Source: Brevundimonas sp. (lineage in GTDB: Bacteria; Pseudomonadota; Alphaproteobacteria; Caulobacterales; Caulobacteraceae). Taken from it: DNA of 64,000 nucleotides. The notes under the pieces were generated by a model. The model was not told the DNA's origin. It did not search any database and saw only the letters and a list, made by a program, of their open reading frames with translations. A program made the translations under genes and the position numbers. The stretch spans positions 155,656 to 219,655 of the forward strand of contig NZ_JACESA010000005.1 in NCBI RefSeq assembly GCF_013912065.1, in the 5' to 3' direction. Every line of letters begins with the position of its first letter. Positions within the stretch are counted from its first letter, which is position 1. Below, one piece after another: positions 1 through 64,000 of the stretch.

Positions 1-549
1 GACGGTACGGGCTGGACCACCGCCTATCTCGAACGCTTCTTCGGCCGCGACGGACCGGCCGAGACCGGTCTGACCGACGAGATCCACGGCTGCGGCAACA
101 GTCTGATGGTGCGCGCGACCGCCCTGCCCGGCCCGGCCCCGTTCGACACCGCCATGAATGAGACGGGCGGCGAGGACGACCGCCTGTTCACGGCCCTGCG
201 GGCGCGCGGCGGGCGTTTCGGCTGGGCCGCCGAGGCCTGGGTCGACGAGTTCGCGCCGCCGCACCGCGCCACCCTGAGCTACGCCCTGCTGCGCGCCTTC
301 GCCTATGGCCAGAGCCCCAGCCAGATGGCCGCCGACCGTCGCGACTGGCTCGGGGTCGTGCGCTGGATGTTGATCGGCGCCGCACAAGCCGGGGTCTGGG
401 GCCTGGTCTCGTTGGGTTTGACCGTCCTGCACCGCCCCGCCCGTGCGGAAACCCTGGACCGTATGGCGCGGGGCCTGGGCAAGCTGTTCTGGACCAAGGG
501 GTTCGAGCCGAAACTCTATGGCGCGGCGATGCTCCGCAAGCAGGCTTAA
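1..549 (+). CDS. hfsG: Glycosyltransferase family 2, C-terminal part (HfsG-like)
   Basis: The reading frame is open from the first base, so the gene starts upstream and only about 182 C-terminal residues are visible. It shows the late part of a GT2 catalytic domain, with an ETGGEDD acidic motif, then LFxxLRARGGRFGWAAEAWVDEF and a PPHR motif, followed by a hydrophobic stretch (WMLIGAAQAGVWGLVSLGL) typical of membrane-associated exopolysaccharide glycosyltransferases. Its neighbours are homologues of hfsB, hfsA and hfsD, as in the Caulobacter holdfast cluster, so HfsG (holdfast N-acetylglucosamine polymer assembly) is the likely identity. The stop codon overlaps the convergent stop codon of hfsB. 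The GT2 call is firm; the hfsG assignment rests on context. Confidence 0.65.
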   Translation, partial: DGTGWTTAYLERFFGRDGPAETGLTDEIHGCGNSLMVRATALPGPAPFDTAMNETGGEDDRLFTALRARGGRFGWAAEAWVDEFAPPHRATLSYALLRAFAYGQSPSQMAADRRDWLGVVRWMLIGAAQAGVWGLVSLGLTVLHRPARAETLDRMARGLGKLFWTKGFEPKLYGAAMLRKQA

Positions 550-1247
550 CCCGCCAATCGACCTAGAAAACTGGGCGGACGATAGGTCGAACGGTTCATA
601 ACCACGCCGGCTATTCGTCCGCCGACGGCCTCGATTTCATCGCGCAGGATCACCGGCTCATGCGCGGCCGTGCTGCCCGCCGCCACGACCAGGACCGTCA
701 CGTCCACGAAGGGCGCCAGGATGATGGCCATGTCGTTGCGGTCGGCCGCCGGGCTGTCGATGACGATGGTGTCCGCGTGCGGCCGCAGGGCGTCCCAGTA
801 ACGCGGCTCGCCCACCGCCTCGACCCGATGGCCGGAGCGCAGGGCCTCCATATGGAACCGCGTGGTCCATAGACGCCCGCCCAGGCAGGGTCGGGCCGTC
901 AACAGACGCGCGGGCAGGATCGGCTTGCCGTCCTTGCCGGTCGGCGCGGGCGTGACGGCGAAGAAGCTGGAGCCGTCGGGCGAGGCCTGGGCCGGCTTGC
1001 CCAACTGACCGAAACGGTCGGGTTCGGCCGCTATGGCCTCCAGTTGCCCTTGCTGGGCCAGGTCGCCGTCGACCAGCCAGACAGGCTTGCGGGCGCGCAC
1101 GGCGGCCAGACGCGAAAACTCCCGCGCGACGGTCGAAACGCCTTCGCCGGTCGCGGCGGAGGCGAACTGGACCACGCGGGCGCGATAGGCCGGCGCCGGT
1201 CCCAGCGCCGCCCAGAGGCCGGCCATTTCGGACGTCAGATCGACCAT
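546..1247 (-). CDS. hfsB: HfsB-like polysaccharide chain-length/BY-kinase-like P-loop protein
   Basis: A 233-residue cytoplasmic CpsD/CapB-type protein resembling the kinase half of Wzc. The P-loop position (residues 34-39) reads GEGVST instead of the usual GEGKST, so the phosphate-binding lysine is replaced by Val37. The Walker A' region (VWLVDGDL) and Walker B region (TIVIDSPA) remain recognisable. The C-terminus has a single tyrosine (STYRPPSFLGRLAG) rather than a Tyr cluster, so autokinase activity looks unlikely. hfsA lies 50 bp upstream on the same strand, matching the split Wzc arrangement (HfsA membrane part, HfsB cytoplasmic part) in holdfast export. Its stop overlaps that of the convergent glycosyltransferase gene. 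Confidence 0.78.
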   Translation of the reverse strand: MVDLTSEMAGLWAALGPAPAYRARVVQFASAATGEGVSTVAREFSRLAAVRARKPVWLVDGDLAQQGQLEAIAAEPDRFGQLGKPAQASPDGSSFFAVTPAPTGKDGKPILPARLLTARPCLGGRLWTTRFHMEALRSGHRVEAVGEPRYWDALRPHADTIVIDSPAADRNDMAIILAPFVDVTVLVVAAGSTAAHEPVILRDEIEAVGGRIAGVVMNRSTYRPPSFLGRLAG

Positions 1248-1297
1248 CGAATCGCTACGCGCGCTCCACCACGACCCAGCCTATCACGCGCATGGAC

Positions 1298-2737
1298 CTA
1301 GTGCGCCTTCGCCGGGGCCACGGCCAGAACCGGCATGTCCAGCGTTCGCCGCACCGAGTCCGGCGTCGAGAAGCCGCGCCGTGTGAAAATTCGCAGCAGG
1401 CCGATGCACAGGGCGGTGAAGGCCGCGAACAGGAAGACGGCGGCCAGGGCCGGCGCCTTCAGGCTCTTGCCGGTTGACGGCGGCTGGGCCCGTTCGATGA
1501 CGGTGACATTGTCGGCGCCGGCGGCCACCAGGGCGTTGTCCGCCCGGCTCTGGCTCTCGCGCTGCTGGAACTCGCGGATGTTGGCGGTCAGGACCTCGCG
1601 GTTGCCGGCCAGGGTCGCGTTCTCGGACTCAAGAGCCGTCAATCGGGCCTGTCGCGTCCGAATGTCCGTCAACTGACGATCCAGCGCCGACAGCCGTGCA
1701 GCCAGAGAATCGCGGTCCGCCTGGGTGTTGATCCGGGTGGTCTCCAGCTCGGTCCAGACGGGGTTGGGCCCGGTGCGGACCTCCTTGGCCCCGACGGCGG
1801 TGCCGGTCGAGACATAGGACTGCAGCCGCGCGATCCGCGCCTCTATGTCCTTCACCGGCTGGGCGTCGGCCTGATAGCGCGACAGCAACTGTTCGCGCTC
1901 GGTGCGGAGTTGCAGGATCTGGTCCTGGGCGGAAATGTTCAGATCTTGCTGGAGGGCCACTTCGGCGGGCGTGCCGGCCTGTTGCGCCACCAGGGTGTTC
2001 AGTCTCTGGCTGGTCTGGTTCAGCTGGCTCTGCGTCGACATCCTGTCGGTGAAGACCGTCTGATAGGTCGCCGCCAGGGTCGCCTTGGCGGCGGCGAAAT
2101 CGCCGATGTCGTTGGTGGTCAGGAACTGCTCATAGGCGCGATCGGCCTCCTGCAGGTCCCCTTCAAAGGCCAGCCTCTGGGTGGCGATGGCCGGGGTCTT
2201 GTCCTGGAAGACCTCGCGGCGATAGGCCAGATACTGCTCGATCACGGTGTTCAGTATCCGCGCCGCCCGCTCGGGATCGTCCGCCTCGTAGCTCAGGCGA
2301 ATGACCGCGCTGCCCGGCGCCGTCCCGACGCCCAGACTGCCGCCGATCAGCTTGCGCGCCGCCGCCTCGGCTCTCTCTTTCGAACCGCTCGGCTGTTTGC
2401 CCAGAATGGCCGCCGGTCCCAGCGCGTCCACCACCCGCTGGCGCACCTGGCCCGAGCTCAGGATCGCGGCTTCCGAATTGGCGACCTCGTCCCCCTGGGG
2501 CGCCTGCCCCCGCTCGGCCGTGCCGACCCGCGGCTGATAGACATATTCCTGTCCCACCCCGGCGAAGACCGCGCCCTGGGCCGTATAGGTCTTCTTCAGG
2601 GTGAAGGCGGCCGCCGCTCCCAGCGCGAAGATGATCAGAAACACGATGATCATCAGCACCAGTTCGCGGAATAGCAGCCCGACGACATCCAGCACGCCGT
2701 AACGCGGTCGGGTCGTGACATAGGCCGTCGAACGCAT
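1298..2737 (-). CDS. hfsA: HfsA-like Wzz/Wzc polysaccharide co-polymerase
   Basis: About 479 residues from the ATG at 2737; a 24-residue upstream extension is possible but reads as non-coding. There is an N-terminal transmembrane helix (ELVLMIIVFLIIFALGAAAAFTL), a large periplasmic Wzz-type region with a long coiled-coil middle section, and a second membrane helix near the C-terminus (APALAAVFLFAAFTALCIGLL) followed by a short cytoplasmic tail. This is the topology of polysaccharide co-polymerases that set chain length and link inner-membrane assembly to outer-membrane export. The kinase domain is encoded separately by the next gene. It diverges from hfsD across a 122-bp intergenic region. 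Confidence 0.8.
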   Translation of the reverse strand: MRSTAYVTTRPRYGVLDVVGLLFRELVLMIIVFLIIFALGAAAAFTLKKTYTAQGAVFAGVGQEYVYQPRVGTAERGQAPQGDEVANSEAAILSSGQVRQRVVDALGPAAILGKQPSGSKERAEAAARKLIGGSLGVGTAPGSAVIRLSYEADDPERAARILNTVIEQYLAYRREVFQDKTPAIATQRLAFEGDLQEADRAYEQFLTTNDIGDFAAAKATLAATYQTVFTDRMSTQSQLNQTSQRLNTLVAQQAGTPAEVALQQDLNISAQDQILQLRTEREQLLSRYQADAQPVKDIEARIARLQSYVSTGTAVGAKEVRTGPNPVWTELETTRINTQADRDSLAARLSALDRQLTDIRTRQARLTALESENATLAGNREVLTANIREFQQRESQSRADNALVAAGADNVTVIERAQPPSTGKSLKAPALAAVFLFAAFTALCIGLLRIFTRRGFSTPDSVRRTLDMPVLAVAPAKAH

Positions 2738-2790
2738 GGGCGGGGCGAATCCTGAAACTCTTGCTGGAATCCACCCTTGGCCCACCGGCG

Positions 2791-2805
2791 TTAACCAGCA
2801 GTTAC
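2791..2805. promoter_or_regulatory. Candidate CtrA-type site between hfsA and hfsD
   Basis: TTAACCAGCAGTTAC lies in the divergent hfsA-hfsD intergenic region. It matches the Caulobacter CtrA recognition pattern TTAA-N7-TTAA at seven of eight fixed positions with exact 7-bp spacing. The function is inferred from the pattern and the cell-cycle-linked holdfast context. Confidence 0.35.
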
Positions 2806-2859
2806 CCATAAGGGGCGAGGCTGGCCCTCAACGCCCTTTTCGTCGGACAGACCGATTCC

Positions 2860-3621
2860 ATGACCCCAGATCGCCGACTGTTCCTGCTGGCCCTCGGATC
2901 GGCCTCAGCCGCCCTGGCAGCGTGCGGCGGCGGCAACGCCGCCCGGATGCCGCGCCCCTCGGCCGGGGTGCAAAGGGTCGAGACGGCCGGTCGCGGCGAC
3001 TTCCCGACCATCCCTTTCGCCGACTGGACGGACGAGGAGCCGGATTATCTGCTGTATCCGGGCGACGAGATCGAGGTGGCGACGCCCACGGCCACGGAAC
3101 TGACGCGCACTCTGAAGGTCGGTCCCGACGGTCGCATCGCCCTGCCCCTGATCGGTCAGGTCATGGCGGCGGATCGCAGTCTGCCGGAGCTGGAGCAAGA
3201 GGTTTCCGCGGCCTACGCCTCGCAACTGGTGCGGCCGGTGGTCGAGGTGACGCTGCGCCAGGCCGGCCCCATCCGGGTCTGGGTCGACGGCGAGGTGCGC
3301 ACGCCCGGCGTGATCGAGATGACCGGCGACCTCGACGCTCATCAGGCGATCGTTCAGGCGGGCGGTCTGCTGCCGTCCGGCAAGCCCGAACGCGTTGCGC
3401 TGATCCGTCGCGGTCCCGGCGGGTCGCGCATGCTTCGGGTGGTCGATCTTCGTCCGCGACGCGGCGAGGTCGTGGCCTTGCGTCGGGGCGACATCATCTT
3501 CGTGCCGCGCTCGACCTTGGGCGAACTCGCCGCCTTCTTCACCCAGGTGCGCGCCGCTCTGCCCATCGGCTTCAGCTATTCGATCAACGGATCGAACGGC
3601 AACGGCTACGCGACCTTCTGA
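2860..3621 (+). CDS. hfsD: HfsD-like outer-membrane polysaccharide export lipoprotein
   Basis: 253 residues beginning with a lipoprotein signal peptide (LALGSASAALAAC, lipidated Cys22). A Poly_export (Wza-type) domain follows, starting at the YLLYPGDEIEV motif near residue 65. Soluble ligand-binding beta-grasp (SLBB) repeats come next, for example VWVDGEVRTPGVIEMTGDLD and the RRGDIIFVPRS segment. Wza-family proteins form the outer-membrane pore for capsule or exopolysaccharide; HfsD plays this role for the holdfast. The gene is divergent from hfsA-hfsB, completing the export machinery. The product is shorter than enterobacterial Wza (about 380 aa) but normal for the HfsD type. Confidence 0.82.
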   Translation: MTPDRRLFLLALGSASAALAACGGGNAARMPRPSAGVQRVETAGRGDFPTIPFADWTDEEPDYLLYPGDEIEVATPTATELTRTLKVGPDGRIALPLIGQVMAADRSLPELEQEVSAAYASQLVRPVVEVTLRQAGPIRVWVDGEVRTPGVIEMTGDLDAHQAIVQAGGLLPSGKPERVALIRRGPGGSRMLRVVDLRPRRGEVVALRRGDIIFVPRSTLGELAAFFTQVRAALPIGFSYSINGSNGNGYATF

Positions 3622-3623
3622 AA

Positions 3624-3935
3624 TCAGGCGGCCAGACGGACCACGCCCATGTCGATGTAACGACGGGCGGCCTTCTGGGCCTCGGCGATTTCTTCCCGTT
3701 CCATCTCCTGGCTCATCTCGCGGCGATAGACGCGCGCCTCGATCGAGCCCTTCATGGCGGCCAGGTTGAAGATCATATGGGCCGAGACGCGGTCCATCGG
3801 GCACCCGCCCGAGCCGGCCGAATACATCATGCCCAGCTTGAACAGGTCATCGCCCGACATGTCGGTCGTCGGCAGCGGCAGGGTCTCGGCGTCCGAGGCG
3901 GCCTGCGGGTCGTGCGCCATTTCTTGCGCGTTCAT
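3624..3935 (-). CDS. Small Sel1-repeat-like protein
   Basis: 103 residues from the ATG at 3935, chosen because AGGAGA lies just upstream; an in-frame ATG 18 codons earlier lacks such a site. The segment LFKLGMMYSAGSGGCPMDRVSAHMIFNLAAMKGS fits one Sel1/TPR-like helical hairpin, followed by a charged helix (EMSQEMEREEIAEAQKAARRYI). There is no signal peptide or membrane segment, so the protein is probably cytoplasmic and may act as a small protein-interaction module. It is convergent with hfsD with only 2 bp between them. No specific partner or function can be read from the sequence. Confidence 0.7.
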   Translation of the reverse strand: MNAQEMAHDPQAASDAETLPLPTTDMSGDDLFKLGMMYSAGSGGCPMDRVSAHMIFNLAAMKGSIEARVYRREMSQEMEREEIAEAQKAARRYIDMGVVRLAA

Positions 3936-4107
3936 CACCGTATCTCCTGAACGGATGCCGTTCTGGCCCCGTCTCTGATACCGCATCAAATACCGCCGGT
4001 TTGAAGTTAAAGTTAACGGCGAAGCGCGTCACAAAAGTTTTCAGTAAAGCAGAAATGAATACTCCGGCGTTGATTCAGCATTCTGAAATCTCTCGGAAAT
4101 CTCTTGT

Positions 4108-4833
4108 TTACGCCTTGAGCGCGCGCTGACCGAACAACAGCCTGCGCGCCGCCTCGGCGTCCTTGCCCGAACCGCCCGCGTTTCCTCGCCTTTCCTCCAG
4201 CAAGACGCGGCCTGCCTTGACCGCCGGGCGCGCGCCGACCCGTTCGACCCAGGCCGCCAGATGGGGGAAATCGGCGAGGTTCTGACCCTGCAGCGCCGGC
4301 AGGATCCAGGGCCAGGCGGCCATGTCCGCAATGGAATAATCGCCGGCCAGATAGTCGCGATCCTTCAGGCGGCGATCCATCACCCCATACAGCCGGTGGG
4401 TCTCGTTGGTGTAGCGCTGGACGCCATAGGCGATCTGGCGCTGGTCGCGGATCATGGCGGGCGCATACTGGCGGAAATGATGGGTCTGGCCCGCCATCGG
4501 ACCCAGTCCGCCCACCTGCCAGAACAGCCACTGATCGACCTCGACCCGCGCCCGCCTGTCGCTGGGATAGAAGCGGCCCGACTTGTCGCCCAGATATTGC
4601 AGGATCGCCCCGGATTCGAAGATCGAGATGGGCTGCCCGTCCGGCCCGTCCGGATCGACGATGGCGGGCATCCGGCCGTTCGGGCTGATGGCCTGGAAAG
4701 CCGGCTCGAACTGTTCGCCTGTGCCGATGTTCACCGGTTTGACCTCATAGGCCAGGCCCATCTCCTCCAGGGCGATGGAGACCTTCCACCCGTTCGGCGT
4801 CGGCCAGTACCAGAGCTGGATCGGTGCGGTCAT
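4108..4833 (-). CDS. Glutathione S-transferase family protein (YfcG/Ure2p-like)
   Basis: 241 residues. The N-terminal thioredoxin-fold domain contains QLWYWPTPNGWKVSIALEEMGL and the cis-Pro region SPNGRMPAIVD, with IFESGAILQYLGDKSG as the glutathione-binding ESxAI element. A helical C-terminal domain follows (WLFWQVGGLGPMAGQ and YSIADMAAWPWI, the N-capping box region). These features place it with YfcG/YghU-like proteins that act as disulfide-bond reductases or peroxide-scavenging GSTs. It stands alone, followed by a 172-bp AT-richer gap (3936-4107) with no visible gene. The C-terminal extension after residue 205 is not conserved in the family. Confidence 0.85.
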   Translation of the reverse strand: MTAPIQLWYWPTPNGWKVSIALEEMGLAYEVKPVNIGTGEQFEPAFQAISPNGRMPAIVDPDGPDGQPISIFESGAILQYLGDKSGRFYPSDRRARVEVDQWLFWQVGGLGPMAGQTHHFRQYAPAMIRDQRQIAYGVQRYTNETHRLYGVMDRRLKDRDYLAGDYSIADMAAWPWILPALQGQNLADFPHLAAWVERVGARPAVKAGRVLLEERRGNAGGSGKDAEAARRLLFGQRALKA

Positions 4834-5010
4834 GGAGAAGGCTTCCTGAGCGGGACAGCCTTACATCTGGGGCCCCGTCCGCGCGACCGCAACGCCCATT
4901 TCAATCCTGACACGGTCGTTCAGGAGGCGTTCAGACGGGGAGGACGACCTTCAACGTCATTAACGGGCCAGTTCGTCGTTTCCGTCGGCGGCCCAGAATG
5001 GAGCACGCTG

Positions 5011-5562
5011 ATGAACCGCCTCACCAAGGCCGCCGTCGTCGCCCTCGCCCTGTCCACCACGGCCGTCCCCATGCTGGCCGAGGCCCAGAGCCGCGACCGC
5101 CGGGAATACCGCCAGGACCGCCGTGACGACCGGAGGGACTATAACTCGGAACGCCGTGACGACCGTCGCGACTGGCGCGAGGCTCGTCGGGATGACCGAC
5201 GCGACTATCGTGATGACCGCCGCGACGACCGACGCGATTACCGTAATGACCGCTGGGACCGCAACAATCGGGACTGGTGGCGCGGGCGGTCGGACTTCCG
5301 GGGCTATAACGGGCCGCGGTCCGGCTACTGGTATGCGCCGAACTATGGCTACTACCGGGTCGCGCCGCGCTACTCGAGCTATCGCTGGCGGACGGGCGGC
5401 TATCTGCCGGCCCAGTATCGCAGCTATTACGTGAGCGACCCCTATTTCTACGGCCTGCGTCCGGCCCCGCGCGGCTATCGATACGTCCACGCCGGTAGCG
5501 ACATCGTGCTCATCGCCGTCGCCACGGGTCTGATCGCAAGCGTCCTGTCCAACGTCTATTGA
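5011..5562 (+). CDS. RcnB-family exported protein with Asp/Arg repeats
   Basis: 183 residues from the ATG at 5011, preceded by GGAG; longer in-frame extensions upstream are not credible. A signal peptide (ALALSTTAVPMLAEAQS) is followed by a highly charged block of RRDDRRDYR-type repeats (about residues 27-95), then a Tyr/Arg-rich domain (GYWYAPNYGYYRV, GGYLPAQYRSYYV) typical of RcnB, and a C-terminal hydrophobic helix (IVLIAVATGLIASVLSNVY). E. coli RcnB is a periplasmic protein affecting Ni/Co efflux; these long, repeat-rich alphaproteobacterial members have no established role. A second member lies directly downstream. Confidence 0.78.
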   Translation: MNRLTKAAVVALALSTTAVPMLAEAQSRDRREYRQDRRDDRRDYNSERRDDRRDWREARRDDRRDYRDDRRDDRRDYRNDRWDRNNRDWWRGRSDFRGYNGPRSGYWYAPNYGYYRVAPRYSSYRWRTGGYLPAQYRSYYVSDPYFYGLRPAPRGYRYVHAGSDIVLIAVATGLIASVLSNVY

Positions 5563-5584
5563 AACGCCCGCCTTTGACCCAGAA

Positions 5585-5611
5585 GGCCCCGCGACGTGCG
5601 TTCGCGGGGCC
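5585..5611 (+). terminator. Stem-loop after the first RcnB gene
   Basis: A perfect 10-bp GC stem (GGCCCCGCGA with TCGCGGGGCC) closes a 7-nt loop 22 bp after the stop codon. No T-tract follows, so it may act as an mRNA 3'-end stabiliser or an attenuating hairpin between the two RcnB genes. Confidence 0.45.
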
Positions 5612-5714
5612 CTACCGGAGAACTGCCAACTGAAGCCCTGTTCGCCAGGGCTCATCCTCGAGACTGAGAAAACACCCGAGCCGGCGGAGAACCGGCGTCC
5701 AGGAACAGAAGACC

Positions 5715-6617
5715 ATGAAACGCCTCTTGATGGCTTTCACCGCCATCGCCGCCGTGGCCGGCCCGCTCTCCGCGCCGCTCTCGGCACTCGCCCAGGACCG
5801 TCGGCCCGATCGCGAACACCGCGACGCCGACCGTCCGCAACGCCCCCAGACCTCGCGCGGCGAGCGTCCGACGCCGAACCGGCCGATGCAATCCCGCCCG
5901 GAAACCTCGTCGCCGCCTGATCAATCCAGCGGACAGAGGCAGGAACGATCCAGATCAGACGATGCGCGTCCAGACCGTCCGGCGCGTTCAGAGCGTTCGG
6001 AAGGCCGCTCAAACCGCCAGGACCGTTCCGACCGGCGAGATCGCGCCGAACGCCCGGACGGCGGCTGGAATCAGCAGGATCGGCCCCGTACCGATGACAG
6101 GCGTTCGGATCGACCCCGCGACGACAGCGCTCGGCCCGGCCGTTCCGAAAACGACCGGAACCGCTCCGATCGCCGTAACAACGACCAGACGCGGTACGGA
6201 GAGTCCCACCGCTCAAACTCCGATTGGAACAGGAATCGGAACCGCGACCGCCACGACGACTTCCGTCGACGTTTCAACAGCGAACAGTGGCGGCGCGACT
6301 TCTATCGCAATCACAGGTCCGACTGGTGGCGCAACGACAGACGGTTCCGGGGTTACAGCGGCGTCCGTATCGGCTTCTACTTCGCGCCGGGCTGGGGCTA
6401 CTACAGCGTCCCTCGCTCGTATTGGGGCCGCTATTGGTCCGTCGGTCAGTACCTGCCCGATACCTTCTGGCGTTATCGGTTGGACGACTGGCGGACCTAT
6501 GGCCTCGGCTATCCGCCGGAAGGAACCCGCTGGGTGCTGGTCGACAACACCATCTATCTGATCGACGAACACGACGGCTATATCATCGACGTCATCCGCG
6601 ACGCCTGGAACTGGTAG
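5715..6617 (+). CDS. Second RcnB-family exported protein, long low-complexity linker
   Basis: 300 residues with an N-terminal signal peptide (MKRLLMAFTAIAAVAGPLSAPLSALAQ, written here in full only as a cleavable n-h-c pattern ending at AQ). About 160 residues rich in Arg, Asp, Ser, Pro, Asn and Gln follow, then a C-terminal RcnB domain (RGYSGVRIGFYF, WSVGQYLPDTFW, GYPPEGTRWVLVDNTIYLID). The linker is predicted to be disordered. It is a paralogue of the gene at 5011 and may share its transcript, with a strong terminator after it. The periplasmic location is clear; the ligand is unknown. Confidence 0.8.
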   Translation: MKRLLMAFTAIAAVAGPLSAPLSALAQDRRPDREHRDADRPQRPQTSRGERPTPNRPMQSRPETSSPPDQSSGQRQERSRSDDARPDRPARSERSEGRSNRQDRSDRRDRAERPDGGWNQQDRPRTDDRRSDRPRDDSARPGRSENDRNRSDRRNNDQTRYGESHRSNSDWNRNRNRDRHDDFRRRFNSEQWRRDFYRNHRSDWWRNDRRFRGYSGVRIGFYFAPGWGYYSVPRSYWGRYWSVGQYLPDTFWRYRLDDWRTYGLGYPPEGTRWVLVDNTIYLIDEHDGYIIDVIRDAWNW

Positions 6618-6625
6618 CCATGAGG

Positions 6626-6660
6626 AAGGGCCCGGAGATCGCTCTCCGGGCCCTTTGTTT
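6626..6660. terminator. Strong bidirectional terminator between RcnB gene and gatB
   Basis: A 13-bp stem (AAGGGCCCGGAGA paired with TCTCCGGGCCCTT) with a TCGC tetraloop, followed by a short T-rich tail on the plus strand. It sits between two convergent genes and probably serves both. Confidence 0.8.
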
Positions 6661-6663
6661 CAC

Positions 6664-8166
6664 CTAAAGCCCCAGCTTGGCCTTCAGGATGTCGTTGACC
6701 GCCGCCGGATTGGCCTTGCCGCCGGTGGCCTTCATGACCTGACCGACGAACCAGCCGAGCGCCTGGGGCTTTTCAGCCACCGCCGCCGCCTTGTCGGGGT
6801 TGGCGGCGATGATGTCGTCGACCGCCTTTTCGATGGCGCCGGTGTCGGTGACCTGTTTCAGGCCATGTTTCTCGACCACCTCGGCCGGGCTGCCCTCGCC
6901 GTTCCAGACGTGGTCGAAGACTTCCTTGGCGATCTTGGACGAGATGACATTGGTCTCGATCAGTTCAACCAGTTGCGCGACGTGCGCCGCCGGCAGCGGG
7001 TTCTCGCTGAAGTCCTTGCCGTCCGCCGCCAGGCGCGCCGAGACCTCGTTCGTGACCCAGTTGGACACCAGTTTGGCGTCGCGCCCTTTCGCGGCGGCCT
7101 CGAAATAATCGGCCTTGGCCTGTTCGGAGATCAGCACCACCGCGTCGTATTGCGACAGACCGTATTCGGCCATCAGCCGCTTGCGCTTGTCGTCCGGCAG
7201 CTCGGGCAGAGAGGCCTTGATCTCGGCGATCCAGGCTTCTTCCAGGTCCAGAGGCAGCAGGTCCGGATCGGGGAAATAGCGATAGTCCTGCGCCTCTTCC
7301 TTGGACCGCATCGAGCGGGTCTCGCCCTTGGTCGGATCGAACAGCCGCGTCTCCTGGGTGATCGAACCGCCGTCCTCCAGGATCTCTATCTGGCGGCGCG
7401 CCTCATACTGGATCGCCTGGGAAATGAAGCGGAAGCTGTTGACGTTCTTGATCTCGCAGCGGGTGCCCAGATAGCCGAAGTCGCCGGTCTCCTTGAACTT
7501 GTCGTAGTTTCCGGCGCGGCAGACCGAGACGTTCACGTCCGCCCGCAGATTGCCCTTCTCCATGTCGCCGTCGCAGGTGCCCAGATAGACCAGGATGGTG
7601 CGGATCTTCTTGACGTAGGCGACCGCCTCTTCCGGACTGCGCAGATCGGGACGCGAGACGATCTCCATCAGGGCCGTGCCCGCGCGGTTCAGATCGACAT
7701 AGGATTCCGTCGGCGACAGGTCGTGGATCAGCTTGCCCGCATCCTGCTCCAGGTGCAGCCGCTCGATGCCGACGTTGAAGAAGCTGCCGTCCTCGGCCTC
7801 CACCTCGACCACGCCCTCTCCGACGATCGGATAATAGAGCTGGCTGATTTGATAGCCGGTCGGCAGGTCGGGATAGAAATAGTTCTTGCGATCGAACTGG
7901 CTGCGCCGGTTGATCTGGGCCTGCAGCCCCAGGCCGGTCTTCACCGCCTGTTCGACGCAGTGCTTGTTCAGGGTCGGCAGCATGCCGGGGAAGCCCGCGT
8001 CCACCAGCGACACCTGCTCGTTCGGCCCCGCGCCGAAGCCGACGGCGGCGCCGGAGAACAGTTTGGCTTTCGACGCCACCTGGGCGTGGATCTCCAGCCC
8101 CATGACGATTTCCCAGGCGCCGGTCCGGCCCTGGATCAGTTTCGAGTTCGTAGCGGTGTCGATCAT
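6664..8166 (-). CDS. gatB: Aspartyl/glutamyl-tRNA amidotransferase subunit B
   Basis: 500 residues, normal GatB length. The kinase-like cradle begins with [18 protein letters not shown], includes [28 protein letters not shown] and the [19 protein letters not shown] motif, and the C-terminal helical and YqeY-like tail binds tRNA ([17 protein letters not shown] near the end). GatB phosphorylates the gamma- or beta-carboxyl of misacylated tRNA for transamidation with GatA and GatC. gatC and gatA are encoded together about 4.6 kb away on the other strand, so the complex is split over two loci. It ends against a strong terminator. Confidence 0.97.
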
Positions 8167-8263
8167 GGCTTCGTCCTAGCGCCGTCGTCGGCGGCGAGAA
8201 AGGGGGTGTCTTGAGGCTGTCGCGAAATCGCGCTCAACATTGGTCGCCTCAATGGAGAATCCC

Positions 8264-8596
8264 ATGTCCAAGACCCTGTTCGCCGCTGCTGCGGCTTCCC
8301 TGCTTCTGGTCGGCGCCGCCTCGGCCCAGACCGCGCCGGCTCCTGCTGAAGATCACGCCCATGACGAAAATCATGCCGAACATCCGACCATCGAGAGCCC
8401 GATCGAGGCCCTGGTGGCCGATCCGGCGACCAAGGCGGTGCTGGAGAAGCACCTGCCCGGCATGGACAAGCATCCTGCCTACGGCCAGTTCAAGGGCATG
8501 AGCCTGCGTCAGGTCGCGCCCTATTCCCAGGGGGCCATCACCGATGAGAAGCTCGCGGCGATCGAAGCCGACCTGAAAGCGCTTCCGGCGGCCTGA
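8264..8596 (+). CDS. Small exported protein of unknown function
   Basis: 110 residues from the ATG at 8264, chosen because GGAG precedes it by 6 nt; two upstream in-frame ATGs lack such a site. A signal peptide (KTLFAAAAASLLLVGAASAQ) is followed by a His/Glu/Asp-rich stretch (EDHAHDENHAEHP) that could bind metal. A compact helical domain follows (DPATKAVLEKHLPGMDKHP, then FKGMSLRQVAPYS and ITDEKLAAIEADLKAL). This domain also occurs in other alphaproteobacterial periplasmic proteins and at the ends of larger exported enzymes, but no biochemical role is recognised. It is divergent from gatB. Confidence 0.72.
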   Translation: MSKTLFAAAAASLLLVGAASAQTAPAPAEDHAHDENHAEHPTIESPIEALVADPATKAVLEKHLPGMDKHPAYGQFKGMSLRQVAPYSQGAITDEKLAAIEADLKALPAA

Positions 8597-8601
8597 ACAA
8601 C

Positions 8602-8629
8602 GAGGGGCCAGCGAGATAGCGGGCCCCTC
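8602..8629. terminator. Hairpin after small exported protein gene
   Basis: An 8-bp stem GAGGGGCC/GGCCCCTC with a 12-nt loop lies between two convergent genes. It is followed by a second, imperfect CTCTCCC...GGGAAAGG palindrome. There is no clear T-tract. Confidence 0.35.
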
Positions 8630-8658
8630 CCTCTCCCGGCGGGAAAGGGAAAGGCAGG

Positions 8659-9930
8659 TCAGAAGACCTTCCTGCCGCCCACCCAGGTTCCGACCACCTT
8701 GCCCTGGAGCCTGCGCCCGTCGAACGGCGAGTTCTTCGACTTCGAGTGCAGCGCATCCGCATCGACGATGATCGGGGCGCCGGGGTCGAACAGGATCAGG
8801 TCGGCGGGGGCGCCCTCGGCCAGGACGCCGGCGTCGAGGCCCAGCAGGGCGGCGGGGCCCTGGGTCAGGGGGCGCAGCACGTCCAGTAGGTCCAGACCGT
8901 CCTCATGATACAGGGTCAGGGCGGCGGGCAGCAGGGTCTCAAGCCCCACGGCCCCGGGCGCGGCCTCGGCGAAGGGACGGCGCTTGTCCTCGGCGGGGGC
9001 TGGGGCGTGGGCGGAGGTGATGACGTCGATCAGGCCTTCGCGCACGGCCTCGATCAGGGCTTGCCGGTCGGCTTCCGACCGCAACGGCGGGTCCAGCCGG
9101 TAGAAGGTGCGATAGTCGCCGATGTCCACCTCGTTGAAACACAGGTGGTTGATCGAGACGCTGACGGCGACTTCCAGCCCCTTGGCGCGGGCGCGGGCCA
9201 GGGTCTCGAGCGCGCCCTCGGTCGAGATCTGATCCACCAGGAAGCGGGCGCCGGTCTGTTCGACCAGGGCCAGGTCGCGCTCCAGCCCGATGCGTTCGGC
9301 GATGGCCGGGCTGCCGGACAGGCCCAGCCGGGTCGCCAGCTCGCCCGAGGCGGCGACCGAACCCTCGGTCAGCCAGGGGTCGGACGGACGGCAGGCGATC
9401 AGGGCGTTGAAGGCGGCGGCGTAGCTCATCACCCGCTGCAGGGTGCGGCTGTTGACGATCACCTTGTCCACATCGGTGAAATAGAGGGCGCCGGCCTCGT
9501 CCATCAGACCGATCTCGGCCATCCGCTCGCCGCCCAGGCCCTGGGTGGCGGCGCCGGCGGCGCGGACATTGACCAGGTTCAGAGCCGCGCCGCGCCGCTG
9601 GACGAAGTCGATCATCGCCGGGTCGTCGACGGCGGGATCGGTGTCGGGCTGGACGACGATGGTGGTCACGCCGCCGGCGGCGGCGGCCAGGCTGGCGGAC
9701 TTCAGCGTCTCTTTCGGTTCAGCGCCCGGTTCGCCGGTCTTGACCCGAATGTCGATCAGGCCGGGCGCCAGGCACAGGCCGTCGGCGTCGATCACCTGAT
9801 CGGCGTCGAGGGCCGCCGCGCCGTGGACGACGCGAACGATGCGGCCGTCTTCGATCAAGACGCCGCCCGGACCGTCATAGTCGGTCGCGGGGTCCAGCAG
9901 GCGGGCGTTGACGATGGCCAGGGTGTTCAT
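8659..9930 (-). CDS. pyrC': Non-catalytic dihydroorotase homologue (PyrC')
   Basis: 423 residues with the amidohydrolase fold of type I dihydroorotase, but the metal site is lost. The first HxH motif reads [12 protein letters not shown] (Arg62 and Lys64 replace the two His). The MPNT-type loop is QPDTDP, the metal-ligand His of the I(S/C)HVST motif is Gln (VDQIST), and the catalytic Asp of the DHAPH motif is Ser ([12 protein letters not shown]). Inactive homologues of this kind pair with PyrB in Pseudomonas, where PyrC' is structurally required for the transcarbamoylase. Here the start codon overlaps the pyrB stop (ATGA), supporting co-translation. A true dihydroorotase should be encoded elsewhere. 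Confidence 0.9.
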
Positions 9931-10922
9931 CGGGCGTCTCCCCAGCGGGCGGAGAGGGAGGCCAGCACGGCCATGCGGGCGGCGACGCCCATCTCGACCT
10001 GATCCTGGATCAGGGAAACGTCCAGGTCGTCGGCGACGTCGGAATCAATCTCGACGCCCCGGTTCATCGGGCCGGGGTGCATGACCTTGGCGCCCGGCTT
10101 GGCCCAGGCCAGTTTCTCGCGGTCCAAGCCCCAGAAGCGGAAATACTCGCGGGTCGAGGGCACCAGGGCGCCGGCCATCCGCTCCAGCTGAAGCCGCAGC
10201 ATCATCACCACGTCGCAGCCCGCCAACCCCTCGCGCATATCGTGGAAGACCTCGCAGCCCCAGCGGTCGGCGTCGCCGGGCACCAAGGTCGGCGGGCCGA
10301 TCAGGCGGACGCGCGCGCCCATCATCTGCAGCAGGGCGACGTTCGATCGCGCCACCCGGCTGTGGGTGATGTCGCCGCAGATGGCGACGGTCAGGCTGGT
10401 CACGTCGCCAAACGCGCGGCGCATCGACAGCAGGTCCAGCAGGGCCTGGGTCGGGTGTTCGTGCCGGCCGTCCCCGGCGTTGACGACGGCGCAGCCGACC
10501 TTCTGGCTCAGCAGTTCCGCCGCGCCCGAGGCCGAATGGCGGATGACCAGAATGTCCGGCTTCATCGCGTTCAGCGTCACCGCCGTGTCGATCAGGGTCT
10601 CGCCCTTCTTCACCGACGACGAACCGACCGGCATGGTGACCACGTCGGCGCCGAGACGCTTGGCCGCGATCTCGAACGAGGAACTGGTGCGGGTCGAGTT
10701 CTCGAAAAACAGGTTCACGACCGTGCGGCCGTGCAGAACCTCAAGCGCCTTGGACGACTGGCGATTGAAGTCGACGAAGGCGTCGCCCAGATCCAGCAGC
10801 TGCGGGGTGACGAAGGGGTTCAGATCCGACGCGGCGAGGAAATGTTCCTTCGGAAACGGGATCAACCGCTCGAGGATGGTCTGATCGGTGACTGGCCGGG
10901 TATGGGGGGAGGGCTGGGTCAT
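9927..10922 (-). CDS. pyrB: Aspartate carbamoyltransferase catalytic subunit
   Basis: 331 residues from the ATG at 10922; sequence upstream in this frame belongs to the neighbouring gene on paper only. Carbamoyl-phosphate binding is seen in [13 protein letters not shown] and the SVKKGET loop. HPTQALLD and [13 protein letters not shown] lie in the central region, and MHPGPMNRG near the C-terminus belongs to the aspartate domain. It condenses carbamoyl phosphate with aspartate, the second step of pyrimidine synthesis. It is translationally coupled to pyrC' by a 4-bp overlap, consistent with a PyrB-PyrC' holoenzyme. An AEC-family transporter gene lies 23 bp upstream on the same strand. Confidence 0.96.
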
Positions 10923-10945
10923 CGAGACGCGGCTATAGGCGCGGT

Positions 10946-11869
10946 TCACGCCAAATGGAACAGGGCCAGAAACAGGGGCATGGTTATCGCGCCGCCGACC
11001 GTGGTCAGGGCGATGACCCCGGCCATCAGGGGCGCGTCGCCGCCCATCTGCCGCGCCAGCATATAGGAGGCCGCCGCCCCGGGCGTCGCGCCGCACAACA
11101 TGGCCAGGGCCTGGGCCAGCTGATCGCCGCCCAGCGCCCGACAGACGCTCCACATCAGCAGGGGCATGACCAGCAGCTTGACGATCGAGACGCCCGCGAC
11201 GGTGATCCGGCGACGCGCCACCTCGGCGAAGCTGAGTCCCGCCCCGGCGACGATCAGGCCCAGCGGCAGGGCGGCCCCGCCGATCAGCGCCAGAATGCGC
11301 GACAGGACCGGAAAATCCGGGGCGCCGACGAAATTCAGCGCCAGACCGATCAGACAGGCCATCAGGATCGGGTTCTTCAGCATGGCCACAAACAGCGCGC
11401 GGGGAGAAACGCCGCGCTGATCGGCGCCCCAGCGGGCCAGCACGGCGACGCAGGCGATATTGGTCACCGGAATGATACAGGCGATCATGACGGCGGCGAC
11501 GGCCAGACCCTCCGCCCCGAAGGCGGCCTGGACCACGGGCAGGAAGACGAAACTGTTCCACCGGATCACGCCCTGGAAGACGCTGGTATAGGCCGGGCCG
11601 TCGAGGCGGATCATCGGCTTGGCCGCCAGGGTCAGCAGACCGATGACGATCACCGAGATCACCGCCGCGCCCCCCGCCGGCCCGGCGCTGTCGCCCGACA
11701 GATCGGCGTGCCAGATGGCGGGGATCAGAAAGCCCGGATAGAGCAGATTGATCGACAGTTTCTCGATCGGCCGCCAGGCTTCGTCCGGCAGGAAGCCCGA
11801 CTTGCGTAGCCCATAGCCGATGGCGATCAGAACAAAGACCGGCGCGATGCCGAGGACCAGCCCGCCCAT
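10946..11869 (-). CDS. AEC-family (auxin efflux carrier-like) transporter
   Basis: 307 residues with about ten hydrophobic segments in two five-helix halves. Typical AEC features are [29 protein letters not shown] in the first half, a central loop with [15 protein letters not shown], and [15 protein letters not shown] opening the second half. Members export or import organic acids and related anions across the inner membrane. The gene sits between ruvX (10 bp upstream) and pyrB (23 bp downstream) on the same strand, so these genes probably share transcripts, although a link to pyrimidine synthesis is only positional. The substrate cannot be told from sequence. Confidence 0.85.
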
Positions 11870-11879
11870 CAGACCCCCG

Positions 11880-12359
11880 TCAAACCCAGGTCGCCTGATC
11901 CCGCACCCGGTCCAGCGCCCCTTGCAGGATCCAGGCGGCGGCGGTGCGGTCCACGACCTGGGCGCGGCGCTTGCGATTCAGGTCCAGGTCCTCGATCAGG
12001 AACCGTTCGACCGCGCTGGTCGACAGCCGCTCGTCCCAGAAGGCGATATTGATGGGCCGCAGCCGCTCCAGATTGCGGGCGAAGGCGCGGCACGACTGGG
12101 CCCGCGGCCCCTCGGTTCCGTCCATGTTCGCGGGCAGGCCGATGACCAGGGCCGAGACCTTGCGATGGGCCATCAGCTTGAACAGCTGTTCCGCTTCATG
12201 CGTAAACTTGGATTTGCGGATCAGCTCTAGCGGCGAGGCGATCAGACGCGTCGCGTCCGACACGGCGACGCCAATGGTCTTCTCGCCCAGATCCAGCCCC
12301 ATCCACGGCGTGTCGGGCGGGCAGGCGGCGGGCAGGTCGAGGAGGTCGAGAACGGGCAC
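11880..12359 (-). CDS. ruvX: Putative pre-16S rRNA nuclease / Holliday junction resolvase RuvX
   Basis: 159 residues with the RNase H-like fold of YqgF/RuvX. MGLDLGEKTIGVAVSD carries the first catalytic Asp (Asp23), ALVIGLPANMDGTEGPRAQSCRAFA follows, and FWDERLSTSAVERFLIE holds the conserved Glu, with a final VVDRTAAAWILQGALD bearing the last Asp. RuvX processes the 5' end of 16S rRNA precursor and has been linked to recombination. The N-terminal 18 residues extend slightly beyond the family core. It heads a run of minus-strand genes (ruvX, AEC transporter, pyrB, pyrC'). Confidence 0.93.
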   Translation of the reverse strand: MPVLDLLDLPAACPPDTPWMGLDLGEKTIGVAVSDATRLIASPLELIRKSKFTHEAEQLFKLMAHRKVSALVIGLPANMDGTEGPRAQSCRAFARNLERLRPINIAFWDERLSTSAVERFLIEDLDLNRKRRAQVVDRTAAAWILQGALDRVRDQATWV

Positions 12360-12807
12360 GGCCTGCGGTTAGGACCGGCGCGGGGCGAAGTCAAAGGCGA
12401 TGAGTTGAGGAAGCGGCGTCAGTCGGACCCCAAGATTGGCAGTCGCCACGTGCCAGATGCAAACGCCGATCATCAGACGCCCGCGTTAAAGCGGCGTCCT
12501 CAGACCATCAAAATTTATGTATCGCCCGCTCCATACGGCGTCTGCGCAAGGGTTTGAGGCCGATTTTGCGCCCCCAACCCATCGGTCCCTCAGGCGCGGT
12601 TATAGTGTCGGGTCGTAAACGCGGGAGGCGGGCTGTGAAGTGGATTTGGCAGGTTTGGCGCCTTTGGCGCCTTGTCACCCTGTTTTCGTGCCAACCGCCA
12701 TGCGCCACCGGGGTTGAAGGCGAACACGGCCTCGTTCTTGTGAATCCCCGCCTGTGCCGCTAATCCCGCCCCCTAGACCCCATTATCGACGTGCATTGGA
12801 GGGCCGC
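12360..12807. other. 448-bp intergenic region between ruvX and gatC
   Basis: No convincing long gene is present. The right half holds a TTATAGTG sequence (12600) that could be a -10 element, and a small Trp-rich reading frame with a good ribosome binding site, listed separately. The left half shows nothing recognisable. Confidence 0.5.
12635..12763 (+). CDS. Possible small Trp-rich peptide upstream of gatC
   Basis: A 42-codon frame starts with GTG at 12635, 6 nt after a GGGAGG Shine-Dalgarno sequence. It begins [19 protein letters not shown], with four tryptophans in the first twelve residues; part comes from a tandem TTTGGCGCC repeat. It ends 44 bp before the gatC ATG. It could be a leader peptide, a small membrane peptide or chance. 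Only the start signals and the unusual composition support it. Confidence 0.25.
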
Positions 12808-13095
12808 ATGGCCATCGACGCCGCGACGGTGCGCAAGGTTGCGCATCTCGCCCGCATCAAGACCCCTGAGGATCGGCTGGAGCCGCTGGCCCAGGAGCTG
12901 AACGGCATCCTGCAGTGGATCGAACAGCTGAACGAGGTCGATGTCGAAGGCGTCGAGCCCATGACCTCGAACGTCGCCCAGCCTCTGCGCCTGCGCGACG
13001 ACGTGGTCACCGACGGCGGCAAGATCGACGCCGTCCTGTCCAACGCCCCGAAGTCGGCCGACGGCTTCTTCGTCGTGCCCAAGGTGGTCGAATAG
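12808..13095 (+). CDS. gatC: Aspartyl/glutamyl-tRNA amidotransferase subunit C
   Basis: 95 residues, the normal GatC length, with the ATG at 12808 preceded by GGAGGG. The sequence [17 protein letters not shown] followed by [25 protein letters not shown] is diagnostic of GatC, as is the C-terminal VVPKVVE. GatC wraps around GatA and GatB as a belt stabilising the amidotransferase. It is followed two bases later by gatA, giving a tight gatCA operon. Confidence 0.96.
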
Positions 13096-13097
13096 TC

Positions 13098-14576
13098 ATG
13101 AGCGACCTGACCAAACTGACCCTGAAGGGCGCCGTCGACGGCCTGAAGGCCAAGGAATTCACTTCGGCCGAAATCACCCAGGCCTTCCTGACCAATATCG
13201 AGGCCGCCAACCCGACCCTGAACGCCTATGTCGAGGTGACGGCGGACAAGGCCATGGACATGGCCCGCGCCTCCGACGCCCGCATCGCCTCGGGCGAGGG
13301 CGGGGTGCTGGAAGGCGCGCCGCTGGGGATCAAGGACCTGTTCTGCACCGAGGGCGTGCAGACCACGGCCGGCTCCAACATGCTGCGCGGCTTCGTCCCG
13401 CCGTATGAATCCACTGTCACCGCCAATCTCTGGCGTGACGGGGCTGTCATGCTGGGCAAGCTGAACATGGACGAGTTCGCCATGGGCTCGTCCAACGAGA
13501 CCTCGGCCTTTGGTCCCGTCAAGAATCCGTGGAAGTCCACCGGCTCCAACGCCGATTTGACGCCGGGCGGCTCCTCGGGCGGTTCGGCCTCGGCCGTCGC
13601 CGCCGACCTGTGCCTGGCCGCCACCGCGTCCGACACCGGCGGGTCGATCCGCCAGCCCGCCGCCTTCACCGGCACGGTCGGGATCAAGCCCACCTATGGC
13701 CGCGCCAGCCGCTTCGGCATGGTGGCCTTTGCCTCCTCGCTGGATCAGGCCGGCCCGATCACCAAGACGGTCGAGGACGCGGCCCTGCTGCTGCAATCCA
13801 TGTGCTCGTTCGACGCCAAGGATTCCACCAGCCTGGACGTCCCAACGCCGGACTGGACCCAGTCCGTCGGCAAGTCGGTCAAGGGGCTGCGTATCGGCGT
13901 GCCGCGCGAATATGTCGTGGACGGCATGCCGGCCGAGATCCAGGCCCTGTGGGACCAGGGCGTGGCCTGGCTGAAGGACGCCGGCTGCGAGATCGTCGAC
14001 ATCAGCCTGCCGCACACCAAATACGCCCTGCCCACCTATTATATCGTGGCGCCGGCCGAGGCCTCGTCGAACCTGGCCCGCTATGACGGCATGCGGTTCG
14101 GCCACCGGGCGGAAGAGTTCAAGTCGCTGGACGACCTCTACGCCACCTCGCGCGCCGAGGGCTTCGGCAAGGAGGTTCAGCGTCGCCTGACCATCGGCGC
14201 CTATGTGCTTTCGGCCGGTTTCTATGACGCCTATTACGTCCGCGCCCTGAAGGTGCGTCGCCGCATCGCGGAGGATTTCGACAATGTCTGGGGCCAGGTC
14301 GACGCCATCCTGACCCCCTCGACCCCGTCGGCCGCCTTCGCCATCGGCGACAAGCAGATCGACCCCCTGACCATGTATCTGAACGACGTCTTCACGGTCA
14401 CGACCAACCTGGCCGGCCTGCCGGGCATCTCGGTCCCCGCCGGCGTCGATTCCGGCGGCCTGCCCCTGGGCCTCCAGGTCATCGGCAAGGCCCTGGACGA
14501 AGCCACCGTCTTCCAGGTCGGCGCCGCCCTCGAACGCGCGGCAGGCTTCACGGCCAAGCCCGGGCAGTGGTGGTGA
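13098..14576 (+). CDS. gatA: Aspartyl/glutamyl-tRNA amidotransferase subunit A
   Basis: 492 residues with the complete amidase-signature triad. Lys79 is in LGIKDLF, the cis-Ser is in the GGSSGGSAS motif (Ser159), and nucleophile Ser183 is in [14 protein letters not shown]. The spacing of the two Ser residues (24) matches well-studied GatA proteins. It releases ammonia from glutamine or asparagine for transfer to activated Glu-tRNA(Gln) or Asp-tRNA(Asn). The gene is coupled to gatC (2-bp gap). The left end of the integrated island begins about 60 bp after its stop, so the island did not disrupt it. Confidence 0.97.
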
Positions 14577-14657
14577 GATAAAACTCCCCTCTCCCGATGG
14601 GATAAGGCTAGAACGCTAAACAACTAGAAAAACACAACATTTTTTGCTATGATATCG

Positions 14658-14675
14658 CTACACGATGTCTGCACG
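14658..14675 (+). repeat. Island end repeat, left copy 1
   Basis: The 18-mer CTACACGATGTCTGCACG contains two CACG cores 11 bp apart in direct orientation. It is identical to the right-end copy at all but three positions. It probably binds the integrase or excisionase. Confidence 0.6.
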
Positions 14676-14706
14676 TCACGGTAGATCAATGACTTAGCGC
14701 CGCGAT

Positions 14707-14724
14707 GTGCACGAAATCTGCACG
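14707..14724 (+). repeat. Island end repeat, left copy 2
   Basis: The 18-mer GTGCACGAAATCTGCACG has the same layout as the copy 49 bp to its left and overlaps the region just upstream of the integrase start. Binding here could autoregulate the integrase. Confidence 0.55.
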
Positions 14725-14739
14725 ACGATGGAGGCTGTC

Positions 14740-16167
14740 ATGGCGTTTGTCACGGACAAGGAAGAACTGAAACCCGGACTGGTCATCTTCCGGCGTGGTG
14801 ATTTGCAGACGCGGGATTGGTACTGCCGTGTGAGGCTGCCGAAGGCGACGCGCTACAAGACCATCGCCTTGAAGACGCCGGACATCACGACGGCGCGCAC
14901 CCTGGCATACGACCACGAAAGCGAAATCCGCTTCTCGTTGAAGCGCAATCTGCCGGTGTTCAACCGCCCGTTTGCGACGGTAGCGAAGGACTATATCGCA
15001 GAGCAGAGACTGCGCGCGCAGCGAGGCGAGATCACTCTCGGCCGGGTCAAGCTCATCGAGTCGGTCGTGAAAAACCAACTCAACCCCTATGTCGGCAAGA
15101 CCCAGATTGACCTGATCGCGCTGGATCGCTGGCAGAACTATCCGTCTTGGCGACGGTCGCTCGGTCAAGGGCGGATGACACGCCACGGTAACGTGCGCCC
15201 GATGACGGAGGTCGAACGCTCTGCCGCCAAAGAGGTGGCCGAAGGCAAGGCCAAGGAAAAGCTTCGTCGGGACGGCAAGCCGCCCGAGACGAACCCCAAG
15301 GCGGAGCAAACGGAATGGATCATCGTCAGCGACGCCACCATCCGTTTCGAGATGAAGATCTACCGCGCCATCATCAATGACGCGGTTTCAAAACAGGAGG
15401 CCCCGCCCCATCACCGCATCGAGGGGATGCCGTCGCTGGAGAAGCAGCGCCGCGATGCCTTCACGCTGGAGGAATACCGCCGCCTTCACACCTACGCCCG
15501 CACCAAATGGGTCGGGGCCGCAAAGACCAAAACCGCCCGCTGGTATCGGGAGATGGTTTATCAGTTCGTCCTCATCATGTGCAACACGGGCATGCGGCCC
15601 TCAGAGGCGCGTAACCTGCGTTGGCGCGACGTGATGGAGGCGACCGACAAGAACGGCAAGCCGGTCACGGTGTTGTCCGTGCGGGGCAAGGCCAAGTCCC
15701 GCCAACTTGTCGCTCCGAGTAGCAACGTCGGGAAATATCTGGACCGCATCCGCGCCATTGCGGTGAGCACCGCTCCAGAGACGCCAGTGTTCAGCAACGC
15801 TACCGGCAAGGAAGAACCCACCCTCTATAAGGCTTTCATCGCCGACTTGCTGGACGACGCGAACCTGCGTGTTGGCCCCTCCGGCATTCTTCGCTCGACC
15901 TATTCGTTCCGGCATACCTACGCCACCATCCGGTTGACCGAAGGCGTTAGCGAGTTGCTGCTGGCCGAGCAGATGGGAACTTCGGTGCAGATGATCCAGG
16001 AGCATTACGGCCATGTGGACACCATCAAACATGCCGACCTCGTGTTGCAGGGCATGAGCGATTGGGAGCCGCAGGAGTCGGTGGCCACGACTGAGGAAAA
16101 ACAAAGCGTTCAGATCAAACGCGCCGCGCGGGCCAAGCGAACGACAGAACCGCGCAAACCCCATTGA
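14740..16167 (+). CDS. Tyrosine-type site-specific recombinase/integrase
   Basis: 475 residues from the ATG at 14740, selected for the GGAGG 5 nt upstream; in-frame GTG/ATG codons up to 33 bp earlier are alternatives. An N-terminal SAM-like DNA-binding region (FATVAKDYIAEQRLRAQRGE) is followed by a C-terminal catalytic domain. The first Arg box is NTGMRPSEARNLRW, the beta-hairpin Lys lies in RGKAKSRQL, the second Arg box reads YSFRHTYATIR, and the Tyr is in IQEHYGHVDT. The His of the LGH motif is changed (EQMGTSVQ), as in several island integrases. It probably integrated the island carrying it. It is oriented inward, with a lysine/arginine-rich tail. Confidence 0.92.
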   Translation: MAFVTDKEELKPGLVIFRRGDLQTRDWYCRVRLPKATRYKTIALKTPDITTARTLAYDHESEIRFSLKRNLPVFNRPFATVAKDYIAEQRLRAQRGEITLGRVKLIESVVKNQLNPYVGKTQIDLIALDRWQNYPSWRRSLGQGRMTRHGNVRPMTEVERSAAKEVAEGKAKEKLRRDGKPPETNPKAEQTEWIIVSDATIRFEMKIYRAIINDAVSKQEAPPHHRIEGMPSLEKQRRDAFTLEEYRRLHTYARTKWVGAAKTKTARWYREMVYQFVLIMCNTGMRPSEARNLRWRDVMEATDKNGKPVTVLSVRGKAKSRQLVAPSSNVGKYLDRIRAIAVSTAPETPVFSNATGKEEPTLYKAFIADLLDDANLRVGPSGILRSTYSFRHTYATIRLTEGVSELLLAEQMGTSVQMIQEHYGHVDTIKHADLVLQGMSDWEPQESVATTEEKQSVQIKRAARAKRTTEPRKPH

Positions 16168-16218
16168 TGTCCTGCCGTCGCCGCCGAGGAGCCACGCACC
16201 GAGTTCGGTGCGCCGCTG

Positions 16219-16395
16219 ATGGCGAAGGGCTGGTCTGAACCTCTGCCATACGTCCGATGCGCAGCCTGCGCCCTTGATCGGCCGGTTGGCGAAGCAGGCC
16301 GGTGGAGTGAGCCGTGTCGAGATCGATGCGGCCCGCAGGCCTGCGTCTTCCGCCGCTTCGTCCCGCGCGCCGTGGCGCTCTTGGAGGGGCGATAG
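16219..16395 (+). CDS. Possible small Cys-rich island protein
   Basis: A 58-codon frame begins with ATG at 16219 in the 420-bp gap after the integrase. Its product has clustered cysteines (RCAACALDRP, then CRDRCGPQACVF) that could bind zinc. There is no strong ribosome binding site and no recognised family. The rest of 16168-16587 shows no other gene. Confidence 0.25.
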   Translation: MAKGWSEPLPYVRCAACALDRPVGEAGRWSEPCRDRCGPQACVFRRFVPRAVALLEGR

Positions 16396-16587
16396 CAAGG
16401 CCTCATACTTCGGATTACTGCTAACGTCAGTGTATTGAGGTCACTCTAAAGACGTGCTCGTGGGCCGCAAGCGCAGTAGCGGCATGCTCATCGATCTGCT
16501 CGTCCTTTGACGGTCTCCCCCGCTGATGATCGCCGGTCCACGGTTTGCGCGCGGCCTCGCGGATAGCCGGATCAGAAAACGGGCAGT

Positions 16588-17823
16588 CTAGGCCGCTGTA
16601 GCTCCAGCGCCGAACAGATCGTCCAGCTTGGTTTGATCAGTGTGGCCCAAGTTGGCGACAATGAGGGTATCCTGGGCTCTGGAGCAACACACATAGAATA
16701 GGTTTCGGGTCCGCCTCAGCCGGTCATTGCTCTTGTCTGCCCCAGCGAGGAGATTTCCAAAGGAGTACTGGTTCCAGTTGGCTCCAGCGTCGTCGAGTAC
16801 AACCAGCACGTTTTTGAACTGGTCGCCTTTGACACCGTGCTTGGTCGAGTACGGAAGATTGGATTCCAATACGGCCCGGTAAATAGCGACCTCCTGGTAA
16901 GGGATATCCATAAGTGTCGTCAGAAGGATCTGATTTTTCGCGGCGGAGCTACCCTCCTCGACGGCTTCAAACTTTCCAGCCGCCGCGATGTCCAAGTCAT
17001 CAAGCAACGGCAGTAGCTGGGCCACCTGAATGTGGCGCAGCACGTCCCCGATAGTTGCTCCGCTGTCTGCCAAAGAGACAAGCGTGTCTAGGGCCTTTTT
17101 GACCTTCGCCTTTTCGCCCTGCGAGGCGATTGGTTTCTTCCTGCTGCTGATAAATGAAATGGCCCGGCCGACCTTCCCGCCCCGCCAGGCCTCGACTACT
17201 GGATCCACATTTTTGGTCAAGAAAGCCGCGATCTGATCTTCCCCGGCTTGGAAGGCGTCCTTGGCGAAGCCGCCGCGATCGTTATAGGCCGTCCAGAGAG
17301 CCTCGTAGCCCGCCTTACGGGCAATGAGTCGGTGCGTCAGAAAAAGGACTTTGACCTCGCCCTTAGTCTCGATGCCAAGTTCGTCCTTGGCCTTCGCGAG
17401 CGCAGCGCTTGTCACGTCACTCTCGGGATCGAGGCCCACTAACCCAACGTAAACTGCAGCGCCCTCGACGTTTTCTCCCGAAGGCACCTGCTTGATGTCG
17501 GTCCGCACCTTGTTGAGAACATCAATCACCGCTTTTGAACAGCGGTAGTTTTCTTCTTTCTGGATGATTTCTAGAGCGCCCTGATGCTCAAGGGAAAGCT
17601 CGCCTACCCCGTCTGGATAGATGCTCTGAACTTTGTCTCCGAAGAACCCGATCAGAGGCGGTCTATCGGCCTTGATGAGGTGATCCATAAGGATTGAAAT
17701 CACACACTCATGAGTGTCTTGGTACTCGTCCACAAAAATGAACGGAAACCCTCGTCCAAAGCGCCGACGCGCAAGGCGCCCGGCGGATGTCCTCAAGACA
17801 GCGATGCTACGTTTGCCAATCAA
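16588..17823 (-). pseudogene. 5'-truncated UvrD-like superfamily 1 helicase (possible GajB-type remnant)
   Basis: An open frame of 411 codons encodes the back part of a UvrD/PcrA-type helicase. It starts at Walker B (FPFIFVDEYQDTHE), continues with GDKVQSIYP (motif III-like), ENYRCSKAVID (motif IV region), and ends with the motif V/VI region (TKHGVKGDQFKNVLVVLDD, FYVCCSRAQDTLIV). The N-terminal Walker A (GxGKT) and motif Ia are absent; upstream of about 17757 the frame runs into an unrelated antisense sigma-factor fragment. It therefore looks truncated by recombination. The compact size and VDEYQDT style resemble GajB of Gabija defence systems, but no GajA nuclease is present. The defence assignment is an inference. 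Confidence 0.72.
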
Positions 17824-17974
17824 CCTGCGGGACGTGTTCGTTCTCCATCGCTTCGGCGGCCTGAACTACGATGAGATCCGATTACATCTCGGAATGACGC
17901 CGGAAGCTGTGCAGGCGGCGCTCGCCGCCGCGCTGGCACGGCTCGTGCGGGCGGTCAGGATTACCGAGCGGTGA
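17804..17974 (+). pseudogene. Sigma-70 region 4-like fragment
   Basis: 56 codons encode LPINLRDVFVLHRFGGLNYDEIRLHLGMTPEAVQ and a short tail, which matches the helix-turn-helix of sigma region 4 of ECF-type sigma factors. Region 2 is missing. The fragment adjoins, in opposite orientation, the broken end of the helicase gene, so it marks the recombination joint. Short forms of this domain also exist on mobile elements, so it might still be expressed. Confidence 0.5.
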
Positions 17975-18279
17975 GAGCGGCCTACATCGGAGATGCTTGA
18001 AACAGCGAGTCATGGCCGTGGGCGATCCGCATGAAGGCGCGGCGGGCTTTAGACTTCGCCCTGAGCTTCCGGCTGCGCCGGTGATCTCAGCCCATTCGGG
18101 CGACAATCCCTATCGCAAGAACTTGGGGCCTTGCCCCTGGCGCGCTTCAAAGCGCCTTCCGCCCAGCTTCTCTTGCCTTGCTCGTTGCAGCCGGTTCCCC
18201 GCGAAGGCGCTCCTGCGCTTGCACCCCCATTCTCGCCGAAGGGCAAGGGTTCAGACGAACCCAAATCCCCGAGGAAGAG
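17975..18279. other. 305-bp non-coding stretch in the island
   Basis: No supported gene. The sequence contains several short inverted repeats, such as CTTGGGGCCTTGCCCCTGG near 18122 and GCGCTTCAAAGCGC near 18140. They may form hairpins in the leader of the next gene. Confidence 0.4.
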
Positions 18280-18588
18280 ATGACCCGCGACTACACGATC
18301 AGCCGCAGCCATTGGAACGGCATTGAGATCGAAATCAGGTGGAACCCGGACTACGTCGTCTATGAGGACAAGACCCGGATGGCCCATTTGGAGGTGGAGA
18401 GCATCTCACCGAAGAGAGCGCCCCTGCCGATCACCGAGACGGGATACAGGTCACACTTCACACCCGTGTCCGCCGTCCAGATCTATGTGACGCCGGAAGA
18501 TTTTGTGGAGGCGTGGCTCGATCAGGCGTCGCGGTCGTCGCAATGGCGAGCCTTCGATCAGGCGAACAGGCAGTTGTCACTGTTCTAG
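18280..18588 (+). CDS. Conserved hypothetical protein of integrative elements
   Basis: 102 residues from the ATG at 18280, preceded by GAGG. It begins MTRDYTISRSHWNGIEIEIRW and includes HLEVESISPKRAPLPITETGYRSHF, ending in a short WLDQASRSSQWRAFDQANRQLSLF helix. I know this pattern as a small protein often found on alphaproteobacterial integrative and conjugative elements; no function is established. There is no signal peptide or membrane helix. Its presence supports an ICE origin for the island. Neighbouring genes have been lost, so partners cannot be inferred. Confidence 0.7.
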   Translation: MTRDYTISRSHWNGIEIEIRWNPDYVVYEDKTRMAHLEVESISPKRAPLPITETGYRSHFTPVSAVQIYVTPEDFVEAWLDQASRSSQWRAFDQANRQLSLF

Positions 18589-18634
18589 GCGGAGTGAACG
18601 TTCAAGCGGTTGGCGCCAACGACCGATGTCCACA

Positions 18635-19123
18635 TCACGCCTTGGGCTGGCGCGGTTTGCGCGCTTTGGGCGCAGCTTCCACGGCGGCTTTCGCCTGACG
18701 CCCCTTCGAACCCAGACCGATGGCGCGGGCCAGTTCCGATCGCTGGGCGCTGTAGGTCGGATGGACCATCGGATAGTCGGACGGCAGACCCCATTTGGTT
18801 CGGTAGTCCTCAGGCGTCATACCGCGCGTCCCGAGGTGGCGTTTCAGGCTCTTGTATGGTTTGCCGTCCTCGAAGCTGATCAGGGCGGTGTCGCCAATCG
18901 ACTTCTTGATTTCCGCCTTGGATTTACGATCCGGCGCGGGCGTTTCCGGCTCGACGACTGTCGGCGATGCATCGAGGCTCGAAAGGGTGGCGAAGGTTTC
19001 GCGGATCAGGGCCTGAAACTCTTCAGCCGTCAAACGCGTGTTGGTATTCGAGACGTAGGCGCTCACCAGTTCGATGGTGCCATCCCGCGCGTCGGATGCA
19101 GCGGTATATGTTTCATCAGCCAT
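18635..19123 (-). CDS. MucR/Ros-family transcriptional regulator with altered zinc site
   Basis: 162 residues with AAGGA before the start. The C-terminal half matches MucR/Ros: FEDGKPYKSLKRHLGTRGMTPEDYRTKWGLPSDYPMV and YSAQRSELARAIGLG. In Ros the zinc finger begins with Cys residues before this helix; here the position reads LISFEDG, so the cysteines are missing while the LKRHL helix remains. Such non-Cys variants exist in the family and may hold structure or zinc differently. A disordered Pro/Lys-rich linker lies between residues 50 and 75, and the tail is Ala/Lys-rich. Located at the island's right end, it may regulate island genes. The regulator family is clear; targets are unknown. Confidence 0.85.
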   Translation of the reverse strand: MADETYTAASDARDGTIELVSAYVSNTNTRLTAEEFQALIRETFATLSSLDASPTVVEPETPAPDRKSKAEIKKSIGDTALISFEDGKPYKSLKRHLGTRGMTPEDYRTKWGLPSDYPMVHPTYSAQRSELARAIGLGSKGRQAKAAVEAAPKARKPRQPKA

Positions 19124-19276
19124 GAGTGGTCCTTATCCAGAGCAGACACTGCTTAGGACGGTCTTCGGCGTCTTGCCAACCTGGTCCTGTCCCACCGGTG
19201 ATATGAACTGACATCTCGGAGGCATTGGACGCTGCCGCCGATTCAGGCCATCTTTTCGGGGAACGTGAAGAACAAT

Positions 19277-19294
19277 CTACACGAGTTCTGCACG
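19277..19294 (+). repeat. Island end repeat, right copy
   Basis: CTACACGAGTTCTGCACG matches the left copy at 14658 at 15 of 18 positions and in the same orientation. It is followed by ACATTTT, which also occurs just before the left copy. The region 19124-19386 otherwise holds no gene. Confidence 0.6.
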
Positions 19295-19386
19295 ACATTT
19301 TACCGCATAGAAATCGTTTTAGTTTACAATCGGCTATGCGGACGACAGGTGCCTATCTTTCTCCCGCCGGGAGAAGGAAGAATCGA

Positions 19387-20568
19387 TCAAGCCGTCAGCA
19401 TCCGCTTCACCACGGCCTTGAACGGCGCCGTCGCCTGTCCGGCTCTCAGCGCCGCGCCGCGCGCCAGGCGCGCCGGGGGCGTCTCGTCAGTGAACAGCCG
19501 CACCAGGGCGTTGGTGCCTCGGTACAGAGGCCAGCTCGCCAGGCGGTGCTCGCGCTCATAGCGGGCGAGCAGCCGGCCCGAACAGATGTCGCCGCTTTTC
19601 GCCGACCGGATCACCTTGGCCAGGGTCTCCTGTCCGCGAAGACCCAGGTTGAAGCCGTGGGCCGTGACAGGATGCATGCCCACGGCCGCATCGCCGATCA
19701 GGGCGAACCCCTCGCCGGCGAACCGACGGCTCCAGGTCGTGGCCAGCGGATAGGCGTGGCGTGTTCCGACCAGTTCCAGCCCGGTCAGCCGGCCCTTCAA
19801 CCGCCGCTCCATCTCGTCTGCAAAAGCTTGGGGCGACAGGCCCATCAGCCCGGCGATGGCCGGCGCCGCCAGGGTCAGAACCACCGACGACACCCTTTCC
19901 TCGGCGTCGGCGACCGGCAGCAGGGCGACGGTCTGGCCATGGTCGAACCATTCGGTCGCCACATGGCCGTGCGGCTGGTCGTGCCGCATCCGGCAGACCA
20001 TCATCGACCGCCCCAGCCGATCCATCTCGACCCCGACGCCCAGTTGGTCGCGCACGCCTGAAAAGCGCGAATCCGCCGCCACGAGCAGCCGGGCCCGGAT
20101 GGTCGTCCCGTCGTCCAGGTCCAGCCAGGCGCGTCTTTCACCCTCGCCGACGCCGCAGGCCGTCACCCGCCGCCCGGCCATCAGGGCGATACCCGCCTGA
20201 CCTTGGACAGTCTCGAACAGGGCGCGCCGGATCAAATGGTTGGGAATCAGCACGCCCAGACGGTCCGCCCCGTCCGCGCCGAAGGTCAGGGCGAAGGCCG
20301 AACCGCCGTCCAGAACCCGCGCCTCGCGCAGATCCGAAATCTCGGCCGCGGGAATCCGGTCCCAGACGCCCAGGCTTTTCAGCAGCCGCATCGAATGATG
20401 GGTCAGGGCGATCTCCCGCCCGTCGAAGGCCGGGTCGCGCAGGGCGGCCTCGTGCTGCCCCTCGATCAGGGCCACGCTCAGGCCCGCACCGGCCAGGGAT
20501 CGGGTGAAGGCCAGACCCGCCGGTCCGGCCCCGACAACGACCACATCGAACATCAGATCATCGCTCAT
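19387..20568 (-). CDS. UbiH/UbiF/UbiM-family FAD-dependent hydroxylase
   Basis: 393 residues. The N-terminal FAD dinucleotide fold is VVVVGAGPAGLAFTRSLAGAGLSVALIE, the second FAD motif is GFALIGDAAVGMHPVTAHGFNLGLRG (GD motif), and the middle DG-type motif is LLVAADSRFSGVRDQLG. These are the hallmarks of ubiquinone-ring hydroxylases. The sequence FDGREIALTHHSMRLLKSLGVWD resembles the UbiM group found in alphaproteobacteria, but the hydroxylated position cannot be settled by reading. It acts at the inner-membrane surface on a prenylated ring. The island ends about 70 bp beyond its stop codon, leaving the gene intact. Confidence 0.9.
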   Translation of the reverse strand: MSDDLMFDVVVVGAGPAGLAFTRSLAGAGLSVALIEGQHEAALRDPAFDGREIALTHHSMRLLKSLGVWDRIPAAEISDLREARVLDGGSAFALTFGADGADRLGVLIPNHLIRRALFETVQGQAGIALMAGRRVTACGVGEGERRAWLDLDDGTTIRARLLVAADSRFSGVRDQLGVGVEMDRLGRSMMVCRMRHDQPHGHVATEWFDHGQTVALLPVADAEERVSSVVLTLAAPAIAGLMGLSPQAFADEMERRLKGRLTGLELVGTRHAYPLATTWSRRFAGEGFALIGDAAVGMHPVTAHGFNLGLRGQETLAKVIRSAKSGDICSGRLLARYEREHRLASWPLYRGTNALVRLFTDETPPARLARGAALRAGQATAPFKAVVKRMLTA

Positions 20569-20618
20569 GGTCGTTCCTCGCCCGATCGCGATCCCATCGC
20601 CTTGATGCAGCGCAATCC

Positions 20619-21563
20619 TCAGCCCGGCCGGCGGCAGGTCGCGGCCTTGGCGACCTCGGCGCCCAGCACCGATTGAACCGCCAGCGGCGTGTCGGTGGCG
20701 ATAACGGTCACGCCCTGACGGAACAGGTCGCGATATTCCGACACGTCGCCGTCGGCGGCGTAGCGGTCGTCAAGGCGACGTCCTGCGGCGCCCAGGGTGC
20801 CGAACTGGACCTCGACGCCGGCCTGACGCAGGGCCGACCACATCTCCGGCCTCTCCTCGCGCGTCCCGGTCCAGGCCAGGATTTGGGCCGAGTTCAAGCC
20901 TGCCAGACCATCGACCCCGCTCAAGCCCGCCGAAATCATCATCTCCGGCGCCAGGGCCGCCACGGCGCGGGCGTCGGCGTCGTTGTAGGTGATCAGGATG
21001 ACCCGGTCCGCCGCGCCTGACCGGCGCACCTGGTCGATCACAGCTCGCGCCAGGTCCACCGTCGTTCCACCCTCGGCTGGCTTCAGGTCCAGGCTGGCGA
21101 TGGCGCCCACGCGTCCTGCGGCGTCCAGCGCCTCGGCCAGGGTCGGGGGCGCGGCGTCGGTCAGGGCGCCGTTGGACGCCTTCAGCCGCGCAGCCTTGAC
21201 CTGGACCAGGGTCAGGTCGGCGACGCGTCCGTGGCCGGTCGTGGTCCGGTCCAGGGTCTCGTCGTGCATCAGCACCAGATGACCGTCCTTGGTCAGGACG
21301 GCGTCCAGTTCCAGGATGGCGCCCGGAATGGCCTGGCCCGTCGCCTCTATGGCGGCGATGGAATTTTCCGGCTGGTCGGGCGCCGACACGGCGCGGTGGG
21401 CCGAGATCGCCACGCCGCCATCGCGGACACAGTCGAAATAGGTCGCCATGGCGGGAGCGCCGGCCGCCGGCGCTCCCGAGGCGCCGACGGACGAGGCAGC
21501 GTCGACGCAACCGCTCGCGGAGAGCAGGACGACAAGGGCGGCGGCGGTCGTGAAGGGGCGCAT
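20619..21563 (-). CDS. Glycerophosphodiester phosphodiesterase-family lipoprotein
   Basis: 314 residues from the ATG at 21563, with GGAGAG upstream; longer frames overlap the plsY promoter. A lipoprotein signal ends in LSASGC (Cys19). The GDPD domain shows ISAHRAVSAPDQPENS (His-Arg and Glu-Asn), ILELDAVLTKDGHLVLMHD (Glu and Asp metal ligands plus the catalytic His) and LDRTTTGHG. Family members hydrolyse glycerophosphodiesters to glycerol-3-phosphate and an alcohol in the periplasm. The canonical HRG is HRA here, a modest deviation near the active site. It diverges from plsY, an acyl-glycerol-3-phosphate enzyme, which may be functionally relevant. Confidence 0.87.
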   Translation of the reverse strand: MRPFTTAAALVVLLSASGCVDAASSVGASGAPAAGAPAMATYFDCVRDGGVAISAHRAVSAPDQPENSIAAIEATGQAIPGAILELDAVLTKDGHLVLMHDETLDRTTTGHGRVADLTLVQVKAARLKASNGALTDAAPPTLAEALDAAGRVGAIASLDLKPAEGGTTVDLARAVIDQVRRSGAADRVILITYNDADARAVAALAPEMMISAGLSGVDGLAGLNSAQILAWTGTREERPEMWSALRQAGVEVQFGTLGAAGRRLDDRYAADGDVSEYRDLFRQGVTVIATDTPLAVQSVLGAEVAKAATCRRPG

Positions 21564-21690
21564 CGGACTCTCCAGGAAATGGCGCGAGACCTGACGCGCC
21601 CCAATCTTCGGGTCAAGAGGTCGGATCGTCCTTGCTCCGGGCCGCGCGGCGACGCATTTTGCCGCCACAACTCGTGGGGAGCGAATCAAG

Positions 21691-22329
21691 GTGCAGGATC
21701 TGGCAGGCCCCGTGCTCGGGACCTTGGCGCTGGTCGCGCTGGGCGGTTATCTGCTCGGCTCGATTCCGTTCGGCGTCGTGATCACCCGCGCCGCCGGCGC
21801 CGGGGATGTGCGCAACATCGGGTCCGGCAATATCGGCGCGACCAATGTGCTGCGCACCGGACGCAAGGACCTGGCCCTGGCCACCCTGCTGCTGGACGCC
21901 GGCAAGGGCGCCGCCGCCCTGCTGATCGCCCGCGCCTTGTTCGACAGCGAGGCGGCCGGCGCCATCGCCGGCGGCGCGGCCTTCGTGGGCCACCTGTTTC
22001 CCGTCTGGCTGAAGTTCAAGGGCGGCAAGGGGGTCGCCACCTTCTACGGCCTGCTGATCGCCGCCGCCTGGCCCCTGGGCCTGATGGCCGGGGCGGTCTG
22101 GCTGATCAGCGCCTTCGTCTTCCGCTATTCGTCGCTGGCGGCCCTGATCTCCTCGGCGACCGCGCCCCTGCTGGCCCTGCTGCCGCTGGCCGCCGTCGGC
22201 CTGCCCGTGCCCATGCCGATCCTGACCCTGACCGTCTTCGCCGCCGTGCTGATCTGGATCCGGCACCACCAGAACATCGCCCGGCTGCTGAAGGGCGAGG
22301 AACCGCGTATCGGGGCCAAGAAGACGTGA
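21691..22329 (+). CDS. plsY: Glycerol-3-phosphate acyltransferase PlsY
   Basis: 212 residues with a GTG start preceded by GGGGAG. The conserved PlsY motifs are GYLLGSIPFG near the N-terminus, RNIGSGNIGATNVLRTGRK as the first active-site loop, and FVGHLFPVWLKFKGGKGVAT as the acyl-phosphate/G3P loop. There are five to six membrane helices. It transfers acyl groups from acyl-phosphate to glycerol-3-phosphate, starting phospholipid synthesis in the inner membrane. It overlaps dprA by four bases (GTGA), a linkage often seen in alphaproteobacteria. Confidence 0.96.
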   Translation: MQDLAGPVLGTLALVALGGYLLGSIPFGVVITRAAGAGDVRNIGSGNIGATNVLRTGRKDLALATLLLDAGKGAAALLIARALFDSEAAGAIAGGAAFVGHLFPVWLKFKGGKGVATFYGLLIAAAWPLGLMAGAVWLISAFVFRYSSLAALISSATAPLLALLPLAAVGLPVPMPILTLTVFAAVLIWIRHHQNIARLLKGEEPRIGAKKT

Positions 22330-23396
22330 GCCTGTCGGCGGACGAACGATTCGCCCGTCTGCGGCTCGCCCGCACCGACCGCATCGGTCCCGTCGCCTTT
22401 TCCCAGCTTCTGTCCCGCCACGGCTCGGCCGTTCGCGTGCTCGACATCCTGCCCGATCTGGTGCGCAAGTCCGGCGCCGCCTCCGTTCCCCCGCCCGTCG
22501 CACGGGTCGAGCGTGAACTGACCGACGGCGACCGGATCGGCGCCCGGCTGCTGGTGCTGGGCGACGCCGACTATCCCCAGATGTTGGCCGCCCTCGATCC
22601 GCCACCGCCGATTCTGTGGGTCCGAGGCCGCGCCGAACTGCTGAATGCCCCCAGCGTCGCCGTCGTCGGCGCCCGCATCGCCTCGGCGGGCGGCCAGCGG
22701 ATCGCGCGCGGCCTGGCGCAGCAACTGGGCCAGGCCGGTCATGTCGTCGTCTCGGGCATGGCGCGCGGCATCGACGCCGCAGCCCACGAAGGCGCCCTGC
22801 CCACCGGCACGGTCGCGGTGCTGGGGGGCGGGGTGGACGACGTCTATCCGCCCGAACACGCCGACCTCTACGCCCGCCTGACGGACCAGGGCTGCGTCGT
22901 CTCCGAAAGCCCCGTCGGCGCCCGCGCCCAGGCGCGCGACTTTCCCCGCCGCAACCGCATCATCTCGGGCCTGTCGCGGGGCGTCGTGGTGGTCGAGGCC
23001 GAGATCAAGTCGGGCTCCCTGATCACCGCCCGCCTCGCCGCCGAACAGGGGCGCGACGTCTTCGCCGTGCCGGGCTCCCCCCTCGACCCGCGCGCCCGTG
23101 GTCCGAACGAGCTTCTGCGCCAGGGTGCGATCCTGTGCGAAGGGATCGAGGACATCGAACGCGCCTTCCATACCCTGCGCACCCTGCGCGAGCCGCCGTC
23201 CGATCCAATAGACTATGGCGACGTCGATGACGCCTTCCTGGACCGCGTCTCCGCCCTGCTCTCGCCCACTCCGACGCCTCGCGACGAGATCGCCCGCGCC
23301 CTGAACGCCCCGATGGGTCAGGTCGCGGCCGCCCTGCTGGAGCTGAGTCTGGCCGGTCGCGCCGAACTCCTGCCGGGAGGCCTCGCCTCGATATAG
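22326..23396 (+). CDS. dprA: DNA-processing protein DprA
   Basis: 356 residues starting with GTG at 22326 inside the plsY stop. An N-terminal SAM-like region is followed by a Rossmann-like DprA core: PSVAVVGARIASAGG, VVVSGMARGIDAAAHEGAL, AVLGGGVDDVYPPEH and DFPRRNRIISGLSRGVVVVEA, with KSGSLITARLAAEQGRDVFAVPG. The C-terminal winged-helix region (about 295-356) ends in an Ala/Leu-rich helix. DprA protects incoming single-stranded DNA and loads RecA during transformation. Other competence genes are not in the window. Upstream coding potential in the same frame is spurious. Confidence 0.95.
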   Translation: MSLSADERFARLRLARTDRIGPVAFSQLLSRHGSAVRVLDILPDLVRKSGAASVPPPVARVERELTDGDRIGARLLVLGDADYPQMLAALDPPPPILWVRGRAELLNAPSVAVVGARIASAGGQRIARGLAQQLGQAGHVVVSGMARGIDAAAHEGALPTGTVAVLGGGVDDVYPPEHADLYARLTDQGCVVSESPVGARAQARDFPRRNRIISGLSRGVVVVEAEIKSGSLITARLAAEQGRDVFAVPGSPLDPRARGPNELLRQGAILCEGIEDIERAFHTLRTLREPPSDPIDYGDVDDAFLDRVSALLSPTPTPRDEIARALNAPMGQVAAALLELSLAGRAELLPGGLASI

Positions 23397-23536
23397 CGAA
23401 GTCTCTTCCGGATTCTCGCTCAATCCGTGATAGTCAGCCGCTATTCCCACCCAAGTTTACGGACGTCCGGCGGCCGGTGCATTGACACACGGCTCCGCTC
23501 CAACCACGTTCGCGCCCTTCCCGAGACCGGACACGC

Positions 23537-26164
23537 ATGAACCTCGTCATCGTCGAGAGCCCCGCAAAGGCCAAGACCATCAATAAGTATCTAGGCTCGG
23601 ACTATGAGGTCCTGGCCTCGTACGGCCACGTCCGCGACCTGCCGTCCAAGGACGGGTCGGTCCTGCCGGACGACGACTTCTCCATGCACTGGGAAGCCGA
23701 CGCCAAGGGCGCCAAGCGCCTGTCCGAGATCGCAGAGGCCGCCAAGCGCGCCGACCGCGTCATTCTCGCGACCGATCCCGACCGCGAAGGCGAGGCCATC
23801 AGCTGGCACGTGCTCGAGGTGCTGAACAAGAAGAAGGCGCTGAAGGACACGCACGTCGAACGCGTCACCTTCAACGCCATCACCAAGTCCGCCGTCCTCG
23901 AGGCCATGGCCAATCCGCGCCAGCTCGACATGGAGCTGGTCGAGGCCTATCTGGCCCGCCGCGCCCTGGACTACCTCGTCGGCTTCACCCTCTCGCCGGT
24001 CCTGTGGCGCAAGCTGCCGGGCGCCCGTTCGGCCGGTCGCGTCCAGTCGGTCGCCCTGCGTATCGTCGTCGATCGCGAGATGGAGATCGAGAAGTTCAAG
24101 GCGCAGGAATACTGGTCCATCGAGGCCGACCTGAACGCAGACAGCCCGCCCTTCACCGCCCGTCTGGTCAAGCATGAGGGCAAGCGGGTCCAGCGTCTGG
24201 ACATCAAGGACGAGGCGACCGCCAGCGCCGCGCGCGCGGCCATCGACGCCGGCGACTTCACCATCAACTCGGTCGAGAAGAAGCCCGTCCGCCGCAACCC
24301 GGCGCCGCCCTTCACCACCTCGACCCTTCAGCAGGAAGCCGCGCGGAAACTGGGCTTCAGCGCCCAGCGCACCATGCAGGCGGCGCAGAAACTGTATGAG
24401 GGAGTCGACGAGACCGGCGGCCTGATCACCTATATGCGGACCGACGGCGTCCAGACCACGCCCGAGGGCATCGCCCAGGCGCGCGAGGTCATCGGCAAGG
24501 AGTTTGGTCCGGCCTTCGTTCCGCAAGAGCCCCGCTATTACAAGACCAAGGCCAAGAATGCTCAGGAAGCGCACGAAGCGATCCGGCCGACCAACATCGC
24601 CCGTCATCCCGACAGCCTGCGCCTCGATTCCGATCTCCAGCGCCTGTACGAGCTGATCTGGAAACGGATGGTCGCCTCGCAGATGGAGGCCGCCCGCCTG
24701 GACCGCACCACGGTCGAGATCGAAACCCCGGACGGCCTGACCGGCCTGCGCGCCACCGGCCAGGTGGTCACCTTCGACGGCTTCCTGGCCGTCTATGAGG
24801 AAGGCCGCGACGAGAAGCAGAAGGGCGCCGAAGGCGACGACGAAGGTGACGACACCAGCCGCCTGCCCGCCCTGAAGGAGGGCGCCAAGGCTAAGGTCGA
24901 CGCCATCCGCACCGACCAGCATTTCACCGAACCACCCCCGCGCTATTCGGAAGCCACCCTGGTCAAGAAGCTGGAAGAGCTCGGCATCGGCCGCCCCTCG
25001 ACCTACGCCTCGACCCTGTCGACCCTGCGCGACCGCGAATACGTCCGCGTCGACAAGAACCGCTTCTATCCCGAGGACAAGGGACGGCTGGTCACGGCCT
25101 TCCTGGAGCAGTTCTTCAGGAAATGGGTCGAATACGACTTCACCGCCGCGCTGGAGACCCAGCTGGACGAGGTGTCGGCCGGTCAACTGGACTGGAAGGT
25201 GCTGCTGCGCCAGTTCTGGCAGGATTTCCACGCCGCGACCCAGGCCGCCGGCGAGCTGCGCACCACGGCCATTCTCGACGCCCTGAACGAAAGCCTCGGC
25301 GCCCATATCTTCCCGGCCAAAGAAGACGGGTCGGACCCGCGCGAATGCCCCCTGTGCCACCAGGGCCAGCTCAGCCTGAAGACCAGCCGCTTCGGCGCCT
25401 TCATCGGCTGTTCGCGCTATCCCGACTGCAAATACACCCGTCCGGTGGCCAGCCCCTCGGCCGAGGACGGATCGGCCGAGAGCGGCGACCGCGAACTGGG
25501 GATCGACCCGGCGACCGGTCAGCCGGTGCAGTTGAAGATCGGCCGTTTCGGACCCTATGTCGAAATCACGCCGCCGGAGGGCGACAAGCCCAAACGCTCG
25601 TCCCTGCCCAAGGGCTGGTCGCCCGCGTCCCTGACCCTGGACCAGGCCCTGCGCCTGTTGGCCCTGCCGCGCGAGGTCGGGGTTCACCCCGAGGACGGCA
25701 AGATGATCACGGCGGGCCTGGGCCGTTACGGACCCTTCGTCCTGCACGCCGGCACCTACGCCAATGTCTCGGACATCGACGAGGTGTTCGAGGTCGGCCT
25801 GAACCGCGCCGTAGCCCTGCTGGCCGAAAAACGCGCCGGTCGTCCGGGTCGCGGCGCCGCCACGGCCCCGCTGAAGGACTTGGGCGCCCACCCGGAAACG
25901 GGCGAGCCGATCCACGTCATGGCCGGCCGCTTCGGGCCCTACGTCAAGTCGGGCAAGATCAACGCCACCCTGCCGAAGGGCACGGCGCCGGAAGACCTGA
26001 CCCTGGAAGCCGCCCTGCCCCTCCTCGCCGCCAAGGCCGGCGCCGCGCCGAAGAAGAAGGCTCCGGCCAAGAAGGCGGCCGCGCCGAAGAAGGCTGCGGC
26101 TGCGAAGAAGCCGGCCGCGAAGAAGGCTCCAGCCAAGAAGGCCAAAGCCAAGACGGAAGAATAG
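23537..26164 (+). CDS. topA: DNA topoisomerase I
   Basis: 875 residues. The Toprim domain shows MNLVIVESPAKAKTI and ATDPDREGEAISWH. The catalytic Tyr299 lies in GGLITYMRTDGV, and the SAGRVQSVALRIVVDRE segment is present. A zinc-ribbon (CPLCHQGQ...CSRYPDCKY, about residues 604-632) is followed by two or three degenerate repeats of GRFGPYV type. The last 40 residues are a Lys/Ala/Pro tail (AKKAPAKK-like), similar to actinobacterial and caulobacterial TopA tails that raise processivity. It relaxes negative supercoils. A 140-bp gap precedes it with TTGACA at 23482 and GCTCCAAC at 23497, weakly resembling a Caulobacter sigma-73 promoter. dprA-topA is a common order. Confidence 0.97.
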   Translation: MNLVIVESPAKAKTINKYLGSDYEVLASYGHVRDLPSKDGSVLPDDDFSMHWEADAKGAKRLSEIAEAAKRADRVILATDPDREGEAISWHVLEVLNKKKALKDTHVERVTFNAITKSAVLEAMANPRQLDMELVEAYLARRALDYLVGFTLSPVLWRKLPGARSAGRVQSVALRIVVDREMEIEKFKAQEYWSIEADLNADSPPFTARLVKHEGKRVQRLDIKDEATASAARAAIDAGDFTINSVEKKPVRRNPAPPFTTSTLQQEAARKLGFSAQRTMQAAQKLYEGVDETGGLITYMRTDGVQTTPEGIAQAREVIGKEFGPAFVPQEPRYYKTKAKNAQEAHEAIRPTNIARHPDSLRLDSDLQRLYELIWKRMVASQMEAARLDRTTVEIETPDGLTGLRATGQVVTFDGFLAVYEEGRDEKQKGAEGDDEGDDTSRLPALKEGAKAKVDAIRTDQHFTEPPPRYSEATLVKKLEELGIGRPSTYASTLSTLRDREYVRVDKNRFYPEDKGRLVTAFLEQFFRKWVEYDFTAALETQLDEVSAGQLDWKVLLRQFWQDFHAATQAAGELRTTAILDALNESLGAHIFPAKEDGSDPRECPLCHQGQLSLKTSRFGAFIGCSRYPDCKYTRPVASPSAEDGSAESGDRELGIDPATGQPVQLKIGRFGPYVEITPPEGDKPKRSSLPKGWSPASLTLDQALRLLALPREVGVHPEDGKMITAGLGRYGPFVLHAGTYANVSDIDEVFEVGLNRAVALLAEKRAGRPGRGAATAPLKDLGAHPETGEPIHVMAGRFGPYVKSGKINATLPKGTAPEDLTLEAALPLLAAKAGAAPKKKAPAKKAAAPKKAAAAKKPAAKKAPAKKAKAKTEE

Positions 26165-26165
26165 A

Positions 26166-26310
26166 CCCTCTCCCGCTGGGAGAGGGCTTGAGCGCCCGAG
26201 AGCGTAGCGATCGATCTTGTGCGAAAGGGTGAGGGGCGCGGTGGTGCGAGTTGGCCCACCGCCGGTCCCTCATCCGGCCCTGCGGGCCACCTTCTCCCCA
26301 TGGGAGAAGG
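26166..26310. repeat. REP/BIME-like palindromic intergenic element
   Basis: 145 bp filling the gap between convergent topA and a glycosidase gene. It has a hairpin CCCTCTCCC-GCT-GGGAGAGGG (26166-26186), a GGCCC-TGC-GGGCC hairpin near 26276, and CCTTCTCCC...GGGAGAAGG (26290-26310). The modules are typical of dispersed extragenic palindromes in Caulobacter-like genomes, and related CTCTCCC palindromes occur near 8630, 14590 and 19359. The outer hairpins may terminate both genes. Confidence 0.65.
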
Positions 26311-26311
26311 A

Positions 26312-29300
26312 TCAGTTGAGGGTGATCCGCCGCGCGCCCGCCGGTATCACCAGCTCATCGCCGGTCCACCGCGCCGCCCGCCCATCGATCCGCACCGTGT
26401 CCGGCCGCCCCTCACCGGCCGGCCATTGCAGCACATACCCCCCCGGCGGCGTCGCCGCTCCGCCCAGGGTTAGCACATACCCCGCCCCCTGTTTGCGATA
26501 GGCATAGGTCAGCGGGCCATAGGCCGTGCGCAGGTCGCGCACCCCTACGCCCTCAGCCGTATCCAGCCACGCCTCCGGCACGCCCGCAGCCAGAACCAGG
26601 GCGTGATCCCGGTCCCGCTCATAGGCGAATAGGTCGAGAGCCGAACGGATATAGTCGGAGCTGATCCAGGCGTGCGGCATGTCGCCGATGAAGCGCGGCT
26701 CGCGCTTGTCGCGCCCCACCACCTCGGCCCAGCCGTTCCAGGCCTCGGGCCGGCGGTCGGCCATCAGGAAGTTGAGAACCGCCAGAGCGCGGTCCTTCTG
26801 GCCCAGCCGAACATAGGCGCCGACCAGCCGCCACTCATAGGGGGTGTAGTCCTTCCACGCCGTGCGATTGTTCAACCGGTTCTGGAAGTTTTCCCAATAC
26901 AGATCGAAGGTTCGCGCCAACAGCTCAGGCGGCAAATCATCCTTCTGCCCCGCCGGCGACAGGGCGATGGTGGTCGAGGTGGCGTCGAAATCGCCCCGGT
27001 CGGCGGCGCCGGCGATCCAGTCGATGTCGTGGTGGTCGGCCGTCGCGACGATGGAGGCGCGGATGTCGGCGGCGAATTGATCGCGCGCTGCAGCGAACCG
27101 GGCGGCGGCCTCGGTCTCCCCCAGAGTCTCGGCGATGAAGACCGCGTCCTTGTAGCCCAGCAGGCCCCAGAAATCGTCCCAGTAGGAATAGGCCGCCTTG
27201 TCCGAGTAACCCTCATGGCTGATCGTCGGGGGCAGCAGGCCGTACAGATGGCGCTGGTCGGCGGTTTGGAAGGCTGCGGTACGGGTCGAGGCCCGCAGGT
27301 CGTCCATATAGGCGATGGCCTTCTGCACCTGGGGCCAGACCTGACGCAGCAGGGCCTGGTCGCCGGTGTAGCGATAGGTCTCGGCGGCCAGGAAGACGAA
27401 CTCCCCGTGGCTGTCGTTCTCGGGCACCGGATCGGCGCCGCGGGCGTCGACGCAACACGGGACCTTGCCGTTGTCGAACACATAGGGGGCGTACCAGCGC
27501 AGATAGTCGGCGGAATGATCGGCCATGCCCAGCCGGTTCAGCCCCTCGGCCATCATGGCCCCGTCGCGGATCCAGGAGCGGTTGTAGCTGCGGGTGCCGG
27601 GCTGGAGGATCGGGCCCTGACGCGACATCAGCATATGGGCCAGGGACGACTTCAGCGCGTCCTCGATCCGCTGGGCGGCGGGCGGCAGGGTCAGGTCCAC
27701 CCGGTCCAGTTTCTCGCGCCATTCGGCGGCCAGGGCCTGCTCGGCCCGGTCCAGGGCGGCGACATCCTGCCCGGTCTGCGGCGTCTCGCCGGCCAGCGGC
27801 GACAGGAAGCCGAAGGTGCGCGTCTCGCCGGGCTGAAGCGTCACTTCATACAGCAGGGCGCCGGCCGGCAGGTCTGTGGCGTCGGACACCACGACCGGTG
27901 CGCCGGCTGGGCGTCGTGCCGACGGCAAAATCAATGATTGAGGATCCGCGCCAGAATCGAAGCTGGAGGCCGCCACGGCGTCCGGCGGGGTCAGGGCGTG
28001 GATGTGGACATCGTCGTTCAGCGTCAGGCTCGCGCCGTCCCAGGCGATCCGCTCGACCGGCGCGACGCCGCCTGGAATGGCCAGGAACTGGACCGGGCCG
28101 TTGACCTGGAATGGTCGCGCCGTCAGGGCCAGGGTCAGGCTGCGCGACCGGTTCGAAGTGTTGGTCAGGTCATAACGGCCCCACAGCCGGGCCTGGTCCG
28201 GCGTCCCGTCGGCGAAGGCCGTGATCTTCAGCGTCCAGTCGTCGGCTGTCCAGGTCACCGACGGGATCGGCAAGTCGCCGTCCTCCAGCCCCTGCTCAAT
28301 ATTGACGTCAGCCCAGGTGATCAGCCGGCCGTTGTCGACGACAAAGGGTTCGATGCTGGGGCCAGCGCGGCGCAGTTCGATGGCGCCGTCCTCGCCGATC
28401 AGGCCGCTCTCGCCGCCGCCGTCCACGCCGACCAGGGTCCAGTAGGGCTGTTCGCCAAAGAAGCCGCGCGGATAGAGGCCGCGCCGGTTTTCTTTCGCCA
28501 CGGCCTCGACGAAGGCCGTGGCGTCCTCGCCGAAGGCCAGGGGTTCAACCTCGATCTCGTTCAGGGCGTAGGCGGTCGCCTGCCCCGCCCCCAGTCGCTG
28601 GCCGGCGCCGGAGGAGCCGACCACGTCCGAGGCGGGGACCGGCCTCAGCGGCTCCAGCCGCAGCCAGCGCGCGGTCGTCTCGGGCGTGCGCAGCCAATCG
28701 ACGCCGCCGTTTCCGCCCTGCACGGACGTCAGTTCGCGCCAGTCCCGCCCGTCTATAGACGCCGAAATCCGATAGTCGGCCGCCGCGCCCCGCTCGCCCC
28801 AGCGCAGGGTCAGGCCGCCGAACTCGCGTTCGTATCCCAGGTCCAGCGTCAGGGCCGAGGCTTCGCTCACCAGCGGGGTCCAGGCGGTCTTGGGGTCCAG
28901 ATCGACGGCGTTGGCGGCGGTCGTCTGCGGTCGGCTGTCGGCGGCGACCGGCTGCGGCGGCACGGCGGGATCGACCGGCAAGGCGCGCAGGCTCAGTTGG
29001 TCGATCTCGACCGCCCCCTTGCCGCCTTCCACCGCGACCACGACGAACTCGACCCGCTCGGCGCGACGCAGCACCGTCTCGGGGCTTGGCCCCCAGGCCT
29101 TGGAGACCTGGCGGCGCTTGATGACGAACTTGGTCCAGCCGTCGGGGAAGTCGTAGCGCGCCGTCTGTTTCCACCAGACGTTTTCGGCCGAGGCGTCGGT
29201 CAACTTGACCTCGAAGGTGTTGATCGGCCCGGCGCCGCGCACCCAGAAGCTGATCTCGTAATTATCGGGCAGGTCGAACGGCAGGGGCCGGCTGAGCACC

Positions 29301-29515
29301 GCATAGCCCGCCTTGCCGTCGAAGTCGTAGTCGAGCCGGACCGCGCGACCGTCGTGTCCCGCCACGGCGCTGACGGCGGCGTGAACGTCGGTGGAGGCGC
29401 TGGCCTGCCATCGCGCGGCGTCGTCCATGGCGTCGAGGACGCGCGTGTCCTGCGCGACGGCGGGGGCGGCCATCAGGGCGGCGCTGAGCGCGAGGGCGGA
29501 GGTCAGGATACGCAT
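26312..29515 (-). CDS. Large exported six-hairpin glycosidase with discoidin-type domain
   Basis: 1067 residues from the ATG at 29515 (TGGAGT upstream). A signal peptide ends at AVAQ. Residues 22-185 look like a jelly-roll carbohydrate-binding domain (YEISFWVRGAGPINTFEVKL). Residues about 195-320 look like an F5/8 type C domain (TAANAVDLDPKTAWTPL, then LDLGYEREFGGLTLRWGE). The C-terminal half is an (alpha/alpha)6 barrel: YNRSWIRDGAMMAEGLNRLG, ENDSHGEFVFLAAETYRYTGD and NGWAEVVGRDKREPRFIGDMPHAW, with Asp and Glu candidates for catalysis. It belongs to the minus-strand glycan locus. The substrate is not readable; by context it trims a beta-glucan in the periplasm. Confidence 0.82.
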   Translation of the reverse strand: MRILTSALALSAALMAAPAVAQDTRVLDAMDDAARWQASASTDVHAAVSAVAGHDGRAVRLDYDFDGKAGYAVLSRPLPFDLPDNYEISFWVRGAGPINTFEVKLTDASAENVWWKQTARYDFPDGWTKFVIKRRQVSKAWGPSPETVLRRAERVEFVVVAVEGGKGAVEIDQLSLRALPVDPAVPPQPVAADSRPQTTAANAVDLDPKTAWTPLVSEASALTLDLGYEREFGGLTLRWGERGAAADYRISASIDGRDWRELTSVQGGNGGVDWLRTPETTARWLRLEPLRPVPASDVVGSSGAGQRLGAGQATAYALNEIEVEPLAFGEDATAFVEAVAKENRRGLYPRGFFGEQPYWTLVGVDGGGESGLIGEDGAIELRRAGPSIEPFVVDNGRLITWADVNIEQGLEDGDLPIPSVTWTADDWTLKITAFADGTPDQARLWGRYDLTNTSNRSRSLTLALTARPFQVNGPVQFLAIPGGVAPVERIAWDGASLTLNDDVHIHALTPPDAVAASSFDSGADPQSLILPSARRPAGAPVVVSDATDLPAGALLYEVTLQPGETRTFGFLSPLAGETPQTGQDVAALDRAEQALAAEWREKLDRVDLTLPPAAQRIEDALKSSLAHMLMSRQGPILQPGTRSYNRSWIRDGAMMAEGLNRLGMADHSADYLRWYAPYVFDNGKVPCCVDARGADPVPENDSHGEFVFLAAETYRYTGDQALLRQVWPQVQKAIAYMDDLRASTRTAAFQTADQRHLYGLLPPTISHEGYSDKAAYSYWDDFWGLLGYKDAVFIAETLGETEAAARFAAARDQFAADIRASIVATADHHDIDWIAGAADRGDFDATSTTIALSPAGQKDDLPPELLARTFDLYWENFQNRLNNRTAWKDYTPYEWRLVGAYVRLGQKDRALAVLNFLMADRRPEAWNGWAEVVGRDKREPRFIGDMPHAWISSDYIRSALDLFAYERDRDHALVLAAGVPEAWLDTAEGVGVRDLRTAYGPLTYAYRKQGAGYVLTLGGAATPPGGYVLQWPAGEGRPDTVRIDGRAARWTGDELVIPAGARRITLN

Positions 29516-29544
29516 TCGGAGTACTCCAGCTAACTCCCCCAACC

Positions 29545-29650
29545 CGTCATCCTCGGGCTTGTCCCGAGGATCCATAGACTCCGTCGAGGACGGGACGCAC
29601 GCCTTGGACACCGGGCGTATGGATCCTAGGCACAAGGCCTAGGATGACGG
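29545..29650. repeat. Palindromic repeat element, copy 1
   Basis: 106 bp beginning CCGTCATCC and ending GGATGACGG. The 5' hairpin is CCTCGGG-CTTGT-CCCGAGG and the 3' hairpin is CCTAGGC-ACAAG-GCCTAGG. The whole element is an inverted repeat. A second copy lies at 30560. Confidence 0.75.
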
Positions 29651-29679
29651 TTTTGGAGGGGTGGGTATGGGAACAGACA

Positions 29680-30495
29680 TCACCCCTTCACGCTGCCCGC
29701 GAGCATGCCGCGGATGTAGTAGCGTTGCAGGGCGAGGAAGAGGATCAGCACGGGCGCGACGGTGACGACGGCGCCGGCCATCATCAGTTCGACGTCCTGC
29801 ACATGTTCGCGCGACAGGGCGGCCAGGGCCACCGGCAGGGTGTAGTTCGACTGGTCCGTCAGGACGATCAACGGCCACAAGAAGTCGTTCCAGCTGCCCA
29901 GGAAGACGAACAGGCCCAGGGTGACGATGATCGGCTGCAGCGTCGGCAGGACGATACGGCGGAAGATCTGGCCCTCGCCGGCGCCGTCGATCCGGGCGGC
30001 CTCCAGCATCTCGTCGGGAATGCTCAGCGCATACTGGCGCACCAGGAACAGGCCGAAGATCGAGGCCAGCCACGGCACCAGGGCCCCGGCGTATGTGTTC
30101 ACCAGCCCCATCCCCTTCAGCATCAGGAACAGCGGCAGGGTGCCGATCTGGGCCGGCACCACCAGGGCGGCGACCAGCAGCTGGAACAGCCGCTCGCGCC
30201 CGGCGAACTTCAGCTTGGCGAAGGCGTAGCCGGCCGGGACGGTGAAGCTCAGGGCCAGGATCGTCGCCAGGGTGGCCAGGGCGAAGCTGTTCCACAGATA
30301 CCGCCCCATGCCCTGATTCAGGAACAGGTCGCGATAATGCTCCAGCGTCCAGCGCGACGGGACCAGGGGCGGCGGGAAGGTCGCGGCCTCGCCCGTGGGC
30401 ATGAAGCTGACCAAGGTCATCCAGACCAGCGGGAACAGGACGATGAGGGCGATCAGGGCCACGGCGAGGTTGAGGAACAGGCTTTTGATTTTCAT
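29680..30495 (-). CDS. Carbohydrate ABC transporter permease (MalG-like)
   Basis: 271 residues with six membrane helices. The EAA loop, which docks the ATPase, reads MLEAARIDGAGEGQIFRRIVLP (about residues 180-200), and the sequence fits the CUT1 sugar-permease family. It pairs with the permease at 30695. In CUT1 systems two different permeases, one periplasmic binding protein and an ATPase dimer form the importer; no ATPase gene is present in this window, so a shared MsmK/UgpC-type subunit is expected. A palindromic element separates it from each neighbouring gene. Confidence 0.93.
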   Translation of the reverse strand: MKIKSLFLNLAVALIALIVLFPLVWMTLVSFMPTGEAATFPPPLVPSRWTLEHYRDLFLNQGMGRYLWNSFALATLATILALSFTVPAGYAFAKLKFAGRERLFQLLVAALVVPAQIGTLPLFLMLKGMGLVNTYAGALVPWLASIFGLFLVRQYALSIPDEMLEAARIDGAGEGQIFRRIVLPTLQPIIVTLGLFVFLGSWNDFLWPLIVLTDQSNYTLPVALAALSREHVQDVELMMAGAVVTVAPVLILFLALQRYYIRGMLAGSVKG

Positions 30496-30559
30496 CGCCT
30501 CACCCCCGTTCCCGTCGCTGTCGCCGTGCCTGTCGTCCTGCTTCTCGCCTTCCCAATCG

Positions 30560-30666
30560 CCGTCATCCTAGGGCTTGTCCCTAGGATCCATACTCCCGGT
30601 CTAGGAGTGGGGGCACGATCCAGCCACCTGGCGTATGGATCCTCGCCACAAGGGCGAGGATGACGG
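30560..30666. repeat. Palindromic repeat element, copy 2
   Basis: 107 bp with the same ends (CCGTCATCC...GGATGACGG) as copy 1. The hairpins differ in bases but keep pairing: CCTAGGG-CTTGT-CCCTAGG and CCTCGCC-ACAA-GGGCGAGG. It lies in the 199-bp gap between the two permease genes. Confidence 0.75.
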
Positions 30667-30694
30667 GTGTGTAGGACACGAGAACGGGCGACCA

Positions 30695-31627
30695 TCACTG
30701 ATACGCCCCCACCCTTTTCGCCACCGCCAACTGCACCAGGGTAATCGCCAGAATGCACAGGAACAGCACGAAGGCGACCGCGCTGGCGGAGCCCAGGTTC
30801 CACCATTTGAAGCCCTCCTCGTACATGAAATACAGCACCGTCACCGTGCTCTGGGCCGGGCCGCCCTGCGTCATCACATAAGGTTCGGCGAACAGTTGGA
30901 AGAAGCTGGCGACCGAGATGATCGAGACCAGCAGCGTCGTCGGCGCGATGGCCGGCAGGGTGACATGGCGGAACTGTTTCCACGGCCCGGCGCCGTCGAT
31001 GCGGGCGGCCTCGTACAGGTCGTCCGGCACGGTCTGAAGCACGGCCAGAAAGATCAGCATATTGTAGCCGAAGATCTTCCAGACCACGAACATCAGGATG
31101 GCGGGGATCGAGGTCGAGGGCTGGCCCAGCCAGTCCACCGCCGGCAGGCCGATGCTCTCAAGCCCCCAGTTGATGACGCCGTAGCGGGTGTGCAGCAGAT
31201 AGCGCCACACCACGGCCGTCGCGACCAGGGTGGTGACATAGGGGGCGAAGAACATCACGCGCCAGATCGGCCGCCACTTCACCACCCGCGCATTCAGCAC
31301 GACGGCGGCGGCCAGCGATGCGGCGATGGACAGGGGCACGCCCAGGACGGCGAAGGTCAGGGTGTTCTTCATCGCCCCCCAGAACAGCGGATTGGTCATC
31401 AGCCGTTCGTAATTCTGCCAGCCGACGAACCGCAAATTGTCCAGATCGGCCAGGGCGTAGATGTCAAAGTCGGTCAGGCTGAGCAGCAGGGCCGCGACGA
31501 CCGGAATGGCGAAGAACAGGCCGATGGCGATCATGGCAGGGGCGACGAAAACCCAGGCCGCGCGCTCGCGGGCGCCGGGTCCGCGCGACGGCTTGGCCCG
31601 CGCCAATGTGGGATCGGCGACGGTCAT
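30695..31627 (-). CDS. Carbohydrate ABC transporter permease (MalF-like)
   Basis: 310 residues with six membrane helices and a conserved EAA loop, DLYEAARIDGAGPWKQFRHVTLP. The N-terminal segment (AAWVFVAPAMIAIGLFFAIP) is typical of CUT1 permeases of the UgpA/MalF class. Its start overlaps the stop of the binding-protein gene by four bases (ATGA), so the two are translationally coupled. It should form a heterodimer with the permease at 29680 for import of an oligosaccharide released by the locus hydrolases. Confidence 0.94.
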   Translation of the reverse strand: MTVADPTLARAKPSRGPGARERAAWVFVAPAMIAIGLFFAIPVVAALLLSLTDFDIYALADLDNLRFVGWQNYERLMTNPLFWGAMKNTLTFAVLGVPLSIAASLAAAVVLNARVVKWRPIWRVMFFAPYVTTLVATAVVWRYLLHTRYGVINWGLESIGLPAVDWLGQPSTSIPAILMFVVWKIFGYNMLIFLAVLQTVPDDLYEAARIDGAGPWKQFRHVTLPAIAPTTLLVSIISVASFFQLFAEPYVMTQGGPAQSTVTVLYFMYEEGFKWWNLGSASAVAFVLFLCILAITLVQLAVAKRVGAYQ

Positions 31628-32892
31628 ACGGCCCTGCCCTGTCCCATCATCCAGCGGCGCTTCTCCAGCAACCGGTCGGCGCGGCGGTCGATCTCCGCCG
31701 CGGCGGTTTCAGGCGCATATTCGCCGCGCACCATACGCTCGGCGACGATCTGCATTTCAGTGACGATCCGCTCCCACTCCGGCACCTTGGGCACGGCCTT
31801 GGCCCGCTCCAACTGCCCGCGGAAGGGCGCCAGCATCGGGTCGCGCTCGATCGCCGCGATCTCCCACGCGCTCTTGCGGGCCGGCAGGTCGCCGACGATG
31901 GTGTTGAACCGGGCCTGGACGATGGGCTCGGACAGATAGCGGACCAGGGCCCAGGCGGCCTCCTGGTGCGGCGACGACTTGAACACCGCCAGGCTGGATC
32001 CGCCCGGCGCCGAGGCGCCCAGACCGTTCGGCCCCGGAACCCCCGCCGTGGCCCAGTTCGGCTGGAACGACGCCGGCAGACGGCTGCGGAAATCCCCCAC
32101 GCTCCACGGACCGGAGAAGTAGAAGCTGAAATAGCCGCGCGCGAACTCGGTCCAGACGTTCGAGATCTGCGCCGCCGAGGCCAGGGGCGCCAGCCCCTCG
32201 GCGAACAGGCTGCGATAGAAGGCCAGGGCCGCGATGAAGCCTGGGTTGGAGAAATTGCCCCGCGTATTCTCGTCTCGCAGCAGCGGCTCGTCGCTCTGCA
32301 ATCCGAAGGTCAGCAGTTGCTCGAACTCGTTCAGCGGCAGCAGGATGGCGAAATTCCCCTGCCCCGCCACCCGCTTGACCCCGTGCATGGCCCGCTTCCA
32401 CTCGGCCCAGTCGCGCGGCGGCGCCTCGAAGCCGGCGCGGCGCATCAGGTCGGTGCGATAGAACAGCAGACGCGTGTCCACATACCAGGGGGTGGTCATG
32501 GCCCGGCCGGCGACCTGATTGGTCTCCAGCACCGCTTCGAACTGGTCGGTCAGCAGGTCGGCGGCGGCGGGGGGCGTCGGCGACAGGGCGCCGATGGCGG
32601 TCAGTTCCGACACCCAGGTATTGCCGATCTGGCTGACGTCCGGCAGCGACGACCCGGCATAGGCCGTCAGCAGTTTCTCGTGCGCCGCCGTCCACGGCAG
32701 GGGCTGGACCGAGACGCGGACGCCCGGATTGCGCCGTTCGAACTCGGGCATCAGTTCGCCCACCGTCCCGCCCTCGTTGCCCATGGCCCAGAAGCGCAGC
32801 ACGGTCTCGCCCGCACGAGGCGGCGTGCAGGCGGCGGCGGCCCCGCCCGCAAGCAAAGCAAGAGCGCCTCGCCTATGCGGGCCTGATCTCAT
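31624..32892 (-). CDS. Extracellular solute-binding lipoprotein (sugar ABC transporter)
   Basis: 422 residues from the ATG at 32892, which overlaps the stop of the upstream glucanase gene (ATGA). The signal peptide ends with the lipobox GGAAAAC (Cys22). The fold is that of family 1 sugar-binding proteins: VLRFWAMGNEGGTVGELMPEFERRNPGVRV at the N-terminus and PWYVDTRLLFYRTDLMRRAGF in the middle, with aromatic residues (YFSFYFSGPWSVGDF) likely to stack on sugar. It captures the substrate in the periplasm for the two permeases. The four-base overlaps at both ends suggest one transcript from the glucanase through permease 1. Confidence 0.92.
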   Translation of the reverse strand: MRSGPHRRGALALLAGGAAAACTPPRAGETVLRFWAMGNEGGTVGELMPEFERRNPGVRVSVQPLPWTAAHEKLLTAYAGSSLPDVSQIGNTWVSELTAIGALSPTPPAAADLLTDQFEAVLETNQVAGRAMTTPWYVDTRLLFYRTDLMRRAGFEAPPRDWAEWKRAMHGVKRVAGQGNFAILLPLNEFEQLLTFGLQSDEPLLRDENTRGNFSNPGFIAALAFYRSLFAEGLAPLASAAQISNVWTEFARGYFSFYFSGPWSVGDFRSRLPASFQPNWATAGVPGPNGLGASAPGGSSLAVFKSSPHQEAAWALVRYLSEPIVQARFNTIVGDLPARKSAWEIAAIERDPMLAPFRGQLERAKAVPKVPEWERIVTEMQIVAERMVRGEYAPETAAAEIDRRADRLLEKRRWMMGQGRAV

Positions 32893-34391
32893 GCGCTCAA
32901 CCAGCCGCCGGTGAAGCCGGCTGTCTCCAGCGCCTTTCGGATATGCGGTTCGTCGCGCATGTAGCGCCAGATGAAGTCCGAGCGGTGGTTCTCGGTCATG
33001 CCGACGATCGGCCCCTGGTCGATGCCCAGATAATCGTCCGCCACCCAGCCGACGCCGTCCACGATCTTGCCGTGCAGCAGCGGCCCGTCGCGGAACGTCA
33101 GGGTCGGGTTGAAGCTGTCGAGGAAGCCCCACTCGGTATAGATCCCCGCGCCGAACCGGCTCTTCATCGCCTTGACGCAGGGCACGACGATCTCGGGCGC
33201 GAAGGCGATGGAGCTGGCCGCCGCCGTCGGCGCGATGGTGCCGTCGTCGCGGTCACCGGGGCCGCGCGCGGAATAGCTGAAGAACTCGCGCTCGACGCCG
33301 TTGATGACCTGTTTGAAATCCCCCGGCCCGTCGCAGGCCGTCAGACCCCAGGTCTCGGACGAATAGCCGACCCACTGTCCCGGATTGTCGTGGCCGTACT
33401 TCTGCTGGGCGTAGACCGCGCGACGGCTGTTCTCGAAATAGTCCAGATATTCGCCCAACTGGGCCGATTGCCCTCGCATCCAGGCGTCCTGGATGCCGCG
33501 GAAATCGACGTACATATGGCTGTACTGGTGGCCGAAGATCGGCGCGAAATTCAGGTGCCAGCTGCCCCAGCGGTCGGTCCAGCTCTCGTCATAGCTGGCG
33601 GCCCATTCGTGCCAGACATTGACCGAGACCGGATGGGTCGGGCTGCCGATGGCCAGCAGCAGGATCAGCATGCCCTCGTTATAGACATGCCAGTCGGACG
33701 GGATGAAGCCGGTCTCGGGATGCCAGCCCATGGTGATCCGGTTGACGCGCACCACGGCCCAGGGCCATTCGATCCGCTCGTACAGGGCCTGGACCACGCT
33801 GCGGATCTCGACCTCTTGCGGATGGTCGCCGTTGAAATAGCGGGCGGCGAACAGCATGCCGGCGATCAGCAGGGCCGTATCGACGGTCGACAGCTCGTTG
33901 GTCCGGTACCGAAGTCCCGTCTCCATATCGAGGAAATGATAGAAGAAGCCCTTGTGTCCCGCCGTCCCGGTCGGTTCCGGCCCCTGCGGCAGGCTCTGGA
34001 AATAGCGGACGGTGATCAGGGTGCGCTCGCGCGCCTCGTCCCGGCTCATCCAGCGACGCTCGACCCCGATAGGCCAGCAGGTCAGGGCAAAGCCGACGGC
34101 GGCGATGGAGCAGAAAGACTTGCTGGGCCAGCGGTCCGGCGTCAGGCCGGTCCGCCGGTCGGTGACCTTCTCGAACCAGCGGAAGGTGCGTTCCTGAAGC
34201 TCGTCGATCTCGCGGTCCAGCCGCAACGGCCGCCGCTGGGTCCCGTTGACCGCGCCGCTGCCGCGCTGCGCCGCATCCGCCTGCTGCGCCAAACCCGTCT
34301 GCTGCGCCATGGCCTGACTCGCAATAGCGCCGCCGACCGCCATGGCCGCCGCTCCAGCTGTGGTTCGCATCAGGAAGTTTCGACGGTTCAT
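32889..34391 (-). CDS. Tat-exported GH144-type (glucoamylase-domain) beta-1,2-glucanase candidate
   Basis: 500 residues from the ATG at 34391. The twin-arginine signal (MNRRNFLMRTTAGAAAMAV) ends near AMAQ. The catalytic domain fits the glucoamylase-like (alpha/alpha)6 domain PF10091, GH144: DELQERTFRWFEKVTDRRTGLTPDRW, SIAAVGFALTCWPIGVERRW, GFFYHFLDMETGLRY, ELSTVDTALLIAGMLFAARYF, and YSSETWGLTACDGPGDF. Known GH144 enzymes are endo-beta-1,2-glucanases giving sophorooligosaccharides. It is co-transcribed with the binding protein and permeases. The clan is well supported; beta-1,2-glucan specificity is inferred. Confidence 0.84.
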   Translation of the reverse strand: MNRRNFLMRTTAGAAAMAVGGAIASQAMAQQTGLAQQADAAQRGSGAVNGTQRRPLRLDREIDELQERTFRWFEKVTDRRTGLTPDRWPSKSFCSIAAVGFALTCWPIGVERRWMSRDEARERTLITVRYFQSLPQGPEPTGTAGHKGFFYHFLDMETGLRYRTNELSTVDTALLIAGMLFAARYFNGDHPQEVEIRSVVQALYERIEWPWAVVRVNRITMGWHPETGFIPSDWHVYNEGMLILLLAIGSPTHPVSVNVWHEWAASYDESWTDRWGSWHLNFAPIFGHQYSHMYVDFRGIQDAWMRGQSAQLGEYLDYFENSRRAVYAQQKYGHDNPGQWVGYSSETWGLTACDGPGDFKQVINGVEREFFSYSARGPGDRDDGTIAPTAAASSIAFAPEIVVPCVKAMKSRFGAGIYTEWGFLDSFNPTLTFRDGPLLHGKIVDGVGWVADDYLGIDQGPIVGMTENHRSDFIWRYMRDEPHIRKALETAGFTGGWLSA

Positions 34392-34415
34392 CGTCACGCT
34401 CACTGGGTCTGTATC

Positions 34416-34454
34416 TAAAAAAGAAGGCCGCCTCCCGCGCAAGCGGAAGACGGC
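34416..34454 (-). terminator. Intrinsic terminator after the TonB-dependent receptor gene
   Basis: On the minus strand a 12-bp stem (GCCGTCTTCCGC with GCGGGAGGCGGC, including G-U pairs) with a TTGC loop is followed by TTCTTTTTT. It lies in the 79-bp gap before the glucanase gene and may allow partial read-through, lowering expression of enzymes relative to the receptor. Confidence 0.75.
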
Positions 34455-34470
34455 CCAGGCTCAGGGGGAG

Positions 34471-37464
34471 TTAGAAGGAGTAGCGCGCGCCGACCTGGAA
34501 GGTCCGGGTCGGGAACAGCACGCTGCTCGGGTTGCCGAACCTCGCCGAGGTCGTGCTGCCGTCGAAGCCGCTGTAGTTCTTGAAGTCGAAGATGTTGATG
34601 GCGTCGACATAGAGCTGCAACTCGCCCGCGCCACCCATGTCCAGATTCTTGGTCAGACGCAGATCCAGATTGCGATAGGCGAAGGCGTTCGGAATGAAGA
34701 AGTTCTCCTTCTCCGGATAGGCGCCGTACGGGCGGAAGTAGAAGGTCGATTCCGAGCCGTCGAAGACGTTGAACGGCGTGCCCGACCCCAGGGTCAGGAT
34801 GCCCGACAGCTGGAAGTCCAGCGGCAGGTCGACGATGCCGTTGGCGACGATCCTGTGCCGCTCGTTGTTGGCCGAGTTCCGCATGGGCGAGCTTTCGACC
34901 GAGAAACAATCGAAGCAGAAGTTGTCGTTGCCGCCATTCTGCTGGGAATCCGACAGGGTGTAGGCGATGTTCACGCCCCAGCCGGAGTCGCGCGTGTAGG
35001 GCTTGTCCAGCTTGACGTAGAGGGCGGTGAACTCCCGCTCCTTGTTGTGATCCGACACCAGGTAGGAGCGATATGGGTTTGCGGCGCCCGGCCCGCAGAA
35101 GCCGCCGTTGTCGCCGAAGCCGTCGCCGTCGTTACCGTAGTTGGGTTCGCGGCAACGGTTCAGATACTGCCAGGTGAACTCGTTCTCGGTCTTGCCATAG
35201 GCTAGGGTGAACTCGGTCTGCCAGTCGCCGATCCGTTGACGAACGCCCAGATTGAACTGGTCGGTGCGCGGCGGCTCATAGTCGTTCTTCAGCAGGAAGG
35301 CTTCGCCCTTGGCGGGAATGGTCGCCAGCAGCGCGTCCAGGCCTTCCGTGGTCATATAGGACGGATCCCACAGGAACGGATTGGCCGAGCTGCCGTCCTG
35401 CACAGCCCCGGGCGTGGTCGTGAAGAAGGCGTTCTTGGAGTTGTCGAACGGCTTGGCGATCTCGTCGAAGGCGAAGTTGAAGTTCACCCGGTCGTAGTAG
35501 CGGCCGGCGCCGCCAAAGATCACCGTCCCGCGATCGCCGAAGACGTCGTAGGAGAAGCCGATGCGCGGCTGGAAGGCGTTGGCGAACGGATCGCGGTTGT
35601 CGCCGGTCGAGATATAATCGTCGATGTTGAACCAGCTCGGCGCATAGCCGGCCGGCTTGCCGCCGTCGGTGGAGGCGATCCACTGGTTCAGTCCGTCGAC
35701 GACCGACTGGGGCGTCACATAATCCGGGTTGCTGGCGTTGTCCTCATAGTCCCAGCGGATGCCGAGGTTCAGCTCCAGCTTGTCGGTGATCTGCCAGTCG
35801 TCCTGGATGTAGACGCCATAGACCTTGTTGGTCAGATCGACGGTCGGGAATGCATTGCCCAGCTGGACCCGATACGGCACCGAGGCGTCACCGCTGGCGC
35901 CCCCGTCGATGTCATAGAAGAACTCGGGATTGCGACCGAACTCCTTCTCGACGTGATAGTCCTGGTTGGAGAACTTCACGCCCATCTTGATGGTGTGGAA
36001 GCCGTTGAATTCGATGTCGGTGAAGGTCAGGTCGTTGCGGAAGGTGACAGCCTCGTCGGTGATGTCCTGACGCGTGCTGGCGCCACCGATGTTCAGGATC
36101 GCCGCGCCGCCGAACGGGTCGTACTCGTTGTCAAACACCCGATAACTGGCGCCCGGCGTATCGAAATTGGCCGCTGTCGGATTGTAGTTGTAGTTCCGGT
36201 AGTCGATGGCGAACTCGTTCAGGAAGCCCTGACCCTGCCACTGATAACGCAGGTTGGCGCTCTTGGTCGTCTGCTGCAGCCCCGTTGCGCGTTCAGCCGT
36301 GTTGGCGCCGCCCACATTGGTGACATCGCCCTCGTCCCGATAAGTGACGCTCAGATCGATGAGATGACCTTCGGCCGGTTGGAAGCTCAGCTTTCCGAAA
36401 TAGAGATCTTCTTCAAACGGCGTTGCCACGGTGCCGAGGTATTGCGCGAATTGCTGCTGATATTCCGGATCTTGACGCCCCAGGTTGACCGTCGCCGCAC
36501 GGTTCTCTTCTTTGTGCTCATAGCTGCCGAAGAAGTGCAGACGATCCTGAATGATCGGTCCGCCCAAGGCTGCGCCATACTGCTTGACCGTCAGATCGGC
36601 CTTCTCCTCGTTGCGCCTGTCGGCGAACACGTCCTGGGTCACCATGCTTTCATCACGATAGGTGCCGAACACCTCGCCATGGAACTCGTTCGTGCCTGAC
36701 CGGGTCACGGCCGTAATGATTGCCGAAGACGCCTGCTCGTACTCCGCTTTGAAGTTCTGGCTGACGACGCGGAACTCCTGGATCGCAGCCTGCGGGAAGG
36801 GATTGCCGCGGCTATCGTCCTGACCGGCGATGCCGCCGGCGATGATGTTGGACTTCAGACTAGCCCCGTCGATGAAGGCATTGACCGATTCGGCGCGTTG
36901 ACCGCCGGCCGAAATGGTGACTTCAGTTTCGTTCTGAGAGACCCGAACGCCAGGCGCCAGGGCGGCGAAGTTCAGGAAGTTGCGGTTGATCTGCGGCAGC
37001 GTCTGAATCTGCTGGGTCGTGATATTGGTGGCGCTCTCCGGGGTGCGGACTTCCGCCAAGCGGCGCCCGACGACGACGATTTCGCCCAACTCCGACGCGC
37101 CGGCTTCGGCGGTCGTCGGCGCCGCGACAACTAGATCGAGGCTGCCGACCTGACCCACACCCACAGACACTGTGTCCGTGGCCGTATCGCCGTCCGCCGT
37201 GGTCACCGTCACCACATAGGTGCCGGGACGAAGGCCGGACAGGGTGTAGCCCCCTTGGGAGTTCACCGTCGCGCGGTTGGTGAAGCCCGAGTTGACGTCG
37301 CGCGCGACGACGACGGCTCCGGCCTCAGCCTGGCCCCCATCGGTGACGCTGCCGCGAATGGTCGAGGTCGCGACCTGCGCCGAAGCGGCGCCGGCGAAAG
37401 CCGCGGTGATGGCGAATGCGGATACGGCCGCTAGGGCCGCGCTACGGGTATTGAACTTGATCAT
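34471..37464 (-). CDS. TonB-dependent receptor with carboxypeptidase-like N-domain (Oar-like)
   Basis: 997 residues. A signal peptide ending ASAQ is followed by a carboxypeptidase regulatory-like beta-sandwich (IRGSVTDGGQAEAGAVVVARD...GGYTLSGLRPGTYVVTV). The plug domain contains LGEIVVVGRRLAEVRTPES (TonB-box region), INRNFLNFAALAPGVRV and INAFIDGAS-type sequence. A 22-strand barrel ends with the terminal aromatic TFQVGARYSF. It imports glycans or oligosaccharides across the outer membrane with TonB energy. The gene follows the lacI gene by 46 bp and precedes the GH144 and ABC genes, so it is the outer-membrane entry of the glycan locus. Confidence 0.93.
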   Translation of the reverse strand: MIKFNTRSAALAAVSAFAITAAFAGAASAQVATSTIRGSVTDGGQAEAGAVVVARDVNSGFTNRATVNSQGGYTLSGLRPGTYVVTVTTADGDTATDTVSVGVGQVGSLDLVVAAPTTAEAGASELGEIVVVGRRLAEVRTPESATNITTQQIQTLPQINRNFLNFAALAPGVRVSQNETEVTISAGGQRAESVNAFIDGASLKSNIIAGGIAGQDDSRGNPFPQAAIQEFRVVSQNFKAEYEQASSAIITAVTRSGTNEFHGEVFGTYRDESMVTQDVFADRRNEEKADLTVKQYGAALGGPIIQDRLHFFGSYEHKEENRAATVNLGRQDPEYQQQFAQYLGTVATPFEEDLYFGKLSFQPAEGHLIDLSVTYRDEGDVTNVGGANTAERATGLQQTTKSANLRYQWQGQGFLNEFAIDYRNYNYNPTAANFDTPGASYRVFDNEYDPFGGAAILNIGGASTRQDITDEAVTFRNDLTFTDIEFNGFHTIKMGVKFSNQDYHVEKEFGRNPEFFYDIDGGASGDASVPYRVQLGNAFPTVDLTNKVYGVYIQDDWQITDKLELNLGIRWDYEDNASNPDYVTPQSVVDGLNQWIASTDGGKPAGYAPSWFNIDDYISTGDNRDPFANAFQPRIGFSYDVFGDRGTVIFGGAGRYYDRVNFNFAFDEIAKPFDNSKNAFFTTTPGAVQDGSSANPFLWDPSYMTTEGLDALLATIPAKGEAFLLKNDYEPPRTDQFNLGVRQRIGDWQTEFTLAYGKTENEFTWQYLNRCREPNYGNDGDGFGDNGGFCGPGAANPYRSYLVSDHNKEREFTALYVKLDKPYTRDSGWGVNIAYTLSDSQQNGGNDNFCFDCFSVESSPMRNSANNERHRIVANGIVDLPLDFQLSGILTLGSGTPFNVFDGSESTFYFRPYGAYPEKENFFIPNAFAYRNLDLRLTKNLDMGGAGELQLYVDAINIFDFKNYSGFDGSTTSARFGNPSSVLFPTRTFQVGARYSF

Positions 37465-37510
37465 CCTGGTGTCCCCTCCTGATGGGCCCGATCTGTGACG
37501 GCGACGCCGT

Positions 37511-38575
37511 TCAATCGGGGTTTGACCCGGCGGTTGAAGCCGCCGCGGTGGATTGTCGTTCGACCAGAACCGGCCGGACGATTTCGCAAGCGGCGTCGGC
37601 GTCGGCGTTGGGGCCGGCCTGGACGAGGCCGATCAGGCGTTCGACGCCCCTTCGGCCCATCTCCGCGATATTCACTCTGAGCGTGGTCAGGGTCGGCCGC
37701 ACCAGGGCGGCCAGGGGCACGTCGTCGAAGCCGACGACCGCCACATCCTCCGGACAGCGCAGCCCGGCCTCCTGGAAGGCCAGCAGGGCGCCCAGGGCCA
37801 TCATGTCGTTGGCGGCGAACACGGCGTCCGGCCGCGGCTCCAGCGCCATCAGCCGGGTCGCCGCCCGGTGGCCCGCCGCCTGGGAGAAGTCGCCCTCGAC
37901 GATGATCGGCTCCTGGTCGACCAGGGCGCTGGCGTAACCCTCGGCGCGAATCTGGGCTTCCAGGTTGCCGGCGGCGCCCCGGATATGGGCGATGCGGCGG
38001 CGGCCGGTGGCGATCAGATGCTGGACCGCGGTTACGGCGCCGCCGTGATTGTCGACGGCGATCGACGGCCGACCGGTCTCGTCCATCCCGCCGTTCATGA
38101 CCAGAACGGGCGTCCGCCCCGCGACGTCGGCGGCCAGGTTGGCGGCGCGCACATGGGGGGACAGGACGATCATCCCGTCGACCCGTCCGCGCATCGAACG
38201 CAGGGCCGCCAGGGTCTCCTCGGTGTCGCCGTGCGAGCTGGAGACGATCAGGTGTTTGCCGTGGGCGCGGGCGGCCAGGTCCATGCCGCGTATCAGTTCG
38301 GAAAAGAACTCGCCGAACAGGTCGGGCAAGATGACGCCGATGGTGTCGGTCCGGCTGGTGGACAGGCTGCGCGCCCCCACGTGCGGCACGTAGTGCAGGA
38401 AATCGACCGCATCGAGCACGCGACGGCGCGTGGTTTCCGTGATGGCGTCGGACCCGTTCAGCACGCGCGACACCGACGCCACGGACACCTGGGCCCGTTC
38501 CGCGACGTCGCGGATCGTGGCGGCCTTGGCGACCGGCGAACGTCCGTTCGCGGATGATGGGGCGACGATATCCAA
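37511..38575 (-). CDS. LacI-family transcriptional regulator
   Basis: 354 residues. The helix-turn-helix and hinge occupy residues 19-70: ATIRDVAERAQVSVASVSRVLNG (positions 19-41). A periplasmic-binding-protein-like effector domain follows: TIGVILPDLFGEFFSELIRGMD, and DAVFAANDMMALGALLAFQEAG plus VAVVGFDDVPLAALVRPTLTT. It presumably represses the receptor and glycan genes until a breakdown product binds. A palindrome of LacI type (ATGTAATCGGTTACAT) lies 58 bp upstream. Effector and exact targets are inferred from position. Confidence 0.94.
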   Translation of the reverse strand: MDIVAPSSANGRSPVAKAATIRDVAERAQVSVASVSRVLNGSDAITETTRRRVLDAVDFLHYVPHVGARSLSTSRTDTIGVILPDLFGEFFSELIRGMDLAARAHGKHLIVSSSHGDTEETLAALRSMRGRVDGMIVLSPHVRAANLAADVAGRTPVLVMNGGMDETGRPSIAVDNHGGAVTAVQHLIATGRRRIAHIRGAAGNLEAQIRAEGYASALVDQEPIIVEGDFSQAAGHRAATRLMALEPRPDAVFAANDMMALGALLAFQEAGLRCPEDVAVVGFDDVPLAALVRPTLTTLRVNIAEMGRRGVERLIGLVQAGPNADADAACEIVRPVLVERQSTAAASTAGSNPD

Positions 38576-38632
38576 GGATTCCTCTCCAAACTCATCGTAC
38601 CGGCCCTCTTATCGAAGGTCCGTCGATAAATA

Positions 38633-38648
38633 ATGTAATCGGTTACAT
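38633..38648. promoter_or_regulatory. LacI-type operator upstream of lacI
   Basis: ATGTAATCGGTTACAT has perfect 6-bp arms (ATGTAA/TTACAT) around a CG centre, the usual pattern for LacI-family operators. It sits 58 bp before the regulator's start and probably controls regulator and receptor transcription. Confidence 0.65.
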
Positions 38649-38701
38649 GACACAGGAGCAATGTGCCCCGCAAGCGCCACAATGTCGCTTTGTGTCGATT
38701 T

Positions 38702-38730
38702 GTGGCCCGGCCGCCGCAGCGCCGGGCCAC
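38702..38730. other. Hairpin in the lacI/nrdJ-like intergenic region
   Basis: A perfect 10-bp stem, GTGGCCCGGC with GCCGGGCCAC, has a 9-nt loop. No T-tract follows on the plus strand. The 300-bp gap 38576-38875 also contains the LacI-type operator and the NrdR-like boxes; no gene and no cobalamin riboswitch was recognised. Confidence 0.4.
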
Positions 38731-38803
38731 GAAACGCCCCTCTTTCGCGGCCGGTCCGAAAGAAGGGGGGCGACCTTGGGCGGGACGATTCAGCCGTTGA
38801 TAA

Positions 38804-38850
38804 CTACTACATCTGGTGGCGCGCCCCACAGGAACGCCGTAATGTAGTCG
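38804..38850 (+). promoter_or_regulatory. Candidate pair of NrdR boxes
   Basis: The first box, centred between 38811 and 38812, contains CTACATCTGG and fits the NrdR core C-w-A-t-A-T-a-T-w-G at the strongly conserved C, A, A, T, T and G. The second, centred at 38842/38843, contains CGTAATGTAG and is weaker. The centres are exactly 31 bp apart, three helical turns, as in known NrdR box pairs. ACTACAT (38806) and ATGTAGT (38842) also form an inverted repeat. They lie 26-70 bp before the NrdJ-like start codon. Confidence 0.45.
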
Positions 38851-38875
38851 GACGCCTTCGGGGAGACGCTGGCCC

Positions 38876-41536
38876 ATGCGCTTTCAATCCGGCTTCGTCG
38901 CCCGCGCTCGGCGGGTCATGATGGAGACCCGCGCCATCGAGCGCGCCGCCACGATCCATGAGGTTCAGGCGCCGACGGCATGGTCGGACGCGCGGATCGA
39001 ATCCTGGCTCGACTGGTGCGAAACCCTGTCGCTCGCCGCCTCGCCGACCGGCGACGTACTGAACGGCGGCGTGGACGCCTGGGCCGAACGCCTGGCCGCC
39101 AAGGGTCTGGCCGAAAATGTCTTCGCCGACCCGGCCGAGGCTGAGGCTTTCGCCGCCGAACTGGCGGCGACCGTCTGGCTGGGTCTCGCGGCTCCGGCCG
39201 GATCGACCGTCTCCGCCCAGATCGTCAACCTGTCCGATCCCGCCGCCCAGACGCGGCTGGCCGAACACAGGGCCGACCGCATGACCGCGCGACTGGCGCT
39301 TCAGTCGGCCGAGACCCTGGCGGACGCCTTGCGCGCCGTCGCCGACGCCGTGGATCGCTGTGAGGGACCGCACGGCGACTGCAGCGATCCCTCGCGCAAT
39401 CCCGCCCTTGGTCGCGCGGCCGCCACCGCGCGCCGGCGCGGCGCGACCGACGCCGACATCCTGCGCGCCGTCGACGGCGAACGGCCCGCCCTGGCCCTGC
39501 GTCCCTTCGACGAGGGCGCGCCCCTGGTCGCCCTCGCGTCCAGGACCCAGATCGCCGCCGGCGCGCCCGAGGCCCTGCTGGCCGCCGAGGCCGCGTTGGA
39601 CGGCGGCCTGATCCTGACCTTCGATCCGCGCGACGCCGAGGTCCTGGCCGAGCCGGCCTTCAGCGGCGCCGTGCTGGATCTGTCGGCCCTCGCCGCCCTG
39701 GAGAATATCGAGGGCATCGCCGGGACCTTCGACCTTCTGCCCGATCTGGTGCGGCTCTGGATCGTGGCCCTCGATCTCCAGGGATCCGGCGCCGTCGTCG
39801 CCCTGGGTCTCGAGGGTCTGGCTCCTGCTCTGGCCCCGGCTGACGGCGACCTCAGTGCGCGCGCCGAAGCGGTCGCGGCCCTGGTCGCCGCATCGGCGGC
39901 CCAGACCTCGGTCGAACTGGCGCGGCTGCGCGGCCCCTGCGCCGAATGGGACGGCCTGAAGAGCCAGTTGGCCGATGTCGACAAGGCCCGCCGCAACCGG
40001 CTGAAGACCAATGCCGATCCCCTCTCCGTTGTCGCCGCCAAGGCGTCCGTCAAGACCGCCGCCCCTCGCCGCCACGCCGCGATCGGCCTGTTCATCGACG
40101 ACGCCGAGGCGCGGTTGCGCCTGGGCCTGGGCGCTCCCTCGGTTCTGGATGTCTTCCAGACCGCCGACGGCGAGATCGGCCGACGTCTGTCTCCCTGGCT
40201 GGCGCGGGTCCTGACCGGCGCGGGTGGAGACGTCCAGGCCGCCGAGCGGCGGCTTTTCGGACGCCGCACCCTGGTCGAGGCGCCCGGCGTCGACCATGCC
40301 GCCCTGCGCGCCTTCGGCTTCACCGACATCGAACTGGCGGCGGTCGAACAGGCGCTGGCCTGGGCCGACGGCTTCGACGCCGTCTTCGCCGCCCCCGTAC
40401 TCGATCCCGGCTTCATTCGCGATGTGCTGGGGCTGGAGGACGGCGACGGCCCCCTGCTGAATCTGCTGGGCGTGCCCGAGGAGGCCGAGGCCGAGGCGGC
40501 GCGCTGGGTCTTCGGCTGCGGCGACCTGAAGGACTGGCCCGAGGCGCCGCCCGCCGTCGCCGCCCTGCTGGCTGAGCCCGCCTTGCTGGAAGCCGAGTTG
40601 CGCCTTGCGCTGGAGCCGTTCAGCGACGTCCCCGACACGAGCGCCGAGATCCTGGACTGGCGCGCGACCGCCGCCCAGGCCGCCCGCCGCCTCAGCCAGG
40701 CCGCCGGCGAGGGCCGACGCGCGATCCGCCTGCGCCGCGCGGCCCCGCCGCCCGGTCCCTTGCTGACTCTGCCCAAGACGGATTCGGCGCCGCGCTTCGA
40801 CACGCCTCGTTCACCAGCCGTGGCGCAACCTGTCGCGCCGCCGACCGAACGGATCGTCGAACGCGTTATCGAACGCGAACGGGCGCGGCGCAAACTGCCG
40901 GACCGGCGCAAGGGCTATATCCAGAAGGCGGCCGTCGGCGGCCACAAGGTCTATATCCACACAGGCGAATACGAGGACGGCGAGCTCGGTGAGATCTTCA
41001 TCGACATGCACAAGGAAGGCGCCGCCTTCCGCAGTCTGATGAACAATTTCGCCATCGCCATCTCCATCGGCCTGCAATACGGCGTGCCGCTGGACGAGTT
41101 TGTCGACGCCTTCGTCTTCACCCGGTTCGAGCCGGCTGGACGCGTCACCGGCAATGACTCCATCCGTTCGGCGACCTCGATCCTCGACTATATCTTCCGC
41201 GAACTGGGCGTCTCCTATCTGGACCGCGACGAACTGGCCAACGCCGGGCCCGAGACCCTGAATGCAGACGGGCTGGGCGATGGGAAACCCGACGAGGGCG
41301 AGGCCGTGCCGGCCGCCCGCTTCATCTCCAAGGGGTTCGCCCGCGGTTCCGCGCCGGACAATCTGGTCGTCCTGCCCTTCGGCAAGAAGGCCGAGCCCGA
41401 CGCCAAGGTCGCGGCGGCCACCGAGGCGGTCGCCTGCCCCGCCTGTGGCGACTTCAGCCTGCAGCAACGCGGTCACGCCTGGGTCTGCGACACCTGTGGA
41501 GCGTCGCCGGCGCTTCAGGGCGGGGATCAGGGCTAA
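38876..41536 (+). CDS. Degenerate class II ribonucleotide reductase paralogue (NrdJ-like, TSCPD domain)
   Basis: 886 residues. The end is unmistakably Nrd[28 protein letters not shown] and the following TSCPD domain (about 675-785), then a zinc ribbon CPACGDF...CDTCGAS (854-875). Earlier segments align in order with Nrd[19 protein letters not shown] (161-178), [14 protein letters not shown] with KARRNR (351-374), and [24 protein letters not shown] (468-491). The catalytic barrel is eroded: the NPCSE motif with the thiyl-radical cysteine is replaced near 255-275 by an Ala/Leu-rich stretch, and the total length is about 300 residues short of typical NrdJ (about 1200). It cannot be a normal reductase. 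A regulatory or structural role is inferred; no described function is known to me. Confidence 0.8.
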
Positions 41537-41591
41537 GTTAACGGCTGGGGCCTAGACTGTCTCGATGCGACGCCTTCGCTGGAGCGACCCG

Positions 41592-42086
41592 ATGTCCCGC
41601 CTGACCGCCCTTTCCTTCGCCCTCGCCGTCCTCGCGACGGCCGCCACGCCCGTCCTGGCCCAGAACGCGGGTCAGATCGCCTCTGTGAAACGCGGCGCCT
41701 CCTGCCCGGGCTGCAATCTGTTCCAAGGCGACTTCTCGGGACTTGAGGCGCGCGGACTGAACCTTTCCGGCGCCCGCCTGCGTCAGGCGGATCTGAGCCT
41801 CAGCGTCATGAACCGCACCCGGTTCTCGAACGCCGACATGCGTGATGTCGAGGCCTATGGCGGCGTCTTCTCCAGCTCGAACTTCTCGGGGGCCGACCTG
41901 ACCAACGCCGGCTTCGTCGGCGCCTATCTGCAGGGCGCGGCCTTCTCGGGCGCGAACCTGACGGGGACCAACCTCTCCGGCGCCAACCTGTCGCGCGCGA
42001 CCGGCCTGACGCAGCCCCAACTGAACCGGGCATGCGGAGACAGCTCGACCGTCCTGCCGGGAAACCTACGTATTTCCGCCTGCTGA
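41592..42086 (+). CDS. Exported pentapeptide-repeat protein 1
   Basis: 164 residues from the ATG at 41592, with GGAG 7 nt upstream. A signal peptide (LSFALAVLATAATPVLAQ) precedes a CxxC (GASCPGCNLFQGDFSG). Pentapeptide repeats of A(D/N)LxX type follow (LNLSGARLRQADLSL to SGANLTGTNLSGANLSRA), forming a right-handed quadrilateral beta-helix. The C-terminal segment NRACGDSSTVLPGNLRISAC carries two more Cys. The same CxxC and CGDxST..LPG..L..xAC pattern occurs in the next gene, so the two are paralogues. The location is periplasmic; the function is unknown. Confidence 0.85.
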   Translation: MSRLTALSFALAVLATAATPVLAQNAGQIASVKRGASCPGCNLFQGDFSGLEARGLNLSGARLRQADLSLSVMNRTRFSNADMRDVEAYGGVFSSSNFSGADLTNAGFVGAYLQGAAFSGANLTGTNLSGANLSRATGLTQPQLNRACGDSSTVLPGNLRISAC

Positions 42087-42137
42087 CGGCCTGTCTTCTT
42101 GCTTGGTTTTAATGAAATTACCTCGATTTAAGTAGGT

Positions 42138-43061
42138 ATGGCGGGGCTTTCGGGGCATTCAGACTGGGTGAAACAGATTGCTCGCCACACACCGTTCTCT
42201 CTTAAGGTCTCCCTGATCGCTACGGCTGGACTGCTGCTTGCCGGCCCCGCCTTCGCCGGGGTGGAGATGACGCTTCAGGATCGCGATGTCGCCCGTTCGG
42301 TCTCCCTGGGCGGATCCTGCAACCGCTGCGAACTGTCGGGCCGCAATCTGTCGGGCGCCACCTTCACAGGCGCCAGCTTCATCAACGCCACCCTGGTCGG
42401 CGCCAATCTGCGCGGCGCCGAGATGGTCGGCTCCAACTTCACCGGCAGCGATTTCAGCCGCGCCAATCTGGCGGGGGTCGAGATCGTCGGCGCCAACCTG
42501 ACCTCGACCAATTTCACCTCTGCCGTCCTGACGGGGGCCGAGGCCCAGGGCTCGTCGTTCGTCCGCGCCAATCTGAGCCGCGCCGACCTGTCGGGCGCCG
42601 AACTCCACGGCGTGAACTTCAACGGCGCGACCTTGGCGGGCGCCGATTTCTCGGAGAGCGAACTGTTCGGCGCCACCCTGGCCAACGTCCATGCCGTCGG
42701 CGCCAACTTCAGCGATGCGGAGATCAACGCCTCCAACCTGTCGGGCGGCGACTTCTCCGGCGCCTCGTTCCGCGACGCCAGTCTGGACGGCGCCCGCCTG
42801 ACCGGCGGAACCTTCGCCCGCGCCGACTTCAATGACGCGTCGCTGCGCCGCACCGACATCCGGGGCGCGGACCTGTCCAGCGCGCGCAACCTGACGCAGG
42901 ACCAGATCAGCGAGGCGTGCGGCGACGGCTCCACCCGCCTGCCAGGCCGCCTGACGGCCCACGCCTGTCGCGGATCCATCCGGGTGATCCGCACCCCGCC
43001 CGCGCCCCCTGCGCCGCCCGCCCCGCCGCGCGTCCGCAACTTCGCCAGCGCCGAACACTGA
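42138..43061 (+). CDS. Exported pentapeptide-repeat protein 2
   Basis: 307 residues from the ATG at 42138; a GTG at 42168 would give a cleaner signal peptide (VKQIARHTPFSLKVSLIATA). The mature protein has GGSCNRCELSG, then about 36 pentapeptide repeats in one long beta-helix (residues 65-255), and the capping segment ISEACGDGSTRLPGRLTAHAC shared with the upstream paralogue. A Pro-rich tail (TPPAPPAPPAPPRV) follows. It is roughly twice as long as its neighbour, suggesting repeat expansion after duplication. The 51-bp gap between the genes is AT-rich and may hold a promoter. Confidence 0.85.
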   Translation: MAGLSGHSDWVKQIARHTPFSLKVSLIATAGLLLAGPAFAGVEMTLQDRDVARSVSLGGSCNRCELSGRNLSGATFTGASFINATLVGANLRGAEMVGSNFTGSDFSRANLAGVEIVGANLTSTNFTSAVLTGAEAQGSSFVRANLSRADLSGAELHGVNFNGATLAGADFSESELFGATLANVHAVGANFSDAEINASNLSGGDFSGASFRDASLDGARLTGGTFARADFNDASLRRTDIRGADLSSARNLTQDQISEACGDGSTRLPGRLTAHACRGSIRVIRTPPAPPAPPAPPRVRNFASAEH

Positions 43062-43069
43062 TCAGCAAA

Positions 43070-43095
43070 AAGGGGACGCCTCGCGGCGTCCCCTT
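43070..43095. terminator. Bidirectional terminator between pentapeptide gene and aspS
   Basis: An 11-bp stem AAGGGGACGCC/GGCGTCCCCTT with a TCGC loop. The minus-strand copy is followed by a run of five T, suited to ending aspS transcription. Confidence 0.8.
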
Positions 43096-43122
43096 CTTCG
43101 TTGTCTTGCGACTGGCGGGCGA

Positions 43123-44955
43123 TCAGACCTTGATCGGCGGCGCCGTGCGGATGTGCAGTTCCTTCAGCTGACGCTCCTGCACATTGGCCGGGGCGCTCAT
43201 CAGCAGGTCCTCGCCCTGCTGGTTCAGCGGGAAGGCGATCACCTCGCGGATGGCCTGCTGACCGGCCAGCAGCATGACGATCCGGTCGATGCCGGGGGCC
43301 AGGCCGCCGTGCGGCGGGGCGCCGAAGCGGAAGGCGTTCAGCATGCCGCCGAACTGCTCCTCGACCACCGAGGCGTCATAGCCGGCGATCTCGAAGGCCT
43401 TCAGCATGATCTCGGCCTTGTGGTTCCGGATCGCGCCCGAGCACAGCTCATAGCCGTTGCAGACGATGTCGTACTGATAGGCGCGGATGGTCAGCGGATC
43501 CTGGTTTTCCAGCGCCTCCAGCCCGCCCTGCGGCATCGAGAAGGGGTTGTGGCTGAAGTCGACCTTCTTCTCTTCTTCAGACCATTCGAACATCGGGAAG
43601 TCGACGATCCAGCAGAATTTGAACTGGTTCTCGTCGATCAGCTTCAGCTCCGTTCCCACGCGGGTGCGGGCCAGGCCGGCGAACTTGGCGAAGACCGAGG
43701 GCAGGCCGGCGACGAAGAAGGCGGCGTCGCCCTGGCCCAGACCCAACGAGGCCATCAGCGCCTCGGTCGGTTCCTGCCCCAGGTTCTTGGCGATCGGGCC
43801 GCCCCAGGCGCCCTGGTCCTCGGACCAGAATATATAGCCCAGGCCCGGCTGGCCCTCTCCCTGCGCCCACGAGTTCATGCGGTCACAGAAGGCGCGCGAT
43901 CCGCCGGTCGGCGCCGGGATCGCCCAGACGGCGTTCTTCTCGTCGGCGCCCAGGATCTTGGCGAACAGGCCGAAGCCGCCGTCGCGGAAATGGTCCGACA
44001 CCACCTGCATCTTGATCGGGTTGCGCAGGTCCGGCTTGTCCGAACCGTACCAGGCCATCGACTGGGCGTAGGTCAGGCGCTCGAACCCCTTGTGCTCGAA
44101 GGTCTCGCCGAAATCGTTGGTGAAGGTGTGGACGCCGTCGATGGGCGACACAGGCTTGCCCTCGCCGAACTCCTCGAACACGCCGTGCATGACGGGCTCG
44201 ATGGCGGCGAAGACGTCTTCCTGGGTCACGAAGCTCATCTCGACGTCGAGCTGGTAGAATTCCAGCGACCGGTCGGCGCGCAGGTCTTCATCGCGGAAGC
44301 AGGGCGCGATCTGGAAATAGCGGTCAAAGCCCGACACCATCAGCAGCTGTTTGAACTGCTGCGGCGCCTGCGGCAGGGCGTAGAATTTCTCGGGATGCAG
44401 GCGCGACGGCACCAGGAAGTCGCGCGCGCCTTCCGGCGACGAGGCCGTCAGGATCGGCGTCTGATATTCCAGGAAGCCCTGGGCGAACATGTGGTTGCGG
44501 ATCGACTGGATCACCCGCGAACGCAGCACGATATTCTTGTGCAGGGTCTCGCGGCGCAGGTCGAGATAGCGGTGCTTGAGGCGGATTTCCTCGGGATATT
44601 CCGGCTCGCCGAAGACCGGCAGCGGCAGTTCGGCGGCTTCCGACAGAACCTCGACGCCCTGGACGCGGACTTCGATCTCGCCGGTCGGCAAGTTGGGGTT
44701 CACCACGCCGGCTTCACGGGCGACCACTTCGCCGTCGATCTTGATCACGCTCTCGGCGCGCAGACGCTCCACTGCGGCGAAGCCGGGCGTCTCGGGGTGC
44801 AGCACCAGCTGCGTCAGGCCGTAGTGATCGCGCAGGTCGATGAACAGCAGGCCGCCGTGATCGCGCTTCCGATGCACCCAGCCGGACAGGCGGACGGCGG
44901 AACCGGCGTCGGAGGCGCGCAGGGCGCCGCAGGTATGGGAGCGGTAGGCGTGCAT
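43123..44955 (-). CDS. aspS: Aspartate--tRNA ligase, probably non-discriminating
   Basis: 610 residues of bacterial-type AspRS. The N-terminal OB-fold anticodon domain contains [26 protein letters not shown]. The class II motifs include [48 protein letters not shown] (motif 2), and [13 protein letters not shown] (motif 3). The GAD insertion is present. His33 in RDHGG matches the residue linked with non-discriminating AspRS enzymes that charge both tRNA-Asp and tRNA-Asn; discriminating enzymes such as E. coli have Leu there. With gatB and gatCA in the same window this suggests indirect Asn-tRNA synthesis. Confidence 0.96.
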
Positions 44956-45119
44956 GAAGGGACCGTCTGGAGACTTTGGCGGTGGAATCTGACGCCGTCG
45001 GCGCCCGAAATCGAAGCGGCGTAGGGCGCATCATCGCCCCGGAAAGTCAAGGTTTCAGCCGTTGCAAAGGCGTCGGCGCCGCGCGATAGCCTTGGTTGGT
45101 TGAAACCGCGAGGCCGCCC

Positions 45120-45407
45120 ATGTTCATCGTCACCATCACCTACACCCAGCCGATCGAGGCCATCGAGGCGAAGACGGTCGAACATCGCGCCTGGCTGGAC
45201 CTGCATGTCGCCAGCGGCCTGATCCTCGCCGCCGGCCCCATGGTTCCGCGCACCGGCGGCATACTGGTCGTGCGTGGCGGCGGCACGAAGGAAGAGCTGG
45301 AAGCCCTGCTGAAGGCCGACCCGTTCCAGGTTCACGGTCTGGCCGATTACAGGATCACCGAGTTCAAGGCGGGCAAGCTGAACCCCGTCCTGGCCGATTT
45401 CGCCTGA
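45120..45407 (+). CDS. YciI-family small protein
   Basis: 95 residues from the ATG at 45120, preceded by GAGG. The YciI-like dimeric ferredoxin-type fold shows MFIVTITYTQPIEAIEAKTVEHRAWLDLHVASGLILAAGPM (conserved His and Asp of the putative active site), GGILVVRGGGTKEELEALLKADPF and a C-terminal ITEFKAGKLNPVLADF. The true function of the family is uncertain; some homologues act as dehalogenase-like or redox proteins. It lies alone between aspS (divergent) and hdaA. Confidence 0.88.
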   Translation: MFIVTITYTQPIEAIEAKTVEHRAWLDLHVASGLILAAGPMVPRTGGILVVRGGGTKEELEALLKADPFQVHGLADYRITEFKAGKLNPVLADFA

Positions 45408-45492
45408 TTTCATCCACAGGGCGGGTCTTCCCTCCCCGCTACCAACAGGCCCCAGCGACGCAGCTGGCCTTCGCCTCTGCTATGACGGCCTC

Positions 45493-46185
45493 ATGCCCGC
45501 CCAGCGCGCCTTGATCCGACCGACCGCCCAGCAGCTGCGTCTGCCGCTGGAACGCCACCTCGTGGGCGAGGCCTTCGTGACCTCGGACAGCAACGCCGAG
45601 GCCGTGCGCGTCCTGGCGGGCTGGCCTGACGGCGTCGGCTCGGTTCTGGCCCTGCACGGGCCGGCGGGGTCGGGCAAGAGCCGGCTGGCCGCCGACTGGG
45701 CCGAACGCGTCGGCGCCGTGCCGCTGAACGGCGCCGAGGCCGCCTTGGTCGATCCGCTGGAGCTGGAGGGCCGCCCGGTCCTGCTGGACCGCGCGCCGGA
45801 CGCCGACGACGAGAGCCTGTTTCACCTGATCAATCTGGCCAACGCGGGCGGCGGCGCCCTGCTGCTGGTGTCGCGCTCTGCGCCGCGACGCTGGTCGGTG
45901 GCCCTGCCCGATCTGCGCTCGCGTCTGGACGCTGTCCGCACGGTCGAAATCGCGGCGCCCGATGATCTTGTCCTGTCCGCCATCCTGCGCGCCCGGTTCG
46001 CCGAACGCAGCATCACCCCGGCCGAGGATGTGATCGACTATCTGGTGCGACGTCTGGATCGCTCGGCCGACACGGCCGCCACCGTGGTCGAGCGCCTGGA
46101 CGCCTTGCACCGCCCCGTCACCCGTATCCTGGCCCGCCAGGCTTTGGACCAGATGGCCGACCCGACCGGCGCCGACAACGACTGA
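45493..46185 (+). CDS. hdaA: HdaA, regulatory inactivation of DnaA
   Basis: 230 residues, a Hda-type AAA+ protein. The N-terminal clamp-binding motif is QQLRLPL (13-19). Walker A is GPAGSGKS (56-63), the Walker B region is RPVLLDRAPD and the sensor/Arg region is APRRWSVALPDLRSRLDA. A C-terminal helical lid follows. There is no DnaA DNA-binding domain, as expected. Hda proteins with the DNA-loaded beta clamp stimulate ATP hydrolysis by DnaA after initiation. The gene is next to ppk, an order I associate with Caulobacter relatives. Confidence 0.88.
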   Translation: MPAQRALIRPTAQQLRLPLERHLVGEAFVTSDSNAEAVRVLAGWPDGVGSVLALHGPAGSGKSRLAADWAERVGAVPLNGAEAALVDPLELEGRPVLLDRAPDADDESLFHLINLANAGGGALLLVSRSAPRRWSVALPDLRSRLDAVRTVEIAAPDDLVLSAILRARFAERSITPAEDVIDYLVRRLDRSADTAATVVERLDALHRPVTRILARQALDQMADPTGADND

Positions 46186-46207
46186 CCCGTCCAGCGTGGC
46201 GAAGACG

Positions 46208-46384
46208 TCAGATCTTGCGCCGCGGCCCGCGCACGAACCGACGCTTCAACCGCCGAAAAATCCGCTGAGGCGTCGGCTGTCCCGCCATGTCCCAGACGAT
46301 GACGGTTGCAGCTACGCCCACAACCAACGTCCCAAACACGAAGACCACGACACCCTCTGCAATCTTTACCCAACGGGAAAACAA
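46208..46384 (-). CDS. Possible small membrane protein between hdaA and ppk
   Basis: A 58-codon minus-strand frame from a TTG at 46384. It encodes FSRWVKIAEGVVVFVFGTL and a continuing hydrophobic helix, then a strongly basic tail (RRLKRRFVRGPRRKI). The single-helix plus basic-tail pattern and low-ambiguity composition look coding, but there is no ATG or GTG start and the ribosome binding site is poor. The other frames in this 291-bp gap look random. Confidence 0.3.
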   Translation of the reverse strand: MFSRWVKIAEGVVVFVFGTLVVGVAATVIVWDMAGQPTPQRIFRRLKRRFVRGPRRKI

Positions 46385-46476
46385 CCTTAACCATAAATCA
46401 GGCCTGACGAACAGCCGCTCAGGAAAATGTCAAACCCCCGCTTGCGGACGTCACAGTCGCGGGCGAGAACCGGCCC

Positions 46477-48693
46477 ATGACCGACGCCGCCATCCACGAC
46501 GCTACCCGGGGCGAGGAAGTTCCCGCCTCCCGCGCGCCCCAACTCGCGCTCAACGAGGAATTGATCGCCTCGCCCACGCGGTTCTTCAACCGCGAGATCT
46601 CCTGGCTGGCCTTCAACGAGCGTGTGCTGGAAGAGGCGGCCAATCCGAACCACCCGCTGCTGGAACGGCTGCGGTTCGTCTCCATCTCGGCCAATAATCT
46701 CGACGAGTTCTTCATGACCCGCGTCGCCGGCCTGAAGGGCCAGTTGCGCGAGCGTGTCCGGGTTCTCTCGGCCGACGGTCTAACCCCGGCCGAACAGCTG
46801 GAGCGGATCAATATCTCGGCCGGCGAACTGATGGCCGAACAACAGGTGCGCTGGCGCCAGTTGAAGAAGGAACTGGTCACCGCCGGCATCGAGGTCGTCG
46901 ATCGGAATCGTCTGACCAAGACTGAAAGGGAACGGCTGGAGCCCGAGTTCCTGAACCACCTCTTCGCCGTCCTGACCCCTCTTGCCATCGACCCGGCCCA
47001 CCCCTTCCCCTTCCTGCCCAACCTGGGCTTCTCCCTGGCGCTGAAGCTGAAACGCAAGGGCGAGACCAAGACCTTCTACGCCCTGGTGCCGGTGCCGACC
47101 CAGGTGCGGCGCTTCTGGGAACTGCCCACCGACGGCCGTTCTGCGCCGGGCCGTAAGCGGTTCATCACGCTCGAAAACGTGCTGCTGCTGTTCATCGACC
47201 ACCTCTTCCCGGGCTGCGAAGTTCTGGAAAAGGGTCTGCTACGCCTGATCCGGGACAGCGACATCGAGATCGAGGAAGAGGCCGAGGATCTGGTGCTCGA
47301 GTTCGAAGAGGCGCTGAAACAGCGGCGCCTGGGTTCGGTCGTCCGGGTCAAGATCGAGGCCTCGATGCCCGCCGATCTGCGCGACTTCATCGTCGGCGAA
47401 CTGGAGGCGGCGCCCCAGGACGTGGTTCTGGTCGACGGCATGCTGGGCCTGGCCCAGCTTTCGGACCTGATCCCCGGCGGCCACCCGGACCTGAAGTTCA
47501 AGGGCTACGAGCCACGATATCCCGAGCGGGTCCGCGACAACGGCGGCGACGTCTTCGCGGCGATCCGCGAGAAGGACATGCTGATCCACCATCCGTTCGA
47601 GAGCTTCGACGTGGTGGTCCAGTTCCTGCGCCAGGCCGCTCGCGACCCCAATGTCCTGGCGATCAAACAGACCCTGTATCGCACCTCCAAGGACAGCCCG
47701 ATCGTCGCCGCCCTGATCGAGGCGGCCGAAAACGGCAAGAACGTCACCGCCCTGGTCGAGCTGAAGGCCCGCTTCGACGAGGAGGCCAATCTGCGCTGGG
47801 CCCGGGCGATGGAACGGGCCGGGGTCCACGTCGTCTTCGGCTTCGTCGAATACAAGACCCACGCCAAGGTCAGCGTCGTGGTGCGCCGCGAGGGCGACGG
47901 TCTGAAGACCTACTGCCACTTCGGCACCGGCAACTATCACCCGATCACGGCCAAGATCTACACCGACCTGTCGCTGTTCTCGTGCGACCCGGTGCTCGGT
48001 CGCGACGCCAGCCGGGTGTTCAACTACATCACCGGCTACGCCACGCCGGACGAGCTCGAGGCCCTGGTGGTCTCGCCGCTCAACATGAAGTCGACCCTGA
48101 TCGAACTGATCGGCAAGGAGATGTCGGCCGCCGCCATGGGCAAGCCGGCCGCCATCTGGGTCAAGCTGAACTCCCTGGTCGATCCCCAGATCATCGACGC
48201 CCTGTACCGGGCCAGCCAGTGGGGCGTGCGCATCGACCTGGTCGTGCGCGGCATCTGCTGCCTGCGTCCGGGCGTGACCGGCCTGTCCGAGAACATCCGC
48301 GTGAAATCGATCGTCGGCCGTTTCCTGGAACACAGCCGCATCGTCTGTTTCGCCAACGGCAAGGACCTGCCGCACGACAAGGCCAAGGTCTTCATCTCGT
48401 CCGCCGACTGGATGACGCGCAACCTGGACCGCCGGGTCGAGTTGATGACCCCCATCCGCAACGCCACCGTCCATGACCAGGTGCTGGACCAGATCATGGT
48501 CGCCAATCTGAAGGACGATGCGCAAAGCTGGGTTCTGGACGCCGAGGGCCGCTACACCCGCGTCATCCCCGCCGATCCTGAGCGGCCCTTCTCGGCTCAC
48601 CAGTATTTCATGACCAACCCCAGCCTGTCGGGCCGCGGCCGCAAGGTGAAGACCCTGCCCGCCGTTCTCCGTTACGAGCGTCCCGGCCGCTGA
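46477..48693 (+). CDS. ppk: Polyphosphate kinase 1
   Basis: 738 residues. The N-domain has [23 protein letters not shown]. The phosphorylated His462 is in [13 protein letters not shown] and the second catalytic His619 is in [20 protein letters not shown]-type sequence appears as [21 protein letters not shown]1 reversibly makes polyphosphate from ATP. The C-terminal PLD-like domains ([10 protein letters not shown]) are complete. Its stop overlaps the ppx start by one base (TGATG), so synthesis and breakdown enzymes are co-translated. Confidence 0.97.
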
Positions 48694-50180
48694 TGCCCGA
48701 CATCCCGCTTACCGGCCGCGACGTCGCGGCCATCGACATCGGCTCGAACTCGGTCCGCCTGGTGCTCTATCGGCTGGAGGGCCGGGCGATCTGGACCGTC
48801 TTCAACGAAAAGGTCCTCGCCGGCCTCGGCCGCGACCTGCCGACGACCGGCAAGCTCTCGCCTGAAGGCGTGGTCATGGCCATGACCGCCCTGCGCCGCT
48901 TCGCCGCCGTTCTGGAGGGGGTCCGGCCCGACGCCACCCTGATCGCCGCCACCGCCGCCGTGCGGGAGGCTCTGGACGGACCTGAATTCTGCCAGCGGGT
49001 CGCCGCCGAGACCGGATTGCGGATCCGCGTCCTCTCGGGCGAGGAGGAGGCGAAATACGCCGCCACGGGCGTGTTGGCCGGCGCGCCTGACGCCCACGGC
49101 GTCTCGGCCGACATGGGGGGCGCCAGTCTGGAGCTGACCCGGCTGAACGCAGACGGCGTCGAGCATGGTCTTACCCTGCCGCTGGGCCCCTTCGCCCTGG
49201 CCGACGGCAAGGGGTTCGATGCGGACCGCATCAAGACCCGCATCGACCAGAAGCTGAAGCCCGTCGCGGACCGGTTCCAGACCGACCGGCTCTACGCCGT
49301 CGGCGGCGCCTGGCGCACCCTGGCCCAGGTCCATATGGCGCTGAAATCCTATCCGCTTAAGGTCGTACATCAGTACGAGATGGGGGCGGACGAGGCGCTG
49401 GAGACGGCCCGGCTGGTCGCGCAACAATCGGTCGCCAGCCTGATCAAATTGCCGGGCGTGTCCAGGAAGCGCGCCGAGACCCTGCCCTACGCCGGCCTGG
49501 TGCTGGAGGGTCTGATCAAGCATCTGAACCTCAAGCGGATCGAGATGTCCGCCTGGGGCGTGCGCGAAGGACTGCTGTTCGATACCCTGGACGAGGTCAC
49601 CCGTTCGACCGATCCGTTGTTGGCCGGCTGTACGGCCCTGGGCGGGCGGCAGGGCATCGACCCCGCCCTTCCCGGCGCCCTGAACGGCTGGATCGCCGAC
49701 GTCGTGGCGGCCCTGCCCCCGGCCTTCGGAGACACCCGCGACGCGGTGCTCGCCGCCGCCGCCTGCAGCCTGTCGGACCTGGGCGCGCGCCTGCATCCCG
49801 ACCACCGTCTGGAACTGGTGTTCGACCAGGTGCTGCGCGCCCCGGTCGCCGGCGTCAGTCACGCCGAACGCGCCTTCCTGGCCAGCGCCCTGAACGCCCG
49901 CTACGGCGGCGGCCCGGCCACGCCCCAGCCCGAGATCATCACCCGCCTGCTGAACGACGACGCCGCCAAACGCGCCCGCGCCCTCGGCCTCGCCATCCGC
50001 CTGGCCTGCGACCTGTCGGGCCGGTCTCCGCAATTGCTGGCCAACGCCACGGCGACGGTGAAGGGCGGCGACCTCCAACTGACGGCGACCGACGGCTACG
50101 CCGACGTGCTGCTGGGCGAACAGACCCGGAAACGCGCCAAGGCCCTGGCCGAGGCCATGGGTCTGGGCCTGTCGATCTAG
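48693..50180 (+). CDS. ppx: Exopolyphosphatase (Ppx/GppA family)
   Basis: 495 residues with the ASKHA fold. VAAIDIGSNSVRLVLYRLEG is the phosphate-1 motif, AATAAVREALDGPEF leads to the acidic catalytic region (LSGEEEAKYAATG), and SADMGGASLELTRL is the phosphate-2 motif. The C-terminal helical region is longer than the N-domain-only form. The enzyme removes terminal phosphates of polyP or the pentaphosphate of pppGpp. It is coupled to ppk. Which substrate dominates cannot be told from sequence. Confidence 0.93.
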   Translation: MPDIPLTGRDVAAIDIGSNSVRLVLYRLEGRAIWTVFNEKVLAGLGRDLPTTGKLSPEGVVMAMTALRRFAAVLEGVRPDATLIAATAAVREALDGPEFCQRVAAETGLRIRVLSGEEEAKYAATGVLAGAPDAHGVSADMGGASLELTRLNADGVEHGLTLPLGPFALADGKGFDADRIKTRIDQKLKPVADRFQTDRLYAVGGAWRTLAQVHMALKSYPLKVVHQYEMGADEALETARLVAQQSVASLIKLPGVSRKRAETLPYAGLVLEGLIKHLNLKRIEMSAWGVREGLLFDTLDEVTRSTDPLLAGCTALGGRQGIDPALPGALNGWIADVVAALPPAFGDTRDAVLAAAACSLSDLGARLHPDHRLELVFDQVLRAPVAGVSHAERAFLASALNARYGGGPATPQPEIITRLLNDDAAKRARALGLAIRLACDLSGRSPQLLANATATVKGGDLQLTATDGYADVLLGEQTRKRAKALAEAMGLGLSI

Positions 50181-50230
50181 ACAGGCGGACGAACAGGGTT
50201 CAGCCTCTTCCAAATTCAAGGGAGGCGATC

Positions 50231-50599
50231 ATGCCCGTGACCGGAATCGGCGGCTTCTTCTTTCGTGCACAGGACCCGCAGGGTCTGGCGGCCTGGTACC
50301 TGACCCATCTCGGCGTCGGCGCACCGGAAGGGCAGTTCCTATGGGATCAGCAGGCGGGTCCGACCGTCTTCTCGCCCTTCAAGGAGACCACCGACTATTT
50401 CGCCGCCGACAAGCGCTGGATGCTGAACCTGCGGGTCGAGGGCCTGGACGACCTGCTCGCCTCGCTCAGGGCGGCGGGCGTGGACATCATCACCAAGGAC
50501 GAGTGGGACGCCACGCCCGAGGTCGGTCGCTTCGCCCGCATCCACGATCCCGAGGGCAATCCCATCGAACTCTGGGAACCGCCCGCCACGACCGCCTGA
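50231..50599 (+). CDS. VOC-family (glyoxalase-like) protein
   Basis: 122 residues with GGGAGG upstream. A single beta-alpha-beta-beta-beta pair of the vicinal-oxygen-chelate fold is readable: GIGGFFFRAQDPQGLAAWYLTHLGV opens and FARIHDPEGNPIELWEP closes, the latter with the metal-ligand Glu. FKETTDYFAADKRWMLNLRVEGLDDLLASL is the second half. Members form dimers and include dioxygenases, glyoxalases and resistance proteins; the substrate is unknown. Confidence 0.87.
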   Translation: MPVTGIGGFFFRAQDPQGLAAWYLTHLGVGAPEGQFLWDQQAGPTVFSPFKETTDYFAADKRWMLNLRVEGLDDLLASLRAAGVDIITKDEWDATPEVGRFARIHDPEGNPIELWEPPATTA

Positions 50600-50629
50600 C
50601 GCCTCCCCGCTCCGCGGGGAGGAGACGGA

Positions 50630-51781
50630 TCACCCCTCGATTTCGACCACCTCGACCCGGGCGCCGCTCAGCACCAGGGCGATCTCGCCGCGCTTCAGCT
50701 TCAGCGCGTCCTCGCCGAAGATCTGACGTCGCCAGCCCTTCAGCGCATCGACGTCGGCGTCGTCGGCGACGGCGATCTTCTCCAGGTCGGCGACGGTGGC
50801 GATCAGCTTGGAGGCCACCCCGGCGTTGTCGCTCTTGGCCTTCAGCAGCACTTTCAGCAGTTCTACCACCGACGGCGGCGCCGGCTGACGGTGCGCCGGG
50901 CGCTCCATCTCGGGAGCATGGGATTCGGGATCGGCCAGAACCCGCTTCAACTCCTCGGCCAACTCCAGACCCAGGCGCGACCCGCCGAAACCCTTGGGCA
51001 CAGACCGCAGACGGTTGAAGGCTTCCGGATCGGTCGGCGTCTGCTGGGCGACCTCGTCTATGCCCTCGTCCTTCAGGATGCGGCCGCGCGGCTGGTCACG
51101 TTCCTGGGCGGCGCGTTCGCGCCAGACGGCCACGGCCTTGAAGGCCGCCAGGTATTTGGCCGAGAATTTCTTGGGCTTCAGCCGCTTCCAGGCGTTCTCC
51201 GGGTCGGTGTCATAGAGGGCCGGGTCGATCAGGCTCTCCATCTCCGACATCACCCAGTCCAGACGTCCTTCCTTCTTCAGCCGGTCGCGCAGCTTCGGAT
51301 AGAGGGCCGCCAGATGGGTCACATCGCCCAGGGCGTAGACCAGTTGGCTGTCCGACAGCGGCCGCCGGCCCCAGTCGGTGAACCGGCTGCCCTTGTCCAG
51401 TTCAACGCGCAGCATCTGCCGCACCAGCGAATCATAGGCGACCTGTTCGCCGAACCCGGCGGCCATGGCGGCCACCTGAGTGTCGAACATCGGCTTGGGC
51501 ATGGCGCCCAGCCGCACGAAAATCTCCACGTCCTGACGACAGGCGTGGAAGACCTTGATGATGTTCGGATCGCGCAGCAGGTCCAGGAAGGGCTCCAGGT
51601 CCAGGCCTTCCGCCATCGGGTCGATGATTCCGGCGTGGTCCGCGGAGGCGGCCTGGATCAGGCACAGCCGGGGCCAGTAGGTCGTTTCCCGCATGAACTC
51701 GGTGTCGACCGTGATGAACGGGGCGGTGGCGAGGCGGGCGCAGAAATCGGCCAGCGCCTCATTGGTGGTGATCGGCGTCAT
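50630..51781 (-). CDS. rnd: Ribonuclease D
   Basis: 383 residues from the ATG at 51781. The DEDDy exonuclease core includes FITVDTEFMRETTYWP (Asp26 and Glu28), KVFHACRQDVEIF and LSDSQLVYALGDVTHLAALYPKL (Tyr and Asp). Two HRDC-type helical regions follow (about 205-290 and 300-375). RNase D trims 3' ends of tRNA precursors and other stable RNAs. It diverges from purM, 79 bp away. Confidence 0.94.
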   Translation of the reverse strand: MTPITTNEALADFCARLATAPFITVDTEFMRETTYWPRLCLIQAASADHAGIIDPMAEGLDLEPFLDLLRDPNIIKVFHACRQDVEIFVRLGAMPKPMFDTQVAAMAAGFGEQVAYDSLVRQMLRVELDKGSRFTDWGRRPLSDSQLVYALGDVTHLAALYPKLRDRLKKEGRLDWVMSEMESLIDPALYDTDPENAWKRLKPKKFSAKYLAAFKAVAVWRERAAQERDQPRGRILKDEGIDEVAQQTPTDPEAFNRLRSVPKGFGGSRLGLELAEELKRVLADPESHAPEMERPAHRQPAPPSVVELLKVLLKAKSDNAGVASKLIATVADLEKIAVADDADVDALKGWRRQIFGEDALKLKRGEIALVLSGARVEVVEIEG

Positions 51782-51860
51782 TCCGATGCTATAGCCCCCC
51801 GCAACCCACCTGTGGCAAGAGCCGCGCTGCATTTCCGCCCCGATTCCAGGCCTGATCACC

Positions 51861-52898
51861 ATGAGCGACCCCCAAAAGCCTCTCGAAAACGGCCTGACCT
51901 ACGCCGACGCCGGCGTGGACATCGACGCAGGCGAGATGCTGGTCGAACACATCAAGCCCCTGGCCAGGTCGACGGCGCGCCCCGGATCGGAGCCCTCGCT
52001 AGGCGGTTTCGGCGCCCTGTTCGACCTCAAGGCCGCCGGTTTCGAGGATCCGCTGATCGTCACCACCACCGACGGCGTCGGCACCAAGCTGAAGATCGCC
52101 ATCGAGACCGGCCGTCATGATGGCGTCGGCGTCGATCTGGTCGCCATGTGCGTCAACGACCTTCTGGCCCAGGGCGCCGAGCCGCTGCTGTTCCTCGACT
52201 ATTACGCCACCGGCCGGCTCGAAATCGACGCTGCCCGCCGCGTCGTCGCCGGCATCGCCGAGGGCTGCCGCCAGGCCGGCTGCGCCCTTGTGGGCGGCGA
52301 GACCGCCGAAATGCCGGGCATGTACACCGACGGCGACTACGACCTGGCCGGCTTCAGCCTCGGCGCCGTCGAGCGCGGCCACGCCCTGCCCTATCTGGAC
52401 CGTCAGGCCGCCGGCGACATCATCATCGGCCTGGCCTCCACCGGCCCGCACTCGAACGGCTATTCGCTGGTGCGCAAGGTGGTCGAAAAGTCCGGCCTGG
52501 CCTGGGGCGACGACGCCCCCTTCGCCAAGGACCGTTCGCTGGCCCAGGCCCTGATGGAGCCGACCCGCATCTATGTGAAGCCGGTCCTGCCGCTGATGAA
52601 GGCGGGCCTGGTCAAGGGCGCGGCCCATATCACCGGCGGCGGCCTGATCGAAAACCCGCCCCGCTGCATCGCCGAGGGCCTGAAGGCTTCGTTCGACTGG
52701 AACGCATGGCCGATGCCTCAGGTCTTCCAGTGGCTGGCCGAAACCGGCGGCATCAGCGACCACGAAATGCGCCGCACCTTCAACTGCGGCGTCGGCTTCA
52801 TCCTGATCGTCTCGCCCGAGAACGCCGAACCCGTCCTGGCGGCCCTGCTCAACGCCGGCGAGGTCGCCTTCGTCTGCGGACAGCTGGAAGCGGCCTGA
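51861..52898 (+). CDS. purM: Phosphoribosylformylglycinamidine cyclo-ligase
   Basis: 345 residues. The N-half shows [22 protein letters not shown] and [31 protein letters not shown], the ATP/substrate-binding motif, and [15 protein letters not shown] is diagnostic. The C-half has [14 protein letters not shown] and [14 protein letters not shown] synthetase closes the imidazole ring in step five of purine synthesis. It is followed 4 bp later by purN, the usual purMN pair. Confidence 0.97.
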
Positions 52899-52902
52899 TC
52901 CC

Positions 52903-53487
52903 GTGAAGACGCGCGTCGCGGTCCTGATCTCCGGGACCGGCTCCAACATGGCGGCCCTGATCGACGCCGGTCGGGCCGCCGACAGCGGCTATGAGGTCGC
53001 CCTGGTCGTGTCGAACGTCGAGGGCGCGGGCGGTTTGGCCATCGCCGCAGCCAAGGGCGTGGACACGCTCGCCATCCCCCATGCGCCGTTCGGCAAGAAC
53101 CGCGAGGCTCACGAACACGGGGTCGACGAAGCCCTGCGCGCCGCAGGGATCGAGGTCGTGGCCCTGGCCGGCTATATGCGTATCCTGACGCCCTGGCTGG
53201 TGCGCGCATGGGCCAGCCGGATGCTGAACATTCACCCCAGCCTGCTGCCCCTCTATCCGGGCCTCGACACCCACGCCCGCGCCATAACCGCCGGCGACGC
53301 CGAGGCCGGCTGCACCGTCCACCTGGTCACCGAGGGCGTGGACGAGGGCCCGATCCTGGGCCAGGCCCGCATTCCCATCCTGCCCGTCGACACGCCCGCC
53401 AGCCTGGCCGAACGGGTCAAGACGGCGGAACATGAGCTGTATCCGCGCGTGCTGAGCGATTTCTGCAAAGGCCTGTCGCAGACCTGA
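52903..53487 (+). CDS. purN: Phosphoribosylglycinamide formyltransferase
   Basis: 194 residues with a GTG start. The N-terminal phosphate loop VAVLISGTGSNMAALIDA is followed by VVSNVEGAGGLAIAAAKG. The catalytic Asn-His-Asp set is visible in RMLNIHPSLLPLYPGLDTHARAI and HLVTEGVDEGPILGQ. It transfers the formyl group from 10-formyl-THF to GAR. It ends before a strong terminator at 53541. Confidence 0.96.
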   Translation: MKTRVAVLISGTGSNMAALIDAGRAADSGYEVALVVSNVEGAGGLAIAAAKGVDTLAIPHAPFGKNREAHEHGVDEALRAAGIEVVALAGYMRILTPWLVRAWASRMLNIHPSLLPLYPGLDTHARAITAGDAEAGCTVHLVTEGVDEGPILGQARIPILPVDTPASLAERVKTAEHELYPRVLSDFCKGLSQT

Positions 53488-53540
53488 CCTTCCCAAAGGA
53501 GCGCACGCGCGTTTGGCGCGACCTCTGGCTCCAGACGCAG

Positions 53541-53572
53541 AAAAGGCCCGGAGCAGACGCTCCGGGCCTTTT
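53541..53572. terminator. Bidirectional terminator after purN
   Basis: A 14-bp stem AAAAGGCCCGGAGC/GCTCCGGGCCTTTT with an AGAC loop lies between convergent purN and a lipoprotein gene. It has T-runs on both strands. Confidence 0.85.
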
Positions 53573-53593
53573 CCATGGGGCTAAGGCGACGCC

Positions 53594-53794
53594 TTACTTG
53601 GGCGTGGTCGCCGCACCCGCGACAGCGCCGATCGCGGCGCCGGCGACGGTCGAGCCGGTGTTGCCGCCAACCACCTGGCCGGCGACCGCTCCGCCCAGGG
53701 CGCCGGTGGCGGCGCGTTGTTCCATGGTCTGGCCACACGCGGCCAGCAGGGCCACGGCGCCGATGACGGGGGTCAGTTTCAGCAGGGTCTTCAT
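53594..53794 (-). CDS. Small glycine-zipper lipoprotein
   Basis: 66 residues from the ATG at 53794 (GGAG upstream). The lipoprotein signal (KLTPVIGAVALLAAC, Cys20) is followed by a Gly/Ala-rich double glycine zipper, RAATGALGGAVAGQVVGG and STVAGAAIGAVAGAA. Such zippers form membrane-associated helical hairpins in SmpA/OmlA-like and 17-kDa-antigen-like lipoproteins. It probably sits in the outer membrane; the function is unknown. Terminators on both sides isolate it as a single-gene transcript. Confidence 0.85.
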   Translation of the reverse strand: MKTLLKLTPVIGAVALLAACGQTMEQRAATGALGGAVAGQVVGGNTGSTVAGAAIGAVAGAATTPK

Positions 53795-53844
53795 GAGGTG
53801 TTCTCCAGGGACATCGGGGAAGCGTCGATGGAGACCAAACAAAA

Positions 53845-53874
53845 AGGCCCGCGTCCGGTTCCGGACGCGGGCCT
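53845..53874 (-). terminator. Terminator after ndk
   Basis: A 14-bp stem AGGCCCGCGTCCGG/CCGGACGCGGGCCT with a 2-nt loop, followed on the minus strand by TTTTTG. It ends ndk transcription. Confidence 0.85.
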
Positions 53875-53922
53875 CTATAGCGTTGTTATGCTCGGGACGC
53901 GGTCCCTTGCAACTTGAGCGCC

Positions 53923-54342
53923 TTAGCCGACGATCTGGTCTTCGGTGAAGAACTGCTCGATCTCGAGCTTGGCGTTGTCCTGGCTGTCCGAACCGTGGAC
54001 CGAGTTCTCGCCGATCGAAAGGGCGAATTGCTTGCGGATAGTGCCTTCAGCGGCCTGTTCCGGGTTGGTGGCGCCCATGACTTCACGGTATTTGGCGACG
54101 GCGTTGTCGCCTTCCAGCACCTGAACGACGACCGGTTCGGCGGTCATCTGGTCGACCAGTTCGCCGTAGAACGGACGCTCGGCGTGAACTTCGTAGAATT
54201 TCTTGGCCTGGTCGGTCGACAGCTTGACGCGGCGCTGGGCCACAATGCGCAGGCCGGCGCCTTCGATCACGGCGTTGATCGCGCCGGTCAGGTTGCGGCG
54301 GGTCGCGTCGGGCTTGATGATCGAGAAGGTGCGTTCGGTCAT
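53923..54342 (-). CDS. ndk: Nucleoside diphosphate kinase
   Basis: 139 residues, the standard length. [18 protein letters not shown] is the N-terminal signature, the Kpn-type loop region is [18 protein letters not shown], and the phosphorylated His116 is in [18 protein letters not shown]. It balances NTP and dNTP pools. It is isolated between its own terminator and the toxin-antitoxin pair. Confidence 0.97.
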
Positions 54343-54417
54343 GGGAATTGACTTCTTGTTAGGGAGAATAAGGTCGCGGGCTTATAGCGACGCCCCGCCC
54401 CCGCGCCAAGCCGTCTT

Positions 54418-54840
54418 TCAGCAGGCGATGGCGCGCACGTGACCGGCGGCGGCGTAGTCGAGAATGGCGCGGTCGCGGGTGGTCAAAGTCAGATCCCCTT
54501 GGCGGGCTTGTGCAACCAGCATCCGGTCGGCCGGATCCTTATGAAAGGGTTCAGGCAGATAGGATGCGGCGAGCGCCGCCTCACCGTCCAACGGCAGTTG
54601 AAGCACTCTGGTACGCTCTGTACTCCGCACCCACCATCCAATTGGATCGGGCCCCAAGCCAAGCGTCGGGCCCGTATGGGTCGAATCCGCTAGTAGTCCA
54701 ATCTCCCACGCCGTCACGGCCGAGACCCAAAGACAACGATCGGCGGCGGCGCGCTCAATCGCATCCATCGCTTCTGAGCGGAGCTTTGCGCCAGTGACGA
54801 TGCGGATGAAGGCGTTGGTATCGAGAAGGATTGCCGTCAT
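54418..54840 (-). CDS. VapC-type PIN-domain toxin
   Basis: 140 residues. The acidic PIN residues are Asp7 (LLDTNAF), Glu46 (AWEIGLL), Asp105 (DPADRMLVA) and Asp123 (TTRD). VapC toxins are Mg-dependent RNases cutting tRNA or rRNA. The gene overlaps the antitoxin stop by four bases (ATGA), the usual antitoxin-first arrangement. The layout and the palindrome upstream point to a functional module. The precise RNA target cannot be read. Confidence 0.9.
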   Translation of the reverse strand: MTAILLDTNAFIRIVTGAKLRSEAMDAIERAAADRCLWVSAVTAWEIGLLADSTHTGPTLGLGPDPIGWWVRSTERTRVLQLPLDGEAALAASYLPEPFHKDPADRMLVAQARQGDLTLTTRDRAILDYAAAGHVRAIAC

Positions 54841-55148
54841 GTGCCGTGTGTCAATCCACGAAGTGGATCGACCACACCGTGAAGCTCAGGATCATAGATC
54901 GGGCCATCAATGTCCAAATCGTCTGGCAGAGTGGTTTCATTCTTCATACAGCCAAAGATGCTGCGAGGATCCCAAGGCTCCGCCACCTCGCCCTTCGGCG
55001 TGATTAACAGGCCAACTTCCTTGCCGCGTTTGGTGATGCGAACCCTGCGAATCTCGCCCGAGTTCACGCGGTCCAGCAGGTCCAGGCACTTGGCCTTGAA
55101 CTCCGTCGCCGTTATGACGACCTCGCCGCTTACAAGATCATACGTCAT
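54837..55148 (-). CDS. Phd/YefM-type antitoxin
   Basis: 103 residues. The N-terminal domain VVITATEFKAKCLDLLDRVNSGEIRRVRITKRGKEVGLLI matches the Phd/YefM DNA-binding fold. The C-terminal tail (about 55-103) is acidic and disordered and should wrap around the toxin. It lies directly upstream of the PIN toxin with a four-base overlap, and its start codon is part of a 28-bp palindromic operator, so autoregulation is likely. Confidence 0.88.
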   Translation of the reverse strand: MTYDLVSGEVVITATEFKAKCLDLLDRVNSGEIRRVRITKRGKEVGLLITPKGEVAEPWDPRSIFGCMKNETTLPDDLDIDGPIYDPELHGVVDPLRGLTHGT

Positions 55149-55175
55149 GACTGGTCATATAGAGATGACCAGTCA
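55148..55175. promoter_or_regulatory. Palindromic operator of the toxin-antitoxin pair
   Basis: Perfect 11-bp arms TGACTGGTCAT and ATGACCAGTCA are separated by 6 bp and overlap the antitoxin start codon. The position fits repression by the antitoxin or the TA complex. It also lies 20 bp before the start of the divergent ABC-F gene. Confidence 0.75.
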
Positions 55176-55195
55176 GAAAGTCCATTGCGCCTCCC

Positions 55196-57082
55196 ATGCT
55201 CCAGATCACCGACCTGACCTTCAACGCCTGGGGCCGCAAATTCCTCGTCGACGCCTCCGTCAGCCTCCCGCCCGGTGCCAAGGTCGGTCTGGTCGGCCGC
55301 AACGGCATCGGCAAGTCGACCCTGTTCAAGCTGATCCTGGGCGAGCTTCACGCCGCCGGCGACGAGATCAGTCTGCCCAAGACCGCCCGCATCGGCTCGG
55401 TCGATCAGGAACACCCGGCCACGCCGGTCAGCGTCATCGACACCATTCTGGAAGCCGACGTCGAACGCCACACCCTGCTGGGCCGGCTGGAGACGGCGCC
55501 CCCCGAGGAGATGGGCGAGATCTGGTCCCGTCTGATCGAGATCGACGCCGACGCGGCCCCCGCCCGCGCCGCCGAAATCCTGGTCGGCCTCGGCTTCGAC
55601 CAGGAGAACCAGGCCCGGCCGATGTCCGAGTTCTCGGGCGGCTGGCGCATGCGCGTCGCCCTGGCCGCCGCCCTGTTCGCCGAGCCGGACATGCTGCTGC
55701 TCGACGAGCCGACCAACTACCTCGACCTGGAAGGCGCCCTGTGGCTGGAGGCCCGCCTGAAGAAATACCCGCACACGGCCCTGATCATCTCCCACGACCG
55801 CGAGATGCTGAACGAGGTCTGCACCCATATCCTGCACCTCGCGAACCACACCCTGACCCTCTACACCGGCAATTACGACGCCTTCGAAAAGGCCCGCGCC
55901 GAAAAGGCCCGGCTGCAGCTGTCGGCCAAGGCGAAACAGGACGCCGAACGCGCCCACCTGCAGTCCTTCGTCGACCGCTTCAAGGCCAAGGCGTCCAAGG
56001 CCGCCCAGGCCCAGTCGCGGATGAAGCGGCTGGAGAAGATGCAGCCCGTGGCCACCACCATCGAGGAGCGCGTCGCCCCCTTCACCCTGCCCTCGCCGCC
56101 ACGCCCCCTGGCGCCGCCGCTGATCCGGCTGGAGCGGGCCAATGTCGGCTATGACGTCGGCAAGCCGATCCTGCGCAATCTGAACCTGCGCATGGATCTG
56201 GACGACCGTATCGGCCTTCTGGGCGTCAACGGCGCCGGCAAGTCGACCTTCGCCAAGATGATCGCCGGCGCCCTGAACGTCTCCGAGGGCGAATTGCACC
56301 GCGACCGCAAGATGCGCGTCGGCTGGTTCCACCAGCACCAGATCGAGGCCATGGACCCGACCGACACGCCGCTGGAGATCATCCGCCGCGCCATGCCGGA
56401 TGCGCCCGAAAGCGCCCGCCGCTCCAAACTGGCCCAGTTCGGCCTGGGCTATGAGAAGCAGGAGACCACGGTCGACAGCCTGTCGGGCGGCGAGCGCGCC
56501 CGCCTGCTGCTGAACATGGTGGCCATGGACGCGCCCCACGTCCTGATCCTCGACGAACCGACCAACCACCTGGACATCGACAGCCGCCGCGCCCTGCTGG
56601 ACGCCCTGAACGACTATTCCGGCGCCGTCATCCTGGTCACCCACGACCGGTCACTGATGGAGATGGTGGCCGACCGCCTGTGGCTGGCCGCCGACGGCAC
56701 GGTGAAGCCCTTCGACGGCGACATGGACGACTACGCCAAGTTCGTCCTCGACCGCGCCAAACAGGCCATCGCCAAGCCCAGCCAGATCAAGAAGGAAGAG
56801 GCGGCGGCTGCGCCGGTTCAGGACAACAAGAACCGAAAGAACGACAAGAGATCAGGGCCTTCGCCCTCGACCCTGCGTCACGCCGTCAAGAAGGCCGAGG
56901 AAAACATGGCCCGCCTGACCGCCGAGATCGCCCGTATCGACGACGACATGGCCACCGCCTCGGTCAATAATCCCAAGGCCCTGGAAGGTCTGACCCGCGC
57001 CCGCGCCAAGACCGAAGCCGACCTCGCCGCCGCCGAGGCCGCCTGGGTCGCCGCCGAGGAAGCGCTCGCCGAGGTCGCCTGA
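55196..57082 (+). CDS. ABC-F family ATP-binding protein
   Basis: 628 residues with two ABC cassettes and no membrane segment. Walker A motifs are GLVGRNGIGKST (N) and GLLGVNGAGKST (C); signatures are FSGGWRMRVALA and LSGGERARLLL; Walker B motifs are LLLDEPTNYLDLE and LILDEPTNHLDI. A linker of charged helices (AEKARLQLSAKAKQDAERAHLQ) joins them, and a C-terminal coiled coil (VKKAEENMARLTAEIARIDDD) completes the protein. ABC-F proteins act on the ribosome E site to relieve stalling; this one most resembles YheS or Uup. It overlaps the next gene by one base. Confidence 0.92.
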   Translation: MLQITDLTFNAWGRKFLVDASVSLPPGAKVGLVGRNGIGKSTLFKLILGELHAAGDEISLPKTARIGSVDQEHPATPVSVIDTILEADVERHTLLGRLETAPPEEMGEIWSRLIEIDADAAPARAAEILVGLGFDQENQARPMSEFSGGWRMRVALAAALFAEPDMLLLDEPTNYLDLEGALWLEARLKKYPHTALIISHDREMLNEVCTHILHLANHTLTLYTGNYDAFEKARAEKARLQLSAKAKQDAERAHLQSFVDRFKAKASKAAQAQSRMKRLEKMQPVATTIEERVAPFTLPSPPRPLAPPLIRLERANVGYDVGKPILRNLNLRMDLDDRIGLLGVNGAGKSTFAKMIAGALNVSEGELHRDRKMRVGWFHQHQIEAMDPTDTPLEIIRRAMPDAPESARRSKLAQFGLGYEKQETTVDSLSGGERARLLLNMVAMDAPHVLILDEPTNHLDIDSRRALLDALNDYSGAVILVTHDRSLMEMVADRLWLAADGTVKPFDGDMDDYAKFVLDRAKQAIAKPSQIKKEEAAAAPVQDNKNRKNDKRSGPSPSTLRHAVKKAEENMARLTAEIARIDDDMATASVNNPKALEGLTRARAKTEADLAAAEAAWVAAEEALAEVA

Positions 57083-57336
57083 TGATCAAGCCGATCGAAT
57101 TCTCCAAGGAAGAACGCACCGCCGCCACGGCCAGACTGCGCGACTATTTCAGCCGCGAACTGGATCAGGATCTGGGCCAGCTCCCGGCCGAGATGCTGCT
57201 GGACTTCATCGGCAAGGAGATCGGCGGCGTCTTCTACAATCGCGGCGTCCACGACGCCCAGCAGCTGGTCCAGCAAAAGGCCGAAGACATCGTCGAGGCC
57301 CTCTACGGCCTGGAGCGCGCCACGCCCACGCGCTGA
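57082..57336 (+). CDS. DUF2164 small protein
   Basis: 84 residues starting in the ABC-F stop (TGATG). It reads KPIEFSKEERTAATARLRDYFSRELDQDLGQLPAEMLLDFIGKEIGGVFYNRGVHDAQ, matching the DUF2164 pattern with its YNxGvxDA motif. No signal or membrane part is present. The function is not known; translational coupling to the ABC-F ATPase suggests a shared role, although this is inference only. Confidence 0.87.
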   Translation: MIKPIEFSKEERTAATARLRDYFSRELDQDLGQLPAEMLLDFIGKEIGGVFYNRGVHDAQQLVQQKAEDIVEALYGLERATPTR

Positions 57337-57348
57337 ACTCGCCGACCT

Positions 57349-58095
57349 TCAGTTCGTCCGTTCGTTCAGGGACGCCAGGTGGTCGGCGCCGCGAACCTCG
57401 CGCCCCTGTTCCTTCCGCTCGCTGTAGCGATCCACCAGATGGTCCGCCTTGCCGCGCGTCAGCAGGGTGAACTTGACCAGTTCCTCCATCACGTCCACCA
57501 GCCGGTCGTAGTAAGGCGACGGCTTCATGCGGCCGTCGTCGTCGAATTCCTGATAGGCCTTGGCCACGCTGGACTGGTTGGGAATAGTGATCATTCGCAT
57601 CCATCGGCCGAGAATACGCAGCGCGTTCACGGTGTTGAAACTCTGCGAGCCCGCGTTCACCTGCATCACCGCCAGGGTGCGGCCCTGGGTGGGCCGGATC
57701 CCACCCATGTTCAGCGGCAGGTGATCGATCTGGAGCTTCATGACGCCCGAGATCTGCCCGTGGCGTTCGGGGCTGCACCAGACCATGCCCTCCGACCACA
57801 GGGCGTGTTCACGCAGTTCATGGACGGCGGGGTGATCATCCCCCTCGATCAGATCCGTCAGGGGCAGATCGGACGGATCGAAGATGCGGGTTTCGCACCC
57901 CATCAGCCGCAGTAGCCGCGCCGCCTCCTCCACGCAAAGACGGGAATAGGACCGCGCCCGCAGCGAACCGTAGAGCAGCAGGATGCGCGGCGGATGATCC
58001 GCAGACCCCAGCCCCAGGGCCGGCGCATGCTCCAGGAAGGCCGGATCGAGCGCGGGAAATCGATCAGGCTCGGGCAAGACGCGAAGGCGGCTCAT
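57349..58095 (-). CDS. arsH: Organoarsenical oxidase ArsH
   Basis: 248 residues. The flavodoxin-like fold carries the FMN-binding loop [23 protein letters not shown] and [19 protein letters not shown], with [37 protein letters not shown] being highly characteristic of ArsH. It oxidises trivalent organoarsenicals and is also an NADPH-FMN reductase. It overlaps the ACR3 gene by four bases and ends the ars operon. Confidence 0.96.
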
Positions 58096-59162
58096 GCCCC
58101 CTCATCCGCCGGCGCGGTCGCCGGGAAATATCGGCGGCCCAGCCACAGCGCGACCGACACCAGCATCACCAGCACCGGCACCTCCACCAAGGGGCCGATC
58201 ACCGTGGCGAAGGCCACCGGCGAGGCCAGGCCAAACGCCGCGATCGCCACCGCGATGGCCAGTTCGAAATTGTTCGAGGCGGCGGTGAAGGCCAGGGCGG
58301 TGGTGCGCGGATAGTCCACCTCGATCAGCCTGCCCATCAGGAAGCTGACCACGAACATGATGAGGAAATACAGCGCCAGCGGCACGGCGATGCGCAGGGC
58401 GTCCAGCGGCAGGGCCAGCACGTCGGCGCCCTTGAGGCTGAACATGGCGACGATGGTGAACAGCAGCGCGATCAGGGTGATCGGCGCGATCCGGTCCAGC
58501 ACCCGCCGTTGATAGCCCTCCTCTCCCATGCGCGGGATCAGAATGCGTCGCGTCAGAAAACCGCCCAGAAACGGTAGACCCAGATAGATCAGCACGGCTC
58601 CGGCTATAGTCCAGAAGGACACGTCGATGACGCTGCCCTCCAGGCCGAACAGGGGCGGCAGGACGGTCAGGAACAGCCAGGCATAGACGCTGAAGAAGGC
58701 GATCTGGAATATCGAGTTGAAGGCCACCAGCCCCGCCACATACTGGCTGTCGCCCTTGGCCAGTTGGTTCCACACCAGCACCATGGCGATACAGCGCGCC
58801 AGACCGATCAGGATCAGCCCCGTCATATAGGCGGGCTCGTCGCGCAGGAAGATCACCGCCAGGCCGAACATCAGCACCGGCCCCAGGACCCAGTTCTGGA
58901 ACAGGGACAGGGCCAGCACCCGCTTGTCCGCGAATACCCGGTGCAGTTCCTCGTATTTCACCCGCGCCAGCGGCGGATACATCATCAGGATCAGGCCGAT
59001 GGCGATGGGAATGTTCGTCGTGCCGATCGACAGCCCGTCGAGGAATTGCGGCAGGCTCGGAACGGCCACTCCCAGGAAAACGCCCCCCGCCATAGCCGCG
59101 AAAATCCAGAGAGTCAGCCAGCGGTCGAGGAAGGAAAGACGGCGGCCGGGCGTGGCGCTCAC
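58092..59162 (-). CDS. acr3: ACR3-type arsenite efflux permease
   Basis: 356 residues from a GTG at 59162, overlapping the arsC stop by four bases (GTGA); the longer frame upstream is arsC sequence. Ten membrane helices are visible. The conserved Cys124 in [20 protein letters not shown], and the late Glu in [13 protein letters not shown], are those of ACR3 transporters. [17 protein letters not shown] is also typical. It expels arsenite by proton motive force after ArsC reduces arsenate. In many annotations it would be called ArsB. Confidence 0.95.
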
Positions 59163-59581
59163 TCGGGCCTCCGGCCGTCGGCGTCGATCACCACTTCGCC
59201 ATCCTCTTTCGTGAACGCGCCCAGCGCCCCCTCCGGCAGCAGGTCCAGCACCGCTTCCGAAGGACGGCACAGTTTGACGCCCAGCGGCGACACCACCACC
59301 GGCCGGTTCATCAGGATCGGGTGCGCCGCGATGGCGTCCAGCAACTGATCGTCCGTCAAGGACGGATCGCCCAGCCCGAGTTCGGCAAAGGGCGTCCCCT
59401 TCTCGCGCAGCAGATCGCGCACAGCGACGCCCGCGCGCTGGGCCAGTTGCGCCACCATCGTCCGCGACGGCGGGGAGTTCAGATATTCGATCACATGCGG
59501 CTCGATCCCCGCATGGCGGATAAGCGCCAGCGTATTGCGCGAGGTGCCGCAGGCCGGGTTGTGATAGATGACGATGTCCAT
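59159..59581 (-). CDS. arsC: Glutaredoxin-linked arsenate reductase ArsC
   Basis: 140 residues from the ATG at 59581. [24 protein letters not shown] holds the catalytic Cys11 in the [11 protein letters not shown] motif, and the Arg residues in [11 protein letters not shown] and LCRPSEAV bind arsenate. This is the E. coli plasmid R773 ArsC type, using glutathione and glutaredoxin. It lies 8 bp after arsR and overlaps acr3. Confidence 0.95.
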
Positions 59582-59589
59582 GGCGCGCC

Positions 59590-59919
59590 CTAGCAGCAGG
59601 TCAGTTCGGCGAGCAGCGGCTCGCACAATTCGGATCGGCCCTGGCAGCAGTCCTTCAACAGGAAGACGATCAAGCCCCGCATCCGCTCAAGATCGACCCG
59701 ATAGATGATCGACCGGCTATGGCGTTCGGCCGTGATCAGCTTCGCCCGCGTAAGAACGCCGAGATGGGCCGACATGGTGTTGGCGGGCACAGCCAGCGCC
59801 TGCGCTATTTCCCCGGCGGGAAGACCATCCGGTTCGTGTCGCACCAGAAGCCGGAAAGCCTCCATCCGCGTCGACTGGGCAAGGGCGGCGAATGCGAGAA
59901 TTGCTTCTTCGTTTTCCAT
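59590..59919 (-). CDS. arsR: Arsenic-responsive repressor ArsR
   Basis: 109 residues from the ATG at 59919; 16 extra upstream codons are possible but unsupported. The winged helix is [45 protein letters not shown]. The metal site is C-terminal: Cys91-Cys92 and Cys99 in [10 protein letters not shown], plus a terminal CC pair. This matches ArsR repressors of the Acidithiobacillus type rather than the helix-alpha3 CVC type. It heads the arsR-arsC-acr3-arsH operon. Confidence 0.93.
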
Positions 59920-59937
59920 ATTTCCGAGATAATGGAA
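59914..59937. promoter_or_regulatory. Candidate ArsR operator
   Basis: TTCCAT and ATGGAA form an inverted repeat with 12 bp between them. It overlaps the arsR start codon in a locally AT-rich region. Confidence 0.4.
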
Positions 59938-59980
59938 TAAAACAGCGAAGCAAGCGCTTTCCCGCATCCGCCTACCCCCG

Positions 59981-60352
59981 TCAGGGCTTCATGCGAACAT
60001 CAAAGCCGCCGCTTTCACCCGCCTCGATCCGCCTGACACACACGTCCCCCGTGGAGGGGAAGGGGCAGGCGAAACGGCTATCGTCGAAACTCAGTTCGAC
60101 AGGGCCTTCAGCGGTCGCCTGATACTCGCACCGCCCGCTGACGATACTCCGTGAGGCGATGACTTCGAGACGGTCCCGCCGCCCCTCTATGTCGCGCTCC
60201 AGGGTGCGTCCATCCACACGCTGCAAAGTGCAGTGCGCCGTCCATCCTGCGGCTCCCTTGCCTCGCAGAGCAAAGAACGCCGCCTGTTGTGTTTGAGCGA
60301 ACGCCGCCGTTGCGACGAGACCGAGCGCGAGCCCGGCAATGATCGTCCTCAT
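59981..60352 (-). CDS. Small exported protein, probably Pho-regulated
   Basis: 123 residues, start preceded by GGGAGGT. A signal peptide ending AFAQ is followed by a compact domain with paired cysteines (HCTLQRVDGRTLERDIEG, then GRCEYQATAEGPVELSFDDSRFACPFPSTGDVCVRRIEA). Four mature Cys suggest disulfides. No family is recognised. A three-half-site Pho box with a matching -10 sits 74 bp upstream, so the product is likely made under phosphate limitation in the periplasm. Confidence 0.78.
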   Translation of the reverse strand: MRTIIAGLALGLVATAAFAQTQQAAFFALRGKGAAGWTAHCTLQRVDGRTLERDIEGRRDRLEVIASRSIVSGRCEYQATAEGPVELSFDDSRFACPFPSTGDVCVRRIEAGESGGFDVRMKP

Positions 60353-60408
60353 GATGACCTCCCACCATTCACGGGCAGAAGCACCCGTATTTCCAGAATG
60401 GTGGAATC

Positions 60409-60454
60409 ATTAATAATCTCGCCAGACGACAAATCGCCGACAGAAAAATGACAG
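60409..60454 (-). promoter_or_regulatory. Pho box and -10 element
   Basis: On the minus strand three half-sites, CTGTCAT, CTGTCGG and TTGTCGT, are spaced exactly 11 bp apart (60454 down to 60426). TATTAAT (60415-60409) follows 10 bp later in the -10 position expected of PhoB-activated promoters, where the Pho box replaces the -35. Confidence 0.8.
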
Positions 60455-60569
60455 CGGCGCGGGTTTCGTCGATGATAACACCCACCGGCTTGCCGGAGGA
60501 TTTCCGGCAGCAGGGCCGCCTTCACCAAGGAGGACGGAGAACCTCCGCCGATTAACGCCGCCTTCGCCC

Positions 60570-63059
60570 TCACGCCGGGCAGCGCGTCTCCGTCTGGCTG
60601 GAGTCCAGCTTGATCTCCGACACCGACACCGTCAGCGTGCCGCTGGTCGCCATGTGGAACGGGACCTCGACTCGCGACAGGTCGCCGCCATCGGTGCGGA
60701 AACAGGTCAGGGGGATGCGAGCCTCGCGCCATTGACCGACCGGGGCCGACCGCAGCAGGCCGGTCAGGTCGGTTGCTCCGCCACCCAGCAGGAAGCGCAC
60801 GGGCTCCGACGGCGCGGCGTCCACGCGATAGCGGAAGCCCAGCGCCACCGCCCCATTGGCCTGGCGCGTCAGATCGACGGGCGTGCCCCAGATCTCGACG
60901 CTGGCCGGCCCCTCGCCGGCGAAGACGAACTGCTGGCCGCTTTCCTGGGCCAGGTCGTCGATCGGGCGCGAGGCGACGCCGCCGCGCGGGCTGGACGAGA
61001 CCTTGGCCGTGCCGGGCCGGGTCTGGCCTCCGGCGTCGTTCAGCAGCAGGCTCCACGGCGAGACGAACCGCCCGTCGACGAAATAGCGATCCAGATTGGT
61101 CGCCTCGGCCGAGACGCCGCTATCTTCCGACAGCATCCCGACCCGTGCCGGCGCGGCGTAGGTCAGGCCGTATCCATAGGCGAACTGGGGATCATAACCG
61201 GGCTGGCCGTGGTTCAGCGGCGTCCCGGTCGCATCCTTGGGCCAGCTGAACGACAGTTTGCCGTGGAAGTCGTTGCGCGGTTTGCCGTCGGGCCCGCCCA
61301 CCAGGATGTCGGCGACCCCGCCGCCCTCGGTGCCCGGCAGCCAGGCGGCGACGAAGGCGTCCGACTGGTTGATCTCCGGGTTGGTCCACATCGGCCGCCC
61401 GGACAGGAAGACCGACACGGTCGGAATCCCCGCCGCCTTCAGCCGCTTCAGCGTCTCCAGCGGCGCATCGGGCACATAGTCCAGATTGTCCACATCGCCC
61501 TGGAACTCGGCATAGGGGGTCTCGCCGAAGACGACGATGGCCACGTCCGGCTTCTGGGTGAACGACCCGTCGGCGCTCAGGGTGGCGCTGCCGCCCCCGG
61601 CCTTCACCGCCTCCTCGATCCCGCCCCAGATCGACTGGCCCTGGGGGAAGTCGGCGTTGGAATTGCCCGTCCCCTGCCAGCTCAGGGTCCATCCGCCCGA
61701 GGCCTGACCGATATCGTCGGCCGCCGTTCCGGCCACCAGCACCCGGGCATCGGCCCGGACCGGCAGGACGCCGTCGTTCTTCAGCAGCACCAGCGACTTG
61801 CGCACCGCCTCGCGGGCCAGGGCGCGGTGGGCGGGCGAGGCCAGTTCCTCGAACCGGCCCTCCATCGGCCGCGCCGGTTCGAACAGGCCGGTCTTGACCT
61901 TGGCGACCAGGATGCGGCGTACCGCCTCGTTCACCCGCGCCATCGGGATTTCGCCCGACTTCGCCTGGGCCAGGGTCGAGGCGTACAGCGGCTTCCAGCT
62001 GTCGGGCGCCATCAGCATGTCGATGCCCGAATTCACCGCCAGGGCGCAGCTCTCATTGGTGCAGCCCGGCAGTTGCCCATGGGCGTTCCAGTCGGACACC
62101 ACAAACCCCTTGAACCCCAGCGGCCCGCGCAGCACGTCGGTCAGCAGGGTCGGATTGCCCGAGTGTTTGACCCCGTTCCAGCCCGAGAAACTGGCCATGA
62201 TCGACAGCACGCCCGCATCGATGGCCTGAACATAGCCGCCCAGATGGACGTCGATCAGCTCCTGCTCGGTCCCCCGGAAATCGCCCTGATCCTCGCCCTC
62301 GAAGGTGCCGCCGTCGGCCAGGAAATGTTTCGCCGATCCGGCGATATGGCCAGGCGCCAGCGGGCGGCCCGGTTGCAGTTCGCCCTGCAGCCCCAGGGTC
62401 ATCGGCCCGGCGTAGGACCGCTGGACCTCCGGGTCCTCGGCATAGCCCTCATAGGCGCGGCCCCAGCGGTCGTCGCGCGGCACGGCCAGGGTCGGGCCGA
62501 AGGTCCATTCCGCCCCCGTGACCGCCACCTCCATCGCCGTCGCCGCCCCGATCCGCCGGATCAGGTCGGGATCGCGCGCGGCGCCCAGGCCGATATTGTG
62601 CGGGAAGATGGTCGCGCCGGGGACGTTGTTGTGCCCGTGCACGGCGTCGATGCCATAGATCAGCGGGATCACCGTTCCGCCGCGCGCTTCGTTGGCCGCG
62701 CGGAAGGCGCGGGCCAGGTCCAGCCACTTCTGCGCCGTCGCCTTGTCGTCGCCCCACGGACCCGAACTGCCGCCCGCCAGGATGGAGCCCAGCGGATAGG
62801 TCTTCAGATCGTCCGGCGTGATCGAGCCGATGTCGGCCTGGATCAGCTGACCGACCTTCTCCTCCAGCGTCATCTTGGCCATCAGTTCGGCGACGAAGGC
62901 CTCGGTCCGCGCGTCGCTGATCGCCGCCGGCGTCGCCGCCTGGGGCCAAAGCGCCGGGTTGGCGCGCGCCGCCTCGGGAACCTCGGCCGTCTGGGCCAGG
63001 GCTGGGGCGCCGCCGCTCACGGCCAGAGCCAGAACCATCAGGGAAACAGTCGCGCGCAT
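60570..63059 (-). CDS. Exported glycoside hydrolase family 3 (beta-glucosidase)
   Basis: 829 residues from the ATG at 63059 (GAGGAAA upstream). A signal peptide ending ALAQ is followed by the GH3 (beta/alpha)8 domain: IPLIYGIDAVHGHNN, SAKHFLADGGT (Lys244-His245), and the nucleophile Asp323 in GFVVSDWNAHG. The second alpha/beta domain (VLVAGTAADDIGQASGGWTLSWQG) is complete. The C-terminal 150 residues fit an ExoP-type galactose-binding-like domain (RFLLGGGATDLTGLL, then VPFHMATSGTLTVSVSEIKL). It would cleave glucosides or beta-oligoglucans in the periplasm and may complement the glycan locus at 26-38 kb. A LacI-type palindrome lies upstream. Confidence 0.92.
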   Translation of the reverse strand: MRATVSLMVLALAVSGGAPALAQTAEVPEAARANPALWPQAATPAAISDARTEAFVAELMAKMTLEEKVGQLIQADIGSITPDDLKTYPLGSILAGGSSGPWGDDKATAQKWLDLARAFRAANEARGGTVIPLIYGIDAVHGHNNVPGATIFPHNIGLGAARDPDLIRRIGAATAMEVAVTGAEWTFGPTLAVPRDDRWGRAYEGYAEDPEVQRSYAGPMTLGLQGELQPGRPLAPGHIAGSAKHFLADGGTFEGEDQGDFRGTEQELIDVHLGGYVQAIDAGVLSIMASFSGWNGVKHSGNPTLLTDVLRGPLGFKGFVVSDWNAHGQLPGCTNESCALAVNSGIDMLMAPDSWKPLYASTLAQAKSGEIPMARVNEAVRRILVAKVKTGLFEPARPMEGRFEELASPAHRALAREAVRKSLVLLKNDGVLPVRADARVLVAGTAADDIGQASGGWTLSWQGTGNSNADFPQGQSIWGGIEEAVKAGGGSATLSADGSFTQKPDVAIVVFGETPYAEFQGDVDNLDYVPDAPLETLKRLKAAGIPTVSVFLSGRPMWTNPEINQSDAFVAAWLPGTEGGGVADILVGGPDGKPRNDFHGKLSFSWPKDATGTPLNHGQPGYDPQFAYGYGLTYAAPARVGMLSEDSGVSAEATNLDRYFVDGRFVSPWSLLLNDAGGQTRPGTAKVSSSPRGGVASRPIDDLAQESGQQFVFAGEGPASVEIWGTPVDLTRQANGAVALGFRYRVDAAPSEPVRFLLGGGATDLTGLLRSAPVGQWREARIPLTCFRTDGGDLSRVEVPFHMATSGTLTVSVSEIKLDSSQTETRCPA

Positions 63060-63241
63060 CGGATTTCCTCGCAGGGTGAACCAGGAGGACGTGCGTCTTG
63101 AGGCTCGGGAAACACGCGGAAAGACGCGGGGGAACGGCGTCGTCCCGGCCCTGTCGCCCTGTGCGTCTGCTCCCGAACGATCGATCCGCCGCCCTTGGCG
63201 CGGATTAAGGAACGGGTCGCAGCGACCCGTCAAGCCATTTT

Positions 63242-63255
63242 TGAGAACGTTCTCA
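63242..63255. promoter_or_regulatory. Perfect palindrome (LacI-type operator) upstream of the GH3 gene
   Basis: TGAGAACGTTCTCA is a perfect 14-bp palindrome with the central ACGT/CG pattern of LacI-family operators, 183 bp before the GH3 start. It differs from the palindrome at 38633, so another regulator is likely. The gap 63060-63299 shows no gene. Confidence 0.6.
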
Positions 63256-63299
63256 TACTCGCCCCGCGCAAGTTGACGCAGGGCGACAGCGAACCGTCT

Positions 63300-64000
63300 T
63301 TACCGCCTGGGCGTCGCCAGCAGACGCCCGTCGCCATAAGCTCCGTCCAACCGCCCTGTCCGCGCCCAATCCAACACGGCCTGGTAATAGCCCGGCGCAT
63401 AACCGATTGAGGTGCGCCGGCCGTCATCCGCCGTCTCGAACCTTACGATGCCGTGGTCGGTGTCAGGATACTCCAGCAGGGTGATCGGCCGCCCCAGGCC
63501 CGCCAGGTCAATCAGGCGTCGACGCGTGGCTTCGGGCGGCGCGCCGGTGTCGTCTTCCGCCTGGATCCACAGCATGGGCGCGTCCAGACGGCTCAGCACC
63601 GGCAGCGGATCGTAATCCCACGAAGTTCCGACATCGAGCACCGGGGCCATGGCGACGATCTGGTCGTTCGGCGTGTTCAGCAAAAGGCCGGTGAACTCGC
63701 CCCTGATGTCGGCGAACCAGGGCTGGGCCCGGTATTTGGCCCGCACGGCCTCCAGACCGTCAAAGCCGACCGCCCCGTGCGAGGCGATAAAGGCGCCGGT
63801 CACATCGGTGATCTCGCGCGCCTGTCCCAGCACATCATCGCCCCACCCCTTGGCCTTGAGATCCAGCATCACCTGGTCGCTGTCCTCCGCCAGCGCGCCA
63901 TAGGCCAGGCCGAAGCCGACGATGACGAAGTCCGCCGGCGTCCGGCTGGCGGCCAGCGGCGCGATCCAGCCGCCCTGGCTCGCGCCATGCAGACCCACCC
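63300..64000 (-). CDS. Alpha/beta hydrolase, C-terminal part
   Basis: The frame is open to the window edge, so the N-terminus is missing; about 233 residues are visible. The nucleophile elbow GASQGG (near the edge) belongs to an alpha/beta hydrolase or S9-like esterase, the Asp is in MLWIQAEDDTGAPPE and the His in YPDTDHGIVRF. The region between holds a helical lid (ALAEDSDQVMLDLKAKGWGDDVLGQ). The likely product is an esterase/peptidase-like enzyme acting on small substrates; specificity cannot be assigned. Its start and any signal peptide lie beyond the window. Confidence 0.8.
   Translation of the reverse strand, partial: VGLHGASQGGWIAPLAASRTPADFVIVGFGLAYGALAEDSDQVMLDLKAKGWGDDVLGQAREITDVTGAFIASHGAVGFDGLEAVRAKYRAQPWFADIRGEFTGLLLNTPNDQIVAMAPVLDVGTSWDYDPLPVLSRLDAPMLWIQAEDDTGAPPEATRRRLIDLAGLGRPITLLEYPDTDHGIVRFETADDGRRTSIGYAPGYYQAVLDWARTGRLDGAYGDGRLLATPRR

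Follow-up and report, generated by a model that had tools for sequence, protein, structure and literature searches.

Not every descendant of a ribonucleotide reductase (RNR) reduces nucleotides. Betaherpesviruses have dead RNR large subunits, which lost catalysis and were kept for another job. The protein described here is likewise RNR-derived and appears to have lost catalysis, whereas the viral proteins belong to class I and carry other domains. Among class II enzymes, P. aeruginosa has a split form, NrdJa-NrdJb, in which the small NrdJb conserves the C-terminal module of NrdJ and contributes redox cysteines to NrdJa, the catalytic partner for which it works (PMC4520616, PMC5704485). This module combines IscU-like and zinc finger domains (PMC9669993); according to that paper, no function had been reported for the first of these in class II C-termini. 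By its place before the zinc finger, this IscU-like domain would be the one named TSCPD. In the NrdJ of S. nassauensis, C920, C923, C936 and C939 are proposed zinc ligands, C933 and C945 forming the redox pair, according to Loderer et al. (PMC5704485). Finally, CCNA_01966 of Caulobacter crescentus is listed as NrdJ, together with NrdE and NrdB, in PMC6538847, where dNTP production is counted as a use of B12, and it is named a vitamin B12-dependent RNR in PMC5869019.

The window analysed here, i.e. the whole stretch of 64,000 nucleotides from Brevundimonas sp. (assembly GCF_013912065.1, contig NZ_JACESA010000005.1), carries a relative of these enzymes at 38876..41536 (window positions are used throughout, on the forward strand unless stated otherwise). 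From an ATG start the frame runs for 886 residues with no internal stop, and is as long and intact as an earlier note on this DNA had described it. The closest counterpart is the alphaproteobacterial class II NrdJ (NF005736/PRK07562; R. sphaeroides structures 7b9p and 7b9q), with which the protein shares near-full-length collinearity and, within the order, genomic place; it differs in being about 350 residues shorter, with catalytic and redox segments gone. Compared with NrdJb, it is without the redox pair, it retains a remnant of the barrel, and the genomes checked show no alpha-type NrdJ core beside it. We call ‘gutted’ the relatives without the catalytic motif. In the open-access literature that was searched no prior description of this form was found, which is not proof of absence.

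A collinear descendant of NrdJ

Pfam recognizes a sole domain above cut-off, TSCPD (PF12637, 39.7 bits against a gathering value of 22.8, residues 687-777). The alphaproteobacterial NrdJ model NF005736 gives 315 bits over four stretches, under its cut-off of 1737 (an intact control, L210, scores 1948 bits), and phmmer searches of the PDB returned no significant match with the full 886-residue protein or its tail as query. The fetched loci comprise 107 gutted ones, with 104 distinct proteins, and 98 intact ones, with 88, a few being duplicates of one genome. Profiles of the gutted relatives and of intact NrdJ (100 and 96 proteins thinned to 69 and 50 rows, with exclusion of L019, L020, L138, L144 and L202, which are long or have a variant motif) aligned over 852 columns with an E-value of 7e-183, collinear from the N-terminus to the zinc ribbon. 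Chance does not account for such a match, which extends well beyond the final 210 residues, so that the order-preserving alignment with NrdJ claimed at first reading is confirmed, its CEG..C.DP..NPAL and APG..HAALRA.GFTD motifs being collinear. When the window protein was combined with 23 gutted relatives, the resulting profile also matched the R. sphaeroides NrdJ structure (E 1.6e-55, profile positions 116-592) and T. maritima NrdJ (E 6e-7).

Residues 1-625 (38876..40750) would make a truncated, diverged remnant of the RNR barrel: an RNR-barrel-like fold is predicted there with mostly good confidence, and all 50 structures among the matches listed for the model of the window protein are RNRs. 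The earlier note had the barrel core replaced by Ala/Leu-rich sequence; active-site segments were indeed lost, but by deletion, and what is left is diverged and still predicted to fold as a barrel. The near-invariant TSCPD domain covers residues 671-786 (40886..41233). It precedes a motif similar to the SKGF.RG of intact NrdJ (residues 817-829, 41324..41362) and a zinc ribbon (residues 854-874, 41435..41497) made of C854, C857, C871 and C874, without the other two cysteines of intact tails. Retention of TSCPD and ribbon, proposed from the outset, therefore holds.

Active-site and presumed redox cysteines are gone

Deletions were placed on an intact NrdJ, L203, where ACFI is found at 198, GGG at 247 and NPCSE at 474. 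In the Caulobacteraceae profile, L203 residues 155-276 and 470-478 are absent. In the window protein, the 122 residues of the first segment, with the ACFI cysteine and GGG, are missing at a junction after residue 110 (39203..39208), and alignment puts the lost NPCSE...TACN cysteines at approximately residues 248-265 (39617..39670). Elsewhere the limits are different: Maricaulaceae-type gutted proteins lack 198-263 and 476-488, those of family f3 lack 480-488, and four f2 relatives (L197-L200) align with intact NrdJ from their residue 342 on, their N-terminal half lying outside the mapping.

Fourteen cysteine columns are conserved at 90% or more in the 50 intact rows; eight of them belong to the core, the other six to the tail. 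The core columns, including those of ACFI, NPCSE and TACN, are each occupied in 48-50 of these rows; in the gutted set of 69 rows, all eight stay under 15%. A search for NPC.E in the gutted proteins found none, with one SPCGE at another place in relative L007, and loss of the NPCSE thiyl cysteine, first read from the window alone, is thus borne out. That misalignment had masked the catalytic cysteines was considered and rejected: apart from C162 and C169, in the CEG motif, no non-tail cysteine column reaches 15% in the 69 gutted rows. As for the tail, all 88 distinct intact proteins have six cysteines, and 91 of the 104 distinct gutted ones exactly four, the remaining 13 being without a ribbon in their final 75 residues (L053, among these, sits at a contig end). 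The four zinc cysteines are kept in 63 of the 69 gutted rows, and the two that are missing match by position the C933/C945 redox pair, as proposed in PMC5704485. A protein emptied in this way would no longer reduce nucleotides.

Two variants deserve a record of their own. In several gutted proteins, mostly of genus g14 (L119, L123-L126, L128-L131, L141 and L143, together with L052, named Asticcacaulis), the zinc ribbon is lost and the chain stops shortly after the ISKGF motif, TSCPD being kept. Genome G328 (L202, L144) has an otherwise intact NrdJ of 2003 bits, where SPCSE replaces NPCSE.

It might be asked whether the gutted protein is still an enzyme, endowed with a new active site (C162...C169, for example) or with residual RNR activity. 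The predicted fold is confident; C162 is present in 52 and C169 in 50 of the 69 gutted rows, within a segment (CEG..C.DP..NPAL, residues 161-200, 39356..39475) that is among the better conserved parts outside TSCPD, and the two cysteines could possibly form a new metal or disulfide site. However, neither the core cysteines nor the redox pair are kept, residues that are invariant outside TSCPD are few, and the strict C162-C169 pattern is missing in 50 of 105 gutted loci, which makes a surviving enzyme very improbable. In the intact loci of the order the CEG...C.DP motif is rare (2 of 45 by pattern, some loci being duplicated).

Alternatively, the remnant may be a decoy or a dominant-negative regulator, binding and restraining another RNR through old subunit contacts. 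The predicted structure of residues 1-625 is indeed still that of an RNR-like barrel, and the C-terminal cysteine-rich domain of a class II enzyme has been implicated in oligomerisation (PMC5704485). Against this, the barrel-tail segment evolves fast, and a second NrdJ-type enzyme is not seen in many of these genomes. Furthermore, deleted segment 155-276 contains the stretch with which T. maritima NrdJ builds its effector site and dimer interface; its loss argues against dNTP binding as well. We consider a decoy improbable, if somewhat less so than a persisting enzyme.

Intact and gutted genes occupy the same place

Of the 199 Caulobacteraceae genomes, 188 have a match, as do 73 of 75 genomes of genus g22, and none of the 199 carries a full-length alpha NrdJ reaching the NF005736 cut-off, the best score being 426 bits. 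Over the order the cut-off is passed in 52 of 249 genomes, all from families f4 and f5. Among the matches listed, 62 genomes (49 of f5, 13 of f4) have a best match of at least 1172 bits and the next genome has 407, a gap which indicates that the two forms are discrete. The intact gene belongs to one sampled family and part of another, and the gutted gene to others, including Caulobacteraceae (protein sequences of f2, f3 and f4 come from fetched loci only). Ten genomes of the order had no match at E 1e-20. Searching 48 of the 62 intact-type genomes with the TSCPD of the window gave a match in 47, always inside the intact gene of the genome itself, except that one piece of the TSCPD region of G256 lies just beyond the end of that gene, in a different frame. 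No genome that was checked carries both forms.

The neighbourhood is shared too, the names of the genes (NDUFA12-like, pentapeptide-repeat, aspS) being putative. In loci with enough flank, an NDUFA12-like gene is upstream in 39 of 40 gutted, 7 of 13 order-intact and 20 of 40 other intact cases. A pentapeptide-repeat gene follows within 1.5 kb in 27/33 gutted, 14/15 order-intact and 0/41 other intact loci, and aspS is downstream in 27/33, 5/15 and 5/41, respectively; the gutted synteny counts include L079, a fragment of an intact gene. The window is the sole one of these 40 gutted loci without the upstream NDUFA12-like gene, and keeps only the conserved downstream neighbours, i.e. the pentapeptide-repeat gene found next to intact and gutted genes of the order (41565..42086) and the putative aspS, for aspartyl-tRNA synthetase (43123..44955, reverse strand). 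On its upstream side a local rearrangement is visible, with what are presumably a TonB-dependent-receptor-like gene and a LacI-type regulator (34471-38575) in place of the usual NDUFA12-containing block. The two pentapeptide-repeat proteins downstream (41565-42086 and 42138-43061) have a C..C motif near their N-terminus.

In a tree made from TSCPD only (191 rows thinned to 123, after exclusion of 12 intact rows without the anchor motif), all gutted rows group with the intact rows of the order (support 98/88), with two label changes, three Maricaulaceae-type intact genes falling among the gutted with low support. In a tree of 445 columns and 59 rows, hand-chosen for spread, 35 of 35 gutted rows are on one side of a single branch (100/100), which favours one origin of gutting, long-branch attraction being a possible confounder. 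Several independent guttings were considered and set aside, the two changes of the TSCPD tree having low support next to the single 100/100 split of the longer alignment. The simplest history would be that of one gutting in place, with convergence after relaxation as an alternative. The earlier note spoke of a paralogue. This did not survive: intact and gutted genes exclude each other in the genomes checked, no Caulobacteraceae genome reaches the NrdJ cut-off, and synteny and trees concur in making the gutted gene the positional orthologue of alphaproteobacterial nrdJ.

Selection bears on the TSCPD domain

Against the closest relative (L005), dN/dS is 0.23 for the gene, 0.37 for residues 1-400, 0.15 for residues 401-640 and 0.07 for TSCPD. 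With 12 relatives the ranges are 0.27-0.65, 0.15-0.68 and 0.05-0.24 for the same three regions (Nei-Gojobori estimates, the larger of which saturation and codon bias make uncertain). Purifying selection operates mainly on TSCPD, and is weaker on the barrel remnant and zinc ribbon. That the gene is kept by selection, as first suggested, agrees both with these values and with its presence across Caulobacteraceae. In this context a functionless, decaying relic is hardly credible: to be sure, much of the sequence diverges rapidly and some genomes lack the gene, but frames are long and open in the relatives fetched, TSCPD is near invariant across several families, and dN/dS stays under 0.7 in every region and pair measured, so that this reading is already contradicted by rate data.

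The domain itself did not relax when catalysis was lost. The TSCPD of the window (116 residues) is 80-86% identical to those of five intact genes (86% for two of f4, 80-82% for two of f5 and one Pseudooceanicola). Scaled to AccC, its rate is 0.42 in gutted and 0.41 in intact lineages, the barrel-tail segment having 5.26 and 1.68; scaled to AspS, the values are 0.32 and 0.43 for TSCPD, 3.84 and 1.61 for the barrel-tail (the pairs behind these ratios are non-independent). The barrel-tail segment is therefore 2-3 times faster in gutted than in intact lineages. Had TSCPD served the active site alone, it should have relaxed; that it has not suggests a separate job, apart from catalysis. A reverse case is found in G356, of family f4, where the locus L178 (1207-3912) codes for a class II RNR of 901 residues with full core and six-cysteine tail, and where a query with the TSCPD part of the window protein found no TSCPD domain in the genome. 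This suggests that TSCPD is dispensable for catalysis.

A putative operator shared with reductase genes

Upstream of the gutted gene are two putative NrdR-box-like sites, CTACTACATCTGGTGG (38804..38819) and CGCCGTAATGTAGTCG (38835..38850), both with C4 and G13 present, separated by 31 bp from start to start. This pair is weak (score 30 out of a maximum of 48, z 3.0 against shuffles, for spacings of 31 or 32 and an assumed box consensus) and falls below the thresholds of 32 and 34 used for counting; a similar pair is found in relatives L005 and L006. The family speaks more clearly. Among unique upstreams of gutted genes, 44 of 82 have a pair scoring at least 34, compared with 28 of 84 for intact genes and none of 215 upstreams of neighbouring genes (aspS, aat, aroQ, accC and mlaD-like; 5 of 215 reach 32), with a Fisher p of 4e-30 for gutted versus neighbouring genes when related loci are counted as independent. 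A ‘random’ control gave 17 of 246 at score 34, its windows possibly overlapping gutted promoters themselves. Spacing in gutted upstreams peaks at 32. Among pairs that reach a score of 32, 47 of 54 have T at position 13 of box 2, where G is canonical. The geometry matches that described in PMC9110341, namely two NrdR boxes separated by about three turns of the helix and carrying the conserved G/C pairs 9+18 and 40+49. The other 38 gutted upstreams stay below 34, including the window and all 11 Maricaulaceae-type gutted loci tested, among which no pair scores 32 or more. NrdR is encoded in this genome (176.6 bits, cut-off 124.65), where nrdA is preceded by a strong pair (score 35, z 6.3). Control of the gutted gene by an NrdR-like regulator is therefore supported, from sequence, at the level of the family.

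This operator weighs on another way to account for the constraint, that TSCPD moonlights outside nucleotide metabolism, for instance as an IscU-like scaffold or an oligomerisation module, the gutted gene merely carrying it. Constraint on TSCPD unrelaxed after catalysis was lost would fit, as would the Asticcacaulis-type tails, where the zinc ribbon proves losable and TSCPD stays. However, about half of the gutted genes keep a tandem NrdR-like operator, which ties them to RNR regulation, and prediction does not confirm the link to an IscU-like fold: the model of TSCPD alone is weak (mean pLDDT 61), its best PDB match has an E-value of 0.48, none being at or below 0.001, and IscU entries rank 10th and 26th, their E-values exceeding 1. 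Moonlighting thus appears unlikely, while being the most serious of the competing readings.

A probable pseudoenzyme beside NrdAB

Which reductases might the gutted protein accompany? The earlier note had pointed to a full-length nrdJ and to nrdAB as genes to look for. An alpha-type nrdJ is not there; NrdA (L003, 629 residues, 1013 bits for a cut-off of 620) and NrdB (L223) are encoded elsewhere in the genome, together with an intact class II enzyme, NrdJ_Z (L002, 753 residues, 544 bits for a TIGR02504 cut-off of 400). NrdJ_Z is likewise class II with a TSCPD domain of its own, but belongs to a different subfamily, has NPCGE, exceeds the TIGR02504 cut-off and has no NrdR-like pair upstream (score 23, z -1.1). 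A search for PF02867 in 51 Caulobacteraceae found only two pieces in 38 of them, which is the pattern given by NrdA alone in this genome. A Pfam search at E <= 0.1 found no ATP-cone in the NrdA and NrdB of this genome, so that the usual overall-activity switch seems absent. NrdB is encoded by 245 of 249 Caulobacterales genomes, whether or not the gutted gene is there, and being near universal it makes co-occurrence no pointer to NrdAB. The gene is dispensable in G049, G066 and genus g31, which are without it and keep NrdB; from some genomes, such as seven of genus g31, TSCPD is wholly absent.

The earlier note had proposed an allosteric partner, decoy or regulator of the true enzyme; the operators seen at family level leave the gene in an RNR setting, but the true enzyme would then be NrdAB, and in this genome also NrdJ_Z. 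The account that we prefer, with about even chances of being right, is that of a non-catalytic protein, probably still coregulated with RNRs, which would work through its TSCPD domain, most likely to assist or regulate dNTP supply alongside NrdAB. Within Caulobacterales, nrdJ would have lost its catalytic segments and the cysteines of its redox tail, leaving the barrel remnant as a carrier for TSCPD, the partner or ligand of which would be the same in intact and gutted lineages, independently of the reductase active site. Since about half of the gutted genes keep the tandem NrdR-type operator, expression probably goes along with that of the RNRs, and dNTP supply is the most likely field of action. 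The protein might then be an accessory or regulatory subunit, or a scaffold, either for class I NrdAB itself or for the machinery of its assembly or redox supply, the identity of this partner being the least certain step. A more general proposal, which we put forward tentatively and hold to be less probable, is that TSCPD is a separate regulatory device of dNTP metabolism, Caulobacterales having dropped the reductase and kept the device, still under NrdR-like control, to govern or serve NrdAB. The gutted lineage, with TSCPD kept, and G356, with its core kept and TSCPD lost, make a natural two-way test.

These considerations bear on a familiar model organism. In the C. vibrioides control, the NF005736 match is below cut-off (a cut-off that no control genome passes, the positives being the 52 genomes of the order), and PF12637 is above its own. 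This match, and the matches found in nearly all genomes of genus g22, which its tree neighbours indicate to be Caulobacter, make it very probable that CCNA_01966 is the gutted form. If so, the dNTP use of B12 falls away in this organism unless another B12-dependent RNR is present, and the C. crescentus gene offers a genetic handle on the role of TSCPD. If our preferred account is true, the family of Caulobacter carries a dedicated, RNR-derived pseudoenzyme regulator that is annotated as a B12-dependent reductase.
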